From: Bacteroidota bacterium | Lineage (GTDB): Bacteria; Bacteroidota; Bacteroidia; Bacteroidales; ML635J-15 | Length of the DNA: 64,000 nt | Direction of reading: 5' to 3' | NCBI GenBank assembly: GCA_029558535.1 | Contig: JAKQEK010000317.1 | Span: 1-64,000 of the forward strand | In this document: piece by piece, positions 1-64,000 of the stretch | Position numbering within the stretch: position 1 is the first letter of the stretch | Layout: each line of letters starts with the position of its first letter | Position numbers and translations under genes: made by a program | Notes under the pieces: model-generated | Seen by the model: the letters and a program-made list of their open reading frames with translations, nothing else | What the model was told of the DNA's origin: nothing | Databases searched by the model: none

Positions 1-2
1 AA

Positions 3-158
3 GATTTTAAAGTTTATATCCTTTATTCCAAGAAATTAGACAGGTATTATATTGGATATACCGGTGATTTCTTGGAAGAGAGATTACGAAGGCACAATTG
101 TGAGCATAAAGGCTTTACGGGTTCTGCGAATGATTGGAAAACTGTTTGGAATTTATAA
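3..158 (+). CDS. GIY-YIG nuclease-family protein, C-terminal part
   Basis: The first 158 bases hold an open frame that enters from outside the window and ends at TAA (156-158). It reads VYILYSKK...RYYIGYT followed by LEERLRRHN, KGFTG and NDWKTVW. This matches the small stand-alone GIY-YIG endonuclease-like proteins (UPF0213/YhbQ-like) common in Bacteroidota. The VYIL and YIGYT strands and the LEERLRRHN helix with its arginine are the visible catalytic-core elements. Only about 51 codons are seen and the start is outside. Members of this family are often multicopy in Bacteroidota genomes and their function is poorly defined. Confidence 0.75.
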   Translation, partial: DFKVYILYSKKLDRYYIGYTGDFLEERLRRHNCEHKGFTGSANDWKTVWNL

Positions 159-176
159 TTATAATTTTTACCTTTG
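145..176 (+). promoter_or_regulatory. Bacteroidota-type promoter for the first Kelch gene
   Basis: TTTG (145-148), a 20-base spacer and TACCTTTG (169-176) match the -33 TTTG / -7 TAnnTTTG promoter of Bacteroidota. It implies a leader of about 60 bases before the ATG at 244. The -33 box lies in the last codons of the GIY-YIG gene. Confidence 0.6.
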
Positions 177-243
177 GTAATATTATTAACCATGATATTT
201 TAAGATAGTTACAATTACAAATATCATTTTAAAATACAATTAT

Positions 244-1518
244 ATGAAAACAAAAATCACTCTTGCTATTATCCTGCTGTTTTTAATTACATTTAATCAA
301 TTTAAATTAATAGCTCAAAACATCTGGCAGCAAATAACTCCCACCGGCGACCTACCCGCCGAGAGGCAGGGACACAGTATGGTTACAATTGACACACTCG
401 TTTACATGTTTGGAGGGATGAATAACAGCAAGCCAATTTTTAACCATGTTACCGTTTATGACACCCAACAACGCTGGTCAGATATAGATGATGAAAATGA
501 GACAATACCACCCCCGAGATACCAACATAAAGCCATATCCAGTAATGGGAAAATGCTGGTGTTTTTTGGCAAAGGCACATTAGGTACATTGGATGATATA
601 TGGCAATACGACCCTCAAACAAATCAATGGCAGCAGTTGGTGCCGGGATCAACTACTAACCCGGTGGCACGTTGCGAACATACGGCTACACTTATAGGCA
701 ATAAGGTATGGGTTTTTGGCGGCAGAGATAACAGCAACAACTTGCTCAACGACCTCTGGGCATACGATATTTCAACAAATCAGTGGACATCATATCCTTC
801 GCTTACACAAACAGGACTTGCAGGGCATGTGGCTGTGCACGATGGCACCAATCTTTATCTCTTTCTTGGTTACGATAACATTTTTATGAATACTGAAATA
901 TACAAGTTTGACCCCATCGCAGGCGCATGGACACAAGTAAGCTCCGAGGGCAGTATGCCCTATCCTGTGGCATATAGTACTTGTGTGCAGGTTGATGACC
1001 TTACGGCATATATTTTTGGCGGTTCTACAGGAGCCACTAGCTTAGGTAACTGCTATAAATGGGACATCAGCACACATACATTTACGCAGATTGCATCAGG
1101 TCCCGAAGTTTCCGAAGGAGGCGGCGCTCTTATAAACGTGCCTGGAGGAGCAAAGTCGGCTTACAAAGAAATTGTTTTCTTCGGAGGCGAATTTGAAGGC
1201 ACTATATACGATGATACATGGGTTTATACAACCGATTTAGATGCCTTGGCTGGAATAGAAGATAGCCATGTTGCACAATTACTAGTTTATCCCAACCCTG
1301 CAACAGACCACATTTATATCAATCTGAACGATGAAATTGTCAAAACAGCATCTTGCTCATATCAATTGTTTGGCATCATGGGCAGGAAAGTAAACGCTGG
1401 CAATATTTCAAAAGAAAATCAGATACTTGATATCTCATCAATTCCTGAAGGTGTGTATTTTCTGCAGGTATTCGCTGGTAAAGAACTTGTAAACATTCAA
1501 AAAATTGTAAAACAATAA
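244..1518 (+). CDS. secreted Kelch-repeat protein with T9SS sorting domain
   Basis: 424 residues. A signal peptide (about 1-25, ending LIAQ) is followed by a Kelch beta-propeller over about residues 40-330. Recurrent motifs include GHSMV...YMFGG, DDIWQYDPQTNQW, VWVFGGRD, NDLWAYDISTNQW, IYKFDP and CYKWDIS. The last 75 or so residues form a type A T9SS sorting domain starting VYPNPATDHIYI and ending EGVYFLQVF...IQKIVKQ. Kelch propellers usually bind proteins or glycans, and the ligand here is unknown. It is followed 12 bases later by a paralogue with the same layout, so the pair arose by tandem duplication. The protein is expected on the cell surface or released. Confidence 0.88.
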   Translation: MKTKITLAIILLFLITFNQFKLIAQNIWQQITPTGDLPAERQGHSMVTIDTLVYMFGGMNNSKPIFNHVTVYDTQQRWSDIDDENETIPPPRYQHKAISSNGKMLVFFGKGTLGTLDDIWQYDPQTNQWQQLVPGSTTNPVARCEHTATLIGNKVWVFGGRDNSNNLLNDLWAYDISTNQWTSYPSLTQTGLAGHVAVHDGTNLYLFLGYDNIFMNTEIYKFDPIAGAWTQVSSEGSMPYPVAYSTCVQVDDLTAYIFGGSTGATSLGNCYKWDISTHTFTQIASGPEVSEGGGALINVPGGAKSAYKEIVFFGGEFEGTIYDDTWVYTTDLDALAGIEDSHVAQLLVYPNPATDHIYINLNDEIVKTASCSYQLFGIMGRKVNAGNISKENQILDISSIPEGVYFLQVFAGKELVNIQKIVKQ

Positions 1519-1530
1519 AAAACAAATATT

Positions 1531-2870
1531 ATGAAAAAGACATGTACTTTAATAGCGCTAACATTATTTTGTTTGAGTACATTTGCCCAGAACACCTGGG
1601 AGCAAATTACTCCGATAGGAGATTTACCTTCAGCCAGACATGGTCATAGCATGGTGACTATTGACAGTTTGGTATATCTTTTTGGAGGTACTGATGATAG
1701 CAAAAATTTAACATCCAACCTGAAGGATATATTGCTGTAGCTGATAATACTAAGCTTGTGACTACAAAAACTCCGATAAAAGGACTTTTTGATACTATTC
1801 ACACATTCGATCCATCTATAAGTAAATGGTATGAAGAAGCACCATCCAACACACCTCCTGCTCCCCGGCACGGTCACAAAGCCATAGCAAAGAACGGGAA
1901 AATGTACGTGTTTTTCGGTAAACAATACTCCTGTGCATTTGACGACATCTGGCAATATGATCCCCAAACCAAAGAATGGGCACAGATAACACCTATTTCA
2001 ACCAATAATCCTGTTGCCAGATATGATCACACAGCAACGCTCGTAGGCGATATGGTCTGGATTATGGGCGGGATAGACAATGGCGAAAACCCTTTGAATG
2101 ATATTTGGGCATACAATTTCACCAGCAATATGTGGGAGTCATACCCTTCACTGTCACAAACAGAATTGAACGGACATATAGCTGCAACCTATGATGGTAA
2201 ACTATATTTCTTCGGTGGTTTTGGGGGTGCATACATGAACAGTAGCGTTTATGAGTTTTCACCGGGCAGTGGTACATGGAATGAATACAGTACACAGGGA
2301 GAATATCCTGGCCCTTTTGCTTACGGGAGTTGCGTTCAGTATGGACCAAACACTGCATTTGTTTTCTCGGGTAAAGTGGGAACGAATATAAGCATTCAAA
2401 GTTGTTACAAATGGGACCTTACTAATCATACATTTACACAAATAGCTGACGGGCCTGATGTGGCTCATGCTGCCGCTGCTCTTTGCCCAAATGGTTTCTA
2501 TGAAAAAAGCAATTATGAAAAATTTATTGTTTTTGGCGGTTTGTCCGATGGAACGCTAACCGAAAGCACATGGGTTTACACTTCGGATATTGAAATACCT
2601 ACAGGCATTACGGGAATTCAAAACACAAACATTCAGGTGTATCCTAATCCGGCACAAGAATATATCAAAATTGAGTTAAGAGAGGAAGACATGCAATTAC
2701 AAGATATTAATTACGAATTGAGTGATATTACAGGCAGGGTTATTAGCTCACATATAATATCATCTTCAAAAGAAATTATTGATGTTTCAGAAGAATCTGA
2801 GGGCTTGTATTTTGTGAAAATTTATGCAGATAGCAAGCTGCTAAAGGTTCAAAAAATTGTGAAGCAATAA
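1531..2870 (+). pseudogene. second Kelch/T9SS gene, interrupted by a frameshift
   Basis: Two frames make one paralogue of the preceding gene. The 5' part (1531-1740) has a signal peptide (MKKTCTLIALTLFCLSTFAQ), then NTWEQITPIGDLPSARHGHS and VYLFGG, and runs into TAG at 1738-1740. Homology resumes in another frame, where NIQPEGYIAVADNTKL is already readable from about 1710. It continues through HTFDPSISKWYEE, DDIWQYDPQTKEW, VWIMGGID and NDIWAYNFTSNMW to a T9SS domain (VYPNPAQEYIKIEL ... VQKIVKQ). The break lies at about 1702-1710, in an AAAAATTT run. One extra A there would give a continuous reading frame of about 447 codons. It is either a recent inactivation or a homopolymer sequencing error. 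The 3' part read alone from GTG 1758 would lack a signal peptide. Confidence 0.75.
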
Positions 2871-2882
2871 ACAATAAATATT

Positions 2883-2910
2883 TAGTGCCTTTGTGTCTTC
2901 GTGGCGTCAT
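2883..2910. repeat. short intergenic element resembling a widespread repeat
   Basis: The stretch TGCCTTTGTGTCTTCGTGGC and its flanks resemble a short intergenic sequence that I recall turning up in many unrelated bacterial genomes, reading NHKDTK-like on the opposite strand. It occurs once here, so repeat status rests on recall and not on copies in this window. Confidence 0.35.
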
Positions 2911-2925
2911 CAAAACATTTGATAA

Positions 2926-2956
2926 GCCTCTCCGCCATATAGTGGGAGGCATTTTT
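2926..2956 (+). terminator. intrinsic terminator after the Kelch pair
   Basis: GCCTC (2926-2930) pairs with GAGGC (2946-2950), with further partial pairing inside, followed by ATTTTTATTT. It sits between the converging Kelch and symporter genes. The T-run favours action on plus-strand transcripts. Confidence 0.6.
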
Positions 2957-4394
2957 ATTTCTTCTGGAAAATCAGCAGTCCTGTAAAGGTAATTATTCCG
3001 TTAAGCAGGAGTAGTTCATATCCCATTTTGTATCCTGCGTAATTTTTAAGAAACCAGCTAAGAGCGAAGCATATAAGTGGGCTTAATATTGCAATAAACG
3101 GAACAGCTTTATCCCGTACTTTTAATTTTGTAAATAATCCGAATGCATAAAGTCCTAATAATGGTCCGTAAGTATAACCGGCTATGGCATAGATAGCATC
3201 TATTATACTTTTTTCGTTTAACATCTCGAACAAAATTATTAGTATCGCCATCAGCAACGAAAATCCAATATGAACTTTTGTTCTTATCTTTTTTATTTGT
3301 GATTCGTCTTTGTTTTTAATGCCAATAATATCAACAGTAAACGATGTTGTAAGTGCCGTTAAAGCAGAATCAGCACTCGAATATGCCGATGCCATTAAGC
3401 CAATAAGAAACAGTATAAGAATTCCTGGTCCCAGTAAATTTGTTGCAATATATGGATACAAATTATCTCCTTTTATAAGTTCGGGATCAATTCCGGATTG
3501 GGTTGCAAAAATTGTTAGCAACACTCCCAAAGATAAAAACAAAAGATTTGCCGGCAAAAAAGCGAAACCATAAGTTATAACATTTCTTTTGGCATCTTTA
3601 ATGTTTTTGCAACTCAGATTCTTTTGCATCATATCCTGATCAAGACCTGTCATTACAATTGTAATTAAAGCTCCACTAATAAATTGCTTTAGAAAATGCT
3701 GTGAGGAATGCCAGTCTTTAAACTCAAATATTTTCGACATCGGATTCGAAAAAATAGTATTGATACTATCAGACAAGCCAAGATTCATTTCTTTAATTAC
3801 AATTACAATTGTTGCAATTAAGGCTGTAAATAAAAATATTGTTTGTAAAGTATCAGTCCAGATAATGGTTTTAATTCCTCCTTTGAAAGTATAAATCCAA
3901 ATGAGAATTATTGTTATTATTACCGTTCCCCAAAAAGGGACTCCCATTTGATTGAATATTGTAACTTGTAAAACATTAGCAACAACAAATAATCTTGCCG
4001 CCGAACCTATTGTGCGTGAGAGGAGGAAAAATGACGCACCGGTTTTGTATGATGAGTTGCCAAATCTTTCGTCAAGATAAGTATAAATTGATGGTAACTT
4101 TAATTTATAGTAAATTGGCAATAAAACATGGGCAATTACAAAATACCCGAGAAAAAATCCCAGAACCATTTGCATGTACGTCATTTGGGTTGTTTGTACC
4201 CAGCCCGGAACTGAAATAAATGTAACTCCCGATATTGAAGATCCCAACATTCCAATTGCTACAATATACCATTTGGACTTGCGATTGCCAAGAAAAAAAC
4301 CTTCATTATTTGTGTTTTTCCCTGTAAAAAGCGATATCACAATCAGGATAGAGAAATATCCAAGGACAATTGCAAATATCAATAGAGGGTTCAT
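2955..4394 (-). CDS. sodium:solute symporter (SSS family)
   Basis: 479 residues, almost all hydrophobic, with about 12-13 membrane helices. It begins with an N-out helix (LLIFAIVLGYFSILIVISLF), followed by the family's NEGFFLGNRKSKWY and the GMLGSSISGVTFISVPGW segment that carries Na+-binding and substrate residues. SSADSALTALTTSF near residue 340 matches the conserved helix-8 Na2 site region. The family couples Na+ influx to uptake of sugars, amino acids, organic acids or sialic acid. The substrate cannot be told from sequence alone, and no catabolic operon surrounds it. It is transcribed alone, convergent with the Kelch genes. Confidence 0.85.
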   Translation of the reverse strand: MNPLLIFAIVLGYFSILIVISLFTGKNTNNEGFFLGNRKSKWYIVAIGMLGSSISGVTFISVPGWVQTTQMTYMQMVLGFFLGYFVIAHVLLPIYYKLKLPSIYTYLDERFGNSSYKTGASFFLLSRTIGSAARLFVVANVLQVTIFNQMGVPFWGTVIITIILIWIYTFKGGIKTIIWTDTLQTIFLFTALIATIVIVIKEMNLGLSDSINTIFSNPMSKIFEFKDWHSSQHFLKQFISGALITIVMTGLDQDMMQKNLSCKNIKDAKRNVITYGFAFLPANLLFLSLGVLLTIFATQSGIDPELIKGDNLYPYIATNLLGPGILILFLIGLMASAYSSADSALTALTTSFTVDIIGIKNKDESQIKKIRTKVHIGFSLLMAILIILFEMLNEKSIIDAIYAIAGYTYGPLLGLYAFGLFTKLKVRDKAVPFIAILSPLICFALSWFLKNYAGYKMGYELLLLNGIITFTGLLIFQKK

Positions 4395-4520
4395 ATGAAA
4401 TTTTTTGTAATGTTCTTAAGATTTGGATTTTTATGCAATAATAATTGTTGAAAGTTTTCATCTGTTATATGTTAAAATGTTTTAAGGAAAGATTATTTTT
4501 ACAACTTTAATATCAGAAAT

Positions 4521-6158
4521 ATGAAAAGCAGAATTGTAATACTCGTGTTTGGTTTTATAGCAATATTTATGAGTTGTACGGCAAAAAACGGAGGGGGCTC
4601 ATTTTGGCTGTCAGACGATTTAGATACTACCACTTATTATTATTCCAAAATAAATGATACCACTTATTATTTGAAATTTGAGAAATTGTGTGACACAAAA
4701 GCAGAAGGGTATTTTTTTGTATTTTCTGACGATGTTTATGTCAATAAGGAAAACTTTGTAATTGAATCAAAAGGTAAGAATCATATTGTAAAATATCGTA
4801 ATAATACAGTTAAAACAAGAATACAATGTTTTGTGCGGGAAAACGGACTTGTGGTGCAATATGCAACTTTTGGCAAGGTATTGGGTATTTTTAATAAATT
4901 GACATGGTCAGAGGAGATTAATTTTAAAAAGTATCGAAAACCCACATTTGTTAAATATCCGGCAAGGTACAAAGAAAAAGTATTTGATAAAATTGAGGTA
5001 AAACATGATGTCGTTTATGGTAGTGCAGAAGGATATTGGGATTCATATCCTACAGAAACTGAAACTTATATTGAAATATTAACAAAAGGAGTACTTTCAA
5101 CGGTAAGTAAGAAAAATCTTGATCTCAAAATGGACATTTACTACCCGGTTGGAGATAGTCTTGAGAAAAGACCATTTATTATGTTTATACATGGAGGCGG
5201 TTTTTATATTGGTGACAAAAAGTCTGAGGCTATGGTAGAATATTGCAAATATTTTGCACACATGGGATATGTTACCGCTTCTGTAAATTACAGATTGGGA
5301 TTTAAGCCTATGGGGCCATCTGTAGAGCGTGCTGGTTACAGAGCTTTGCAGGACATACATGCTGCCATGAGATTTATTGTTAAAAACGCTTCTGTTTACG
5401 GTATAGACACAGATTATTTGTTTGCAGGAGGCAGTAGTGCAGGTGGGGTGACCTCACTAAATCTGGCTTTTATGCGAAATAAAAATCGCCCTGAAAGTAC
5501 GACAAAGGGTTTGCTATATGATGATTTAGGAAATATTGAATCTTCCACAAATAGTATTAAAGCAGAATTTAGTCTGAAAGCTGTAATTAATATGTGGGGA
5601 GCAGTTAACGATCTTGAAATTCTTAAAAATTCGCAAACTTCTGTTATCTCTTTCCATGGTGATGCAGATAAAATTGTCCCGATTGATTATGATTATCCTT
5701 TTCAGGATATGAAATCACAAATTAATACATTAATACTTTTTAAAATGTATGGCTCATTGCCGATACATATTAAACTTAAAGAACTTGGAAGGCGTGAAGA
5801 ATTACATATATTCGAAAATGCAGGACATAGTCTTAATGTTGATGAGGACAATCATCTTAACGAAAATTTTAAATTTATCTGCTATAAAAGCAGAGATTTT
5901 TTATACGGTGAAATATTTCCGGAAAGTTATAAAATCAAGTCTATTCCGATGACTTTGTTTCATAGAGCAATGCCTCTATATGAAACAAATTGCAAAGATT
6001 ATGTGAAGATGTTTTGGGATATTGAAGGAGGGGTAATTGTTGGGATGAAAGACAATCAGGTTAGAGTTGTGTGGTTCGAAAATGCTCATAAACACAAACT
6101 CAAACTTTCAATTTTAACAGATACCGGTGCAGGTTTTTATGATGAATATGAGTTTTAA
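4521..6158 (+). CDS. lipoprotein alpha/beta-hydrolase (esterase-like)
   Basis: 545 residues. A lipoprotein signal peptide ends at IFMSC, so C19 would be lipidated. Residues of about 20-190 match no family I know. The C-terminal half is a carboxylesterase/HSL-type alpha/beta hydrolase. HGGGFYIGD is the oxyanion-hole motif, GGSSAGG holds the nucleophilic serine, FHGDADKIVP holds the likely aspartate and NAGHSLNVDE the likely histidine. It probably cleaves small esters, perhaps acetyl or aryl groups from glycans, at the envelope. A poor -7 box (TATTTTTA) precedes the gene. The specific substrate is unknown. Confidence 0.8.
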   Translation: MKSRIVILVFGFIAIFMSCTAKNGGGSFWLSDDLDTTTYYYSKINDTTYYLKFEKLCDTKAEGYFFVFSDDVYVNKENFVIESKGKNHIVKYRNNTVKTRIQCFVRENGLVVQYATFGKVLGIFNKLTWSEEINFKKYRKPTFVKYPARYKEKVFDKIEVKHDVVYGSAEGYWDSYPTETETYIEILTKGVLSTVSKKNLDLKMDIYYPVGDSLEKRPFIMFIHGGGFYIGDKKSEAMVEYCKYFAHMGYVTASVNYRLGFKPMGPSVERAGYRALQDIHAAMRFIVKNASVYGIDTDYLFAGGSSAGGVTSLNLAFMRNKNRPESTTKGLLYDDLGNIESSTNSIKAEFSLKAVINMWGAVNDLEILKNSQTSVISFHGDADKIVPIDYDYPFQDMKSQINTLILFKMYGSLPIHIKLKELGRREELHIFENAGHSLNVDEDNHLNENFKFICYKSRDFLYGEIFPESYKIKSIPMTLFHRAMPLYETNCKDYVKMFWDIEGGVIVGMKDNQVRVVWFENAHKHKLKLSILTDTGAGFYDEYEF

Positions 6159-6162
6159 AAAA

Positions 6163-6218
6163 CAATAAACAAATAAACGAATAAACAAATAAACAAATAA
6201 ACAAATAAACAAAAATAC
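6163..6218. repeat. 8-bp tandem repeat upstream of recR
   Basis: Six consecutive 8-mers of the form AAATAAAC (first base a, c or g in single copies) run from 6163 to 6210, followed by a degenerate seventh (AAAAATAC). The array begins just after the esterase stop and ends about 45 bases before recR. It lies in noncoding DNA, so copy-number change would alter spacing and not a reading frame. Confidence 0.9.
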
Positions 6219-6262
6219 GAGTGACTAGAACAGACATATTAATAAGAAAGACTGAGTGAATA

Positions 6263-6880
6263 ATGAATTTTGAAGGGAAATCGGGGAAACATTTGGAGAA
6301 TGCAATTATGCAATTTGCATCTTTGCCGGGGATAGGAAAAAAAACTGCTCTTAGATTTGCATTACATCTTTTAAGAAAACAGGAAAATGAAGTAGAAGCT
6401 TTTGCCTCAGCAGTTTTAAGTTTAAAAAAAGACACAAAGTTTTGCAGTATTTGTCATAATATTTCAGATGAAGATATTTGTAATATATGCAAAGATTTTA
6501 CACGTGACAAATCGAAAATTTGTGTTGTCGAAGCGATACATGATGTGATGGCAATAGAATCAACAGCTCAGTATAAGGGGTTATACCATATTTTGGGTGG
6601 GATAATTTCGCCAATGGAAGGTATTAGCCCTGCTGATTTAAATATAAATTCACTGATTGAAAGACTTAAATCAGGGGAGGTTGCGGAACTTATTCTGGCA
6701 TTACCAACAACAATGGAAGGAGACACTACAAATTATTATATCAGTCGAAAAATATCGGATTTGAAAATAGAAATTACAACTCTGGCACGTGGAGTCGCTG
6801 TTGGAGATGAGTTGCAATATACCGATGAAATAACTCTTGGCCAGTCAATTCTTAACAGAAAACCATTTGTACAGAAATAA
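6263..6880 (+). CDS. recR: recombination protein RecR
   Basis: 205 residues, the usual length for RecR. It shows a helix-hairpin-helix (LPGIGKKTA, 21-29), a C4 zinc finger (C61, C64, C73, C76) and a Toprim domain (ICVVEAIHDVMAIE, then the GGIISPMEG region). RecR with RecF and RecO loads RecA on gapped single-stranded DNA during recombinational repair. The ATG at 6263 fits the conserved N-terminus. The 8-bp tandem repeat lies directly upstream. Confidence 0.95.
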   Translation: MNFEGKSGKHLENAIMQFASLPGIGKKTALRFALHLLRKQENEVEAFASAVLSLKKDTKFCSICHNISDEDICNICKDFTRDKSKICVVEAIHDVMAIESTAQYKGLYHILGGIISPMEGISPADLNINSLIERLKSGEVAELILALPTTMEGDTTNYYISRKISDLKIEITTLARGVAVGDELQYTDEITLGQSILNRKPFVQK

Positions 6881-6963
6881 TCAAAGCAATTATTTGTTAA
6901 TTATTATTTCATAAACATTTTGTAAAACACATTATTTATATACAATTCACAATTATTTTTTCT

Positions 6964-6971
6964 TACTTTTG
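6964..6971 (+). promoter_or_regulatory. -7 box (TACTTTTG) for the aminotransferase
   Basis: TACTTTTG matches TAnnTTTG and lies 22 bases before the ATG at 6994. No clear -33 TTTG is present at the right distance. Confidence 0.5.
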
Positions 6972-6993
6972 GAATGAATATAAAACAATAATT

Positions 6994-8199
6994 ATGTCCG
7001 AAAAATTAGAAAAAAGATTGTCAGTTAATATGGCAGGTGCAAAAAAGTCTGCTATAAGAGAAATTTTAAAATTAACTCAAAACCCTGAAATTATTTCATT
7101 TGCAGGAGGACTACCTGCCGAAGCATCATTCCCTGTTGCAGATATTAAAATTTGTATGAACGAAATTTTGGATGAAGTCGGTACTAAAGCTTTGCAATAT
7201 GGTACTACAGAAGGTTTTGACGTACTTCGTGAAGAGTTGGTTAAGCATTATAAATCGCAAGGAGTTGATATAAGTATTGAAAATATTATGATTACAACAG
7301 CATCACAGCAGGGTTTGGATCTGGCAGGAAAAATATTTATAAATCCGGGTGATAATGTAATAGTTGGATTACCTTCCTATTTGGGTGGATTATCAGCATT
7401 TAGATCGTATGGAGGTCAGATGGTTGGTATAAGGTTCGATGAAAATGGTATGGATCCGGTTGCTCTTGAAAAAAAGTTACATGAATTGTCGGCTTTAGAT
7501 AAATTGCCTAAATTTATTTATCTTATTCCTGATTTTCAAAATCCTGCAGGTATAACATATCCTGAAAGCAGAAGAATAGAATTATTAAAAATCGCCGAAA
7601 AATACGATTTGCTCGTTATAGAAGATAGTCCATATAGAGAACTTCGATTCGATGGGAAAGAACAGAAAATGTTATATCAACTCGACAATAGTGGAAGGGT
7701 AATTATTCTTGGAACATTTTCTAAAATTCTTGCTCCGGGATTTAGAATGGGTTGGGTAATTGCCGATAAGGAAATAATTGACAAATTTGTTACAGCCAAA
7801 CAAGCTACAGATCTTTGTACTCCTGCAATTTTGCAAATGGCTGTAGCAAGATACATGCAGAAAGGATTTTTGCTGAAAAATCTTTCAAATACAATTGATA
7901 TGTATAGAGAGAAAAGAGACTTAATGTTGAATTGCTTTAGAGAATTTATGCCTGAAGGTATTACCTGGACTGAACCAGAAGGAGGATTGTTCTTGTTTCT
8001 AAATTTGCCAGAATACATGAATGCTGAAGAATTGTTCCATGTTGCCATTAAAAATAAGGTTGCTTTTGTTATTGGTCAGGTTTTCCATTGTGATGGGAGT
8101 GGTACTAATACAATGAGACTAAATTTCTCATTTCCTACTCATGAACAAATAAGAGAAGGTGTTAAAAGACTTGCCGATTCAATAAAATCGATGTTATAG
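6994..8199 (+). CDS. PLP-dependent aminotransferase, class I/II (2-aminoadipate transaminase type)
   Basis: 401 residues, complete fold-type I aminotransferase. Visible are the N-terminal SFAGGLPAEASFP, the LQYGTTEGFDVLRE segment, FQNPAGITYP (cofactor-ring asparagine), EDSPYRELRF (PLP aspartate D211) and the Schiff-base lysine K244 in GTFSKILAPGFRMGW. The closest known relatives are LysN/2-aminoadipate and related broad-range transaminases, also found as the C-terminal half of MocR regulators. No DNA-binding domain is attached, so it is an enzyme. The substrate is uncertain: aromatic, branched-chain or aminoadipate. Confidence 0.87.
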   Translation: MSEKLEKRLSVNMAGAKKSAIREILKLTQNPEIISFAGGLPAEASFPVADIKICMNEILDEVGTKALQYGTTEGFDVLREELVKHYKSQGVDISIENIMITTASQQGLDLAGKIFINPGDNVIVGLPSYLGGLSAFRSYGGQMVGIRFDENGMDPVALEKKLHELSALDKLPKFIYLIPDFQNPAGITYPESRRIELLKIAEKYDLLVIEDSPYRELRFDGKEQKMLYQLDNSGRVIILGTFSKILAPGFRMGWVIADKEIIDKFVTAKQATDLCTPAILQMAVARYMQKGFLLKNLSNTIDMYREKRDLMLNCFREFMPEGITWTEPEGGLFLFLNLPEYMNAEELFHVAIKNKVAFVIGQVFHCDGSGTNTMRLNFSFPTHEQIREGVKRLADSIKSML

Positions 8200-8223
8200 C
8201 AGTTGAATAATTTTAATATTTAT

Positions 8224-8259
8224 AAAACCGAATACTAAATTTTAGTTGTTCGGTTTTTT
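8224..8259 (+). terminator. intrinsic terminator after the aminotransferase gene
   Basis: AAAACCGAA (8224-8232) pairs with TTCGGTTTT (8249-8257), with an inner CTAAA/TTTAG stem, followed by T residues. Confidence 0.8.
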
Positions 8260-8309
8260 GTTTGAAGAAAATTAAATTCTCTTATTAACCATATAAATTA
8301 CATTTTTTT

Positions 8310-8317
8310 TAAATTTG
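8310..8317 (+). promoter_or_regulatory. -7 box (TAAATTTG) for lgt
   Basis: TAAATTTG matches the Bacteroidota -7 consensus exactly and lies 16 bases before the ATG of lgt, implying a very short leader. Confidence 0.55.
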
Positions 8318-8333
8318 CTTAAAATTAATTCTT

Positions 8334-9281
8334 ATGGATTTACTTAACATTATTTGGAACCCTGATCCCGTTATGTTTTATCTTGGCGAAAGAGGTATAA
8401 GATGGTATGGGTTTTTGTTGGCTTTAGGATTTTTGATGGGATATCTCATTCTATCGAGAGTGATGAAAAAAGAAGGTAATAAACAAGAATTGATAGATAA
8501 ACTTGCAATATATGTTATTGTAGGAGTTGTTGTTGGGTTGCGCTTAGGTCATTGTTTCTTTTATAACCCGGGTTACTACTTTTCTCATCCTCTTGAAATT
8601 TTATATGTCTGGGAAGGTGGTCTGGCAAGTCATGGAGGAGCAGCCGGAATTTTAATTGCAGTCGGTATTTTTGCTTACAGAAAAAAAATATCATACCTTG
8701 GTTTACTTGACAGAATAGTCCTTATTGTTCCTCTTGCAGGTGGGATGGTTCGTATTGGAAATCTGATGAATTCGGAAATATTGGGTGTCCCGACAAATTT
8801 TCCTCTGGCTTTCAAATTTTTGCGAAATCATGAGGATTTGCTACCAGCAATAAATGCTTCCGGAGGGAATTGTCAGGTCACAGATCTTAATTGTCTTGCA
8901 GATTACTGGGTTGCCAGACATCCAACTCAATTATACGAAGCAATATTCTATTTTATAATGTTCTTTGCTTTTTTCATTATTTATAAGAAATATATCTCTA
9001 AATGGGAGCCTGGAACTTTTTTGGGTTGGTTCGTAACCGTATTGTTTGTATTCCGGTATTTGATTGAGTTTACAAAAGTTGATCAGGTCGAGTTCGATGG
9101 CTGGACAGACGCTATTAGAATGGGACAGCTGCTAAGTATCCCGTTCATATTAATAGGCCTTTTATTACTTGACTGGGGACATGGATTACTGATATTTAGA
9201 AAATACAGGCAGACTAAAAATGCTGAAAAAATGCAAAAAAATAAATCGGATGATTTTGAAACTGTGAAAAAGAAAAAATAA
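8334..9281 (+). CDS. lgt: prolipoprotein diacylglyceryl transferase
   Basis: 315 residues with about seven membrane helices. Lgt moves diacylglycerol from phosphatidylglycerol to the lipobox cysteine of prolipoproteins in the inner membrane. Diagnostic motifs are GGLASHGGAAG (H100), the Lgt signature RIGNLMNSEILG starting at R140, and RHPTQLYEA. A hydrophilic lysine-rich tail follows the last helix. Substrates in this window would include the serpin and the esterase lipoprotein. It has its own promoter box and is followed 40 bases later by the alcohol dehydrogenase. Confidence 0.95.
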   Translation: MDLLNIIWNPDPVMFYLGERGIRWYGFLLALGFLMGYLILSRVMKKEGNKQELIDKLAIYVIVGVVVGLRLGHCFFYNPGYYFSHPLEILYVWEGGLASHGGAAGILIAVGIFAYRKKISYLGLLDRIVLIVPLAGGMVRIGNLMNSEILGVPTNFPLAFKFLRNHEDLLPAINASGGNCQVTDLNCLADYWVARHPTQLYEAIFYFIMFFAFFIIYKKYISKWEPGTFLGWFVTVLFVFRYLIEFTKVDQVEFDGWTDAIRMGQLLSIPFILIGLLLLDWGHGLLIFRKYRQTKNAEKMQKNKSDDFETVKKKK

Positions 9282-9321
9282 ATTCAAGAATCCAATTGTT
9301 ATTTTGTAATACATTTACTAT

Positions 9322-10479
9322 ATGAAGAATTTTGAATTTGTAAACCCTGTCAAGATTTATTTCGGTAAGGATCAAATCAGTAAACTTGCAGGAGAACTTA
9401 TTCCTTATCAAAAAATTATGCTTGTTTATGGAAAAGGAAGTATAAAAACAAACGGGGTTTACAAACAGATAAAGACTGCTTTACATGATAAAGATATTAT
9501 CGAATTTCAAGGAGTTGAACCAAATCCTGTGTATGAAACTCTGATGAAAGCAGTTGAGGTGGCCCGCCGCGAAAAAGTTGATTTTTTACTTGCTGCAGGA
9601 GGCGGTTCGGTAATTGATGGAACCAAATTTATTGCTGCTGCAATAAAATATGAAGTAGGAGACCCTTGGAATATTGTAGTAAAAAACGAAAAGATTTCTA
9701 ATGCAGTAAAATTCGGAACGGTGTTGACATTGCCGGCAACCGGTTCAGAAATGAATAGTGGTGCTGTTATTACCAGGAAATCCTGTAATGAAAAGTTAGC
9801 TTTTGGTAGTCCATTACTGTTCCCAGTTTTTTCAATTCTCGATCCAGAAACAATGTACTCTTTGCCCGATAGCCAAATTGCAAATGGAATAGTTGACGCT
9901 TTTATTCATGTAACTGAGCAATATCTTACTTTTAATATGAATGCAGCGGTTCAGGATGCCTGGGCAGTTTCTTTGTTGAAGGTGCTTAAGACAGAAGGAC
10001 CAAAAGTTCTGAAAAATCGCAATGATTATGATTCAAATGCAAATCTTATGTGGGCTGCTTGTATGGCACTTAACGGATTATTAACAGCCGGCGTTTTTAC
10101 TGATTGGAGTACTCACATGATTGGTCACGAAATTACCGCTTTATTTGGAATTGATCACGCAAAGACACTTGCTATTGTTTTACCCGGAGTTTTGACGGTC
10201 ATGCAGGATGATAAGAAAGAAAAACTGATTCATTATGCAAATAATGTCTGGGAAATTTACGGGGAAGATGAAGATCAGCTTATTTCTGAAGTTATAGACA
10301 AAACAGAAGATTTTTTTAAATCATTAGGAATAGGAGTCAGACTAAGCGATTACAATATCCCTGAAACTGCGATTGATATTATTTGTAATAAACTTGAAGA
10401 AAAAAACTATATCAAATTAGGTGAAAAAAGAAACATAAATCCTGAAATTGTAAAACAGATATTAGCTTTAAGAAAATAA
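9322..10479 (+). CDS. yqhD: iron-containing (YqhD-like) NADPH-dependent alcohol/aldehyde dehydrogenase
   Basis: 385 residues, two shorter than E. coli YqhD and alike over the whole length (KIYFGK, EPNPVYETLMKAVE, AAGGGSVIDGTKFIAAA, LTLPATGSEMNSGAVI). The metal ligands align as D192, H196, H265 and H279, two positions before D194, H198, H267 and H281 of E. coli YqhD. The GGGS dinucleotide-binding loop is intact. The family reduces a wide range of aldehydes with NADPH, including lipid-peroxidation products. The physiological substrate here is not shown by context. Confidence 0.9.
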   Translation: MKNFEFVNPVKIYFGKDQISKLAGELIPYQKIMLVYGKGSIKTNGVYKQIKTALHDKDIIEFQGVEPNPVYETLMKAVEVARREKVDFLLAAGGGSVIDGTKFIAAAIKYEVGDPWNIVVKNEKISNAVKFGTVLTLPATGSEMNSGAVITRKSCNEKLAFGSPLLFPVFSILDPETMYSLPDSQIANGIVDAFIHVTEQYLTFNMNAAVQDAWAVSLLKVLKTEGPKVLKNRNDYDSNANLMWAACMALNGLLTAGVFTDWSTHMIGHEITALFGIDHAKTLAIVLPGVLTVMQDDKKEKLIHYANNVWEIYGEDEDQLISEVIDKTEDFFKSLGIGVRLSDYNIPETAIDIICNKLEEKNYIKLGEKRNINPEIVKQILALRK

Positions 10480-10489
10480 TAATAAAAAA

Positions 10490-10522
10490 TTGAATAATTA
10501 TTAAAACTTATTTTTAAATTTG
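10490..10522 (+). promoter_or_regulatory. promoter of the secreted esterase gene
   Basis: TTG (10490-10492), a 22-base spacer and TAAATTTG (10515-10522). It places the transcript start downstream of the GTG at 10525, so translation must begin at ATG 10549. Confidence 0.55.
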
Positions 10523-10548
10523 AAGTGTCAGAAATTAAACTATTTATT

Positions 10549-11730
10549 ATGAAAAAATCATTTACAATTATTGCATTATTGATTAGTGTATGCATTTATG
10601 CACAAAATCATGTTACAAGAACTTTGTCTTGGGATGGAGTACAAAGACAATATCTTGAATATGTTCCTACGATTTATAATCCTGAAAACCCTGCACCGGT
10701 GATTTTTTGTTTGCATGGTCTTGGTGATAATATGACAAATTTTTCAGGTGTTGGTTTCGATAATGTTGCTGATCAAAAGGGTTGGATTGTGATTACTCCC
10801 CAAGCTTTGGATGCTACAGTTCCAATTGTTGGAAACATTGGTGCAGCATGGAATTCGGGAGCGGCTGCTGAATTTCCATATATTGGTTACACAATTGTAA
10901 ACGAAGGTGTTGATGATTCAGGATTTTTGATGGCTGTATTGGATTCTCTTGAAAATCATTACAATATTAATACAGATAGCGTGTTTTTTATGGGCTTTTC
11001 GTTGGGTGGTTTTATGACCAATAGAATGGCAATTGAACATGGCGACAGAATAAATGGCGTTGTCTCGGTAAGTGGAACTATCGGAACAGAAATGATAGCA
11101 ATAACCCCTGTGACGAATGTAAATACAATGCATATACATGGGACGGCTGATGCCACCATTGCATATGCAGATGCAGGTCTTGACACAGGGATGGGAGTTT
11201 ACTCAATAGGATTAGGTGCAGAGCAAACAACTGATTTTTGGCGCAATTTTAACGTTTGTAATGTGGATCCTATTATTACAAATTTCCCGGACACTCATGC
11301 TGATGGTAAAACTTTTGAAAGATATCTTTACGAAGGTGGAAATAACGAATCAAGGTCAGCACTTATTAAAGTTTACGAAGGGGATCACGAATGGTATTAT
11401 TTACCTCAGAATGACATAGATTATACTACTGAGATTTTCAAATTCTTAACAAATACAATGGATTTTCCTTCAGGTTTATGTAATAACATGTTTATTTCAG
11501 ATTTTAATATATATCCAAATCCGGCAGATAATGTGATTACTGTTAAAGTTGAGAATTTTATAGATTGCGAATTGGTTGTGATGGATATCACAGGTAAAAT
11601 ATTATTAAAGAGCGAGCTGAGTAATCAGGAAACAAATTTTGATATTTCCGCTTTTTCTGAAGGTATGTACATTGTCAGAATTAACGAAAACGGTAAAAGC
11701 TACGAAAGTAAGCTTATAATAACCAGATAA
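10549..11730 (+). CDS. secreted PHB-depolymerase/feruloyl-esterase-like hydrolase with T9SS domain
   Basis: 393 residues from ATG 10549. The in-frame GTG at 10525 is rejected because it sits two bases after the -7 box and would place extra residues before the signal peptide (MKKSFTIIALLISVCIYAQ). The catalytic domain is of the LpqC/CE1 type. HGLGDN is the oxyanion region, GFSLGGF has nucleophile S151, HGTADATIAY has D201 and GDHEWYY has H280. Residues from about 315 form a T9SS sorting domain (IYPNPADNVITVKV ... EGMYIVRINENG). The family includes feruloyl/acetyl-xylan esterases and polyhydroxyalkanoate depolymerases. The substrate is not resolved. Confidence 0.85.
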   Translation: MKKSFTIIALLISVCIYAQNHVTRTLSWDGVQRQYLEYVPTIYNPENPAPVIFCLHGLGDNMTNFSGVGFDNVADQKGWIVITPQALDATVPIVGNIGAAWNSGAAAEFPYIGYTIVNEGVDDSGFLMAVLDSLENHYNINTDSVFFMGFSLGGFMTNRMAIEHGDRINGVVSVSGTIGTEMIAITPVTNVNTMHIHGTADATIAYADAGLDTGMGVYSIGLGAEQTTDFWRNFNVCNVDPIITNFPDTHADGKTFERYLYEGGNNESRSALIKVYEGDHEWYYLPQNDIDYTTEIFKFLTNTMDFPSGLCNNMFISDFNIYPNPADNVITVKVENFIDCELVVMDITGKILLKSELSNQETNFDISAFSEGMYIVRINENGKSYESKLIITR

Positions 11731-11752
11731 TATTTCTTTTAATAATGAAGTG

Positions 11753-11784
11753 CGGAGGTAATGATAATTATCTCCGTTTTTTAT
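11753..11784. terminator. terminator between converging esterase and gmk
   Basis: CGGAG (11753-11757) pairs with CTCCG (11772-11776) around a TAAT/ATTA inner stem, followed by six T residues in the plus direction. It lies in the 50-base gap between the two stops and may serve both directions. Confidence 0.65.
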
Positions 11785-12347
11785 TTTAGAAAATTTTCAA
11801 CAATTTTTTCTGCTTTGGCTAAAGCATTGTCAAGGTTGTCGTTAACTATAACGTAATCAAACCGGTCAGCAAAAGTGATTTCGCTTTTGGCTTTTTCAAC
11901 TCTTATTCTTATCGCCTCGGGATTATCTGTACTACGAGATAAAAGCCTTTTTTCCAATTCTTCTATTGATGGAGGCATTACAAAAACTGACAAAGCATTT
12001 TCTCCGTAATGTGTTTTTATGTTAAGACCTCCTTTTACATCAACGTCAAAAACAACATTCTTACCTTCTGCGTTTAATCTTTCAACTTCAGATTTAAGAC
12101 TACCGTAAAAACTACCCTCATACACTTGTTCCCATTCCAAAAACTCGTTATTGTCAATTTTGGCTTTAAATTCATCAACACTTAAAAAATAATAGTCTTT
12201 TCCATTAATTTCATTTTTTCTCTTTGGTCTTGAACATGCCGAAACCGAGAAGCTTAGATTAAAGTCTTTAATGCCAAGCAAATGTTGTACTATTGTAGTT
12301 TTGCCCGCACCACTCGGAGCCGAAAATATGAGCACTTTACCATTCAT
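11781..12347 (-). CDS. gmk: guanylate kinase
   Basis: 188 residues. The P-loop APSGAGKTT occupies residues 10-18, followed by SVSACSRPKRKNEINGKDYYF (GMP-binding region) and DVDVKGGLNIK. It phosphorylates GMP to GDP with ATP. It begins 4 bases after the yicC stop, and the yicC-gmk pairing is common in bacteria, so the two are co-transcribed. Confidence 0.96.
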   Translation of the reverse strand: MNGKVLIFSAPSGAGKTTIVQHLLGIKDFNLSFSVSACSRPKRKNEINGKDYYFLSVDEFKAKIDNNEFLEWEQVYEGSFYGSLKSEVERLNAEGKNVVFDVDVKGGLNIKTHYGENALSVFVMPPSIEELEKRLLSRSTDNPEAIRIRVEKAKSEITFADRFDYVIVNDNLDNALAKAEKIVENFLK

Positions 12348-12351
12348 TTAA

Positions 12352-13227
12352 TTACAGCACATTTAAAAGTTGTTCTTTAATTTTTTCAAGTTCATCTTTC
12401 ATCCTAACAACCAGTTTTTGAATTTCTACATGATGAGCTTTTGAACCTAAGGTATTGATTTCGCGACCTATTTCCTGAGTAATAAAACCAAGTTTTTTGC
12501 CTGCAAAATCATCAGCATTTACTGTTTCTATAAAGTATTCGCAGTGTTTTTTTAGTCTTACTTTTTCTTCGTTTACATCAAGCTTTTCGAGATAAAATAT
12601 TACCTCCTGCTCATATCTGTTAGAATCTGTGGTGTTATTCCCGGCAATTTCTTGTAAACTTTGACTCAGCCGTTCTCTTATTGTATCAATTCTTTCTTTT
12701 TCATATTGCGGAACTTCTGAAAGCATATCAAGAATAGAGTTCAAATTTTTCATTATATCATTTTCTGCAACAGCACCTTCGGTTTTTCTGAATTCTATAC
12801 AGTCTGATATGGCTCTTGAAATTGTTTGTAATACAATTTGCCATTCTTCATCTTCCAGGTCATCCGAATTGTTTTTCAAGACATCAGGAAGCCTTATAAT
12901 ATTTGATAGTGTTTCTTGTCCAAGGGGGATGTTGTTTTTTGTACAAATTTCCTTGAGCTGATTATAATAATTAGTAATCAAATCGGCATTGAATTGGTTG
13001 GGATTATCTGTACCGTTTAATTCAACGTACATACAAAAGTCTATTTTTCCCCTTTGTAACTCCTGAGATAATATTCGTCTAATCTCCAGTTCTTTCTCTT
13101 TGTAATAACCCGGTATTCTTGTATTGATATCAGTAGTCTTCGAATTTAATGATTTTACATCAATACTAATCTTTTTGTTTTTGTATTCTGTTACGGCACG
13201 TCCAAAGCCGGTCATTGAAACAAGCAT
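12352..13227 (-). CDS. yicC: YicC/YloC family endoribonuclease
   Basis: 291 residues from the ATG at 13227, giving MLVSMTGFGRA, the invariant YicC N-terminus. A longer frame from TTG 13251 is rejected because that TTG is part of the promoter box. The C-terminal HCEYFIETVNADDFAGKKLGFITQEIGREINTLGSKA block is the DUF1732 region typical of the family. YicC proteins have been reported as endoribonucleases. The gene leads the yicC-gmk operon. Confidence 0.92.
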   Translation of the reverse strand: MLVSMTGFGRAVTEYKNKKISIDVKSLNSKTTDINTRIPGYYKEKELEIRRILSQELQRGKIDFCMYVELNGTDNPNQFNADLITNYYNQLKEICTKNNIPLGQETLSNIIRLPDVLKNNSDDLEDEEWQIVLQTISRAISDCIEFRKTEGAVAENDIMKNLNSILDMLSEVPQYEKERIDTIRERLSQSLQEIAGNNTTDSNRYEQEVIFYLEKLDVNEEKVRLKKHCEYFIETVNADDFAGKKLGFITQEIGREINTLGSKAHHVEIQKLVVRMKDELEKIKEQLLNVL

Positions 13228-13248
13228 AATTTTATTTTTAAATTTCTG

Positions 13249-13256
13249 CAAATATG
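13249..13256 (-). promoter_or_regulatory. near-consensus -7 box (CATATTTG) for yicC-gmk
   Basis: On the minus strand CATATTTG differs from TAnnTTTG at one base. It overlaps the apparent TTG start at 13251, which supports the downstream ATG at 13227. Confidence 0.4.
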
Positions 13257-13360
13257 CGATTTTTTAGATTAAACAGAAAATTTAAAACCGGTAAAGTAAA
13301 AAACAGATATTAAAATATGTTGCAGGGAGTAATCTTAAAAGAATTATCGGACAAAAATGA

Positions 13361-13927
13361 TTAAAATATCAGGTTCTCGAAATTGTAATTAAGTGAAAGA
13401 CCAAAACTCGGATTGATTTCTCCAGTTTTGTACAGCCACATTGCTCCTATGTTTGGTGTAATGCTAAACTTTTCTGTTGGTTTAAAATGTAAGTTAATAC
13501 CAAAGGAACAAGACAGTAATAGCGGGTAATTTTCATTGAAATTAATTTCGGCACCAAGTGGGTTTATGTATGGGGCTATTTCTACTTTTTCGTTTGGATA
13601 AGCATGATAACTAATGCCTTCAGGGATCATAAATATATAAGGTGCTAATTCGTATAAATACCAAACCGATAGTGCAACACCAATTGAAGCAACATTAATG
13701 TGCCCCATGACCTCACGGTTGGCATTAATTCCCATACTGTAATTGTAATTCAGGCTGATGCTTTTATTTAAGAACAATTCGCCGGAAACACCAAATTGTG
13801 GTAGATTATATTTGCCCGTATTGTACGTCTGTTGATATAATCCTATTCTTAAATCACCTTTGTTTTGGGGATAAACAAAAACGGAGATTAATAAGACGGC
13901 TGATAAAATTAATAATGACTTTTTCAC
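13361..13927 (-). CDS. exported, probably outer-membrane beta-barrel protein
   Basis: 188 residues. A signal peptide of about 20 residues (MKKSLLILSAVLLISVFVYPQ) is followed by alternating hydrophobic and polar strands rich in G, N and aromatic residues (GVSGELFLNKSISLNYNYSMG ... PSFGLSLNYNF). The last residue is aromatic (EDL-type end NLIF), as in outer membrane beta-barrels. I do not recognise a named family. It stands alone between yicC and the sensor kinase. Confidence 0.7.
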   Translation of the reverse strand: MKKSLLILSAVLLISVFVYPQNKGDLRIGLYQQTYNTGKYNLPQFGVSGELFLNKSISLNYNYSMGINANREVMGHINVASIGVALSVWYLYELAPYIFMIPEGISYHAYPNEKVEIAPYINPLGAEINFNENYPLLLSCSFGINLHFKPTEKFSITPNIGAMWLYKTGEINPSFGLSLNYNFENLIF

Positions 13928-14038
13928 AATTTAGTTAATTGAATTTAACGGACATTTTTTATCAATAATTGAGCCTGAAATTGTTTTTTTAAAAAATATT
14001 TTATCTAAAATTGAAATAATTAATTCAAACTAAATCAT

Positions 14039-17000
14039 TTAATCTTTTTCTATCGGAATTTCAATTATAAATTCAGTTCCTATACCTTCTTCAGTATTAA
14101 AATGTATAGTTGCATTATTGCTTATAAGCATACTTTTTACCATACTTAGTCCAAGTCCCATTCCGGCAGATTTGGTTGTGAAATTCGGTTGGAAAATCTT
14201 TGGTTTCATATATTCAGGTATTCCGCATCCATTGTCAACTATTTTAACAATGTAACTCTTTTCAAGTTCATTCAAAATTATATCAATATTTCCTTTTCTA
14301 TCTTCAGGAATAGCTTGGATACTATTTTTGATAAGGTTGTTAAAAACTCTTAGCATTTGCTCTTTATCAGCATTTATATTACCCATAGATTTAATATCTA
14401 TGATTACATTGAAGTCAATATTTTCGGTATTTTCGAAAAGTTGAACAGAGGTATTAATGATTTCCGGTAAATTAATAATCTCTTTTTTCGAAGTTGGCAT
14501 TTTTGCAAAATTAGAAAACTCGGATGCAATGCCCGATAAAATATCTATCTGCTCTATTAGCGTTTTAGACACTTTACGATATGTCTGTTCCCAATTTTCA
14601 TCCTTCATGTCGTATGTGCGTTCCAAATACTGTACGCTCAATTTCATTGGAGTAAGCGGATTTTTTATTTCGTGGGCAATTTGTTTTGCCATTTCACGCC
14701 AAGCCATTTCACGTTCCGATTGTGCAAGTTTGTTAGCTGATTCGCTTAGTTCATCCACTTTTCTGTTGTATTCACGAATTAATCCACCCAATTCATCATT
14801 TTTGATGTAGGATATTTTTTCAGCCTTTTTCTTTATATCCATCGATTTTATTTTTTCCTGTATTATTACCAAAGGACGAGTCAGTTGACGTGAAATGAAA
14901 ACTGAAATTATAACCGACAATATTATTAGTAATAGAAATATATTAGAAAATGCAATTATAAAGTTGGAAATTTCTTCTGTAAATTCCGACTGACGAGCGA
15001 AGTAAGGTAGATTTAGGTAGGCAATAATTTCATTATCATAATTTCTGAATGGTATGTAGGCAGATAAGTAATTAATATTGTCAATATTTTCGTTTATTAT
15101 AACAGTTCCTGCATTATTTATTAACAGCTGACGATAAGCTTCAGGTTCCATATATCTGCCCTTTAGCCCTTTGTCGTAGAGTTCAATACGCGAAGAAGAC
15201 AGTAGCAATCCATTCAAATCATAAAGGTTTATGTCGGTATAGAAAACGTTTGAAAATTTAACTAATAGCGTGTTAAGATACTGCGAATCCTCATAGTTTA
15301 GTTTGTCCAAATCACCAACTTTATGTTCGAGTTCAATTATTACCGAATGAGTTTTGTCAAGTACCGCCTCTCTTTGTTTTTGCTTGTATCCCTGAATAAT
15401 AAAATATATTGATAATGTACCTGTCAGCAATAATGATATTACCGAAATTGCTACAAAAGATGTTTGTATTTTTACTTTTAAACTGGCTCCTTTTTTAAAG
15501 CTGGATTTAAAATTTTTAAAAAGCCATAAAATATTAAAAATTAAGAAAACGAAAACGAAAATATAAGTAAATGAGACTAATTCTTTCGAGAATTGAGTGT
15601 CTGGTTTGCTCAAAATAATAATATTATCTGGATCGGGACGATATTTAAAATGTATATAACCATCACTTGTGTAAATGGAATATTCGGCACTATCGTTTAT
15701 TTCAGGTTTTAAAGTGAATTGATACTTGTAATCCCCCTTACTCGAAATCAACCTTCCCTTGTTGTATTTTGCGTAATTATACTTTTTAGCAGTTTTCTTT
15801 ACTATCAACTTCTTATCCAGCAACATTTCCGGATATCCAAGCCCTTCACTAAAAATTTTAGAATTTAATTCAACATAAATGTTAATGTATAGTGAATCTT
15901 TTAATTTCGTGCTTATTTCACCTAAATATGAAATTCTACCATTATGATTATCAAGGAAATAAAAATTTGTACCGGGTATTATTATGCCATAAGTGTCAAT
16001 CTGATTTCTGAAAAAATCAAAACAATCAACCGATACCATATCCGGTTCAATAAGCAGACTGTCTTTACAAAGGCAAATGGTTGTCTGTGTTTCATATTTA
16101 TTGAAATACCTCTTTGATTGAAGTATGTTATTGATCCTATTGGTAATCCCTTTGAAATCCTGATTTATTATGTATTCTGCTAAATCTACATCAACTTTAA
16201 TCTCATTATAGGTTTTCATTAAGAAGAATTCTGCTGCAACATCTCTTTCGGCAGCTAAATTATATGTAATAACTTTGTAGGCATCAATTTCTTTCTGGTT
16301 GGAGAACCTCGAAAAATGTTCCGATGTTATTAATGAGATAGTTATTACAAAAATAAATGAGAATAAATAATTAATGTCCTTTTTTAAACATATTAGACCT
16401 AAACTTAACCATAGAATTAAAAATAGTCCTGTGCAGATTAGATTGGTTTCGGTAGTTATAATTCCTGATTTGTTAAAAATAATTGATATCACATGAAAAA
16501 CTAATAGAGATATTGACAGTAGTATCGGAGATATATAGTTTTTCAATATTTTTATAAGCCTGTAAAAAATAAATACAAAGCTTAATATTATTGTGAAAAC
16601 TATTGTAACGCCAATAAAACTATAAACGTCCAAGCTTAATGGATTTTCAAATGAAAAAGAAATTGATGAGTTCCAAACCAATCCATAAAATAAGTCAGAA
16701 ATAAAGCTGCCCGATAAAAACATCAATAACGCAATTGATATGCTGAAAACAGTACGAATAAATAAATTAGATAAAACATTAAAGCGAGGTTTGTAGTATA
16801 TTAAAAATGTCAAAGAAAAAATAAAAAAAGCAAAGACATTCAAAATGTATTCCCCTAGAGACGGTAGCCAAAATGATTCGGCGAAGAGTTCGGGACTAAA
16901 TAGTTTAAAGTCGCTTAAGCTTTGAGTATATTCGGTTTTCAGCATTAGATACCTTATCAACGAAAAGATAATTAGAATGATTACGGGTGAAATCGCAGCA

Positions 17001-17740
17001 AATAAATTATTTTTATTTGATATGTAAACACATAATAGAACTAACAAAAGAATAAAAGTAACAAAGGCAAATAATTTGAATACTTCAGCAAGGTTAAGTC
17101 TTGCTTCTGTACCTATCTTTTCAGTATCTGAAATTAAAAATATGCATGAGTTTTTATTGTTAAAACATACTTTTTCAGATCCCTTTACAGGTTCTATGCT
17201 GATTGCTGTGCTTTCGTCTATCTTCAACGATTTGCTGAAAGAATTTTTAATAATATCATTTTCGTAATTATATTCTTTTTTTATTTGGTATAACCCAACA
17301 ATATGGAAATCTTCCTTTTGAACAGAATAGCACATATACCAACCATTGTTCAGGTTTATTATTGTTGTGTCAAAGAAACCATAGGTCGTACTTGTGGGAA
17401 CAGGGATGCTATTTGTTGTCCAATATTTAAGATTGTTGTTGCTATAAAGAAATAAGCCTGTTTCTGATTCTTCAAATAAGTCTTTACATTCAGAATAAAA
17501 GTAATCCTCTTCATTAAAATCTTCAGTATTTATGTTTTCACTAATATATTCTGTTTCTGCTTTTAAATTTGAAAACTTTTCATCGAGAATTTTTTCAGTT
17601 TTTTCTATATCAATAATTTCTTTAGTTGCCGAATTTTTATCAGCTTTAAATAAAAAGGCAATCGAAACAGAAATTATTAAAAATACTGTTAGAATAATAA
17701 TGTGTCGTAGCTTAATATTATTGAGTGTAGTATTATTCAT
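14039..17740 (-). CDS. large membrane sensor histidine kinase (NtrY-like)
   Basis: 1233 residues from ATG 17740 (MNNTTLNNIKLRH). An upstream in-frame start at 17794 would sit deep inside rlmH. Order: one helix and an extracytoplasmic segment; a block of about eight hydrophobic helices (around 215-470); a second extracytoplasmic segment; helices near 740 and 790; a third extracytoplasmic sensor segment; a helix near 935; HAMP; a HisKA box AHEIKNPLTPMKLS with phosphoacceptor H1023; and a HATPase_c domain (NLIKNSIQAIP, DNGCGIPEYMKPKIF, SAGMGLGLSMVKSM). The NPLTP phosphoacceptor motif is that of NtrY-type kinases. No response regulator is adjacent. The start overlaps the rlmH stop by 8 bases, suggesting coupled translation. 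Confidence 0.88.
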   Translation of the reverse strand: MNNTTLNNIKLRHIIILTVFLIISVSIAFLFKADKNSATKEIIDIEKTEKILDEKFSNLKAETEYISENINTEDFNEEDYFYSECKDLFEESETGLFLYSNNNLKYWTTNSIPVPTSTTYGFFDTTIINLNNGWYMCYSVQKEDFHIVGLYQIKKEYNYENDIIKNSFSKSLKIDESTAISIEPVKGSEKVCFNNKNSCIFLISDTEKIGTEARLNLAEVFKLFAFVTFILLLVLLCVYISNKNNLFAAISPVIILIIFSLIRYLMLKTEYTQSLSDFKLFSPELFAESFWLPSLGEYILNVFAFFIFSLTFLIYYKPRFNVLSNLFIRTVFSISIALLMFLSGSFISDLFYGLVWNSSISFSFENPLSLDVYSFIGVTIVFTIILSFVFIFYRLIKILKNYISPILLSISLLVFHVISIIFNKSGIITTETNLICTGLFLILWLSLGLICLKKDINYLFSFIFVITISLITSEHFSRFSNQKEIDAYKVITYNLAAERDVAAEFFLMKTYNEIKVDVDLAEYIINQDFKGITNRINNILQSKRYFNKYETQTTICLCKDSLLIEPDMVSVDCFDFFRNQIDTYGIIIPGTNFYFLDNHNGRISYLGEISTKLKDSLYINIYVELNSKIFSEGLGYPEMLLDKKLIVKKTAKKYNYAKYNKGRLISSKGDYKYQFTLKPEINDSAEYSIYTSDGYIHFKYRPDPDNIIILSKPDTQFSKELVSFTYIFVFVFLIFNILWLFKNFKSSFKKGASLKVKIQTSFVAISVISLLLTGTLSIYFIIQGYKQKQREAVLDKTHSVIIELEHKVGDLDKLNYEDSQYLNTLLVKFSNVFYTDINLYDLNGLLLSSSRIELYDKGLKGRYMEPEAYRQLLINNAGTVIINENIDNINYLSAYIPFRNYDNEIIAYLNLPYFARQSEFTEEISNFIIAFSNIFLLLIILSVIISVFISRQLTRPLVIIQEKIKSMDIKKKAEKISYIKNDELGGLIREYNRKVDELSESANKLAQSEREMAWREMAKQIAHEIKNPLTPMKLSVQYLERTYDMKDENWEQTYRKVSKTLIEQIDILSGIASEFSNFAKMPTSKKEIINLPEIINTSVQLFENTENIDFNVIIDIKSMGNINADKEQMLRVFNNLIKNSIQAIPEDRKGNIDIILNELEKSYIVKIVDNGCGIPEYMKPKIFQPNFTTKSAGMGLGLSMVKSMLISNNATIHFNTEEGIGTEFIIEIPIEKD

Positions 17741-18206
17741 GGTGATATGGTTCTTTGTTGATGATGCTGAAAGCTCGGTATAGTTGTTCAGCAAAAATAA
17801 GTCTTATAAGTTGGTGTGAAAAAGTCATTTGAGATAACGATATTTTGTAATCAGCTCTTTTATATACATCGTCTGAAAAACCATATGCACCTCCAATTAT
17901 AAAAACCAGACTTTTTATTGAACTATTCATTTTTTTTTGGATAAAACCTGCAAAATCTAAGCTGTTCATCTGCTTTCCCTTTTCATCAAGCAAAATAACA
18001 ACATCATTAGTGGTTAAAGATTCAAGAATTTTTACTCCCTCTAATTCTTTTTGTTGAATAGTATCGAGGCTTTTAGAATTTTTGATGTCTTTGATTACTT
18101 TGAAATCAAAATTTATATAACGTTTTATTCGTTTATAATACTCTTCTGTGCCTGTAATTACAAAGCTGAAATTTGTTTTTCCTACTGCATAAAGACAGAT
18201 GTTCAT
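17733..18206 (-). CDS. rlmH: 23S rRNA (pseudouridine-1915-N3)-methyltransferase RlmH
   Basis: 157 residues, the normal family length. It is a SPOUT (alpha/beta-knot) enzyme that methylates pseudouridine 1915 in helix 69 of 23S rRNA using S-adenosylmethionine. Diagnostic features are VILLDEKGKQMNSLDFAGFI, FIIGGAYGFSDDVYKRA and the C-terminal knot SLSQMTFSHQLIRLIFAEQLYRA ending YHHE. The stop overlaps the start of the sensor kinase. Confidence 0.96.
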   Translation of the reverse strand: MNICLYAVGKTNFSFVITGTEEYYKRIKRYINFDFKVIKDIKNSKSLDTIQQKELEGVKILESLTTNDVVILLDEKGKQMNSLDFAGFIQKKMNSSIKSLVFIIGGAYGFSDDVYKRADYKISLSQMTFSHQLIRLIFAEQLYRAFSIINKEPYHHE

Positions 18207-18339
18207 AATTAAAATAAATTTTGACCATAAAGATACTTTAAAGATTTAAATTAATTGTATCTTGCGACTTAAATTATTTGGTTTGGTTTTTGTATAGCGT
18301 TCAAGAAATTATTAACTAATTAATTGTAAAATAGAAATA

Positions 18340-18741
18340 ATGAAAAAGTTTAAAAATCTATTATTTTTTGCGATTTTGGTGCTAAGTTTTTCAGGAGTTT
18401 CAGCATTCCCGATATTTGATATACCACCAAAAATTTTTGATGCAATGAAGGTGGGAAATGCAACAGAATTGGCAAAGTTCTTTAATTCATCTGTTGAACT
18501 TGTAATTCTTGATAAAGATGATGTTTATAGTAAACAACAAGCTGAACAGATTTTAAAGAGTTTTTTCGAAAAAAATAAAACTAAATCATTTACTTTACTA
18601 CATCAGGGAGGAAAAGAAGGGGCTCAATATGCAATAGGAAATCTCGAAACTATTGCCGGTAAAATATACAGAGTGTACTTTTTGGTTAAAGAAGAGGGGG
18701 GAAAACCACTTATTCATCAAATGCGGATAGAAGAAGAATGA
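18340..18741 (+). CDS. DUF4783 family exported protein
   Basis: 133 residues. A signal peptide (MKKFKNLLFFAILVLSFSGVSA) precedes a small alpha+beta domain of the NTF2-like/DUF4783 type (AMKVGNATELAKFFNSSVEL ... YAIGNLETIAGKIYRVYFLV). In Bacteroidota this family is regularly found just before nadC, as here, where its TGA overlaps the nadC ATG by four bases. The function is unknown. The use of TGA as a normal stop here matters for the recoded gene at 20588. Confidence 0.82.
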   Translation: MKKFKNLLFFAILVLSFSGVSAFPIFDIPPKIFDAMKVGNATELAKFFNSSVELVILDKDDVYSKQQAEQILKSFFEKNKTKSFTLLHQGGKEGAQYAIGNLETIAGKIYRVYFLVKEEGGKPLIHQMRIEEE

Positions 18742-19583
18742 TTCCCGAAAGCTATTTATTATCTTTAATAGAGAAAGCTTATAAAGAGGATGTTGGTAAC
18801 GGAGATCATTCCTCTTTATGTTGTATTAATGAAGCAGTACAAGGGAAAGCTAATTTACTGGTAAAAGAAAATGGAATAATTGCAGGAGTAGAGGTTGCAA
18901 AAGTCGTTTGCAAATATTATTCTGATAAATTAAGCATGAAAATTCATATTCATGATGGCTTAACTGTCAATTCAGGGGATATAGTTTTCACTCTCGAAGG
19001 ACCACAACTTGATATTCTTTGTGCCGAAAGAACATTGCTGAATTTCATGCAGAGGATGAGTGGAATTGCTACCGAAACTGCAAAATATGTTACAAAACTA
19101 AAGGGGTATAAAACGAAAATTTTAGATACTCGTAAAACAACACCTGGGTTAAGACTAATTGAAAAAGAAGCTGTGAAGATAGGTGGGGGAATGAATCATC
19201 GAATTGGTTTGTTCGATATGATAATGCTTAAAGATAATCATATTGATTTTGCCGGTGGAATTGAAAATGCTATTATCAAGGCAAACCAATACTTGAAAAA
19301 GAAACAGCTTGATTTGAAAATTGAAATAGAAACCCGAACATTGGAAGATGTAAAAGAAGTCTTGCGCATCGGCAATGTTGACAGAATAATGCTTGATAAT
19401 TTTAATGTCGAAAATACGCGGAAAGCTGTACAATTAATAAAAGATAGGTTTGAAACAGAATCAAGCGGAGGGATAACATTTGAAAACATAACTGACTATG
19501 CTGAATGCGGAGTTGATTTTATTTCAGTAGGGGCATTGACACACCAAATAAAAAGTCTTGATTTAAGCCTAAAAGCTGTTTAA
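18738..19583 (+). CDS. nadC: nicotinate-nucleotide pyrophosphorylase (quinolinate phosphoribosyltransferase)
   Basis: 281 residues. It converts quinolinate and PRPP to nicotinate mononucleotide, CO2 and PPi in de novo NAD synthesis. Motifs: EDVGNGDHSS at the N-terminus, ERTLLNFMQRMSGIAT, DTRKTTPGLR (substrate-binding arginines and lysine), GGGMNHRIGLFDMIMLKDNH and IMLDNF. The start overlaps the DUF4783 stop (ATGA) and its stop overlaps the next start (TAATG), so the three genes form a tight operon. Confidence 0.95.
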   Translation: MIPESYLLSLIEKAYKEDVGNGDHSSLCCINEAVQGKANLLVKENGIIAGVEVAKVVCKYYSDKLSMKIHIHDGLTVNSGDIVFTLEGPQLDILCAERTLLNFMQRMSGIATETAKYVTKLKGYKTKILDTRKTTPGLRLIEKEAVKIGGGMNHRIGLFDMIMLKDNHIDFAGGIENAIIKANQYLKKKQLDLKIEIETRTLEDVKEVLRIGNVDRIMLDNFNVENTRKAVQLIKDRFETESSGGITFENITDYAECGVDFISVGALTHQIKSLDLSLKAV

Positions 19584-20515
19584 TGAAAAAAAAGATAAAA
19601 AATCTTATTCATAAGGCTGATTTATTAATCAAATCTATTACAGACAAAATTATTTTGCCAGGCTTTAAGGGCTTTTCATTATATTACATTGGTTCTTTTT
19701 TTTTCAAAGGGATAATGAAAGGTGCTGTGTCTATGCGGGCATCATCTGTAGCATTTAATTTGTTTATCTCATTGTTTCCGGCACTAATTTTTCTGTTTAG
19801 TTTAATACCATTTATTCCCGTAGAGAATTTTCAATACGAATTGTTTAGTGTTCTTGCTGAAGTGCTGCCGGATAATGCTTACTCGTTGATGTATGAAACC
19901 ATATCCGACACTATAATGAATCAGCGAAGCAGTATTTTGTCAATAGGTTTTTTGTTGATGTTGTTTTTCTCATCAAATGGTGTTATGGCAATGATAGAAG
20001 CTTTTAATACGACTTATCATCAATTCGAAACAAGAAGTGATATCAGCATTAGGCTAATTTCATTGTTTTTAGTGTTAATATTAAGTTTTTTGCTCGTGAT
20101 TGCTATCTCATTGATAATAATTGGTAATAACGTATTTGTTGGCTTTATTAGCAATCACCCGGCGATGAATGAAAGTGATTTTTTGTTTTTTGTTGTTGGA
20201 CTACTTAAATGGATTTTGATCGTTGGGCTTTATTTTTTAGCTATATCATTTTTATACTATTTAGCACCTGCGAAAAGAAGTCGCTTTCGTTTTATTACTC
20301 CGGGAGCCATATTCGCAACTTTCCTTCAAATTATCACAGTAATTGGATTTTCATATTACGTAAATAATTTTGCACAATATAATAAACTTTATGGTTCTAT
20401 TGGAACTGTAATTGTCGTAATGATGCTTTTCTATATTTCTTCTCTGGCTCTTATTTTGGGGTTCGAACTTAATGTAAGTATTTTTAGCAGAGAAAATAAA
20501 ATCTTAAAAAAATAG
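19583..20515 (+). CDS. YihY/BrkB family inner-membrane protein
   Basis: 310 residues with about six membrane helices. Family features include GAVSMRASSVAFNLFISLFPALIFLFSLIPF, the SSNGVMAMIEAFNTTYH segment, and a final RSRFRFITPGAIFATFLQIITVIGFSYYVNNFAQYNKLYGSIG block. The family was once called RNase BN, which is wrong; its real role is unsettled, with transport proposed. It is translationally coupled to nadC through a TAATG junction. Confidence 0.88.
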   Translation: MKKKIKNLIHKADLLIKSITDKIILPGFKGFSLYYIGSFFFKGIMKGAVSMRASSVAFNLFISLFPALIFLFSLIPFIPVENFQYELFSVLAEVLPDNAYSLMYETISDTIMNQRSSILSIGFLLMLFFSSNGVMAMIEAFNTTYHQFETRSDISIRLISLFLVLILSFLLVIAISLIIIGNNVFVGFISNHPAMNESDFLFFVVGLLKWILIVGLYFLAISFLYYLAPAKRSRFRFITPGAIFATFLQIITVIGFSYYVNNFAQYNKLYGSIGTVIVVMMLFYISSLALILGFELNVSIFSRENKILKK

Positions 20516-20546
20516 ACTAATCGCAGATTTATATTATTATTTTACT

Positions 20547-20554
20547 TATTTTTG
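20547..20554 (+). promoter_or_regulatory. -7 box (TATTTTTG) for the TGA-containing thioredoxin-fold gene
   Basis: TATTTTTG matches TAnnTTTG exactly, 33 bases before ATG 20588. No good -33 TTTG is visible. The presence of a promoter argues that the interrupted gene is still expressed from its own start. Confidence 0.5.
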
Positions 20555-20587
20555 GATAAATTCTATTAATAATATTAATTAAGAATT

Positions 20588-22699
20588 ATGAAAAAATTAT
20601 TCCTGAGTATTTTTATTCTTTTAACTTCGGTTGTTACTTTTGCACAGCCTACTGTAGCTGAAGATTTTACTGTTACTGACATTGATGGTGTTCAACACAA
20701 CTTGTTTACATATCTGGATCAGGGAAAATACGTGTATATTGAGTTTTTGCTGAAGGGTTGAGGCACATGTGAGGCGTCTATCCCGACGTTAAATAACATT
20801 TACGAAGCTTTTGGTTGCAATAACTTTGAAATGATTGTTTTGGGCTTGTATAATAGTTCGACAAACGATGCGATGGTGGAAATCCTTCGAGACGAACTGG
20901 GAATTATTGTTCCCTTGGTAAGTGGTTATAGCGGTTCGACAAGTGTAATATCTTACTATGGGGTAGAAGCTTTTCCCGAAACTATATTAATTAAACCGGA
21001 TCGTTCGGTAATATACGATGGTACAGAAACTCCTCTTAGCAATATTACCACAATTGTTTCATTAGGCCCACATCAGAATGCTTGTCCTGAAGACTGGCCG
21101 GTTGCACAATTTTCGGGAACACCATTGGTAATTCCCATTAATTCAGGAGTTATCTTTACTGACCAGTCTACTAATCCGATAAGTCAATGGATTTGGACTT
21201 TTGAGAATGGAACACCTGCAAGTTTTAACGGTCAAAATCCACCTGAAATAATTTACAATGTGGCTGGTTATCATGATGTTAGCTTAACTGCACGAAATCA
21301 GTTTGGTAATGAGAATTCAATAACAAAAAATGATTATGTATTAGTTTATGAGCTTGCTGATACCACCCCTGTTGCATGGTTTACTGCAAATCAAGTTATT
21401 GTTGTAGCAGGGAATACGGTTGATTTTACTGACCTTAGCTATGATTTTCCTTTCGAATGGCGATGGGCTTTTCAGGGAGCAGTACCGGCGACTTCATTTG
21501 TTCAACATCCTCAGAATGTATTATATAATACAACAGGAACTTATGATGTACAGTTGATTGTGCGAAATTCACAGGGTTATGATACTCTTTTAATTGAAGA
21601 TTATATCAGAGTAATTCCCGATGCTGGAACAGAAATTCCTATTGCAAATTTTACTACTCAAAACCGACTGATTAAATCAAATACATTGGTTATGTTTCAA
21701 GATTTGACAATAAATAATCCAATGTTCTGGTCATGGGCATTTGAGGGTGGTGATCCTTCATATTCCAACACTCAACTTCAGCCACAAGGGATTAGATATT
21801 TGAATACCGGATTTTTTGATGTAACTTTAAATGTGGGAAATACAAATGGTGCTGATGTGTTAACAAAAAGGGATTATATTGTAGTTTATGATTCTTTTGT
21901 AGGAACGGTATGTGATACAATATCTAATCTGCAAAATGGCGAAATTCCTTATGCTATGCAGATTAACGGAATGACCGGTTTTTATGGTGGACATAACTCA
22001 GACAGAATAACCATGTATGCTGACTATTATGACTATCATACATTTAATCAGGTTTATGGAGTAATTGTTCCTGTATTGGATGTGGACTACTTGTCGAATA
22101 ACTCTTATATTAGATTTATGACTTGGGATGGAGCTCATGATGTGCCTACAACTATTTTAGGTGATCAGAAAGTTTATTTGCGTGATTTAAGAGAGAATTA
22201 TCTTCAAGTTATATTGTTTGATGAGCCTCTTGACGTTGACGGACCATTTTATCTGGGATATTCAATAAATTATGCCGATGGTGATAATTTTGTGGTGGGA
22301 ATGGCTCCTAATCGCGGTCATGGAGGTTTCAATACTTTGTGGGTTAATAAAAATGGCCTTTGGAAAAGGTCTTCTTCAGAATATGATATTTCGACATCAA
22401 CAGGAATTAGACCGTTGACTTGTTTAGTTGGAATTGAGGACGAATTATTAACTGAAAGTACAGGTATCTTTCCAAATCCTTGCTCCGACAGACTGTTTAT
22501 TGACAATAGCCTTTGTTTCGATGATGGAGACTTTGTAGAAATCTTCGATAAAACGGGTAAAACTATTCTTATGCAATTCGCAGATCAGGGAACTAATACT
22601 ATAGAACTGAATACCCAAAATATTTCACAAGGTGTTTATTTTGTGAGAATTTTTACAAAAGGCAAACTTGTGAACGAAAAAATTACTATTATCAAATAA
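20588..22699 (+). CDS. thioredoxin-fold/PKD/T9SS protein with in-frame TGA at the CxxC motif (candidate selenoprotein)
   Basis: One frame of 703 codons from ATG 20588, interrupted only by TGA at codon 58. Order: signal peptide (1-20, ending TFAQ); a TlpA/thioredoxin-like domain (about 24-160: EDFTVTDIDG, YVYIEFLLKG-TGA-GTCEASIP, EAFPETILIKPD); three PKD domains (about 171-255, 256-345, 346-430; each with W-W-F/A-F-x-G and a G-x-Y/F-D-V strand); a domain of unknown type; and a T9SS sorting domain (IFPNPCSDRLFI ... GVYFVRIFTKGK). In related Bacteroidota proteins the TGA position is the first cysteine of CxxC, so the motif would read U58-G-T-C61. The alternative is a nonsense mutation, with translation only from ATG 20831 and no signal peptide. 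Codon 58 is the only lesion in the gene. Confidence 0.7.
20759..20761 (+). other. in-frame TGA, candidate selenocysteine codon
   Basis: This TGA is followed by GGC ACA TGT, giving a UxxC arrangement that aligns in exact register with thioredoxin CxxC (F-x-x-x-x-C-G-x-C). Two weak hairpins follow. One spans 20773-20790 (six pairs including two G-U, loop UAUCCC). The other spans 20787-20804 (seven pairs, one bulged U, loop AAC). Neither has the guanosine expected in a bacterial SECIS loop, so the RNA evidence is weak. TGA is used as a normal stop elsewhere in the window. Confidence 0.5.
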
Positions 22700-22703
22700 A
22701 CTT

Positions 22704-23054
22704 TTAGTTTTCTTTGAAATCTGAAAAGTATTTGAATATATCTTCCTTATTATTTTCTTTTATCGCAAGATGATAACTGTTGTTTTTATAAACAAAGTAT
22801 TTATAGGTTGTTCCTGTTAAAGAATTACCCGGATAATTATTTACATACTCATCTTTGCAACGCCAAACCGAATATTTCCCTTTGGTATAAACCAATTCCA
22901 TCTCTGCTTTGCCATAGGTTGAAAATGGAAGATACATAGTTTTAACTGCTCCAGTATTTAAATTGTTATTCTTACCGGGATTCATTTCTTTTGCATAAAT
23001 GCCGGATACTCCCATAAAGAGAAGTAGTGCGCTTGTAATAATTAACTTTTTCAT
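22704..23054 (-). CDS. small exported protein of unknown function
   Basis: 116 residues with a clear signal peptide (MKKLIITSALLLFMGVSGIYA). The mature part is basic and rich in tyrosine, lysine and asparagine (TYGKAEMELVYTKGKYSVWRCKDEYVNNYPG). I recognise no family. Its stop lies 4 bases from the stop of the converging thioredoxin-fold gene, with no terminator between them. Confidence 0.6.
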   Translation of the reverse strand: MKKLIITSALLLFMGVSGIYAKEMNPGKNNNLNTGAVKTMYLPFSTYGKAEMELVYTKGKYSVWRCKDEYVNNYPGNSLTGTTYKYFVYKNNSYHLAIKENNKEDIFKYFSDFKEN

Positions 23055-23214
23055 AATTTTAAAATTTAATCGTTATTAACTTTTTCTAATATACGTTTGG
23101 CGAAATGCAAAAAGAGTTAATGCAATCTTAAATATATGCTAAAGTGTGTTAAAATATAATCAGTATGTGAGGATGATTATTGAATAGATTAAGAAAATAC
23201 TAATAGATTTTTTC

Positions 23215-23700
23215 CTAATAATATTTATAAGTAGCATAAGCTACATATTCATCATCATAGTATTGACCTGATGTTTGTCCGTACATAATATATTCACCTC
23301 TATGATCTTCATCTTCGAAAATAGTAAGATAAATTGTAGGCTGCGTCCAATACATTCCATAAGGTAAATAATCTGAACTGATAACACTAGTTGTTGTTAT
23401 AACTACTTTATTTTCACTTGTGTTTACTTTTCCTTTAATGTAACATTTGCAGTTGTAGGTAACTCCATCAAAAACAAAACTTGCATGAGATTTTCCGGTA
23501 AAACTGTCTGAATAATCATCATAGATTATATCATATAATTTTTCAGTACATGAAAAATAACCGCTTTCTGTTACATCTGTTCTGCTTTGCGAACCCCCAT
23601 ACCATGTCTGTTCCAAAACTGTTTCAAAATCCTGACTAAATAATGTATTTGTTAATGTCAAAAAAATAAAGCCAATTAAAATAGGTTTAAAATTTTTCAT
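23215..23700 (-). CDS. exported protein of unknown function, paralogue A
   Basis: 161 residues. A signal peptide ends NTLFSQ, followed by DFETVLEQTWYGGSQSRTD. The predicted beta-rich domain contains GYFSCTEKLYDIIYDD, a YNCKCYIKGKVNTSENKVVI strand pair and EYIMYGQTSGQYYDDEYVAYA near the C-terminus. It shares the whole layout with the next gene upstream (23801-24277), so they are tandem duplicates. I recognise no family. The paired cysteines in both copies suggest a disulfide-bonded extracytoplasmic domain. Confidence 0.65.
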   Translation of the reverse strand: MKNFKPILIGFIFLTLTNTLFSQDFETVLEQTWYGGSQSRTDVTESGYFSCTEKLYDIIYDDYSDSFTGKSHASFVFDGVTYNCKCYIKGKVNTSENKVVITTTSVISSDYLPYGMYWTQPTIYLTIFEDEDHRGEYIMYGQTSGQYYDDEYVAYATYKYY

Positions 23701-23800
23701 AGTTATATTGTTTTTAGTTGATTCGTAAAATTAATAAATTTTGAAAAAAGTACAAGAAATAGTTTTGATTTTTTTAATGTCAACATTAAGAAGTCTATAA

Positions 23801-24277
23801 CTAATGATTTGAATACATAACAAGCTCATCATCAAAGAGTTGTCCGGCAGATGTCCCATACATCACATAATATCCCGGGTAGGCTTCATCATTATACAAA
23901 GTTAGAGTTTCCGTTCCCGTATGCCATTCAATGCCGTGAGGTAGTTGCTGACAATACAAATACTTTTGTTTGTGTGTTAAAGTTATCGAATAATTCGTTG
24001 TATTTATTTTGCCGGTAACATCAGATTGACAGAAATACTTTTCACCATCAATGTATAATGTTCTTGATGCTGTTGCAGTAAATGTTGTTTCTCCTATCAT
24101 AAATACATCATAAATAATTATGTCACAAACAAAATATCCACCATCAAGTTTGCTGTCACGACTTTGAAGTTTTCCACGCCATGTTGATTCCATTATTGAT
24201 TCCAGATCTTGTGAAAATAAATTCTGTGCTAGAAAAGTTAAAACCGATGCGAATAAAATAATTTTAATAGTTTTCAT
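23801..24277 (-). CDS. exported protein of unknown function, paralogue B
   Basis: 158 residues. A signal peptide ends QNLFSQ, followed by DLESIMESTWRGKLQSRDS. Shared blocks with paralogue A are SQD(L/F)E, TW-x-G-x-x-QSR, GYF-C, a CxxDVTGKINTT-like strand, LPHG-x-x-W and YYVMYGTSAGQLFDDE. It lies 100 bases upstream of paralogue A and 62 bases downstream of the serpin, all on the minus strand. I found no named domain. It may be co-expressed with the serpin. Confidence 0.65.
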   Translation of the reverse strand: MKTIKIILFASVLTFLAQNLFSQDLESIMESTWRGKLQSRDSKLDGGYFVCDIIIYDVFMIGETTFTATASRTLYIDGEKYFCQSDVTGKINTTNYSITLTHKQKYLYCQQLPHGIEWHTGTETLTLYNDEAYPGYYVMYGTSAGQLFDDELVMYSNH

Positions 24278-24339
24278 AATATGTTTTTTAAATTATATTG
24301 TAAAAATATAACATACTAACAAAGAAAACATCGGTACAA

Positions 24340-25560
24340 CTACGGATTTTTTACCACTCCGGTAAAAAGAATTACTTCAGTACTTCTTTCTCTAATTATG
24401 AAAACAAAAGGTCGGTCACAGGTAAAATATACCGGTCCGTCCGGCACGCCAGATGTCAATGACACTTCAACGGCAGTAACTGCTGCAGCTTCTGTCCCTT
24501 TTTCAGTTACATCTATATAGGTTTTGTGTTTTACTTTTGAAACAAATAATCCACCGGTTCCATTTATCCCTGACAAGTCAGCCATATTTGGATTAAATAA
24601 ATCAGTCATTCCCAACTCGCTTAGCATAGGAATTAAATCATTTTCAAATTCGAACTGAAATTTAGGCATTGTTAAAAGGATATCTTGGTCATATAAACCT
24701 TGAGTTATTTCTGTCCAACGTGCCTGATCTAGATTAGCAATTAAATCAGCCGGATTTGATTCGTAAACAGGTAGCAATATGTCCATGACAAAATTCCCTT
24801 GTCCGTATGGCAACTCAACGACATTAACCGATTCGTCAAAATAGTATTTTAACCCTGCTTCCATTTTCATCATCTCAACCTGGATGCTGTTATTGTCTGA
24901 AATATAGAAATCGCCATTTTGAGTCTGCGAATTATCAAATTCGTATCTCCATTTACCGTAAAAATAAACCGCATTGATTAAATACATAATTGCATCAGTA
25001 GGAATATTATCAATTATAGTGGGAATTTTGTCATTTGTATTGTCTGAAACCCAATCGTTTATTGTACTTATTGCCTCCGGTGAATCGAAATTCAGAGCTT
25101 GTACATGAGCGTTGTAATATTCCTGATTAACATCAAGAAATGATTGTACGATATTAAAAGTGTTTCTGTACCATATTGAGTTTGCAATGGATAATGTTAC
25201 TTTGCTGTCAAGATCAACAATCTCGTCCATAATATAATGAAAGAATTCGTTAAATTCGTTGATTTCAAATCCCTCAAAACCAAGTGTAGTAAGCATTTGA
25301 TCCTGCGTGTTGTTTTTAGCTCCGTTTGCCGTCATTGCCAAAGCATAATTAACACTCAGGGGAGAAATCATGAAGTTATCATCTGTAGTTTCGCTTACTT
25401 TCTGAAATAATCCCAAAGAAAATTCATTTCCGGCTACAACAATTTCTTTTTGTTTTGTGCTTAGTTTTATTTCTTTGACATCAGAATCATTGTCTTTTTT
25501 ACACGAACTAATTACTGATAGTATCAGTATAATCGCTATAAAGAAATATCTGCTTTTCAT
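24340..25560 (-). CDS. serpin-family serine/cysteine protease inhibitor, lipoprotein
   Basis: 406 residues. A lipoprotein signal ends SVISSC (C20), so the protein would be membrane anchored. The serpin fold is clear: NFMISPLSVNYALAMTANGAKNNT, SIANSIWYRNTF, AVYFYGKWRYEFD, then the hinge and reactive loop. The hinge EKGTEAAAVTAV fits inhibitory serpins (P17 E, P15 G, P14 T, small residues P12-P9), and the shutter end reads DRPFVFIIRE. Counting from the hinge puts P1-P1' at or next to Thr-Ser (SLTSGVP). Some Bacteroidota serpins, such as Tannerella miropin, inhibit both serine and cysteine proteases. It is divergent from a papain-like protease gene. Confidence 0.93.
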   Translation of the reverse strand: MKSRYFFIAIILILSVISSCKKDNDSDVKEIKLSTKQKEIVVAGNEFSLGLFQKVSETTDDNFMISPLSVNYALAMTANGAKNNTQDQMLTTLGFEGFEINEFNEFFHYIMDEIVDLDSKVTLSIANSIWYRNTFNIVQSFLDVNQEYYNAHVQALNFDSPEAISTINDWVSDNTNDKIPTIIDNIPTDAIMYLINAVYFYGKWRYEFDNSQTQNGDFYISDNNSIQVEMMKMEAGLKYYFDESVNVVELPYGQGNFVMDILLPVYESNPADLIANLDQARWTEITQGLYDQDILLTMPKFQFEFENDLIPMLSELGMTDLFNPNMADLSGINGTGGLFVSKVKHKTYIDVTEKGTEAAAVTAVEVSLTSGVPDGPVYFTCDRPFVFIIRERSTEVILFTGVVKNP

Positions 25561-25590
25561 TTTTGTATTATTAAGTTGGTATTAGTACAA

Positions 25591-25598
25591 CAAAATTA
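25591..25598 (-). promoter_or_regulatory. -7 box (TAATTTTG) for the serpin
   Basis: On the minus strand TAATTTTG matches TAnnTTTG exactly, 30 bases before the serpin ATG. A weaker plus-strand box (TAATTTTA, 25645-25652) would serve the divergent protease in the same 116-base gap. Confidence 0.5.
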
Positions 25599-25676
25599 AC
25601 GAAAAAAAGAAATGAAAATTGTCTGAATGAATAATTAAATTTTGTAATTTTATGGTTAATCTATGTTTATATAAAA

Positions 25677-28136
25677 GTGAATCGTTATATAATAATATAT
25701 CTGATTGTATTTTTATTAGGAGCAAAAAGCTTAAGCAGCCAAATTGTCGCCGACACATTTTATATTCCAAACTATCCGGTTCCCGAAATATACTACACTG
25801 ACGATGCTCCCGAATTACCGGAGAATGTGTGGAATCATAAACTTGAATATTTCCCTCCATGGCGATATGATCAATTTCAATTGCCAAATTGTGGACAAGC
25901 TTCGGCAGTGTATTACTGTTTGTCTTACGAGTTTAACAGAGCATTAGACAGGGCCGCAGATTCTTCAACAATTTTTGCACCTACTTTTTCCTATAATTTT
26001 CAAAGTGAGGGTGAAGGCTGGTTTGGAGTAAGCTCCTTCAATAGCTGGAATTTAGTCAAAAGTCAGGGAAATCCATCAATTAAGGTTTTTAATGACATTT
26101 GTCCTAATGATAGTACATGTTTAAGTAATGAATATCGAGGGAAATATTGGATGAGTGGTTACGATAATTATTATTCTTCTTTTCAATATCGTATTTCTGA
26201 TTACTATAGCCTTAATGTTTCAACTGATGAGGATCTTAAAATCCTTATGCATTATTTTGATGATCATCTAAAGGGAGAATCATCAGGTGGAACGGTTATT
26301 TTCTATTCGAATGCGTATTTTATGTACACTGGAGAAACTCCGGTGCTGACAGATTCGGATTTATGCTATCCTAACAATAAAGTAAAAGTCATTAGCTTTA
26401 TTTCGGGCAGGCCTACCCACAGTATGACAATAGTTGGATATTACTATAACACCACAATTGATTTCAATGGAGACGGACTTATTACAGATACCATTGATAT
26501 AAATAACGACCATATAGTTGACAGGCATGATAATGAAAAAACACTTTGGATAGTAATTAACTCTTATGGAGATGCATGGAACTACAGTATGTTTTTATTT
26601 AAATACGATTTGCCTGAAAAGTTTTGGAATAAGCAGGTTTTTATACCAGTTCCTGACCTTGAGTACAAAACTGAACTTTGTTTTAAGATCAAGTTAAAAC
26701 ATACCTGGAGGAATTCGCTGAAAATAAGTGCAGGAATTTCAACAGACCTTGAATCAGATATTCCGGAGAAGATAATAGATTTTCCTGTATTTAATTTTCA
26801 GGGTGGACACCATGTTATGACAGGACTCGATACTGTTACAGGAGCTGATGTTATGGAGTTTGGAATAGATGTAACTGATATTCTAAAACACTATGAGCTC
26901 GCGGGAGATAGCAAAATTTTTCTGATAATTGATAATTCCGGTGGGATAGAAGGAGAGCTTCAATATTTTTCTGTAATGCAATATTCAGATGGTTCGGTTA
27001 ATGAATTTGTAGGTGTAGATTCTGATGTAGAGTTGCCACCTGCTTCAGTTTCAGTGTTTCCTATTGAGCTTTTTCTTGTTTCTTATCCCAAGGATACTGT
27101 TTTAAGTTTCGATGTTTCAGATTATAATGTGGCAATTGCGGGAGAGGAATTAGATATAAAACTACATGCAGGTGGCGGAAATCCACCTTATACATTTCAT
27201 ATTTTAAAAACTGATGAGTACATACAGGAATACTGTTCAGAAGAATTTTTTCAGCCCGATAATCTAGATTTTTACAGAGATACTTTAAGGGCAATTTGTC
27301 CGGGTTGGAAATTCCCGTGTGCCGGAGAGCTGTGGGATAGTATTTATATTGGATTGGATGCAACAATATCATTTAATGGTAATAACAAAGCTGCAAATGA
27401 ACTATATCCCTATCCTGAAATAAGGACTTCGCTGTATAATGATATTCAATTGAGTGTATTTAATTCTTATTATTTACAAGAACCGGTGCTTTATTCATAT
27501 CAAATAAACGATACCTGTTTTGATATTTGGTTTAATGATTCTCTGTCAACAGTATTTAAGTGCAGAGCTACCATTTATCAGGACGGAAGGATAAAAATGA
27601 CTTATGATAATATGGGAAATTATTATAACAGAACAGCGGGATTAAAAACCTATACAGGAATTTATTATTGTGGACTTGCTTCTACTACTGTTCCATCATA
27701 TAACAATACTGTAATTTATGAACCAATACAAGGTTTTTCTTCGATGTATGTAACGGATGATAATTATTTGAAAGTTACCAATACTCAAGAAGCAGGTGAG
27801 AAAGAGGTTTACATTCAGCTTGATGATGCCGGCGGAGGTAAAGTTGTCAAAAGAGTGCAATACGAAATAATTGCCTCAGAAAATATTGGAAATTTATATC
27901 CAAATCCTTTTACCGATAATGCATATTTTGATATTACCACTAAATATGACTTGATGTGTAGTATAAAAATTTATAATACTTCGGGGCAGTTAGTTAGCAA
28001 AATGAATGAATACCTGTTACCGGGTAAAAATACTATAACAATTTCTGCACAATCTTTAAATTTAAATTCAGGATTTTACATTTGTGTCGTTGATGCTGAA
28101 AAATTTTCGAGAAAGTACAGAATAGTGATATTATAA
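25677..28136 (+). CDS. papain-like (C1) cysteine protease with T9SS sorting domain
   Basis: 819 residues from a GTG start; no in-frame ATG precedes it and the signal peptide (about 1-21) begins at once. The protease triad is readable: Q66 and C72 in QFQLPNCGQASAVYY (papain Q19-x5-C25), H248 in RPTHSMTIVGYY, and N295 in LWIVINSYGDAWN. Between H and N lies an insert with EF-hand-like acidic loops (DFNGDGLI and DINNDHIV). The middle part (about 330-720) is beta-rich and unassigned. The end is a T9SS domain (LYPNPFTDNAYFDI ... GFYICVVDAEKFSR). No propeptide is obvious, since only about 45 residues separate the signal and the catalytic domain. It lies head to head with the serpin. Confidence 0.82.
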   Translation: MNRYIIIYLIVFLLGAKSLSSQIVADTFYIPNYPVPEIYYTDDAPELPENVWNHKLEYFPPWRYDQFQLPNCGQASAVYYCLSYEFNRALDRAADSSTIFAPTFSYNFQSEGEGWFGVSSFNSWNLVKSQGNPSIKVFNDICPNDSTCLSNEYRGKYWMSGYDNYYSSFQYRISDYYSLNVSTDEDLKILMHYFDDHLKGESSGGTVIFYSNAYFMYTGETPVLTDSDLCYPNNKVKVISFISGRPTHSMTIVGYYYNTTIDFNGDGLITDTIDINNDHIVDRHDNEKTLWIVINSYGDAWNYSMFLFKYDLPEKFWNKQVFIPVPDLEYKTELCFKIKLKHTWRNSLKISAGISTDLESDIPEKIIDFPVFNFQGGHHVMTGLDTVTGADVMEFGIDVTDILKHYELAGDSKIFLIIDNSGGIEGELQYFSVMQYSDGSVNEFVGVDSDVELPPASVSVFPIELFLVSYPKDTVLSFDVSDYNVAIAGEELDIKLHAGGGNPPYTFHILKTDEYIQEYCSEEFFQPDNLDFYRDTLRAICPGWKFPCAGELWDSIYIGLDATISFNGNNKAANELYPYPEIRTSLYNDIQLSVFNSYYLQEPVLYSYQINDTCFDIWFNDSLSTVFKCRATIYQDGRIKMTYDNMGNYYNRTAGLKTYTGIYYCGLASTTVPSYNNTVIYEPIQGFSSMYVTDDNYLKVTNTQEAGEKEVYIQLDDAGGGKVVKRVQYEIIASENIGNLYPNPFTDNAYFDITTKYDLMCSIKIYNTSGQLVSKMNEYLLPGKNTITISAQSLNLNSGFYICVVDAEKFSRKYRIVIL

Positions 28137-28163
28137 AATTACAGATTATATTTGGTAAAAAAA

Positions 28164-28190
28164 ACTCCTGAGATTTTCAGGAGTTTTTTA
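28164..28190. terminator. bidirectional terminator between protease gene and tRNA-Leu
   Basis: ACTCCTGA (28164-28171) pairs perfectly with TCAGGAGT (28177-28184) around a 5-base loop. Ts follow on the plus side and an A-run precedes, giving a T-run on the minus side too. Confidence 0.85.
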
Positions 28191-28192
28191 TG

Positions 28193-28276
28193 TGCCCAGG
28201 ACAGGAATCGAACCTGCACATCCTTAAGGACACCAGCCCCTCAAGCTGGCGTGTCTACCAGTTTCACCACCTGGGC
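28193..28276 (-). tRNA. tRNA-Leu (anticodon GAG)
   Basis: Minus-strand cloverleaf of 84 nt. The acceptor GCCCAGG pairs with CCTGGGC. The D arm TGGTGAAACTGGTAGACA carries the leucine-type GG. The anticodon stem CCAGC/GCTGG encloses loop TTGAGGG, giving anticodon GAG. A long variable arm (TGTCCTTAAGGAT region) is typical of class II tRNA, and the T arm contains GGTTCGAATCC. The discriminator base is A and CCA is not fully encoded. Confidence 0.95.
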
Positions 28277-28287
28277 AACTGGAGAAA

Positions 28288-28295
28288 CAAAAATA
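28288..28295 (-). promoter_or_regulatory. -7 box (TATTTTTG) for tRNA-Leu
   Basis: TATTTTTG on the minus strand ends 12 bases before the mature tRNA 5' end, so transcription would start a few bases upstream of the tRNA. Confidence 0.5.
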
Positions 28296-28349
28296 TATAA
28301 ATTTTTGTAATCAGGGATAAAAAAAATACTTTTTTAATGAAACAGACCA

Positions 28350-29042
28350 TTATGATTTGCCGGGGATATCCATTTCAACAATTTCGGAATATTTTACCAA
28401 TTTTCTTTTTGTGTTGTAATAATATGTTCTGACCGGTCCAATCCCTTTAGATAAATATGTATAAACCGTATAAAGAATAGGTTCGCCATATTTAGTTTCG
28501 AGTTTACTTGATATTACACAAACATCAAATTCACCAATTGTAGTGTTTATTTTTTCGAAATTATCTACTATTCTGCTGTATTCGGAAACTTTAAAAGCAA
28601 TTGTGTCATTATTTGAAAGTTCTACCCAAGCTGCCGAAAGGGCAATCCCATTACCCAGAAATGCCGGTAAAATATAATCACGCCCTGAAATATCATAAGT
28701 TTCTTCATCAATTCTGGCAAGTGTGTCAACAGGTAACATAAATAGCTTTTCGATTTTTATTTCACCATCGTGATATTCTGCCAAAAATATCTCTGAATTA
28801 AGAAATTTTTGATATTTATTGAGCGATTCAACTTGTAGTTTAAGATAATCTACTGAATCAGTTTCATTAACATCAATAACAGTATATACAGTATAACCTT
28901 GCGGAATTTGTCTTTTGTTGAAGTGTCCAATCTTAATTTTAGCTCCTTTTTGATAAATAAAATATGGCTCTAGATCAGTTTGTGCTTGTAATGTCGTTCC
29001 GATTAAAACTAATAGTGCGAAAGAAAAGAAAATCAATCTCAT
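28350..29042 (-). CDS. TapB/DUF3108-like exported protein
   Basis: 230 residues with a signal peptide (MRLIFFSFALLVLIGTTLQAQ). The mature part begins PYFIYQKGAKIKIGHFNKRQ and ends with the pattern TTIGEFDVCVISSKLETKYGE ... SKGIGPVRTYYYNTKRKL. That pattern, a TxxGxFxCxxI strand followed later by a KGIGxVxxxYY strand, is typical of TapB and DUF3108-like beta proteins of Bacteroidota. The role is unknown. It follows the alpha-2-macroglobulin gene on the same strand, but a terminator separates them. Confidence 0.65.
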   Translation of the reverse strand: MRLIFFSFALLVLIGTTLQAQTDLEPYFIYQKGAKIKIGHFNKRQIPQGYTVYTVIDVNETDSVDYLKLQVESLNKYQKFLNSEIFLAEYHDGEIKIEKLFMLPVDTLARIDEETYDISGRDYILPAFLGNGIALSAAWVELSNNDTIAFKVSEYSRIVDNFEKINTTIGEFDVCVISSKLETKYGEPILYTVYTYLSKGIGPVRTYYYNTKRKLVKYSEIVEMDIPGKS

Positions 29043-29134
29043 AAATGATAATTTAAAATGCGAAATAAATAAAAATAATCAATTGTGCAAAACAAAGATT
29101 TAGCCAAAAGCATTAATCGAGTCTTATAATCAAA

Positions 29135-29164
29135 AAAAGCTGCCTCAGAAAGACAGCTTTTTTA
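29135..29164 (-). terminator. terminator of the alpha-2-macroglobulin gene
   Basis: AAAAGCTG (29135-29142) pairs with CAGCTTTT (29154-29161). Read on the minus strand it ends in a T-run, 22 bases after the stop of the long gene. Confidence 0.8.
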
Positions 29165-29185
29165 ATTTATTTTTAGGATAGAAAC

Positions 29186-32100
29186 TTACTTAACTTTTAC
29201 TCTAACGCCTTCCGAATGGCTGGTAAACTCGGGGGCGTACATACATTGAATTGTAGTTATGCCATTTGAGAAATCTCCTTTTTGAGCAACAATCAGTTCG
29301 TATTCGAAGACATAAGTCCCTTTACGGAGATAGTCAATGAAGAAATTCATCGAAGCATCTTTAATGCCCTGATAGTAACCTAATCCTGCTTTATATCTGT
29401 AACCCGATAAATAATCAACAGGTTCAAAACAACTAGCTCTCATATCTTTAAGATGAACGTATTCCATATCTCTGTCAACTCTGATTTCGATACGAACAGT
29501 AACCCTATCACCAACAGCTAGTTTTGCATCTTTTTCAATAGGTACTATTACCGGTTTTGCCCCTTCTCTACGCTCGACGAACAATTTCTTTTTAATCGTC
29601 AAAGGGGTTTCTTCAAATGTTGTAATTTTATCAAGTTGTTCGAAATATTGCCAGTAAACAGCACCCCAGGATACAGTATTTGATGATTTGGTAACCGTAA
29701 TATCACCCCATTCCGGTTTAACGAGGCTTCCGTCCCATGCTTTCTTAAAATATCCTGTACCAGCATCGGTTTTAATTTCAGGATCGTTTGCTGCATCAAT
29801 TTTCATTGAGCCCACAGTAATTATGGCTATTTCGTCATCAGCCAACATATCACTGCCACGAAGAAGTAAAGCATATATAGCTTCGGCTGTTGCTTTTGTG
29901 GTTTTCCAGTCCTGAGTTTGTTTTTGTTTCAGCAACCACACTTTCATTTCTTCAACAGATTGCTGATCATCAATAACTTCATCAAAAGCTTCTATTAGTA
30001 ATGCCTGGGTTTCTATTGGAGCCTGATACCAGTAATATCCTCTGTCATTTTTCCAGTACATACCCATTTCTTCACTATTAAGAGAATGTTCTTTGATTGA
30101 TGCCATAATTTTTATAGGAGTAGTTTTGTCCTCAAAACGGTGTAAAGCTAAAGCAAGCATACCCTGCATATAGAAACTTTTGTTTTTCCAGTATTTCTCT
30201 GCCTGACCTTTATAATATTCAAAAGCTTCTTTTGTAGAATTGTCAATAGGAACTTCATCAATAAAGTAAGAACGGGCATATAAATAATGTATTTGCATAT
30301 ATCCGAGGTGATCTTCGGCCATACATTTTGAATCGCAATATTTTTTCATATCCTTATAACTACGAACCAGTTCGTAATCAATAAAGCCTATAGCCTTTTT
30401 AGTCATGTTCCATGTTTTGTTGTCTTTCTTTATTTCTGTGACTCCGAGATTATCAAGATGACCTAGACCACAAACAATATGCTGTGTTATATACCAGCTC
30501 TCAGGCATTCCTTTGAACCATGCCCAACCACCGTTATATTTTTGCTGTTCTTCAAGTTTTTTAAGGGCAGATTTACTTTCCATACTCATACGATTAAGAT
30601 CAAACAGCAACCCGATACGATGTTTTCTTTCGTTTTCATCTTTGGCTTCAAGTACCCATGGAGTTTCTTCGAGCATTAAGGCTTTGAGTTCCTGATTCTT
30701 TTCAAGATTTGACATTAGAGCTTCGCTGTTTGGAGTATTTCTCCATATTTCAAATACTCTCTTTATTTTTGGATCACTGTTAGCAATATGTGTTGCCAAC
30801 ATATTTGCATAGTACCTCGAAAATGTTTGTTCTGCACATTCGTATGGGTATTCCATAATATATGGTAATGCCTGAACAGCATACCAGGCAGGGTTAGAGG
30901 TAAATTCAAGTGTAAATCTGTGATGGCGTAATGTAGTTGAATTTTCGCTATCTTTTAGCCTTCCCATTGTAAATTTTGTTGTACCTGATTTTCTTACGGG
31001 TAGTGGCATTGTTTCAGTTACCAGCATTCTGTTTGTTAAAATCGGGACAATTCTTTCTTCACCATCTGAGTGGTCTTTGCCTTCTGCGACAATACGTACT
31101 CCAACTGCACTAAGACCTTCGGGAATTGAAATGTCCCAGTTCACTGCAATGTTTTTTCCTGATTCGATTTTAATATCTGCCAAGTTTGAGTCATTTCCTA
31201 AGAAATCCTTGTTAATTATCTTCAAAGTCACAGGATCAAAAAACTCAATGCTTGCTTTCCCGATAATTGTAATTTCAGAAATATTATTAATTTTTGTACT
31301 TATGGTCATTTTATCATTTTCGCGGAAAAATCTCGGCAAATTTGGCATAACCATTAATTCTTTCTGTGTAATCATTTTTTCATTGATTATGCCCATTTTA
31401 AGATCTTTAGTATGTGCAAAACCAAGGAAATTCCATTTCGTAAGGCTTTCAGGAACAGTGAAACTGATAAGTACTTCACCATTTTTATCTGTAGTTAGGG
31501 TAGGATAGAAAAATGCAGTTTCGTTAAAGTTTTTGCGTATTTGAATATCCTGACCTCCATTCTTACCATCGCTTCTGGTGTTTCCATTACGATTATCAGA
31601 TTCATCACGATCTTCTCTTTCTCCGGCAAACTGCTCCATATCTTTGTTTTTATCAACACCGCCAAGACCGTCCATAAAGGGAGATTCTTCAGAAACAGCA
31701 CAATCAGCAACTGTTTGTGTTGCACCGGTTGAGGACATTGGCATAAGTGCGGATTCATATTTTCCTCCTGAACTTTTTCTTGTTACATCATCTCCATAAT
31801 AATATCTCCCATAGTAACTCAATCCATAATAATTGAAATAAGGGACATATCTATAAATATATTCAGAGGCAGGGTAAAAATCTTTATAATTTACTGCTGA
31901 ATATCCATAACTAAAACTTGTCAAAGACCAATAAGCGTATGAATAATAGTATGGATAAATAGACCACCACCATGAATTAGCAGCAAAGACATCAAGAGAT
32001 GCATCATAAAGCGTTGCCATCATTTCAGCATCGGCAGGATTGCCTGAATGGTCTTTTATTTTTATTTTCCAGTTTTCGGCTGAACCGGGTAGTGTTTTGT

Positions 32101-35100
32101 CACGGAAAGTGATGAATTTTAAATCGAGTTGTTTGTCTAGCCAATATACCTCAATTCTATGCGAAAACGAGTATAATCTTCCGTCTTTAATAAACATAAA
32201 ATTAGCTGTTGCTCCTCCTAAAAATGTTTCATCAACAGGGATTTCTATTTTCTTTAATTCTGAACTCAGATTAATAATTTCTGTTTTGACAGTTTTTCCT
32301 TTTGTTTCAAGTTCGTACAAAATCTGAACATCTTTATATGAAGACCCCAGATATATGGTAACAGTTTCGCCGGGTTGAGCACTGTATTTGTCATAAGAGA
32401 AAAATGAAGTGGCCGTATATGGCATATCTTTATCAGAATCAGAAAATAAAACAAATTCAGATTGAGTTTTGATTGGGTTCCCCCATTTGTCTTTAGATTT
32501 TAATACAACTCTGTATGCTCCTGATTCCCATTTATTAACGCCATTAAGTTTTAGTTTTTTCTTATCTGCGGTGTTGACAGTGGATTTAAATACCGATTTT
32601 GATGTTTTCCAAAGAGAATAATCTGTTTCATTTTGATACTCGTTTCCTGGATATTGTGCATACCATTCTTCTTTTGAGTACATTTTATTGTCAGCATCAC
32701 TCCATTGTCTTTTTGAAAGAAGTAATTTAGGATCTTCAAGTTTGAATATCTCTACTTCAACGATAGCGGGAACAAATACTCCGGAAATATTAGTCGTGCT
32801 TATGCTGATACTATCTACTTGTTCTTTTAATAAGGTTCCATATATATCATGAGAAACAGACAAGGCTTTGTCTGATACATAAACGTATGTCGCTGTACCC
32901 TGAGTTTCTCCGTTGATATCAGTAACTGATACACTAATTGTATAATTGTAATAAACGTAATCTTTCATTGCACCGACATCTTCGGCCAGAGCTTTAAATC
33001 CTATTTTAAATTTTCCGGTATCATCTGTTTCCAATTCCCCGAAAGCAATTTCTTTTGAAGTAAATCCTCCGCCTCGATAATAACCCCACCATAAAGGATT
33101 ACGAACAATTTTGTAAGATACTTTCGCATCCGTAAGAGGTGTACCTGCATAAGTAATTGCTTTACCTTCGGCATAAACACTATCATTGATTCTGTATTCT
33201 CCTTCGATTGGTAACATATCTACTTCAAACATTGGTCGTTTGTATTCTTCTACTTTAATATACATTGAACCGCCATAGCAGGAAAGTGTAAAATTACCTG
33301 TCAATACATCTAACGGAATAGTGAAGCTGCCGTTAAAACTTCCAAAATCGTTTGTCTTTACATGTGCCTGACCTATTTCTTGATAATTTACATCTTTTAG
33401 AAAAACTGATGTTGAATAATTAGTCAGAAGATCCATCTTTTCGCCTGTTTTTTCGATGCATATACCTTTAAAATACACAGTCTGTCCAGGTCTGTATATC
33501 GCTCGGTCTGTAAAAAGTTTGACTTCAGTTATAGTTTTTTCTTCAGGATCTGATGAATAATACTGGTAACTGCTTTCTGATATAAAATCTTTATCTTTAC
33601 TTACATCAATTCTAATATTGTAATAATCAGCAGTATTGGTTTTTTTCATTGCAACATATCCTTTTTTATCAGTATATTCTGTTGCAACTTTAGTGTAAAC
33701 ATAATCGCGTTTTATGTAAGAGTATTCGTATTTGTAAGCATCAACTTTTGCATTTTCAACCGGAGCTCCCGTATTGCGGTCAAACACATAATAACCTCTG
33801 TTTCTATAATAGTTATTGTTATTAGTTAAACTTAAGTCTGAAACAAATACCTGAGAATATGCCAGATAATTTTCCTCAAGAGCAAATTCGGGTTTGGCAT
33901 GTAAATAAATAATATAAAATCCCTTTGGTAATCCTTGAACCAGATATTCTGTATAATGTGTATTCAGATCTGAAGTTTTTGGAAGATTTATTAAAACTGA
34001 GCTAACAACAGGCTTTGCAATTTTTAGTAATGATTTTATATAACCTTGATCATAATAATTCTTTTTAAGATTCAAATATCCTTCATAATCACAAGACAAA
34101 ATTGTCAAATATGCAGTTTCTGCGTTTGTATAGGTAATTCTGATAGGGAATTTTTTGTCTCCGCTAACAATATTTTCGTTTTCGAATGAGAATGATAATT
34201 TTTCAATTTCTGCTTTGAGATTTTTACAATCAGGAGTATAACATGCATCCGGATAAAGTTTTATTGCGGCATCCAATAGCGTGACAGCTTTACGTTTGAA
34301 TAATCTAAATTGAGTTTTAGTAGAATCCATAAAATTGTACGAGCTTCCAAGTTGATTGTAATATTTTGCTAGTTCGTAATCTACCATAGTAAGTTCGGGA
34401 TGTTTATAATATTTATCATGGAGTTTAAGAAGTCCTGCTTCCCATAAATCATCTTTGTTGACAGCATACATTTTTGATTTAACAAAGTTCAATCTTTTAA
34501 TGTCTGTGAATAGATAAGCTTCTATATTTTTATTATCAGATAATCTAAAATCTATCCATTTTTGGTAAACTTTTATAGCAGCGTAATTATATGATAAAGA
34601 GTCTGCTTCAACAGGAAATTTTACAAATTCCTCTGCATCAGCCAAATAAGCAGGTTCTGTGATTTTATCTGTATTTTGATTACCATACCCATAATAATCG
34701 TAATAATCATATTCATAATAATAGTAATTGTAATAACCCATTCCGGCCGATAATCTGTTTACTGCTATAAAAGCTACAAAATCGTACAAAGTTGGGAATT
34801 GATTTTTACTATCTTTAGCATTAACAACAAAGTCTTTGTATTCTTCAAGATTTACGGTTTTTAAATTGTCATTCAATGCCAGCAAATAGTTCTTTATTAT
34901 TTTGTCCTGAAATCTGGTTTTATCCCAGGTTTTTAAATCAGTTAATTCAAAATTAAAAGTTACAGACCTTTGGTTGATCAGATAAGCATTATTAGAGTAA
35001 TAATCTGCATACATTGTTGCTAATAGCATGTGCATAATTGCTTTTGACACTCCATCTACTTTACGAATATCCGTTTCCAGTTTGAGAATGGCTTTTTCAT

Positions 35101-35374
35101 AGCCGTCTTCTTCAAGAATATTTGTATATTTCAATCTGTAGAGGGTAGATTTAATAATCTGTTGGTCGTTTTTTTCTGCCAATGCCAGAACAAAAATTTC
35201 CTCAACTTTTTGCAATGCCGATTGAGGCAAAGCATCATTTTCGAATTTGGTTACTTCTTCCCAAAGCTTCTCGTACTTATCAGGGTCTGAGTTAAAACTG
35301 TCAAGTAAGGAATAATTGTTAACGAATAGGAGAGAAGTTAACAAAAACGCGATTCTAAAAAACATAGTGCTCAT
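29186..35374 (-). CDS. bacterial alpha-2-macroglobulin family protein
   Basis: 2062 residues. An N-terminal hydrophobic segment (about 5-22) lacks a lipobox cysteine, unlike many bacterial homologues. About 400 helical residues follow, then MG domains (TEVKLFTDRAIYRPGQTVYFKGI is the MG/MG2 signature; PTLTTDKNGEVLISFTVPESLTKWNF precedes the core). The thioester motif is CAEQ at residue 1513 in EYPYECAEQTFSRYYANML, so the bait-and-trap chemistry could be intact. An alpha/alpha-toroid domain follows (GGWAWFKGMPESWYITQHI). Two tyrosine-rich stretches lie near residues 213-231 and 1150-1195. The protein is thought to trap proteases at the cell envelope. No pbpC neighbour is present, unlike in many Gram-negatives. 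Confidence 0.92.
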   Translation of the reverse strand: MSTMFFRIAFLLTSLLFVNNYSLLDSFNSDPDKYEKLWEEVTKFENDALPQSALQKVEEIFVLALAEKNDQQIIKSTLYRLKYTNILEEDGYEKAILKLETDIRKVDGVSKAIMHMLLATMYADYYSNNAYLINQRSVTFNFELTDLKTWDKTRFQDKIIKNYLLALNDNLKTVNLEEYKDFVVNAKDSKNQFPTLYDFVAFIAVNRLSAGMGYYNYYYYEYDYYDYYGYGNQNTDKITEPAYLADAEEFVKFPVEADSLSYNYAAIKVYQKWIDFRLSDNKNIEAYLFTDIKRLNFVKSKMYAVNKDDLWEAGLLKLHDKYYKHPELTMVDYELAKYYNQLGSSYNFMDSTKTQFRLFKRKAVTLLDAAIKLYPDACYTPDCKNLKAEIEKLSFSFENENIVSGDKKFPIRITYTNAETAYLTILSCDYEGYLNLKKNYYDQGYIKSLLKIAKPVVSSVLINLPKTSDLNTHYTEYLVQGLPKGFYIIYLHAKPEFALEENYLAYSQVFVSDLSLTNNNNYYRNRGYYVFDRNTGAPVENAKVDAYKYEYSYIKRDYVYTKVATEYTDKKGYVAMKKTNTADYYNIRIDVSKDKDFISESSYQYYSSDPEEKTITEVKLFTDRAIYRPGQTVYFKGICIEKTGEKMDLLTNYSTSVFLKDVNYQEIGQAHVKTNDFGSFNGSFTIPLDVLTGNFTLSCYGGSMYIKVEEYKRPMFEVDMLPIEGEYRINDSVYAEGKAITYAGTPLTDAKVSYKIVRNPLWWGYYRGGGFTSKEIAFGELETDDTGKFKIGFKALAEDVGAMKDYVYYNYTISVSVTDINGETQGTATYVYVSDKALSVSHDIYGTLLKEQVDSISISTTNISGVFVPAIVEVEIFKLEDPKLLLSKRQWSDADNKMYSKEEWYAQYPGNEYQNETDYSLWKTSKSVFKSTVNTADKKKLKLNGVNKWESGAYRVVLKSKDKWGNPIKTQSEFVLFSDSDKDMPYTATSFFSYDKYSAQPGETVTIYLGSSYKDVQILYELETKGKTVKTEIINLSSELKKIEIPVDETFLGGATANFMFIKDGRLYSFSHRIEVYWLDKQLDLKFITFRDKTLPGSAENWKIKIKDHSGNPADAEMMATLYDASLDVFAANSWWWSIYPYYYSYAYWSLTSFSYGYSAVNYKDFYPASEYIYRYVPYFNYYGLSYYGRYYYGDDVTRKSSGGKYESALMPMSSTGATQTVADCAVSEESPFMDGLGGVDKNKDMEQFAGEREDRDESDNRNGNTRSDGKNGGQDIQIRKNFNETAFFYPTLTTDKNGEVLISFTVPESLTKWNFLGFAHTKDLKMGIINEKMITQKELMVMPNLPRFFRENDKMTISTKINNISEITIIGKASIEFFDPVTLKIINKDFLGNDSNLADIKIESGKNIAVNWDISIPEGLSAVGVRIVAEGKDHSDGEERIVPILTNRMLVTETMPLPVRKSGTTKFTMGRLKDSENSTTLRHHRFTLEFTSNPAWYAVQALPYIMEYPYECAEQTFSRYYANMLATHIANSDPKIKRVFEIWRNTPNSEALMSNLEKNQELKALMLEETPWVLEAKDENERKHRIGLLFDLNRMSMESKSALKKLEEQQKYNGGWAWFKGMPESWYITQHIVCGLGHLDNLGVTEIKKDNKTWNMTKKAIGFIDYELVRSYKDMKKYCDSKCMAEDHLGYMQIHYLYARSYFIDEVPIDNSTKEAFEYYKGQAEKYWKNKSFYMQGMLALALHRFEDKTTPIKIMASIKEHSLNSEEMGMYWKNDRGYYWYQAPIETQALLIEAFDEVIDDQQSVEEMKVWLLKQKQTQDWKTTKATAEAIYALLLRGSDMLADDEIAIITVGSMKIDAANDPEIKTDAGTGYFKKAWDGSLVKPEWGDITVTKSSNTVSWGAVYWQYFEQLDKITTFEETPLTIKKKLFVERREGAKPVIVPIEKDAKLAVGDRVTVRIEIRVDRDMEYVHLKDMRASCFEPVDYLSGYRYKAGLGYYQGIKDASMNFFIDYLRKGTYVFEYELIVAQKGDFSNGITTIQCMYAPEFTSHSEGVRVKVK

Positions 35375-35486
35375 AATTCTTAAATTTTAAATTAACGTTT
35401 CGCTGGATGATCAGAAAATATTTATTCCATAAAAATAAATAAAATTTAATAACCATTTTTTATTTTCAATAATTATTTAAATAAAT

Positions 35487-35516
35487 CAATCCCGAACAAA
35501 AATTTATCCGGGATTG
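35487..35516 (-). terminator. terminator of the division operon (after yqeY)
   Basis: CAATCCCG (35487-35494) pairs with CGGGATTG (35509-35516). On the minus strand it is followed by ATTTATTTAAA. It lies 31 bases past the yqeY stop. Confidence 0.7.
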
Positions 35517-35546
35517 CAAAACTGTATTAATGCGTTAAAAATGGGA

Positions 35547-35999
35547 TTAAATTCCCAGACAAGATTTTACTATTTCCGAAATGGTTTTACTATCTGATTT
35601 GCCTGCAAGCTTTTTATTGGCTGCACCCATAACTTTGCCCATGTCTTTTACACTTACAGCATTTAATTCTTTGATTATCGCAAGAACTTCTGCTTTTATT
35701 TCTTCTGCAGAAAGTTGTGCAGGAAGGTAGCCTGACATTACATCAGCCTGAAAGACCTCCGGTTCGTATAAGTCTGTACGATTTTGCGATTTGTAAATTT
35801 CAGCAGCATCACGCCGTTGTTTTATTAATTTCTGAATGATTTGAATTTCTCTTTCGGGACTCAGTTCATTTACAACTCCTCCTTCGGTTTTTGCAAGAAG
35901 AAATGCAGCTTTTATCGCTCTCAATGCTTCGAGTTTGTCTTTTTCTTTTGCAAGCATTGATTTTTTAATGTCTTCGTTAATTTTATCAAATAAGCTCAT
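35547..35999 (-). CDS. yqeY: GatB/YqeY domain protein
   Basis: 150 residues. The family signature is complete: SLFDKINEDIKKSMLAKEKDKLEALRAIKAA, then LIKQRRDAAEIYKSQNRTDL, SGYLPAQLS and DMGKVMGAANKKLAGKSD. The domain resembles the tRNA-binding tail of the GatB amidotransferase subunit; the free-standing protein has no settled function. It starts 7 bases after ftsZ and closes the division operon. Placement after ftsZ recurs in Bacteroidota. Confidence 0.93.
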   Translation of the reverse strand: MSLFDKINEDIKKSMLAKEKDKLEALRAIKAAFLLAKTEGGVVNELSPEREIQIIQKLIKQRRDAAEIYKSQNRTDLYEPEVFQADVMSGYLPAQLSAEEIKAEVLAIIKELNAVSVKDMGKVMGAANKKLAGKSDSKTISEIVKSCLGI

Positions 36000-36006
36000 A
36001 TTTTAA

Positions 36007-37347
36007 TTATTTTTCATCATTAATATCTTCGTCATCTTTTTTTATTCGTCTGTCAATTGCAGGCTGATTCTCTAACTGATCAAGGAACAATGAGTCATTC
36101 AATTTGTTTATATCCTGAACATGGGTAAAATGAGATCTGTCGGTGTCGGGAAGAATAATATTTTCTTCATCGCTGTGAAGTTTTGACTTTTCGAAATCCA
36201 ATTCCAATTCTACAACATTATCGTCAATATCAAAATTTAAGCTTTGGTCACTTTCTGAATCTATAAATTTATCATCATCAGGTTTAATTATCGTATCCTT
36301 AACTACATCAAGAGATTCCCCAAATTGGATTCTTATAACTTCTTTCTTTTTTTCATCTTTTTCGTACAATCCAGGATATGTTTCAAAACCTGTAGCAATT
36401 ATTGTTACACTTATGCTATCACCTAGTGATGAATCGTGACCTGTTCCCCAAATTATATTTGCATCTTTTCCAACTACGTCCTTGAGATAACTGGTTATTT
36501 GTCCGAATTCACTCATTGTGAGCTCGTTATCACCAATTTCACTCATTATATTTAGCAATATATTTTTTGATCCGCGGATATCATTATCTTTTAATAAAGG
36601 CGATTCGAGAGCTGTTTTTATAGCCGTAATATCTCTGTCTGGACCACTTGCGCGAGCCGATCCCATCAGAGCAACGCCACTGTCTTTCATAACGGTTTTT
36701 ACATCTTCGAAGTCAACGTTTATATAGCCGTGTACAGTGATTATTTCAGCAATACCTTTTGTCGCTATTGCTAAAACATCGTCTGCTTTACTGAAGGCAT
36801 TAGACATTTTTAAATCGGTATAAATGCTCTGAAGTTTTTCATTATTAATAATTAACAATGCATCAACAAATTCTTTCATTTTGTTTATGCCTTCTATTGC
36901 TTGATTTATACGAACTTCTCCTTCAACTTTAAATGGAATTGAAACAATACCAATGGTTAGTATATCTCTTTCTTTTGCTGCCTGTGCTATTACCGGAGCT
37001 GCTCCTGTTCCTGTACCACCACCCATACCGGCAGTAATAAATACCATTTTTGTGTTGTTATCAAGAATTTTTTCAATTTCTGCAAGACTTTCAATAGCTG
37101 CCTGCCTTCCTTTTTCAGGATTATTGCCGGCTCCACGGCCTTCGGTAAGACTTGCACCAAGTGCTATCTTAATAGGTACAGGACTGGCTTTTAAGGCTTG
37201 GGCATCAGTATTGCATATAACAAAGTCAACACCTTGAACTTTCATTGAGAACATTTGATTAACGGCGTTACTACCACCGCCACCAACTCCAATAACCTTG
37301 ATTATTGATGATTCTTCTTTTTCAATTATAAAATCGAGTTCAGTCAT
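36007..37347 (-). CDS. ftsZ: cell division GTPase FtsZ
   Basis: 446 residues. The N-terminal GTPase has IKVIGVGGGGSNAVNQMF and the tubulin signature GMGGGTGTGAAP at residues 107-118. The catalytic T7-type loop lies in the NVDFEDVKTVM region. An acidic linker of about 110 residues follows the C-terminal domain. The conserved C-terminal peptide LENQPAIDRR (about 425-434), which binds FtsA, is followed by an unusual acidic tail of 12 residues. FtsZ polymerises into the Z-ring. It lies directly downstream of ftsA. Confidence 0.97.
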   Translation of the reverse strand: MTELDFIIEKEESSIIKVIGVGGGGSNAVNQMFSMKVQGVDFVICNTDAQALKASPVPIKIALGASLTEGRGAGNNPEKGRQAAIESLAEIEKILDNNTKMVFITAGMGGGTGTGAAPVIAQAAKERDILTIGIVSIPFKVEGEVRINQAIEGINKMKEFVDALLIINNEKLQSIYTDLKMSNAFSKADDVLAIATKGIAEIITVHGYINVDFEDVKTVMKDSGVALMGSARASGPDRDITAIKTALESPLLKDNDIRGSKNILLNIMSEIGDNELTMSEFGQITSYLKDVVGKDANIIWGTGHDSSLGDSISVTIIATGFETYPGLYEKDEKKKEVIRIQFGESLDVVKDTIIKPDDDKFIDSESDQSLNFDIDDNVVELELDFEKSKLHSDEENIILPDTDRSHFTHVQDINKLNDSLFLDQLENQPAIDRRIKKDDEDINDEK

Positions 37348-37367
37348 ATGATTTATTTTATATTATT

Positions 37368-38687
37368 TTAATTTTCGTCTTCATCAAACAGTCTTGCCAT
37401 TTTTGTTTTAAAATTATCGAATAGCTTTCCTTTTGGTTCAGAGTTTTTATTGCTTGTTTTTTCTTCTTCGGGCTTTTCTTCCGGTTTTTCTTGATTTAGT
37501 TTTTCGAAAGTGGTTTTTTCTACTTCATTATCAGTAAAAGCGAATCCTTTCATTATCAAACCAATTGATGTAGAATATTGAGGATTGTTTAAAATGTCGG
37601 AAAATTGACCTTCTATATAAGTTGATGGATAGGCGATTCTAATATCATTGTTTGTTATGTACGAAGCTAGTTGTTTAAGATTTTTTATTAATGAACCGCC
37701 TCCTGTAATTACAATACCACCTGATAACTTTTCACGAATTCCTGCACTTTCGATTTGAAACATCACCGCATGTAAAATTTCCTCCATACGTGCCTGAATT
37801 ATTGCCGACAACTGACGTAATGAGAATTCTTTTTCCTCACGGCCTTTTAACCCCTCAATTGAAATTATAGTATCATCCTGACTTCTGTCCTGCAAAGCAC
37901 TTCCATATCTGATTTTTAATTCTTCAGCTTGCTTCTCAAGTATCGTAAGGTTTTGTTTGATGTCATTTGTAATTGTTGTTCCACCAATTGGAATTACAGA
38001 GGTATGAATGACTTTGTTATTTTTGTAAACAGCCAGATCGGTTGTTCCACCTCCAATGTCAATCAAAGCAACCCCAGATTGCTTTTCTTGGGGAGTCAAT
38101 ACAGCTTCTGCTGATGCCAATGGCTCAAGTATTAATGATTTTACTTTAAGACCTGAAATAGTTGCACATTTTTTTATGTTATTTACCATTGACATTTGAC
38201 CTAAGATTATATGATAGTTGCCTTGTAAAACAGCTCCTGTCATATCACAAGGGTTTTCTATGCCCGTCTCCTTATCAACTATATAAGATTGTGGTATAAT
38301 ATCAAGAATTTCTTCTCCCGGGTCAGAAATCATTTGCCTCATAAGATTTTCAAGATCTTCGAGATGAGACTTTTTTATTATAGAATCTTCATCCGAAATT
38401 CTTATGCTACAGCGGTTTTTTTGGCTAAGGACATGCTGCCCTGCAATACCAACAAAGACTTCGTTCAATCTTATTCCCGAACTTTCAAATGCTTTTTTTG
38501 TTGCAATTCTTATAGAATTAACTGTTTCGTCAATATTAAGAACCACACCTCTACGAATACCTTTTGAAGGTGTTGTGCCAAATCCGGTTATCTCAAACTT
38601 ATTGTCTTTTGTTTTTCTTCCGGTCAAAGCTACAATTTTTGTAGTTCCGATGTCAATTGCTGCGATTGTTTCCATATTTTTTTCCAT
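37368..38687 (-). CDS. ftsA: cell division protein FtsA
   Basis: 439 residues. Actin-like ATPase with phosphate loops IAAIDIGTTKIVAL near the N-terminus and GVALIDIGGGTTDLAVY centrally, the SHS2/1C domain between them, and IVITGGGSLIKNLKQLA. The C-terminal tail (NFKTKMARLFDEDEN) should be the amphipathic membrane-binding helix. FtsA anchors FtsZ filaments to the membrane. An internal ATG four codons in (38675) is an alternative start. It follows ftsQ by 4 bases. Confidence 0.96.
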   Translation of the reverse strand: MEKNMETIAAIDIGTTKIVALTGRKTKDNKFEITGFGTTPSKGIRRGVVLNIDETVNSIRIATKKAFESSGIRLNEVFVGIAGQHVLSQKNRCSIRISDEDSIIKKSHLEDLENLMRQMISDPGEEILDIIPQSYIVDKETGIENPCDMTGAVLQGNYHIILGQMSMVNNIKKCATISGLKVKSLILEPLASAEAVLTPQEKQSGVALIDIGGGTTDLAVYKNNKVIHTSVIPIGGTTITNDIKQNLTILEKQAEELKIRYGSALQDRSQDDTIISIEGLKGREEKEFSLRQLSAIIQARMEEILHAVMFQIESAGIREKLSGGIVITGGGSLIKNLKQLASYITNNDIRIAYPSTYIEGQFSDILNNPQYSTSIGLIMKGFAFTDNEVEKTTFEKLNQEKPEEKPEEEKTSNKNSEPKGKLFDNFKTKMARLFDEDEN

Positions 38688-38691
38688 GTAA

Positions 38692-39474
38692 TTACCTTTT
38701 TTTACAAATTACCTGATCAGAGTATTTTAAATTTATAGTTGAATAAATATTCCAGTCAGTTAGTGCAAAGCCTTTTTTATAAAGAGCTTCAAGTTTTCCA
38801 AGTTTGTATTTATAATTTTCGAGATTGCCTAAAATAATGATATGATTACCCACTCTTGGTATTAACTCTACTTCCATATTTTCGTTAATGTAAATCTGTT
38901 CAATTTGAGCTTGCCATAATTCGTGTTCGTTGATATATTTTACAAAGTTAAATAATTTCGACAAGTTGACATCTCCTGTAATCGAATCGTTTAGAATCTG
39001 AGCTTTAAATCCCGGATTAAAGAAATCTTCGGATATTTGGCCGCTTACAACAATTACATTAGCAGAATAGTGACTGCATACAGGCATTAACTTGCATTCG
39101 TCGTCAACATAATAATGATCGTTATTTTTTGTAATTATCCTCATTACCGGATTTCTTTGTTTTAATGTTATGAAAACCTGCCCGGAGAAGTTACTGTAAA
39201 CATCTGCTTGTTTGATATATGGGTCTGATTCTATAATTTTTTCTATTTGACCAAAATTAAGCTTATCTACAATACAAGAGTCTATGTTTATATTGTTTGT
39301 AATCAACAATTTTTCAACAGTTTCCTTGTCAATAAATTTGTGATTGTTGTCAACTTCAATAATAATTTCGGAACATATTAGGTTTTTCTTTTCTTTTGCA
39401 GCAAAACCCAGCATAGCAATAATATATGCTGTTAACAATGTCCACTTTAATATTGATAGTATTCTTTTTTTCAC
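38692..39474 (-). CDS. ftsQ: cell division protein FtsQ/DivIB
   Basis: 260 residues. A short basic N-terminus and one membrane helix (ILKWTLLTAYIIAMLGFA) are followed by a POTRA-type domain (SEIIIEVDNNHKFIDKETVEKLL) and a beta domain (QADVYSNFSGQVFITLKQRNPVMRI). FtsQ links FtsL/FtsB and the septal synthase to the Z-ring. Sequence conservation is low, so position between murC and ftsA adds weight. Its start overlaps the murC stop by 4 bases. Confidence 0.9.
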   Translation of the reverse strand: MKKRILSILKWTLLTAYIIAMLGFAAKEKKNLICSEIIIEVDNNHKFIDKETVEKLLITNNINIDSCIVDKLNFGQIEKIIESDPYIKQADVYSNFSGQVFITLKQRNPVMRIITKNNDHYYVDDECKLMPVCSHYSANVIVVSGQISEDFFNPGFKAQILNDSITGDVNLSKLFNFVKYINEHELWQAQIEQIYINENMEVELIPRVGNHIIILGNLENYKYKLGKLEALYKKGFALTDWNIYSTINLKYSDQVICKKR

Positions 39475-40850
39475 TTACTGAACAAGTTTATTATTGGGTT
39501 TATAAATAAATCAATATCTCCGGCTCCCATAGTTACTAACAATTCAGGTTGCAGCTCCTCAAGTTTTGATAACAATTCTGCTTTATCACAAAGGTGTTTT
39601 TTTGTTGAATGTATGTGTTTTAATATTATTTCAGAGCTTACTCCTTTGATTGGTTTTTCTCTTGCCGGATATATTGGTAACAAGATTATTTCATCACAAA
39701 TAGACAAGCTTTGTGCAAATTCCTGGTAAAAATCTGCTGTTCGGCTATACAAATGAGGCTGAAATACTCCTGTGATTTTTTTATCGGGATACAAAAGTTT
39801 TACAGATGACAGAAATGCACTTATTTCCTTTGGATGATGTGCGTAATCATCAATGTATATTATTTGATTTGATTTAATTCTAATATCAAAACGTCTGACA
39901 ATACCTTTAAAACTTTCGAGTCCTGCCCGCACGTCATTATCTGTTGCTCCGTTGAGTAATGCTATTGATGCTCCGGCAAGTGCATTTTCGAGATTATGAT
40001 TACCTCCGATTTCATATTTTATTGATTCTATTACACCTTGTGGATAATGAAGATCAAAATAACAAAATTCATTTTTATAGTTTATATTTGAAATGAAGAA
40101 ATCGAAACTGTTATTTTCGAAACCATAACTGAAGATGTTTATTTCGGAGTTGAGTTTAGGCTTAATCTCTGAATAGATCTTCGAATTTAGTATAATATTA
40201 CCGTTTTCTTTTACCTGATTACAAAATATTACAAAAGCCTCTTTTAGAGAATCATGATTTTTATATATGTCAAGATGGTCGGCATCAATATAAGTAATAA
40301 GGGCGGTTGAAGGTGTGAGTCTGTGAAAGGATCTGTCAAATTCGTCGGCTTCAACGACTATATATTCGCTTTCAGGATTTATTAGAATATTGGAATTTAA
40401 GTTTTTAGAAATACCACCTAAAAAAGCCGAGCATGAGTTTTTTGTTTTACTCATAATATTTGCACAAATCCCTGATACTGATGTCTTTCCATGAGTACCT
40501 GCGATTGCCAGTCCTTTTTTTGGATTGCTTATCATTCCAAGTATTTCTGCACGCTTTGAAATTTGAAAGCAATTTTTTCTAAAATATTGTAATTCCGTTT
40601 GATCTTCAGGTATTGCCGGAGTTAGTATGATAAGAGTTTTCAAAGAATTGAGAAATGCAGAAGGAATATGGCTTATATTGTCCTCATAATGAATATTTAT
40701 ACCAAGATTTTCAAGCATGATACAAATTTCGCTTCGAAATCTGTCATAACCTGCAATATTGTAACCGGTTGAGTAAAAATATTGAGCAAGAGCACTCATT
40801 CCGATTCCTCCGATTCCAAGAAAATATATGTTTTTATATTTACTGTCCAT
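39471..40850 (-). CDS. murC: UDP-N-acetylmuramate--L-alanine ligase
   Basis: 459 residues. The N-terminal Rossmann motif is FLGIGGIGMSALAQYF, the ATP-binding loop GTHGKTS is at 118-124, then VVEADEFDRSF and HHPKEI with the C-terminal ligase domain. MurC adds L-alanine to UDP-MurNAc as the first peptide-stem step. The stop is TGA, read as a normal stop and overlapping the ftsQ start. Its start overlaps the murG end by 11 bases. Confidence 0.97.
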   Translation of the reverse strand: MDSKYKNIYFLGIGGIGMSALAQYFYSTGYNIAGYDRFRSEICIMLENLGINIHYEDNISHIPSAFLNSLKTLIILTPAIPEDQTELQYFRKNCFQISKRAEILGMISNPKKGLAIAGTHGKTSVSGICANIMSKTKNSCSAFLGGISKNLNSNILINPESEYIVVEADEFDRSFHRLTPSTALITYIDADHLDIYKNHDSLKEAFVIFCNQVKENGNIILNSKIYSEIKPKLNSEINIFSYGFENNSFDFFISNINYKNEFCYFDLHYPQGVIESIKYEIGGNHNLENALAGASIALLNGATDNDVRAGLESFKGIVRRFDIRIKSNQIIYIDDYAHHPKEISAFLSSVKLLYPDKKITGVFQPHLYSRTADFYQEFAQSLSICDEIILLPIYPAREKPIKGVSSEIILKHIHSTKKHLCDKAELLSKLEELQPELLVTMGAGDIDLFINPIINLFSK

Positions 40851-41949
40851 ACGCTAATTTGTGTACTTCATCGGCAATAATATCTGCGGCATCAGGGAGC
40901 TCAAGTTGTTTAATATTTTCTGAAAGTTCCTTTTGCTTTTCTTTATCTGAAAGTAATGAAAACGCTTCATCTAAAAGTTTATCGCGAGCATCAATATCAC
41001 TTATCATAAGTGCTGCATTAATGGTTGTAAGAGCCTGTGCATTTTTCGTCTGATGATCTTCGGCAACATTGGGTGATGGAACAAAAATTACAGGTTTGCC
41101 TACTATACAAAGTTCGGAAATAGTACTGGCTCCGGCTCTTGAAATAATTATATCAGCAATGGAGTAAGCTAAATCCATTCTGTATATAAAATCATTCATA
41201 TAAACCAAAGGAGTGTTCAAATTTGCAACAATATCTTTTGCTTTAGGAAAATATGTTTTACCTGTTTGCCATATAATTTGAATATCTTTTTCAATTAGTT
41301 TTTTCAACCCATCAGCAATACTTTCATTTATTGTTCTTGCACCAAGACTTCCTCCGACAGCAAATAATATTGGTTTGTTTGGATTTAGTCCAAAAAACTT
41401 ATATGCTTCTTCCGATTTATGAGGGATATTTTTTATATCTGCTCTTACAGGATTTCCGGTTTTAATGATTTTTTCTTTGGGGAAGAATCTTTCCATATTA
41501 TCATAGGCAACGCAAATCTTTGAAGCTTTTTTTGCAAGAAGTTTGTTGGTAACTCCGGCATACGAATTTTGTTCCTGAATTAGGCAAGGAATTTTGAGTG
41601 AAGCAGCAGCACGTAAAGCCGGGCCACTCGCATAGCCACCAACACCCACAACAACATCAGGATTAAAATCTTTAATTATTCTTTTTGCTTTTCTTAGACT
41701 TTTTATTACTTTAAAAACGAATGAAAACATTGCTAAGGATAATTTTCTTTGCATTCCCACTACGGGAAGTCCTACGATTTTATATCCGGCAGCAGGAACT
41801 TTTTCCATTTCGATTTTTCCTTCCGCTCCTATGAATAAAATTTCAGTATCCGGATACTTTTTTATGTATGCATTAGCAATTGATACAGCAGGAAAAATGT
41901 GCCCTCCTGAACCGCCGCCGCTTATGATTATTTTAGTTTTCCGATTCAT
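40840..41949 (-). CDS. murG: UDP-GlcNAc:lipid I N-acetylglucosaminyltransferase MurG
   Basis: 369 residues of GT-B fold. It shows the N-terminal glycine-rich loop ISGGGSGGHIFPAVSIA, QEQNSYAGVTNK, FAVGGSLGARTINE and the C-terminal SRAGASTISELCIVGKPVIFVPSP donor-binding motif. It makes lipid II from lipid I at the inner face of the membrane. It overlaps both ftsW and murC, consistent with coupled translation. Confidence 0.97.
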   Translation of the reverse strand: MNRKTKIIISGGGSGGHIFPAVSIANAYIKKYPDTEILFIGAEGKIEMEKVPAAGYKIVGLPVVGMQRKLSLAMFSFVFKVIKSLRKAKRIIKDFNPDVVVGVGGYASGPALRAAASLKIPCLIQEQNSYAGVTNKLLAKKASKICVAYDNMERFFPKEKIIKTGNPVRADIKNIPHKSEEAYKFFGLNPNKPILFAVGGSLGARTINESIADGLKKLIEKDIQIIWQTGKTYFPKAKDIVANLNTPLVYMNDFIYRMDLAYSIADIIISRAGASTISELCIVGKPVIFVPSPNVAEDHQTKNAQALTTINAALMISDIDARDKLLDEAFSLLSDKEKQKELSENIKQLELPDAADIIADEVHKLAYGQ

Positions 41950-43156
41950 TTGTTTTTAAAGTTTCTGTTAAATCTATGCTTGTGCTGTCATTGCTTTCAA
42001 CTGTCGAAATGCTTTCTTCTGCATTTTTAATTTCTGCATCTGTAATTTCTCGGCTTACACTTAAAATTATTCCAAATGCTAATCCGATAAAAAATATTGA
42101 TGTTCCACCATAACTCACAAATGGCAATGGTTGCCCTGTTACAGGAATTATATTTGTTGCAACAGCCATGTTCGAAAATGCCTGTAAAACTATCAGGGTA
42201 GCTAATCCACTCACGGCAAATGCTCCAAATTTTCGTTTAACTTTTTTTACTATTATTTTTACTCTTAGAAAGAAAAACAGGTAAAGTAGTAATAAGGGGA
42301 TAGCTCCAATTAAAAGTCCAAATTCTTCGGTTATCACCGCAAAAATGTAATCAGAATAGGGGTGGGGTAGAATATTTCTTTGGTTTGATTTTCCGGGACC
42401 CTTTCCAAATAATCCACCTGTAGCAATAGCAATTTTTGAGTGTTTTTCTTGAATGTTTTCCTCTTTGCTTGGATCCATAAAGCTTTCAATTCTGTTATTC
42501 CATGTTTCGAATCGTCCTACATCTTTAAATGTTTTTACAACAACAATAAATAAGATTCCAAAAAGTAGTGTAACACCTAGCATTGAAGCTAAATATTTGA
42601 ATTTAAGATTGCTGAAGAATACTAAAATCATAGATACCCCAAATATCAGAAGTGCTGTAGAAAGGTTTGCAGGTAAGATTAACCCTGCTGTCAGCACTAC
42701 CGGGAAATATATAAGTTTAAATGTCCCTATGTATGAATTATATTCAGCTTCTTTAAATGCCAAAACCCGCGAGAGGTACATCAGTAATGCTATTTTGGCA
42801 AAATCTGAAGTTTGAAAAGTTATTCCTCCCGGCAAAAGAATCCATCTTCTGGCATCATTTACATTGAGACCGAAAAATAAAGTAAAAACTAGTAACCCGA
42901 TTGATAAATACCATAAATAGACTGAAATTTTACTGAAATACCGATAGGGTATATTATGAACTATTATAATAAACGAAATACTAAGAAACAGCATGAAGGC
43001 TTGTTTTAATAAATACTGCGTTGCATTTCCATCAGCATCACGATATGCAAGTTGACCGGCAGCACTATATACAGAAAGCATTGAATAAATAAACAAGAAG
43101 AATATTATTATCCAAATACCCTTGTCCCCACGGAATATTTTATTTATTATTGGCAT
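41933..43156 (-). CDS. ftsW: FtsW, SEDS-family septal peptidoglycan glycosyltransferase
   Basis: 407 residues with about ten membrane helices. SEDS motifs include DARRWILLPGGITFQTSDFAK, FGKGPGKSNQRNILPHPYSDYIFAVITEEFG and the final GQPLPFVSYGGTSIFF. The C-terminal cytoplasmic tail is acidic and serine/threonine-rich. Together with FtsI it polymerises septal peptidoglycan. It lies between murD and murG as in most division clusters. Confidence 0.95.
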   Translation of the reverse strand: MPIINKIFRGDKGIWIIIFFLFIYSMLSVYSAAGQLAYRDADGNATQYLLKQAFMLFLSISFIIIVHNIPYRYFSKISVYLWYLSIGLLVFTLFFGLNVNDARRWILLPGGITFQTSDFAKIALLMYLSRVLAFKEAEYNSYIGTFKLIYFPVVLTAGLILPANLSTALLIFGVSMILVFFSNLKFKYLASMLGVTLLFGILFIVVVKTFKDVGRFETWNNRIESFMDPSKEENIQEKHSKIAIATGGLFGKGPGKSNQRNILPHPYSDYIFAVITEEFGLLIGAIPLLLLYLFFFLRVKIIVKKVKRKFGAFAVSGLATLIVLQAFSNMAVATNIIPVTGQPLPFVSYGGTSIFFIGLAFGIILSVSREITDAEIKNAEESISTVESNDSTSIDLTETLKTNESEN

Positions 43157-43160
43157 TATG

Positions 43161-44510
43161 TTATAGTGCTCTTATTGCTAGTTTAAACTGAGTGCCACGG
43201 TCTTCATAGTTGTCAAAGAGATCAAAACTTGCGCATGCAGGCGATAGCAATACAGTATCTCCTTTTTTGCCAAGATAGTATGATGTGTTTACAGCTTCGA
43301 CCATGCTTTTAGTGTCCACAATTTTTGGAACAATATCTCCAAATGCTTTATGAATAGTCGAGTTGTCTATACCAAGACAAACGATTGCTTTAACTTTCTT
43401 TGTCACAAGGTCTTTTAAAATACTGTAGTCGTTTCCTTTATCAATTCCACCGACAATCCAAATAATTGGAGAATCAACCGATTCGAGAGCATACCAGGCA
43501 GAGTTAACATTTGTGGCTTTAGAATCGTTTATAAATTTTATTCCATGAACACTGATAACAGGCTCAAGTCTGTGCTCAACATTTTTAAAATCCATAAGAC
43601 TTTCACGAATAACATCTTTTCTGATATTTAAAACCTGGGCTACAATACCTGCTGCCATAGAATTGTAAACATTGTGTTTGCCTTTAATTGCCAATTCATC
43701 AATTTGCATAGTCATTTGTTGTTTTTGGTTGTACATATAATTAATTTCTTTGTCAGTTTCGTTTAGAAAAGCCCCATTTGCAATGTCAGTTTTGATTTGA
43801 GTAAATTCAAATTGGTTTGCACTAATCTCGCGTTTTGATATTTCGCTTAGAATTGTCTCATCATCGGAGCAGTAAATGAAAGTGTCCTTATTTGTGGTGT
43901 TTTGTAATATTCTGAATTTTGAATCAACATAGTTCTGAAATTTGTAATCGTATCTGTCCAGATGGTCAGGGGTTATGTTAAGCAGAACTGATAAATCACT
44001 TTTAAATTCATACATATCATCCAACTGAAAACTGCTGATTTCTATTACATAGAAATCATGTTTTTCAGTTGCGACCTGATAAGCAAAACTCTTTCCTACA
44101 TTGCCAGCCAATCCTACATTTAACCCTGCTTTTTGGAGAATATGATAAGTTAGCATTGTTGTAGTAGTTTTTCCATTACTTCCGGTAATACAAATTTTTA
44201 CAGCATCGGTATATCTTGAGGCAAATTCTATTTCGGAAATGATAGGAATGCCAAGATTTTTAATAGTCTGAATAATAGGAGCAGTATTTGGAATGCCCGG
44301 ACTTTTAATGACCTCGTCTGCATTTAAAATTAGTTCTTCTGTATGCTTTAATTCTTCGTATTCAACATTATAGTCTTTTAGAATTTCTTTATATTTATCA
44401 TTGATGCTTCCCTTGTCGCTTACGAAAACATCGAAGTTATTTAATGCTGCCAGGACTGCAGCACCTGTTCCACTTTCTCCCGATCCTAAAATTACAATTC
44501 TTTTTTCCAC
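43161..44510 (-). CDS. murD: UDP-N-acetylmuramoyl-L-alanine--D-glutamate ligase
   Basis: 449 residues. N-terminal RIVILGSGESGTGAAVLA, ATP loop GSNGKTT at 110-116, NITPDHLDRYDY, EHRLEPV and NDSKATNVNSAWYALES, then LLSPACASFDLFDNYEDRGTQF at the C-terminus. It adds D-glutamate to UDP-MurNAc-L-Ala. It lies 2 bases after mraY and 4 before ftsW. Confidence 0.97.
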   Translation of the reverse strand: MEKRIVILGSGESGTGAAVLAALNNFDVFVSDKGSINDKYKEILKDYNVEYEELKHTEELILNADEVIKSPGIPNTAPIIQTIKNLGIPIISEIEFASRYTDAVKICITGSNGKTTTTMLTYHILQKAGLNVGLAGNVGKSFAYQVATEKHDFYVIEISSFQLDDMYEFKSDLSVLLNITPDHLDRYDYKFQNYVDSKFRILQNTTNKDTFIYCSDDETILSEISKREISANQFEFTQIKTDIANGAFLNETDKEINYMYNQKQQMTMQIDELAIKGKHNVYNSMAAGIVAQVLNIRKDVIRESLMDFKNVEHRLEPVISVHGIKFINDSKATNVNSAWYALESVDSPIIWIVGGIDKGNDYSILKDLVTKKVKAIVCLGIDNSTIHKAFGDIVPKIVDTKSMVEAVNTSYYLGKKGDTVLLSPACASFDLFDNYEDRGTQFKLAIRAL

Positions 44511-44512
44511 GT

Positions 44513-45754
44513 TTATCTAAGTTTTAAGGTTATTATTGAGATTACTGCCAGCATTAAAGAGATAATCCAAATTCTTGCAACGATTTTTGATTCAGGTAGC
44601 CCTTTTTTCTGGTAATGATGATGCAAAGGTGCCATAAGAAATATTCTTTTGCCCTCGCCATATCTTCGTTTGGTGTATTTGAAATAACTAACTTGTAATA
44701 GAACAGAAATACTTTCGGCAAAGTAAATTCCACAAAGAATAGGTATAAGGAGTTCCTTTTTTATTATAATTGCTAATACTGCAATAATACCACCAATAGC
44801 AAGACTGCCTGTGTCACCCATGAATACTTGGGCAGGATACGAGTTGTACCACAGAAATCCTATTGCAGCACCAATAAATGCACTGGCAAAAATTACCAAT
44901 TCCCCGGTATTTGGAATGTATAAGATGTGAAGATATTCTGCAGCGATTCTGTTACCCGAGACATAAGCAAGTATTCCGAGTGTTACCCCAATTATAGCTG
45001 ATGTCCCGGTTGCTAATCCATCCAATCCGTCTGTCAGATTGGCTCCATTTGAAACTCCGCAAATAATGAAAATAGTTGCAAGAACGAAAACAAACCAACC
45101 GATTTTTTCGGCATTATCACCTAAAAACCAAACTATTTTTGAGTAATCAAATTCGTTATTTTTAAAGAATGGGATAGTCGTTTTTGTTGACTTTACATCA
45201 ATATATTCTACAACTTCTGTACAGTTATGATTATCAACAACTTCAGTAACGTGTTCACATGTTGTTCCAACAACTTTGGTTCTTATAACTACATCATTCG
45301 AAAAATACAACACGCCTCCAACTACAAAGCCTAGGATTATTTGTCCGATTATTTTAAATTTTCCCTTTAACCCATCTTTATTTTTCTTTTTAATTTTTAG
45401 GTAATCGTCAACAAATCCGATAAAACCAAGCCATATAGTGGTGATTAGCATTAGGATTACATAAATGTTTCCGAGCTTTGCAAATAATAATGTTGGGATA
45501 ACTATAGACATTATTATTATTACTCCCCCCATTGTTGGAGTTCCTCGTTTTTGCATTTGACCGGCAAGATCCAAATCACGAATTTCTTCACCAATTTGTT
45601 TTCTTTGTAAAAAGCGAATTATTTTTTTACCGAAAAGAATGCTGATAATTAGTGATGTAATCATTGCCATAGCCGCACGGAAGGTAATGTACTCAAAAAC
45701 GCCTGTTCCGGGGACATTTAATTCGTTTAGGTAATGAAATAAATAATACAGCAT
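44513..45754 (-). CDS. mraY: phospho-N-acetylmuramoyl-pentapeptide transferase
   Basis: 413 residues, about ten membrane helices. Motifs: [26 protein letters not shown] (DD catalytic pair), [10 protein letters not shown] and [23 protein letters not shown], ending with [18 protein letters not shown]. An insertion of about 50 hydrophilic residues (about 155-205, with several Val/Thr/Cys) follows the fourth helix region, as in other Bacteroidota MraY. It makes lipid I. murF, usually its upstream neighbour, is absent here. Confidence 0.97.
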
Positions 45755-45755
45755 C

Positions 45756-47210
45756 TTATAAATTTTTAAAAGTTTCTATTAAAATTTCCTTATCATCAAA
45801 GTGATGTTTGACCCCATTTATATCCTGATATTTTTCATGACCTTTGCCGGCTACAAGGATAATATCTCCGGGATTTGACATCATGCAAGCTGTTCTTATT
45901 GCTTCAGCTCTGTTTGTTATTCTCAAAGTTTTCTTTTTGTGGATTGCAGTTATTCCGGCTTGCATATCATCTAAAATTGCTTCAGGATCTTCGGTTCTTG
46001 GATTGTCAGATGTGAGTATAAGTCGATTACTCAATTCGGCTGCAATACAAGCCATCTCGGGACGTTTTGTTTTATCTCTGTCTCCTCCTGCACCAACTAC
46101 AGTTATTAATTGTCCGCTGCCTTGTCTGATTTCGTTTATAGTTGATAATACATTTTGTAAGGCATCAGGTGTATGTGCATAGTCAACAATTGCAGTGATT
46201 CCGTTTGTCGAATTAATTGCATCAAACCTTCCTTCAACAGGTTTTAGTTTTGATAAAGTTATTAGAATTTCCTGTTTGTCTAAATTGCTTAATATGGCAG
46301 TCGAATATATTGCTAATAAATTGTAAGCATTGAATTTTCCTATGAAATTTGTCCATATTTCATGTCCATCCAGATTTATTAGCATTCCATCAAAATGGCT
46401 TTCGAGAATCTTGATTTTAAAATTACTTGCAGTATGTAAAGAGTATGTATATTTTTTTGCAGAAGAGTTTTGCAACATAACCAAACCATTTTTATCATCA
46501 GAATTTGTTATTGCAAATGCTTCAGGTCTTAATTGTGTGAAAAACAATTGTTTAGCTTTTATATATTCTTTAAAAGTTTTATGAAAATCCAGATGATCGT
46601 GAGTAATATTAGTAAATATCCCGCCTACAAAAGTTAATCCCGCAATTCTATGTTGAACAATTGAGTGTGAAGAGACTTCCATAAAACAATATTCACAACC
46701 GGCATTTACCATGTCCGAAAGAAATCTGTTTAGACTGATCTGGTCAGGTGTCGTATGTGTTGCAGGAAATGACTCGTTGTTGATTTTAATATCTATAGTG
46801 GATATTAATCCTGCTGAAAACCCAAGCTCTCTAACTAAATTGAATAATGTGCTGGCTATAGTTGTTTTACCGTTAGTGCCTGTAACACCAATTAATTTAA
46901 GTTTTGATGATGGATTGTCGTAAAATTCTGATGCAAGTATGCCCAGACTTACAGACGATTCTTCAACCTGTACATAAGAAATATTGTGATGTGTGTTTTT
47001 CGGCAATTCCTCACATACTATTACTTTTGCTCCGTTATTAATAGCGGTTTGAATGAAATTATGACCATCAGAAATAGTCCCTTTAATAGCAACGAACAAA
47101 TCTCCATCTGAAATTTTGCGGGAATCAAAGTTTAAATTCTGGAACTCTCCATCATTATTAAAAATGAATTTTTTACTCCCTATTGTTTCTATGTATTCTT
47201 TTATGTTCAT
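45756..47210 (-). CDS. murE: UDP-MurNAc-tripeptide synthetase (meso-diaminopimelate-adding)
   Basis: 484 residues. ATP loop GTNGKTT at 111-117, [30 protein letters not shown] and [14 protein letters not shown]. The DNPR motif ([14 protein letters not shown]) is the signature of enzymes that add meso-diaminopimelate, so this organism has DAP-type peptidoglycan. The start overlaps the ftsI stop by 4 bases. Confidence 0.96.
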
Positions 47211-49312
47211 TCTCCGAGATATAATGTTATTAAATCACCCTTTCTAAAAGAGTCACCTGGCGCTGGAACTTGCTTTTTTACTCTGCCTCGTCCCGAAACG
47301 TTGACTTTCATACCGCATTGTTCAAGAATTATGATTGCATCTTTAAGTCCCATGTTGATGACATTAGGGATTTTGGTCTTATCGCTGTAATTAACCGGAT
47401 TGTAGGCAATTTTTAATTCATTAGCCGTACTGACAACCCAATCTGTTTGTGCAACTTTGCTGGCATCAGTTATTATTTGCAGCCAATTATAAACTTTTTC
47501 GGTTTCTTTTTTATTTCCCTTTTTTGCAATTGGAATTGAGGAGGAAATCGTGAAATTTGATGTAAAACGATGATATTTTGGATTTGAAGCATAAATTTTA
47601 TCGGCGATTTCCTTAAAAACAGGACCTGCAACAATATTTCCATAAAAGCCGCCTCTGCTAGGTTTGTAAATGGATACAATGCATGAGTATTCGGGATCTT
47701 CGGCCGGGAAATATCCTACAAACGAAGCATGGTATTTTACTCGTGTGGTATCGCTGCCGTAATTCATTTGTGCTGTCCCTGTTTTGCCGGCAATTTTGTA
47801 GTTATCACTTTTAATATTTTTAGCAGTACCATCACTCACAACTCCTTCCATCATTTTTTTTACAATATCAATTGTACTTTGTGAGCAAATTTGTTCATCA
47901 ATGATTTCAGGTTCAAACTTTTTAACAATTTCGCCTCTATATGAAAGAGCTTCTGCAAAAATGGGTCTTAGTAATACCCCGTTATTAGCTATTGCATTAT
48001 AAAATGCAAGTATCTGCAGAGGCGTAATTTGTAATTCGTAACCAACGGATATCTGAGTTAAAGATAGTCCCGACCATTCTTTTGTCCCCGGAGAATGAAT
48101 TACAGGTGTTGATTCTCCTCGAATTATTACATTTAGTGGCTCGTTAAGATGGAGTCGCTGTAATCCGGCAATAAATTTACCGGGTTGATTTTTGTATTCC
48201 TTGCTGATAATTTTTGAAATACCGACATTTGAAGACACTTCAAAAGCTCTCTGGACTGTAATTGTACCGTAGCCTCCTTCTTTTGTATCTTTCATTTCTT
48301 TTCCATAATAATGAGTAATCCCGTTTCCGGTTTCAATCATATCATCAGGTTTTATATATCCGTCTTCTAGTGCAACAATTACAGAAGCAAGTTTAAATGT
48401 TGAGCCCGGATCCGAAGCATGTCCTATTGCATAATTTGTATATTCATAATAATAACCTTCAGGGTGAAGTTTTAAATTTGCAATTGCTCTTACCTTGCCT
48501 GTCTTTACTTCCATTACAACCACAGTTCCATACTCTGCTCCATGCTTAATGAGTTGTTTTTCCAATGCAGATTCTGCAACATCTTGTAAACCAATATCAA
48601 TGGTAGTAATAAGGTCGTAGCCGTCTTTTGGCTCAATAAAATTTGCATCCTCGACAGGCATCCACATGTTGCCCGGTATTTTTTCTTTTACGGTATGCCC
48701 TTCTATTCCCCGGAGTTCTTCATCATAGGCATCTTCTAAACCCACTCCTTTGCGTCCAATAGCAGGTTCGGTACCTATTGTACGTCGCCCAAGTTCCCCA
48801 AATGGCTTTTCTCGTTTATAAGTTTTTTGATAAACAAATCCGCCTTTTGTTCTTCCTTTTCTTAATAATGGAAAGTTTTGTAAGAGTTTAAAATCAGAAT
48901 ATTTAATATTAAAACTAAAGCGATAATACCTCGAACCAGAATCCCTTGCGTCTATTAACTCTTGAGTGAATTGCATTTGAGATTTTTCGGGAAATAGCTG
49001 AGACAAACAAAGAGACAAGGAGTCTATATTTTCATCAAATACTTTTTGTGTTATAGCATCACAGTTTGGATCTATTCCGGCTTCGAAGTAGGCAACAGAA
49101 GTAGCCAGCAGTTTGCCGTCAGACGAATAAATATTTCCCCTCAAAGGTTCTATTGTTGTGTATATACGGGTAGATTTAATTGCTTCGTTGATTTTTTCTT
49201 TATCGTAGAAAAACTGGAAATAAATAATTTTCCCTATAACGAAAAGACCGAAAACTACCATAAAAATATATAGTAGGTTATATTTTACTAATATGTTGGT
49301 CCTTTCACTCAT
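47207..49312 (-). CDS. ftsI: FtsI, septal D,D-transpeptidase (class B PBP) with PASTA domain
   Basis: 701 residues. A cytoplasmic start and one membrane helix (about 12-33) are followed by the PBP dimerisation domain (EPLRGNIYSSDGKLLATSV) and a transpeptidase with S304-TFK, S360-SN and KTG (510-512). One C-terminal PASTA domain (about 643-700, IPNVINMGLKDAIIILEQCG) is typical for Bacteroidota FtsI. It cross-links septal peptidoglycan with FtsW. It overlaps ftsL by 4 bases. Confidence 0.96.
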   Translation of the reverse strand: MSERTNILVKYNLLYIFMVVFGLFVIGKIIYFQFFYDKEKINEAIKSTRIYTTIEPLRGNIYSSDGKLLATSVAYFEAGIDPNCDAITQKVFDENIDSLSLCLSQLFPEKSQMQFTQELIDARDSGSRYYRFSFNIKYSDFKLLQNFPLLRKGRTKGGFVYQKTYKREKPFGELGRRTIGTEPAIGRKGVGLEDAYDEELRGIEGHTVKEKIPGNMWMPVEDANFIEPKDGYDLITTIDIGLQDVAESALEKQLIKHGAEYGTVVVMEVKTGKVRAIANLKLHPEGYYYEYTNYAIGHASDPGSTFKLASVIVALEDGYIKPDDMIETGNGITHYYGKEMKDTKEGGYGTITVQRAFEVSSNVGISKIISKEYKNQPGKFIAGLQRLHLNEPLNVIIRGESTPVIHSPGTKEWSGLSLTQISVGYELQITPLQILAFYNAIANNGVLLRPIFAEALSYRGEIVKKFEPEIIDEQICSQSTIDIVKKMMEGVVSDGTAKNIKSDNYKIAGKTGTAQMNYGSDTTRVKYHASFVGYFPAEDPEYSCIVSIYKPSRGGFYGNIVAGPVFKEIADKIYASNPKYHRFTSNFTISSSIPIAKKGNKKETEKVYNWLQIITDASKVAQTDWVVSTANELKIAYNPVNYSDKTKIPNVINMGLKDAIIILEQCGMKVNVSGRGRVKKQVPAPGDSFRKGDLITLYLGE

Positions 49313-49665
49313 TTGTTGATGTAATATGTTAGTTTTTTAGGAGGAATTGAAGATTCTTTAAGTGTCGAGCCCTTTTCCTCAAGAAGTCTTAAAACTTTAT
49401 CTCTTCTGCTGTTTGTCATTAAATTTGATTGAATCTCAATCTTTTCAGCTCTAAGGTCTTCGATTTCTTTTTTTGCTTTTTCCGTTTCTCTGAAAATGCT
49501 TTCTGCATGATAGCGGTTCGCGATGTAAATTAGTCCTAAAATGAAGAGAACTATTATAAATGGTATTTGTTTGCGAACAAGATCACTGGCAACAATAGAA
49601 CCATTAACAAGCCCACGGACTGTTTCTTTGATTTTTTTATTATTGTTGTTTTTAGATCTTTTCAT
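49309..49665 (-). CDS. ftsL: FtsL-like divisome protein
   Basis: 118 residues. A basic cytoplasmic start (KRSKNNNNKKIKETV), one membrane helix (about 36-52, FIIVLFILGLIYIANRYHA) and a short coiled coil (RETEKAKKEIEDLRAEKIEIQSNL). This matches the FtsL layout, and the position between rsmH and ftsI confirms it; sequence alone would be weak. It overlaps rsmH and ftsI by 4 bases each. Confidence 0.85.
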   Translation of the reverse strand: MKRSKNNNNKKIKETVRGLVNGSIVASDLVRKQIPFIIVLFILGLIYIANRYHAESIFRETEKAKKEIEDLRAEKIEIQSNLMTNSRRDKVLRLLEEKGSTLKESSIPPKKLTYYINK

Positions 49666-50558
49666 AGCTTTTCTGCAATTCTTAATTTAGCCGACTTTGC
49701 TCTTGGGTTGCTATTGATTTCTTCATCTTCCGGGATGATTATGTGTTTATTGATTTGCTTAAAGGGTAAAAATGATCGCCCATATAAATCCTTTTCTATT
49801 TTACCTTCGGTATTACCTGTTTTGATAAGATTCTTTACAGCTCTGTCTTCAAGCGAGTGATATGAAATAAAAGATATCCTGCCGCCCGGTTTTAGGATTA
49901 TTGGACATGAATTAAGAAATTCAATCAATGAATGATATTCATCATTTACTGCTATTCTTAAAGCTTGAAAAACCTGAGCCAGATATTTATAATCATTATG
50001 TGTCGGTAAAGCAGGTGTAATCGCTGTAATAAAGTCTGTTATGTAGTGAAATTGATTGTTTTTACGAAAATTTGTAATTAATGAAATTAGCTTTCCGGGA
50101 TTTTTTATGTCACAGTATTTTTTAAAAATAAAGAATAGATTTTCTTCTTCATAATTATTTAATATGTCAGCAGCAGTTAAAGATTGATTTTGATTCATTC
50201 TCATATCAAGACTACCACCTAGACGATATGAAAAACCTCTGCTTTCTAGGTCAAATTGATGAGACGAAACGCCGAAGTCGGCCATAATCCCGTCAATTTT
50301 ATCGATTCCAAGATATTCAAGATAATTTACTAAATACCTATAATTCCCATGGATCAGATTAAGTCTGTTATCAGCGATTTTGTTTTTGTGAGCATCGGGA
50401 TCACAATCTATTGCAATTAGTAGTCCGTTTTTAGAAAGTGATTTTAGTATCTCGGCAGAATGACTACCTCCACCGTATGTGATGTCGGCGTAAATTCCTT
50501 CAGGCTTTATTTGCAGTCCTTCTACACTTTCTTTTAGTAAAACTGGAACGTGATACAT
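49662..50558 (-). CDS. rsmH: 16S rRNA (cytosine-1402-N4)-methyltransferase
   Basis: 298 residues. It starts YHVPVLLKESVEGL and has ADITYGGGSHSAEIL (S-adenosylmethionine loop), LIAIDCDPDAH, DGIMADFGVSSHQFD and ISYHSLEDRAVK. It methylates C1402 of 16S rRNA. The usual second gene of the mraZ operon, 2 bases after mraZ. Confidence 0.97.
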   Translation of the reverse strand: MYHVPVLLKESVEGLQIKPEGIYADITYGGGSHSAEILKSLSKNGLLIAIDCDPDAHKNKIADNRLNLIHGNYRYLVNYLEYLGIDKIDGIMADFGVSSHQFDLESRGFSYRLGGSLDMRMNQNQSLTAADILNNYEEENLFFIFKKYCDIKNPGKLISLITNFRKNNQFHYITDFITAITPALPTHNDYKYLAQVFQALRIAVNDEYHSLIEFLNSCPIILKPGGRISFISYHSLEDRAVKNLIKTGNTEGKIEKDLYGRSFLPFKQINKHIIIPEDEEINSNPRAKSAKLRIAEKL

Positions 50559-50560
50559 AA

Positions 50561-51028
50561 TTACTCATTATTATAAAATCCGAAATCACCACCTAATATT
50601 TCGTTTGCAAGATTTGCGAAATCATCATGGGCAGATTGCTTGGATTCATATACATCTTTTGCCCAAATTTCAATTTTACCTTCTTGCCCTGCGAATACGA
50701 GCTCTTTCTCAGCATTGATGTACTCCAATAATCTTTTTGGAATTAATAAGCGGAAACTTCCGTCAAAAATGATTTCTGCAGTTCCTCTGTAATATTCACG
50801 AAGAAATTCAGCATGTTTTTTATTAAATGGATTTAATTTCTTTTTAAGTATTGCTGTTTGATATTGCCATTCGCTTATCGGATAGAGAAGGAGACATTTT
50901 TCATAAATATCTCTTTTAACAACAAAAGCATGATTAATTTCTTCTTCAGGAATCTGACGTTTTAATGGGGCAGGAAATATTATTCTCCCTTTATTATCAA
51001 GCTTTGCAATATATTCTCCAACAAACAT
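50561..51028 (-). CDS. mraZ: MraZ, transcriptional regulator of the division cluster
   Basis: 155 residues from ATG 51028, giving MFVGEYIAKLDNKGRIIFPA, the standard MraZ start with AbrB-like DXXGR (DNKGR). The second half carries FDGSFRLLIPKRLLEYINAEKELVFAGQEGKIEIW. A longer frame from TTG 51079 is rejected because it runs through the promoter and operator. MraZ is a DNA-binding repressor of its own operon in several bacteria. It leads a minus-strand run of 14 genes with gaps or overlaps of at most about 20 bases. Confidence 0.95.
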   Translation of the reverse strand: MFVGEYIAKLDNKGRIIFPAPLKRQIPEEEINHAFVVKRDIYEKCLLLYPISEWQYQTAILKKKLNPFNKKHAEFLREYYRGTAEIIFDGSFRLLIPKRLLEYINAEKELVFAGQEGKIEIWAKDVYESKQSAHDDFANLANEILGGDFGFYNNE

Positions 51029-51052
51029 AATGAGTGTGTTTTTGTTTTGATG

Positions 51053-51060
51053 TAAAACTA
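51053..51060 (-). promoter_or_regulatory. probable -7 box (TAGTTTTA) of the mraZ operon
   Basis: On the minus strand TAGTTTTA differs from TAnnTTTG at the last base and lies 24 bases before the mraZ ATG, directly next to the repeat array. Confidence 0.45.
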
Positions 51061-51110
51061 TACATATTTTACTACACAATGAAACATTTTACTACATATT
51101 TCTCCACATT
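51061..51110 (-). promoter_or_regulatory. mraZ: 10-bp-periodic repeats, candidate MraZ operator
   Basis: Five consecutive 10-base units read on the plus strand as TACATATTTT, ACTACACAAT, GAAACATTTT, ACTACATATT and TCTCCACATT. Each has ACA at or near positions 4-6 and a T-rich end, so one site recurs on the same helical face. On the minus strand the units carry TGT with GTAGT or GGAGA. MraZ in other bacteria binds short direct repeats spaced about 10 bp upstream of mraZ. The array covers where the -33 box should lie, which fits autorepression. Confidence 0.6.
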
Positions 51111-51158
51111 GTTAATAACTTTTGAAAGTTAAAATTTTAAGTTACTGATAATCAGATG

Positions 51159-51190
51159 TTTGAAAATTTGAAAAAATAATTTTATATTTG
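51159..51190 (+). promoter_or_regulatory. consensus promoter for glsA
   Basis: TTTG (51159-51162), a 20-base spacer and TATATTTG (51183-51190), 20 bases before the glsA ATG. This is a full match to the Bacteroidota promoter, divergent from mraZ. Confidence 0.7.
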
Positions 51191-51210
51191 CAGAAATTAA
51201 CAATCAGGTT

Positions 51211-52032
51211 ATGCAGGACGAAGAAGTGTTAAAGATTGATATAGAAGCAGTATTAAAAAGCAAAAATCCGAAACTTGCGAAACGTTTACCTAAATGTCTA
51301 ATTAAGTATCTTAAAAGAATTGTACATCAGGACGAGATAAACAAATTTTTGGGTGAGCATGTTGGAGTTAGAGGTCTTAACTTTGTTGAAGCAGTCATAG
51401 AATTTATGGATTTGAAATATGAAGTTCATGGTTTTGAAAATATTCCTGAGAGTGGAAAATTTGTTTTTGCTTCAAATCATCCTTTAGGGGGATTGGAAAG
51501 TATGGTTTTTATGAAAGTTGTTAGTCAGAAATATCCTGAATTTAAATTTGTCGTAAACGATATTTTGATGGCTCTAAAGCCTTTGGCAGAGGTTTTTGTA
51601 CCTGTGAATAAACACGGCAATCAATCAAGGGACAGCTTAAAAATACTTAACGAAGTTTATGCCACAGACGATCAAGTATTATTCTTCCCAGCAGGTTTGG
51701 TTTCGAGAAAGATTAAAGGGAAAATTGTTGATTTACCTTGGCAGAAAAGCTTTGTAAGTAAGGCAGTTGAATATAAACGGGATATTATTCCTGTTTATAT
51801 AGAAGGAAAGAATTCGAAGTTTTTTTATAATTTGGCGTCATTTAGGAAATTTTTCGGCATAAAGGCCAACATAGAAATGTTGTATTTGGTTGATGAAATG
51901 ATGAAACAAAAAGGCAGGACAATTAAAATAGTATTTGGGTTACCGGTTTCATATAAGTTGTTTGATAAATCAAAAGATTTTAGAGAATGGGCAGATTATA
52001 TGTATAAACTCACATATTCATTAAAAAATTAA
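51211..52032 (+). CDS. glsA: PlsC-type acyltransferase, probable GlsA (glycine-lipid O-acyltransferase)
   Basis: 273 residues, lysophospholipid-acyltransferase fold. The active-site block is ASNHPLGGLESM, a variant of NHxxxxD with the acidic residue one place later, as in Bacteroidota relatives. FPAGLVSRK is the second acceptor-binding block. In Bacteroides thetaiotaomicron GlsB N-acylates glycine and GlsA adds the second acyl chain to form glycine lipids. The next gene here is a GlsB-like protein, which supports this role. Without the neighbour it could be a generic 1-acylglycerol-phosphate acyltransferase. Confidence 0.8.
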   Translation: MQDEEVLKIDIEAVLKSKNPKLAKRLPKCLIKYLKRIVHQDEINKFLGEHVGVRGLNFVEAVIEFMDLKYEVHGFENIPESGKFVFASNHPLGGLESMVFMKVVSQKYPEFKFVVNDILMALKPLAEVFVPVNKHGNQSRDSLKILNEVYATDDQVLFFPAGLVSRKIKGKIVDLPWQKSFVSKAVEYKRDIIPVYIEGKNSKFFYNLASFRKFFGIKANIEMLYLVDEMMKQKGRTIKIVFGLPVSYKLFDKSKDFREWADYMYKLTYSLKN

Positions 52033-52079
52033 CTTAAGAATAATTAATTTTATAATTTTGTAAAAATAAAATTGCTCAG

Positions 52080-53090
52080 ATGACCGTAATGTGTCCGGTT
52101 ATTCCGCCGGTAAATAAGAATTTGTTATTGCAAGAGCTAACGGCAGATAAACTATTGCGTAAGTCAAATTATGGCAATACAGAAATTTACGTATTCACGC
52201 ATAAAGATTCTCCTAATTTAATGAAAGAATTGGGCAGATTGCGTGAAGTAACATTTAGGATGGCTGGAGGTGGAACGGGTAAAGAGATAGATTTAGACGA
52301 TTTTGATACAGCAGCGGATCCTTATTTTCAATTAATTGTCTGGGACCCTGATGAAAATGAAATTATAGGTGGTTATAGATTTATTTTGGGTGAATCTGTA
52401 CTTGACGATCCCGAAGCAAAATTAGCGACTTCGCATCTTTTCGAGTTTTCGGAAAGCTTTATTAAAGATTATTTACCTTATACAATTGAACTTGGGAGAT
52501 CTTTTGTTCAACCAAAATATCAATATGGCAGGAATTCCCGCAAAGGCATGTTTGCACTCGATAATTTGTGGGATGGTTTGGGAGCACTTATAGTTGAATA
52601 TCCTGAAATGAAATATTTTTTCGGTAAGGTTACTATGTATAAGCATTTTGATCTTGGGGCAAGAAATTACATTTTAACATTTATAAATTTGTATTTTCCT
52701 GATACAGGAAGACTTGTAGTGCCAAAAAATCCTGTTGATTTTAAGTACGAGAAAAACAAAATGCAGTTTAGTGGAAATAACTATGCCGAAGATTATAAAA
52801 GATTAAATGCATTGGTTAGAGATTCTAATGAAAAAATACCACCTTTGGTAAATGCATATATGAATCTTTCGCCCTCGATGCTTAGTTTTGGAACTGTCGA
52901 AAATGACGAGTTTGGAGGAGTTGAAGAAACAGGGATTCTTATAAATATCAAAGATATCTACAATTCCAAAAAAGAGAGGCATGTAAAATCATACAACAGG
53001 TTAATAAGGATGAGCCAGATTTTTCCGCGTAAACCCAAAATATTCAATTTGAAAAACTGGCGAATAAAGAAAAGAAACACAAACCCGTAA
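52080..53090 (+). CDS. glsB: GNAT-like N-acyltransferase, probable GlsB (glycine N-acyltransferase)
   Basis: 336 residues of the OlsB/hemolysin-associated acyltransferase family. Readable blocks are LREVTFRMAGGGTGKEIDLDDFD, PYFQLIVWDPDENEIIGGYRFI, ELGRSFVQPKYQ and LWDGLGALIVEYPEMKYFFGKV. The family transfers 3-hydroxyacyl chains from acyl carrier protein to an amino acid, which is glycine in the characterised Bacteroides enzyme. It starts 47 bases after glsA. The last 100 or so residues, which are basic, extend past the core domain. Confidence 0.8.
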   Translation: MTVMCPVIPPVNKNLLLQELTADKLLRKSNYGNTEIYVFTHKDSPNLMKELGRLREVTFRMAGGGTGKEIDLDDFDTAADPYFQLIVWDPDENEIIGGYRFILGESVLDDPEAKLATSHLFEFSESFIKDYLPYTIELGRSFVQPKYQYGRNSRKGMFALDNLWDGLGALIVEYPEMKYFFGKVTMYKHFDLGARNYILTFINLYFPDTGRLVVPKNPVDFKYEKNKMQFSGNNYAEDYKRLNALVRDSNEKIPPLVNAYMNLSPSMLSFGTVENDEFGGVEETGILINIKDIYNSKKERHVKSYNRLIRMSQIFPRKPKIFNLKNWRIKKRNTNP

Positions 53091-53104
53091 ATAATTTTTT
53101 ATTA

Positions 53105-53135
53105 TTTTTACAGTTTTTATTGAAAACTGTAAAAA
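53105..53135 (+). repeat. perfect 13-bp inverted repeat over the OmpA-family start
   Basis: Left arm TTTTTACAGTTTT (53105-53117), loop TATTG, right arm AAAACTGTAAAAA (53123-53135). The last base of the right arm is the A of the ATG start. A -7-like TATTTTTA overlaps the left arm. It could be a protein operator, or a leader hairpin that hides the translation start if transcription begins upstream. Confidence 0.75.
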
Positions 53136-54532
53136 TGAAGATTTCAATACTTGCATTTATATTTTTTGTCTGCATATTTTATTCTAAAGCTCAGAATTTG
53201 GTATTGAATCATAGTTTTGAAGATGCCTGGTCGTGTCCGGTTTCGTTTACTACACTCGCTGTAGCAAAACCATTTCCCGTTTGGTTAAATCCAAATAAAG
53301 GAACCCCTGATCAATTGCATGTTTGCAGTACCGGTGATGCAGGTGTGCCGGAAAATTTTGCAGGGTTTATGTATCCTGCAGATGGCGCTGCTTATGCAGG
53401 AATTATTTTAAGAGAGATATTTGACGATTCCGTATCTGTATATGAAGGCGTTTCTCGTGAATATATACAAACCAAATTAAAAACGCCTTTGGTGAAAAAT
53501 AAAACGTATTGTGTAAAATTGTATTATGCCAATTCCTCAAAATCATTTTTCTCTGTTGACGCTTTAGGTATTACTATTACGGCTAATCAAATTAGTACAA
53601 AAGATGCCGGTTTAATTATTCAGAGGCCACAAATTATAAACAGGCCGGGACACATTATGGATAATATTGATTATTGGCAGGAAATGTGTGGCGTTTATCG
53701 TGCCAGAGGAAATGAAAAATATCTTACTATTGGAAATTTCTGGAATAATGAGAATACGGTTTATAAGCAAAATAATTTTGAATCAACAGATTCTTCGTTT
53801 TATTATGCATACTATTATATTGACGATGTCAGAGTCTTTGAAATCGAGAATGCATTTGAATGCGGTTGTTTAAATAATTTGTCATTTGGCTCTGATTGGC
53901 TTGGTGAAGATTATAATCCTCAAACAGGCTATAATTCACTAATTGCTGACAATAATGGAAATTATACGCATAATGGAATTACTGAAACAGATAATAATTC
54001 AAACAATGGAAATTTAGCGGATAATAATGGTAATAATTCTTTAGACGAAAATATTTCGAATGATAATACAGATATTGTTGATGGAAATTCGAATAATCAA
54101 AACAATCAGTCAAGCTCAACTGACGAATCTATGATGCTTTTAAAAGACTCTGAAATTTCAAGGCAGGCGTTTGAAAATGTTGGGGTAGGGAGCAAATTTA
54201 ATCTGAACAGAATATTTTTCGAGTTTAATTCATCCGAATTAATTACTACTTCATTTAGAGAACTTGATGAGCTGAGCGAAATACTAATTTCAAAGCCCGG
54301 TTTAAGAATTGAAATACGTGGCCACACTGATAATATTGGCTCGGATTCATATAATAAATCGCTTTCAATTAAAAGAGCAGCAGCGGTATATGACTACCTT
54401 ATAACAAAAGGTATTGATAAGTCAAGGATGAAGTACAGAGGATTCGGTAATAAAGTGCCTTTGTCAGATGAAGATACAGAAGAGGGAAGAAGTAAAAACA
54501 GAAGAGTAGAAATTATTATCGTTGGATTATAA
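53135..54532 (+). CDS. OmpA-family peptidoglycan-binding protein
   Basis: 465 residues from ATG 53135; a TTG five codons earlier lies in the hairpin loop. A signal peptide (MKISILAFIFFVCIFYSKAQ) is followed by a jelly-roll-like domain (about 20-240) that starts NLVLNHSFEDAWSCP, common in Bacteroidota OmpA proteins. An Asn/Asp-rich linker (about 265-335) leads to an OmpA C-terminal domain: RIFFEFNSSELITTS, IEIRGHTDNIGSDSYNKSLSIKRA and SKNRRVEIII. The domain binds diaminopimelate in peptidoglycan (D and R in HTDN and NRRVE). It probably ties the outer membrane or a surface structure to the wall. Confidence 0.88.
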   Translation: MKISILAFIFFVCIFYSKAQNLVLNHSFEDAWSCPVSFTTLAVAKPFPVWLNPNKGTPDQLHVCSTGDAGVPENFAGFMYPADGAAYAGIILREIFDDSVSVYEGVSREYIQTKLKTPLVKNKTYCVKLYYANSSKSFFSVDALGITITANQISTKDAGLIIQRPQIINRPGHIMDNIDYWQEMCGVYRARGNEKYLTIGNFWNNENTVYKQNNFESTDSSFYYAYYYIDDVRVFEIENAFECGCLNNLSFGSDWLGEDYNPQTGYNSLIADNNGNYTHNGITETDNNSNNGNLADNNGNNSLDENISNDNTDIVDGNSNNQNNQSSSTDESMMLLKDSEISRQAFENVGVGSKFNLNRIFFEFNSSELITTSFRELDELSEILISKPGLRIEIRGHTDNIGSDSYNKSLSIKRAAAVYDYLITKGIDKSRMKYRGFGNKVPLSDEDTEEGRSKNRRVEIIIVGL

Positions 54533-54606
54533 TTTTATTAATCAATAATTAGTATTTTTTAGTTAAATAAATATTTATATATTTACAATGTAAATTATTT
54601 GTTTAG

Positions 54607-55659
54607 ATGAATCTGTATAATGATGTATATCAATTACTTAGCGAAAATGATTGCGTAATCATTCCGGGTTTTGGTGGTTTTGTTGTCAACTATAATGAAG
54701 CAGAAATTGATATCGCTAAACAGAAATTTCATCCTCCATCACGAACTTTAGCTTTTAATGTAAAGTTACAGGTCAATGACGGATTACTTATAAATCATAT
54801 TTGTCAAACTCAAGGTCAGAGTTGGCAAACAGCAAAAGAATATGTTGCTGTTTGTGTTTCAGAAATAAATGATAAGCTTGACAATGGAAGCGCTGTAACT
54901 TTTGGTAAACTAGGTAAGTTTGACGGGAGTTCAGGTAATTTAGTGTTCTCGCCTTTTAAAACATTTGATTTGCTTGAATCATCTTATGGTCTAAGCAGTT
55001 TTTATTTTCCTTTACTCAAAACTGAAAATGAATTAAAGGAGATTTATAAATCAAAGAGTGCTGTTAAAGAAAGAAAAAAGCCAAAATCATATAAAAAATT
55101 AGTTTATGTTTTGTCTGCAGCAGCTGTAATTACAGGACTTGTGGCAATTTCAATACATTTTGATTTCTTCGATTATAAGGGAAATAAACAACATGCTAAT
55201 GTTATACCGGTTGATCAAATAATCAGCAGTAATTCGGATAACCTTTCTAAAAATGAAGACTTTCCTGATTACAAGACAGTAATTGGAGAACAAGTTGTTT
55301 ATATAGATCCTGAATTAGTCAACGATGAGTATATAGCTGAAAATTTTAAAGTTGTTGAAAATGTTGAGACAACAACAAAACCTGAAGTATTTGAAACAAC
55401 TGTTGAGCCCGTTTTTGTAGAACAGAACACAAAAGCAGCTGCATACGTGATTGCAGGAAGTTTTTCCAGCATGGAGAATGCAGAAAGTTTTCAGCAAAAA
55501 TATAAAGCATCGGGATTTCCGTCAGAGATATTACCAAAATCAAACGGAATGTATAGAGTCTCTATAAAATCTTATAATGATTCCAACCGTGCAGTAGAAG
55601 AGTTGTCAAACTTGAAAAATAAAACCGGAAATTATTCTTTGTGGATTTTAAAACTTTAA
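54607..55659 (+). CDS. HU-like (CCDC81-type) and SPOR domain membrane protein
   Basis: 350 residues. The first 145 contain two HU/IHF-like CCDC81 domains (VYQLLSENDCVIIPGFGGFVVNYNEA, NDKLDNGSAVTFGKLGKF). One membrane helix follows (about 167-187), then an acidic linker and a C-terminal SPOR domain (about 278-350, AAAYVIAGSFSSMENAESFQ ... YRVSIKSYND). SPOR domains bind denuded glycan strands at division septa. The HU-like part is cytoplasmic and may bind DNA or another protein. This architecture is known from Bacteroidota but its role is not settled. Confidence 0.85.
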   Translation: MNLYNDVYQLLSENDCVIIPGFGGFVVNYNEAEIDIAKQKFHPPSRTLAFNVKLQVNDGLLINHICQTQGQSWQTAKEYVAVCVSEINDKLDNGSAVTFGKLGKFDGSSGNLVFSPFKTFDLLESSYGLSSFYFPLLKTENELKEIYKSKSAVKERKKPKSYKKLVYVLSAAAVITGLVAISIHFDFFDYKGNKQHANVIPVDQIISSNSDNLSKNEDFPDYKTVIGEQVVYIDPELVNDEYIAENFKVVENVETTTKPEVFETTVEPVFVEQNTKAAAYVIAGSFSSMENAESFQQKYKASGFPSEILPKSNGMYRVSIKSYNDSNRAVEELSNLKNKTGNYSLWILKL

Positions 55660-55669
55660 AACCACCGAT

Positions 55670-57754
55670 TTACTCCTTAATAAATTTTACTCTTTGGACA
55701 TTTGTATCTGTATAAACTTCAGCAATGTATAGCCCAGATGAGAGTTCTGTTAGTGATATTTCATAAGTTGAGTTATCATTAAAATTTATTTCTCTACAAA
55801 TCTTTCCGTCATAACTGATAATTCTAATTTTAACAAGGGATTCATGATTGTCTGTATCAATAAAAAGTCTGTCACTTGCAGGATTAGGGTAAATTCTTAA
55901 GTTTCCCGAAACAGCATCAACAGACTTTGTAACATTGATGTCATAAGTTAGTTTAAACCCATCATGTCTTACACTGCCATTTGTTCTAAACGTAACTGTA
56001 ACTTTATTTCCCGGAATTATTATCGGTTCGGGTAAAACAGATCCGGATAGAGTTGCTACATTTTGATTAGACGAATTGATCAGTTTAACGTAGTCATTTA
56101 CAGGTTCAATATCAAATTCAAGAAAAGTTATTCTTATATTTTCTGCTCCTGCAGGCATTATATTCCAATTGCAAAATTCGTTGTTCTGATATAAAAACGT
56201 ATTGCTTCCATCGCTAATTATACCTGTTTCTGCAGTTAATGTAGTAGATAAGCTGCAATAATCTGGTTTAATGCCTGAAAATTTAATTAACCAGCCGTCA
56301 TTTACAGAATCACTATCGCTAATGAATTTTATTAAAACCTTATCCGAAGTGCTTGTAAATTGTTCAGGAGTATCACTGCCATAAATAGTTTGCAGTACAG
56401 GCGATTCTTCATTTGGTCCGTCATAAAAAATAAGATAATCTTCGCTGTCAATAATCAGTTTCAAAAATTCGAATTGAATTCCATTTACTGAATCATTTGG
56501 GTTTACCAGCCATGAACAGTCCATTTCGTTTTGATAAAATTCTAAAGGCCCGCTTCCATCTTCTATAGTGCCCTCAATAGTGTTCAGTTCTTTTAATCCA
56601 TCGCAATAATGTGGTGCCGACGAAGGCGTTGCATAAGCAATTACTTCATGAAGGAGAGTAAAGTCAGAACCTCCCGGAGTAAGGTCGTCAATATGGAAAT
56701 ATCCGTCTGCTGAGCCTCCCCATCCCCAATTAATGTGATAATGTGTTTCGTCACTATAACCGTCAAGTATGAATGCATGACCGCTGATGAAGTCGTAATC
56801 TGACCAACCGGCATAATATAGTGGTATCTTTTGATCAAGATGCATCAGTAGAGTGTCAGTCCAGTTAAATTCTGTCTCTACGCTATCTCGGAAGTAATAT
56901 GTTGTTGCAGGATTGTATCCGAAATAGGTTCTTAATGTGTATGCCCCTTTGTGATTGTACATTCCACTTCCATTAGGACCATAATTCATGTCAACAGAAA
57001 CACCTATATTATAAAGCAATCTCGCTAAATCATCATTGTAATCAGTTGGACTTATAGGCATTTGGTCGTAGTTGTAGATTTGTTCTGAAAAATCTACTTC
57101 CAGCCAACCATATACCGGATGTTCATATCCGTATGATCCTGTTCCGTTTTCCGGATATCGGAAATAATTCATTAACTGACCTATTGCAGTTGCAACACAA
57201 CCAACCACAACATGCCCGTCTGTGCCGGCAGGGTCTGCGGGACAATGTGAATTGTAGTAACGTCCCTGATTCCATTTTGTGGTAATCAATGGGGTCACTG
57301 TTTTTACATCAGATTTAGCAATAAACTTAAAAGAATCTTTTAATAATCTGTCCCAATTATCTCTAACAGTCATTGTTGGCTGAATATCATTTTTGATATT
57401 GTATTCTATTTGTTTTGCATAACTGTTTAACCAAAATAATACGGAAGGATTTGCTTCTTCCGGGATAATTTCTGAATAATCAGAAAACGCCAGTACAGGA
57501 TAAACTCTTTGATCGGCAGATACGACAACAAATCCTTGCGGTTCAAGATTAAAAATATAAAAAACTTCAGTGTTATTATATGATTGAGTGAATACAGTTT
57601 TAATTTTATATCCATAATTTGTTTTGCTGATTTGTTCAAATCTTTCTGTGATTGTATTTTTTGCAACTTTTTCAGCTTGTAAAACATCGCAATGCTGAGC
57701 AAAAATCATCGTGGATATTGCAAATAATATCATACATAATAATGCTGTTTTCAT
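55670..57754 (-). CDS. C10 (streptopain-like) cysteine protease with CUB and T9SS domains
   Basis: 694 residues. A signal peptide (1-20) precedes a propeptide (to about 150, YGYKIKTVFTQSYNNTEVFYIFNL, GFVVVSADQRVYPVLAFSD) and the mature domain. Catalytic residues are C186 in VVVGCVATAIGQLMNYF and H326 in ISGHAFILDGY, followed by the HYHINWGWGGSADGYF block. Two CUB-like domains (about 395-500 and 505-610) each have paired cysteines. A T9SS domain ends the protein (IYPNPASDRLFIDT ... SGLYIAEVYTDTN). It resembles SpeB and interpain-type enzymes. It converges with the SPOR gene with 10 bases between stops and no visible terminator. Confidence 0.92.
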   Translation of the reverse strand: MKTALLCMILFAISTMIFAQHCDVLQAEKVAKNTITERFEQISKTNYGYKIKTVFTQSYNNTEVFYIFNLEPQGFVVVSADQRVYPVLAFSDYSEIIPEEANPSVLFWLNSYAKQIEYNIKNDIQPTMTVRDNWDRLLKDSFKFIAKSDVKTVTPLITTKWNQGRYYNSHCPADPAGTDGHVVVGCVATAIGQLMNYFRYPENGTGSYGYEHPVYGWLEVDFSEQIYNYDQMPISPTDYNDDLARLLYNIGVSVDMNYGPNGSGMYNHKGAYTLRTYFGYNPATTYYFRDSVETEFNWTDTLLMHLDQKIPLYYAGWSDYDFISGHAFILDGYSDETHYHINWGWGGSADGYFHIDDLTPGGSDFTLLHEVIAYATPSSAPHYCDGLKELNTIEGTIEDGSGPLEFYQNEMDCSWLVNPNDSVNGIQFEFLKLIIDSEDYLIFYDGPNEESPVLQTIYGSDTPEQFTSTSDKVLIKFISDSDSVNDGWLIKFSGIKPDYCSLSTTLTAETGIISDGSNTFLYQNNEFCNWNIMPAGAENIRITFLEFDIEPVNDYVKLINSSNQNVATLSGSVLPEPIIIPGNKVTVTFRTNGSVRHDGFKLTYDINVTKSVDAVSGNLRIYPNPASDRLFIDTDNHESLVKIRIISYDGKICREINFNDNSTYEISLTELSSGLYIAEVYTDTNVQRVKFIKE

Positions 57755-57974
57755 AAGAAAATACTATTAGTTTGTTTTGTAAAGATAAAACAAACTAATT
57801 TAATCTAATGTGAAAAACAAGAAAATTTGATATAACATATAATTGTTATTAGACAAATTCTTTTAGATTCCTCTCTGCGGTCTGAATCTATCTGATATAT
57901 AATTCAATAAATGGTTTTACCAGACATTAATTATAATATATAAATTATATTAAAAACATATATAACATATATAA

Positions 57975-57990
57975 ATAGTACTAGTACTAT
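57975..57990. repeat. perfect 16-bp palindrome
   Basis: ATAGTACTAGTACTAT is its own reverse complement and overlaps the TAG stop of the minus-strand DUF4177-like gene. The surrounding 230-base gap (57755-57986) is very AT-rich with runs of ATATA. It could be a binding site for a dimeric protein. Confidence 0.6.
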
Positions 57991-58427
57991 CTTGTAAAAA
58001 ACAATCTAGTAATAAAAATACCTGCTCCGTCTTTTTCGCCGGCATCACTTTCTACTCCGCTGGTAACAAAAGTAAGTTTCCATCCATCTTTGGCAAGTTC
58101 ATTTATTTTTGCAGTTATTACAGCGTCATTAGATGCAATATTCTGAAAATTTATACCCACAGCCGAGTAAAAATTGAGCAGTTTAGTTTCTACAAACTCA
58201 TCAACTTTTACATCATTTCTGCTTACTTTTCCTTGTTCACTCGTTTTGCCATCAGTTCTTTCTGTGGTTAATGCCGACACATCTTGTTCAGTTCTGTTTT
58301 CGATTATTCTGCTTCTTCCCAATCCCATTGGTACAATTGATTCGACAATTGTTACAACTTTGTATTCCTGCGAAAAACTGAAAATACTTATTAAAAGTAC
58401 ACTAAATAAAACTACTGATTTTTTCAT
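57987..58427 (-). CDS. exported DUF4177-like protein
   Basis: 146 residues with a signal peptide (MKKSVVLFSVLLISIFSFSQ). The mature part starts EYKVVTIVESIVP and ends INELAKDGWKLTFVTSGVES ... IFITRLFF. This matches the DUF4177 pattern of a YKVV strand, a helix ending LNELAxxGWxL and a final strand. A central polar insert (about 40-75) is not typical. The function is unknown. It lies upstream of the C10 protease on the same strand but 232 bases away. Confidence 0.7.
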   Translation of the reverse strand: MKKSVVLFSVLLISIFSFSQEYKVVTIVESIVPMGLGRSRIIENRTEQDVSALTTERTDGKTSEQGKVSRNDVKVDEFVETKLLNFYSAVGINFQNIASNDAVITAKINELAKDGWKLTFVTSGVESDAGEKDGAGIFITRLFFTR

Positions 58428-58549
58428 ATATTAAAATTTAAAATTTGTTTTTCGCTTACAAAAAGCACACCGAAAATGTCAAAATATAATTACTTATTGT
58501 ATTTTGACATATTTTACAAATTATGGACATTTAATTATCAATAAGAAAA

Positions 58550-59161
58550 TTATTTCTTCTTTGATTTGTCGCGTTGAAACAATTTTTCTGCTCTATTAAA
58601 AAACTCAATTTGATCGCGATATTCTTTATTTAACAATCCATAAAATACAATGTCTGAATATTTGTTAAATACGTTATAGTATCCTGATCTTTCAGTACCT
58701 TCGATAACAAAACCAAATTTTCTTAAAACTGATGATAAAGTAAAATCGTTAGCCGGAGCTTTAACCGTAATTCGATTATAGTTCTTTTCGTTAAAACCGA
58801 CTGCTATTAGTTCTTTGATAACATCAGAATAATATTGAACAGTTCTGATTTTGTTTGAAAACCATAAAACAATTTCTGTTTTATTATTTGACCTGCTTGT
58901 GTTATAAAATCCGGTTATCCCTAAAAAAGAATTTTTATATCGCAGAGTAAAAAGAAAATTGTTTTTTATTTCACAACAACTGATTTCTTGCATTATAAAT
59001 TCTTTAATACTCTCAATGCTAACGCCTTGAATATCTTCATTAATCCATTCTGCAAAAAAACTCCTGTCAGATTTGATAACTGCAGCAATTTCTTCGGCGT
59101 CTTCAACATTAAGAGGTTTTAATACAAGTTCATCTTTTAAATTAATTTCAACTTCAGCCAT
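58550..59161 (-). CDS. GNAT acetyltransferase (RimJ/RimL type)
   Basis: 203 residues. N-terminal DELVLKPLNVEDAEEIAAVI is typical of RimJ/RimL-like enzymes, followed by FLGITGFYN and a C-terminal half with NYNRITVKAPANDFTLSSVLRKFGF (N-acetyltransferase motif B) and an EGTERSGYYNVF strand. A basic tail follows. The substrate may be a ribosomal-protein N-terminus or an antibiotic; the sequence does not tell. The gene starts 2 bases after the thioredoxin gene and is probably co-transcribed with it. Confidence 0.8.
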   Translation of the reverse strand: MAEVEINLKDELVLKPLNVEDAEEIAAVIKSDRSFFAEWINEDIQGVSIESIKEFIMQEISCCEIKNNFLFTLRYKNSFLGITGFYNTSRSNNKTEIVLWFSNKIRTVQYYSDVIKELIAVGFNEKNYNRITVKAPANDFTLSSVLRKFGFVIEGTERSGYYNVFNKYSDIVFYGLLNKEYRDQIEFFNRAEKLFQRDKSKKK

Positions 59162-59163
59162 TT

Positions 59164-60183
59164 TTAAAGTTTTGATTCAAACTCATCATTAAATTTCTGC
59201 CAGTCTTCCCCTGTTTTATAAAGATTTCTGCTAATAAAGTCCAAGTATCTTTCTAAAACTACCGGCGGAAAATATCCCTTAAGTGCAAAGATAACATTTA
59301 AATTTTCATCAAAGAAAATAATTGAAGGTAATTTTATTTCCGGTTGCAACAGTGAGATAACTAATTGATGTGGATAATTTGGATATACCTGTTCATTAAT
59401 AAACACATAATCGTTTATTTTTATAGTGTCTGTAATATTATAGTTTATATTGACAGCATAAAAATTTGTATTTATATAATCAGAAATAACAGGATGTCGT
59501 AATGATGAGGCAAGCATTATTTTACTTCCGTTTATAAAGTCTGAATTTATAAAAAGCATGAACTTTTTTGGACTTTCTTTCATTTTAGCGAGTGCTTCAT
59601 CAAATTTTAACCAATTTACATTTCCATCAGTTTTTGATGTAGAATCGGGATAATAAGAATTGGTAAAATCTTGTTTAAAGTCTGCATAATTACAATTTTT
59701 GTTTATTCTTTCAGTAAAATAAATTAGCAATGGTTCAATGGATTTTATGTCCATATATCCGGCCACAGGATTTATATTGTTTTCGTAATCAATATAAACA
59801 ATTGTTGGGTATGACATACGTCCGTTTAATAGTAGCTGAGCTAATTCATGAGAGGACCTATTGCCGGTATTTTGGTTTACATAAGTTTTTCCGTTATACT
59901 CAACAGTATCTGTTCTTTCTGCATTGAATTTTACGGGGTAGAAATTTGTGTTTATATAATTTGCCAAATCTTTATTGCTAAAAGTTTCGGCATCCATTTT
60001 TTTACACCAGCCGCACCAGTCGGTGTACATGTCAATAAGTATTGTTTTGGGCGATTCTTTTTGTTTTTGCACAGCTTCTTCGAAACTCATCCATTTTACA
60101 GGACTTTCATTTACTATTGGGTTTTGAGCAAAAAACTTAAATGATAAACAAATAATCGAACAAAAAAGGAAGAAATTTTTCAT
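59164..60183 (-). CDS. exported thioredoxin-like protein with a second, degenerate thioredoxin domain
   Basis: 339 residues from ATG 60183 (MKNFFLFCSIICLSFKFFAQ signal). ATG 60213 is rejected because the -7 box lies downstream of it. Domain 1 (about 31-165) has the redox motif CGWC (C57, C60) in DMYTDWCGWCKKMD, of the DUF255/thioredoxin_7 kind. Domain 2 (about 191-330) repeats the same order (WLKFDEALAKMKESPKK, YINTNFYAVNINYN, FINEQVYPNYPHQLV), but CGWC is replaced by INGS (I217, S220). One half is thus catalytic and the other probably structural or for binding. It probably acts in the periplasm. Confidence 0.85.
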   Translation of the reverse strand: MKNFFLFCSIICLSFKFFAQNPIVNESPVKWMSFEEAVQKQKESPKTILIDMYTDWCGWCKKMDAETFSNKDLANYINTNFYPVKFNAERTDTVEYNGKTYVNQNTGNRSSHELAQLLLNGRMSYPTIVYIDYENNINPVAGYMDIKSIEPLLIYFTERINKNCNYADFKQDFTNSYYPDSTSKTDGNVNWLKFDEALAKMKESPKKFMLFINSDFINGSKIMLASSLRHPVISDYINTNFYAVNINYNITDTIKINDYVFINEQVYPNYPHQLVISLLQPEIKLPSIIFFDENLNVIFALKGYFPPVVLERYLDFISRNLYKTGEDWQKFNDEFESKL

Positions 60184-60201
60184 ACTAAATATATTTTGAG
60201 A

Positions 60202-60209
60202 CAAAATTA
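60202..60209 (-). promoter_or_regulatory. -7 box (TAATTTTG) for the thioredoxin-GNAT operon
   Basis: An exact TAnnTTTG match on the minus strand, 18 bases before ATG 60183. It lies downstream of the ATG at 60213 and so settles the start. Confidence 0.55.
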
Positions 60210-60282
60210 ACATATATAAGCATAATTTTTATAATTTTAGGCTTTAAATATTTCGAATTATTAATTTAAACAAACAAATATT

Positions 60283-61740
60283 ATGAGTGAAATTGCAAAT
60301 TTAAATCCAAAACAAGTTTGGAAAAACTTTTATTTACTGACTCAAATTCCTCGTCCATCAAAGAAAGAGGGGAGAGTAATTGAATTTATGAAGAAATTTG
60401 GTGAAGATCTAGGATTAGAAACCATAGTTGACAATGTAGGAAATGTTATTATTCGTAAACCTGCAACAAAAGGGATGGAAAACAGAATGGGTATTGTTTT
60501 TCAAGGACATTTAGATATGGTTCCTCAAAAAAATTCGGACAAAGTTCACGATTTTGAAAAAGATCCAATCGATGCTTATATTGACGGTGACTGGGTAACC
60601 GCAAAAGGCACAACACTTGGAGCAGATAACGGAATGGGTTGTGCTGCTGCAATGGCTGTTCTCGAAGCAAAAGACCTTGTTCATGGACCTATAGAAGCTT
60701 TGTTTACAATTGATGAGGAAACCGGAATGACAGGTGCAAATGCTTTACAACCAGATGTTTTAAAAGGTGATATCTTGATGAATCTGGATTCTGAAGATGA
60801 AGGCGAATTGTATGTCGGTTGTGCAGGTGGTGTGGATGTTAATGTTTATATGAAATATGATTATATTGATACTCCTGCCGGATTTGTGGCATACGACCTT
60901 TCGGTTACCGGACTCAAGGGGGGACACAGTGGTATGGATATTAATATAGGACGTGCAAATTCTAATAAGGTTTTGTTCCGTTTTTTAAGCCATTGTTTGT
61001 ATAATTTTGATTTAAAACTTGCTGAAGTTCAAGGAGGTAGCCTCAGAAATGCTATTCCTCGCGAAACATTTGCCGTAGTTTTGGTTAAAGATTCAGAAGC
61101 TCAGAAATTTGAAGCAGAAGTAAGTAAATTTGATAAAATCTTTTGTGCTGAATATTCTGCAACCGAACCAGATATGAAATTGAAGACGATAAAAACTAAT
61201 ATGCCTGGAAAAATTATTGTTCCCGAAACTGCTGCAAAAATTATCAAATCGGTTTTTGCTTGTCCTCATGGTGTGGAAAGAATGAGTGATGCTATGCCGG
61301 GCTTGGTCGAAACCAGTAATAATCTTGCAATCGTTAAGTGTATTAATGGTGAATTTACGGTAAATTGTTTGGTAAGAAGTTCAGTTGATACAGCAAAAGA
61401 AGGTGCAATGTATATGATAGGAACTATATTTGACCTTATTAATGCAACAGTTACTTTTGATGGTGCTTATCCGGGTTGGAAACCAAATATGAGCTCTCCT
61501 ATATTGAAGACAATGCTTAAAACTTATGAGAAATTATATGGAAAAGTCCCTGAAATAAAAGCAATTCATGCAGGTTTAGAATGCGGTATTTTAGGTGCAG
61601 GTTATCCAAATTGGGATATGATTTCTTTCGGTCCAACAATAAGATATCCTCATTCTCCTGACGAAAAAGTAAATATTGCCAGTGTACAGAAATTTTGGGA
61701 TTATATTATCGAAACAATGAAAAATGTACCGATAAAGTAA
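60283..61740 (+). CDS. pepD: aminoacyl-histidine dipeptidase (peptidase D, M20 family)
   Basis: 485 residues, the usual length. Metal and catalytic residues are visible: H76 and D78 in FQGHLDMV, D115 in TLGADNGMG, and E145/E146 in IDEETGMTGA. The dimerisation (lid) domain follows (GLKGGHSGMDI), then HAGLECG near the C-terminus. It hydrolyses Xaa-His and other dipeptides in the cytoplasm using two metal ions. It is monocistronic, with a strong terminator. Confidence 0.94.
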   Translation: MSEIANLNPKQVWKNFYLLTQIPRPSKKEGRVIEFMKKFGEDLGLETIVDNVGNVIIRKPATKGMENRMGIVFQGHLDMVPQKNSDKVHDFEKDPIDAYIDGDWVTAKGTTLGADNGMGCAAAMAVLEAKDLVHGPIEALFTIDEETGMTGANALQPDVLKGDILMNLDSEDEGELYVGCAGGVDVNVYMKYDYIDTPAGFVAYDLSVTGLKGGHSGMDINIGRANSNKVLFRFLSHCLYNFDLKLAEVQGGSLRNAIPRETFAVVLVKDSEAQKFEAEVSKFDKIFCAEYSATEPDMKLKTIKTNMPGKIIVPETAAKIIKSVFACPHGVERMSDAMPGLVETSNNLAIVKCINGEFTVNCLVRSSVDTAKEGAMYMIGTIFDLINATVTFDGAYPGWKPNMSSPILKTMLKTYEKLYGKVPEIKAIHAGLECGILGAGYPNWDMISFGPTIRYPHSPDEKVNIASVQKFWDYIIETMKNVPIK

Positions 61741-61766
61741 TTAATAATTTGAATCGATTTTTGTTT

Positions 61767-61805
61767 AATCTTACCGGTATCGCTTATAATCGGTAAGATT
61801 TTTTA
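61767..61805 (+). terminator. intrinsic terminator of pepD
   Basis: AATCTTACCG (61767-61776) pairs perfectly with CGGTAAGATT (61791-61800) around a 14-base loop, followed by TTTT. Confidence 0.88.
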
Positions 61806-61841
61806 TATTATATAGGAAGATTATATTTATAAGGTACAATA

Positions 61842-61871
61842 TTTGTTTTTACGCAAATTTTAATAATTTTG
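61842..61871 (+). promoter_or_regulatory. promoter of the LysM gene
   Basis: TTTG (61842-61845), an 18-base spacer and TAATTTTG (61864-61871), 22 bases before the ATG at 61893. Confidence 0.65.
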
Positions 61872-61892
61872 TCAATCTGAAATAGTTTAATA

Positions 61893-63776
61893 ATGAGAAA
61901 AAAAATTGGTCTTTTTATATACTTGATTTTTGTTGGAGTTTATTTAATTGGACAAACTAACATTGAAATATCCACAGAAAAGGTAATAATTGACGGAAAG
62001 AAGTATTATTTACATAATGTTGAAGAAGGGCAGACTTTGTATTCTATTTGTAGAGCCTACAAAATTTCAGAAGAAGAAATTCTTTTGAATAATCCTGAGA
62101 TTAAAAATAAATCAATTAAAATGGGGCAGGCATTAAAAATTCCTGTAATTGAAGAAGTTACTACTGATGGGAAATATATTGTTTACCTTGTCAAACCCGG
62201 AGATACATTATATTCTTTATGCAGGAAATATGAAATTACAGAAGATGAGTTTTATTTGTTGAATAGTGATTTAAAGCAAAATAAAGCATTAAAGATTGGT
62301 CAGGAAATAAAGTTCCCAATAAAGGTAATTGAAGATAAAATTTCTGATCCTGATAAAGATACGGTAAACTTTTACTATCATTTAGTCGAAAAGGGGGAAA
62401 CTGTTTATGGATTGTCAAGAACATATAATGTTACCAAAGAGGAATTGATGGAGCATAATCCCGAATTTGACGGAATGAAGCTTATGGTTGGAGAAGTGCT
62501 GAAAATTCCAAAAAAATCAGGAGCAATAAATGAAGATTTAAATAGAATAGTGCTTGATAGTATAGCTAAAATTAATTTTGTAAACGAAGATACAGTTAAG
62601 CTATCTGATGATTTTTGTAATCAGGAAAATTGGTTTAAGAATGGTAAGAATTTTAATATTGTCATATTTTTACCATTCGAAATAAGTTCCAATATTAGAG
62701 CTCTTTATAATCAGGCAACATCTAACAGAGAACAAAGGCTTTATTTAATTACCGAAAAAATGATATCATTCTATTCGGGTTGCCTCATGGCACTGGAAAA
62801 GTTTAAAAATCTTGATGTTAAACTTAATGTATCTGTTTATGATACAGGAAATGAAAATATAGTTATTTCATCTTTAATAGAAAAAGGAGTATTAGATAGT
62901 GTAGATGTTATTATTGGTCCGGCATTTCGGTCACAAGTAGATTTTTTGAATTCTAATCTTAAAAATGAAAAAACTGTTATCATATTGCCTTTTATAGATG
63001 ATTCGGAAATTCTTGAGAAATATTCTCGGAATATAATGTTAAAACCTGCGAAAAACTATGTAATTGATGGTATAGCTGACTACGCAGCTTTAAACAAACA
63101 GCATAATTATCTGATAATACAAGGAAACAGTTCTGAGCAGATAAAAATATCAACATTATATAAAGAAGCGTTAACAGAGGCAATCGGTTCCGGAGAACAC
63201 GTGAAAATTATACAATTCACCGGAAAAAATCTCACCTCACTTAAAACCCTGGTGGATAAGGATCGCGAAAATGTATTTATACTTCCATTCCATTCTGAAA
63301 CTATTTGTACAAATGTGTTTCTTGATTTGTTTCCGTTGAAAGATTACGAAATTACTCTAATCGCAGATGAAGCAGTATTGGAATATCAAACTATTGACCC
63401 CAGTTATTTTGCAAAGGTAAAATTCTCGTATTATTCAGGCATTAAAGTTAATTATTCAGATACTGAAACTAAGAATCTCATTGCTGAATATAGGAATGTT
63501 TTTTTGTGTGAGCCTGACGATAATTCCTTTGCTGCTTATGATGCTATATCGTATTTTATTATGAATTTGGTAAGATACGGAAATAATATGCCTTATTGCT
63601 TGCAAAAAGATAGCGTTTATCAAGGAGTGTCGGGACTACAAAAATATACGAATCATAATAGTTTTGCAAAATATTCATACGCAAATCAATCTGTTTATAT
63701 TTATACCATGCAGGAGGATTACTCTTTTAAGCAAGTTTATCCGGTTATCGTGGAAGAAGATGCCGAAAATAATTAA
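61893..63776 (+). CDS. three-LysM protein with periplasmic-binding-protein-like domain
   Basis: 627 residues. Signal peptide about 1-20 (ending LIGQ). Three LysM domains lie at about 38-85, 93-142 and 160-207, each with the VxxGxTxYxxxRxYxxxxExxxxxNP pattern. Residues from about 250 resemble a type 1 periplasmic binding protein (NIVIFLPFEI, KLNVSVYDTGNENIVISSLIEK, VDVIIGPAFRSQVDFLNS, FAAYDAISYFI). LysM binds peptidoglycan N-acetylglucosamine. The second part may sense a small ligand or act like LpoA, which uses this fold to activate a peptidoglycan synthase. Which of these is true is not shown. Confidence 0.85.
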   Translation: MRKKIGLFIYLIFVGVYLIGQTNIEISTEKVIIDGKKYYLHNVEEGQTLYSICRAYKISEEEILLNNPEIKNKSIKMGQALKIPVIEEVTTDGKYIVYLVKPGDTLYSLCRKYEITEDEFYLLNSDLKQNKALKIGQEIKFPIKVIEDKISDPDKDTVNFYYHLVEKGETVYGLSRTYNVTKEELMEHNPEFDGMKLMVGEVLKIPKKSGAINEDLNRIVLDSIAKINFVNEDTVKLSDDFCNQENWFKNGKNFNIVIFLPFEISSNIRALYNQATSNREQRLYLITEKMISFYSGCLMALEKFKNLDVKLNVSVYDTGNENIVISSLIEKGVLDSVDVIIGPAFRSQVDFLNSNLKNEKTVIILPFIDDSEILEKYSRNIMLKPAKNYVIDGIADYAALNKQHNYLIIQGNSSEQIKISTLYKEALTEAIGSGEHVKIIQFTGKNLTSLKTLVDKDRENVFILPFHSETICTNVFLDLFPLKDYEITLIADEAVLEYQTIDPSYFAKVKFSYYSGIKVNYSDTETKNLIAEYRNVFLCEPDDNSFAAYDAISYFIMNLVRYGNNMPYCLQKDSVYQGVSGLQKYTNHNSFAKYSYANQSVYIYTMQEDYSFKQVYPVIVEEDAENN

Positions 63777-63817
63777 GATTATTTTGTAGATAATATTAAC
63801 TCAAAAGGCAACCAAAA

Positions 63818-63841
63818 ATATAAAAAACGTCTTTTTTATAT
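63818..63841. repeat. AT-only inverted repeat after the LysM gene
   Basis: Ten-base perfect arms (ATATAAAAAA and TTTTTTATAT) around CGTC, 42 bases past the LysM gene stop. It may act as a weak terminator on either strand, though the stem is entirely A-T. Confidence 0.45.
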
Positions 63842-63895
63842 AAAATTATACATTAGTATAGAAATTTTTAATATATTCGCGTTAAACAATTAAAC

Positions 63896-63924
63896 TTGGG
63901 AGTATTGTTTATTTTATATTTTTG
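63896..63924 (+). promoter_or_regulatory. promoter of the last, partial gene
   Basis: TTG (63896-63898), an 18-base spacer and TATTTTTG (63917-63924), 21 bases before the ATG at 63945. Confidence 0.6.
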
Positions 63925-63944
63925 TTCTTATAAAAAACACAACT

Positions 63945-64000
63945 ATGAAAAATAGATATTTTTTCTTTGTTATGGTTTTATTCTATATTCCTTCTGGTGT
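63945..64000 (+). CDS. start of an exported protein, cut by the window end
   Basis: ATG 63945 opens MKNRYFFFVMVLFYIPSG, a signal-peptide-like sequence that continues past the window. The promoter ahead of it supports a real gene. The product cannot be named from 18 residues. Confidence 0.55.
   Translation, partial: MKNRYFFFVMVLFYIPSG

Follow-up and report, generated by a model that had tools for sequence, protein, structure and literature searches.

A gene within a 64-kb stretch of Bacteroidota DNA (hereafter the window, meaning the whole stretch) very probably encodes an exported UxxC selenoprotein, in which UGA at codon 58 is read as selenocysteine (Sec) by the organism's own machinery under the direction of a stem-loop. 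That Sec is inserted, that the protein reaches the surface and that it is redox-active are inferences. Here we describe the reading frame and the Sec genes that accompany it, the distribution of its TGA among relatives, the candidate insertion signal, and the domains on which the predicted export and activity rest.

A reading frame with a single internal TGA

The frame at 20588–22699 on the forward strand comprises 704 codons which, on translation of the window, contain one internal stop, TGA at codon 58 (20759–20761), before the terminal TAA; with U58 the product would be 703 residues long. The surrounding motif, EFLLKG-*-GTC-EASIP, places the TGA at the first-cysteine site of CxxC in a ResA/TlpA-like domain, and the predicted resolving cysteine of the resulting UxxC, C61, is encoded at 20768–20770; it is invariant in the 20 Sec genes and also present in Cys homologues. 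The 645 codons past the TGA remain open. An earlier note on this DNA had described a frame broken only at codon 58, with a thioredoxin-like domain, PKD domains and a T9SS tail, and had placed the TGA in register with the attacking cysteine; translation and domain profiles confirm the former, and the latter is borne out by the family profile, which puts U58 at the first Cys of CxxC in ResA structures.

When the 64-kb window was scanned for frames with an ATG start, one internal TGA, at least 40 codons before it and at least 60 after it, only 20588–22699 was recovered. Of the 44 window ORFs of at least 150 aa, 3 end in TGA, which is thus a normal, if rare, stop in a code that has not been reassigned.

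Selenocysteine machinery

The assembly containing the window (5.8 Mb, 88% complete, fragmented) carries on contig C305 a cluster of tRNA-Sec, selA, selB, a cysteine desulfurase family gene, yedF and selD. The tRNA-Sec, with anticodon TCA (tRNA-Sec(UCA)), scores 62 bits, and it, selA (507 bits), selB (316 bits), selD (367 bits) and YedF are all above their cut-offs. The earlier note had advised looking for selA, selB, selC and selD, and all four are in the same genome. The frame of a formate dehydrogenase near the cluster continues through a TGA in the canonical Sec context IDHCARL-U-HSSTV (CAR-U-H type). Because tRNA-Sec, selA, selB, selD and a Sec-type formate dehydrogenase are encoded, the organism, judged from its genes, uses selenocysteine. 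This formate dehydrogenase, an alpha subunit with its TGA at the canonical Sec site, is encoded at 17680–19001 of C305 (locus L026 of the window's genome, G000) and resembles NuoG/hydrogenase in its N-terminal part.

Distribution of the TGA across the order

Relatives were searched in 41 genomes, and an order-wide profile search covered 393. Among the 41, three other genomes of the same genus hold an orthologue with one TGA (about 84, 62 and 54% identity) and seven hold one with Cys; the order-wide search adds 16 genes with exactly one TGA. Besides the window gene, 16 other genomes of the order thus contribute 19 TGA genes with the identical codon. The alignment of homologues that the earlier note had proposed places the TGA of all 20 genes at the same UxxC residue, with Cys at that site in 44 sampled homologues, and the window gene is no isolated case but belongs to a family found across the order, in which Sec and Cys have been exchanged repeatedly. 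No TAA or TAG was found inside the domain among the close (strong) homologues. Identity among TGA genes is 54–85% within the genus and 31–43% across the order, and Cys61 and Pro130 are invariant in the alignment. In a phylum-wide sample of 395 genomes the TGA form was not seen beyond the window's order, so that this sample lends no support to a broader distribution; viral contigs were also searched, without result.

In a tree of 64 domains, parsimony infers 11 Sec/Cys changes, at least four of them forced by well-supported branches, and selenoproteins and their Cys counterparts usually show repeated exchange of this kind. Genes upstream are common to the genus orthologues, and synteny is kept with genomes G001, G003 and G009. 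Codons on both sides of the TGA show purifying selection; past it, dN is far smaller than dS (dN/dS about 0.06–0.18), dS being near saturation. One genome, G170, holds three Sec paralogues, two in tandem (L107, C27 3434–6527; L102 2978–5089).

The TGA form also co-occurs with Sec machinery. Of the 17 TGA genomes, 14 have selA or tRNA-Sec, versus 7 of the 52 Cys-only genomes (Fisher 3.5e-7), although such Fisher values count related genes as independent and carry no correction for relatedness. The TGA gene adjoins tRNA-Sec and selA in G055 and tRNA-Sec in G168, and in G221 and G367 the gene shares its contig with selA, at most about 5 and 11 kb away. The TGA genes of G055 and G168 (L096, L097) have tRNA-Sec on one side and, on the other, a gene apparently for an ABC-type substrate-binding protein, which might be functionally linked to them. 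No Sec machinery was found in the assemblies of the TGA genomes G001, G057 and G258 (fragmented, 76–95% estimated completeness), and tRNA-Sec is all that G168 shows of it; these four assemblies are all multi-contig (about 160 to 450 contigs).

Other readings of the TGA

A single base change from TGT or TGC suffices to produce a TGA, and in a fragmented assembly a nonsense mutation in a dying gene might be suspected. Such a pseudogene would not be expected to share its TGA codon with 19 other genes in a family where no strong homologue has TAA or TAG in the domain, to keep 645 downstream codons open and under purifying selection, to retain synteny with G001, G003 and G009, or to co-occur with Sec machinery, and we regard this explanation as very unlikely. 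There are no read data at 20759–20761, which leaves room for a sequencing or assembly error there; the same TGA, however, is found in independent assemblies of other species, and the chance of an error is practically negligible.

The UGA might also be read through without selenocysteine, by insertion of Trp or Cys for example, or reflect a general change of code. The rarity of UGA as a stop (3 of 44 long ORFs) is compatible with this, and the Cys of homologues implies that Cys insertion would be tolerated at codon 58. Yet the window has no other comparable in-frame TGA, the presence of the TGA tracks selA and tRNA-Sec, and its position is always that of the redox Cys; we give recoding of this sort as little weight as the pseudogene. 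An ORF does exist from ATG 20831, so that the true start could lie there with the upstream part untranslated, but the resulting 622-aa product would lack both signal peptide and active site, while conservation and purifying selection extend over the codons upstream, which makes a downstream start scarcely credible. Sec insertion at UGA-58 remains the reading that we adopt.

A conserved hairpin downstream of the TGA

A hairpin, GGCGUC-UAUCCC-GACGUU, at 20773–20790 on the forward strand is a candidate bacterial SECIS element. Its core, CGUC-U(A/G)UCCC-GACG, is found at a fixed distance past the UGA in all four TGA genes of the genus, with the loop 17 nt after the UGA, and is absent from all seven Cys orthologues of the genus. 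Third bases of codons +5 to +9 are identical in 5 of 5 cases in the four genus TGA genes versus 39 of 205 elsewhere (p=3e-4), and among conserved, highly degenerate codons elsewhere only 3 of 47 are identical in these genes. In the family as a whole, 14 of the 20 Sec genes versus 8 of the 44 Cys genes have a hairpin of –3 kcal/mol or lower at the SECIS position (p 9e-5), the same scan leaving 6 of the 20 TGA genes without a clear one. The G170/G057 group shows compensatory changes in the hairpin, which sliding the register removes.

The bSECIS consensus comprises a loop 16–37 nt away, at least 4 bp, a G in the first two loop positions and an MFE of –7.5 or lower, and some bacterial SECIS elements do not fit the published model (PMC13188914). 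The window hairpin fits this consensus only in part: its stem and spacing agree with it, and the hairpin is conserved. A G in the first two loop positions is present in G003 and G009 and absent in the window and G001 (UAUCCC). The earlier note had seen no SECIS with a G in its loop; this holds for the window's own loop, but a conserved SECIS-like hairpin is nonetheless there. Values of –5.5 for the isolated window hairpin and –10.3 for the whole 57-nt fold were obtained, and shuffled sequences fold about as stably (z –0.11), the formate dehydrogenase control from the same genome doing no better (z 0.33). Because these shuffle z-scores are uninformative, the control included, the case for a SECIS was rested on conservation.

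Domain architecture and predicted export

The predicted Sec-type signal peptide (MKKLFLSIFILLTSVVTFAQ; 20588–20647) was recognized by inspection of the sequence alone, in an N-terminus that is conserved in orthologues. It is followed by a ResA/TlpA-like thioredoxin-fold domain (residues 24–148; 20657–21031), matched by Pfam Redoxin (2.4e-8) and AhpC-TSA and, through the family profile, by ResA structures (best solved-structure match 4nmu, 8.6e-20). The ResA subfamily model NF002854 gave 43.7 bits, below its curated cut-off of 170. Pro130 (20975–20977) is presumably the cis-proline opposite the active site, a role that we assume from the thioredoxin fold in general. The fold, with its UxxC/CxxC and cis-Pro, has no support beyond the sequence; a structure predicted for the N-terminal domain with AlphaFold, from three sequences, was of low quality (mean pLDDT 41) and was set aside.

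Three stretches matching Pfam PKD/PKD_4 mark three PKD domains at about residues 171–436 (21098–21895), and a T9SS type-A C-terminal sorting domain occupies residues 627–701 (22466–22690; PF18962, 1.7e-12; TIGR04183, 35.6 bits against a cut-off of 23). Redoxin/AhpC-TSA, PKD and Por_Secre_tail are all above Pfam cut-offs in the product. The T9SS tail is present in 18 of the 19 full-length TGA proteins, and the SprA translocon is encoded in the window's genome (2706 bits). The exported, T9SS-sorted selenoprotein that the earlier note had put forward is supported by the Sec genes, by TGA in 19 other genes and by the conserved hairpin downstream.

Cys77 (20816–20818) and Cys166 (21083–21085) are invariant in the full-length alignment of Sec proteins, from which we infer that they may form a structural disulfide or possibly a relay. 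Elsewhere in the same genome (C389:71615–73510 and C174:27396–29810) lie PKD/T9SS-type proteins that match residues 169–702, not the thioredoxin domain; because these relatives are without it, the redox domain may be grafted onto a shared scaffold. The window also holds serpin and alpha-2-macroglobulin-like genes (24343–25560 and 29189–35374, both on the reverse strand), two types of protease inhibitor less than 10 kb apart.

Proposed route and activity

We propose that UGA-58 would be decoded by the organism's SelA, SelB, SelD and tRNA-Sec, insertion being directed by the small stem-loop, the loop of which starts 17 nt past the codon. The product would then be exported, by the general secretory pathway first and by T9SS next, across the outer membrane, and would be either displayed or released, its UxxC site pointing away from the cell. 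There the selenol of U58 may attack a disulfide or peroxide, with Cys61 resolving the bond and the three PKD domains acting as spacers, so that the predicted surface activity is that of a thiol/selenol oxidoreductase or peroxidase. T9SS crossing and redox action at the surface are expected because a signal peptide, a ResA/TlpA-like domain, PKD spacers and a type-A tail are combined in one protein; all steps that follow translation are deduced from the domains, and environmental thiols or sulfide as the extracellular electron donor are a guess.

If this is true, a surface Sec enzyme operates out of reach of the periplasmic thiol-reducing systems and has to take its electrons from extracellular thiols, sulfide or another donor, which raises the question of how a Sec-based thioredoxin-like enzyme stays reduced beyond the outer membrane. 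The broader view, that T9SS-displayed Sec enzymes in one Bacteroidota order draw electrons from extracellular thiols, sulfide or a surface donor and that Sec and Cys are swapped repeatedly as sel genes are lost or kept, we hold with only modest confidence, as somewhat favoured. With many Sec/Cys swaps in one family, these genes offer a good system for asking when Sec repays its cost. Standard gene callers would cut the family at codon 58, leaving a short fragment and a signal-less remainder.

Comparison with known systems

ResA/TlpA thiol-disulfide oxidoreductases are the closest solved structures by sequence, with U58 aligned with their first Cys; they use CxxC and work anchored at the cytoplasmic membrane, whereas the window protein has UxxC. 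T9SS type-A cargo such as gingipains has the signal peptide and type-A sorting domain in common with the window protein, in whose genome SprA is encoded, but no T9SS cargo with selenocysteine was found described in the literature searched. None of the NCBIfam selenoprotein models matched any of the 19 full-length TGA proteins.

Selenoproteins of the UxxC Prx-like, thiol-disulfide isomerase-like and Redoxin kinds (PF00578, cd02966, PF08534; PMC13188914 Table 1) share with the window protein the same Pfam families, the UxxC motif and the existence of Cys homologues. Unlike the window protein, these selenoproteins are reported without mention of PKD domains, secretion or Bacteroidota (PMC13188914). 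Selenocysteine in exported proteins, as here, has been predicted before, in a secreted trypsin-like protease, MucD, an MtrB/PioB barrel and a TonB receptor (PMC2398784, PMC13188914); these have other folds and are not T9SS cargo as far as described. No literature joining selenoproteins with T9SS or PKD domains was found in a search that left out most subscription papers and all preprints. Since UxxC selenoproteins of Redoxin, Prx-like and cd02966 kinds are already known (PMC13188914) and exported ones of other types already predicted (PMC2398784), the description that fits the window protein best is that of a UxxC thioredoxin-like selenoprotein whose architecture and export route are new and which would add selenocysteine to T9SS cargo.
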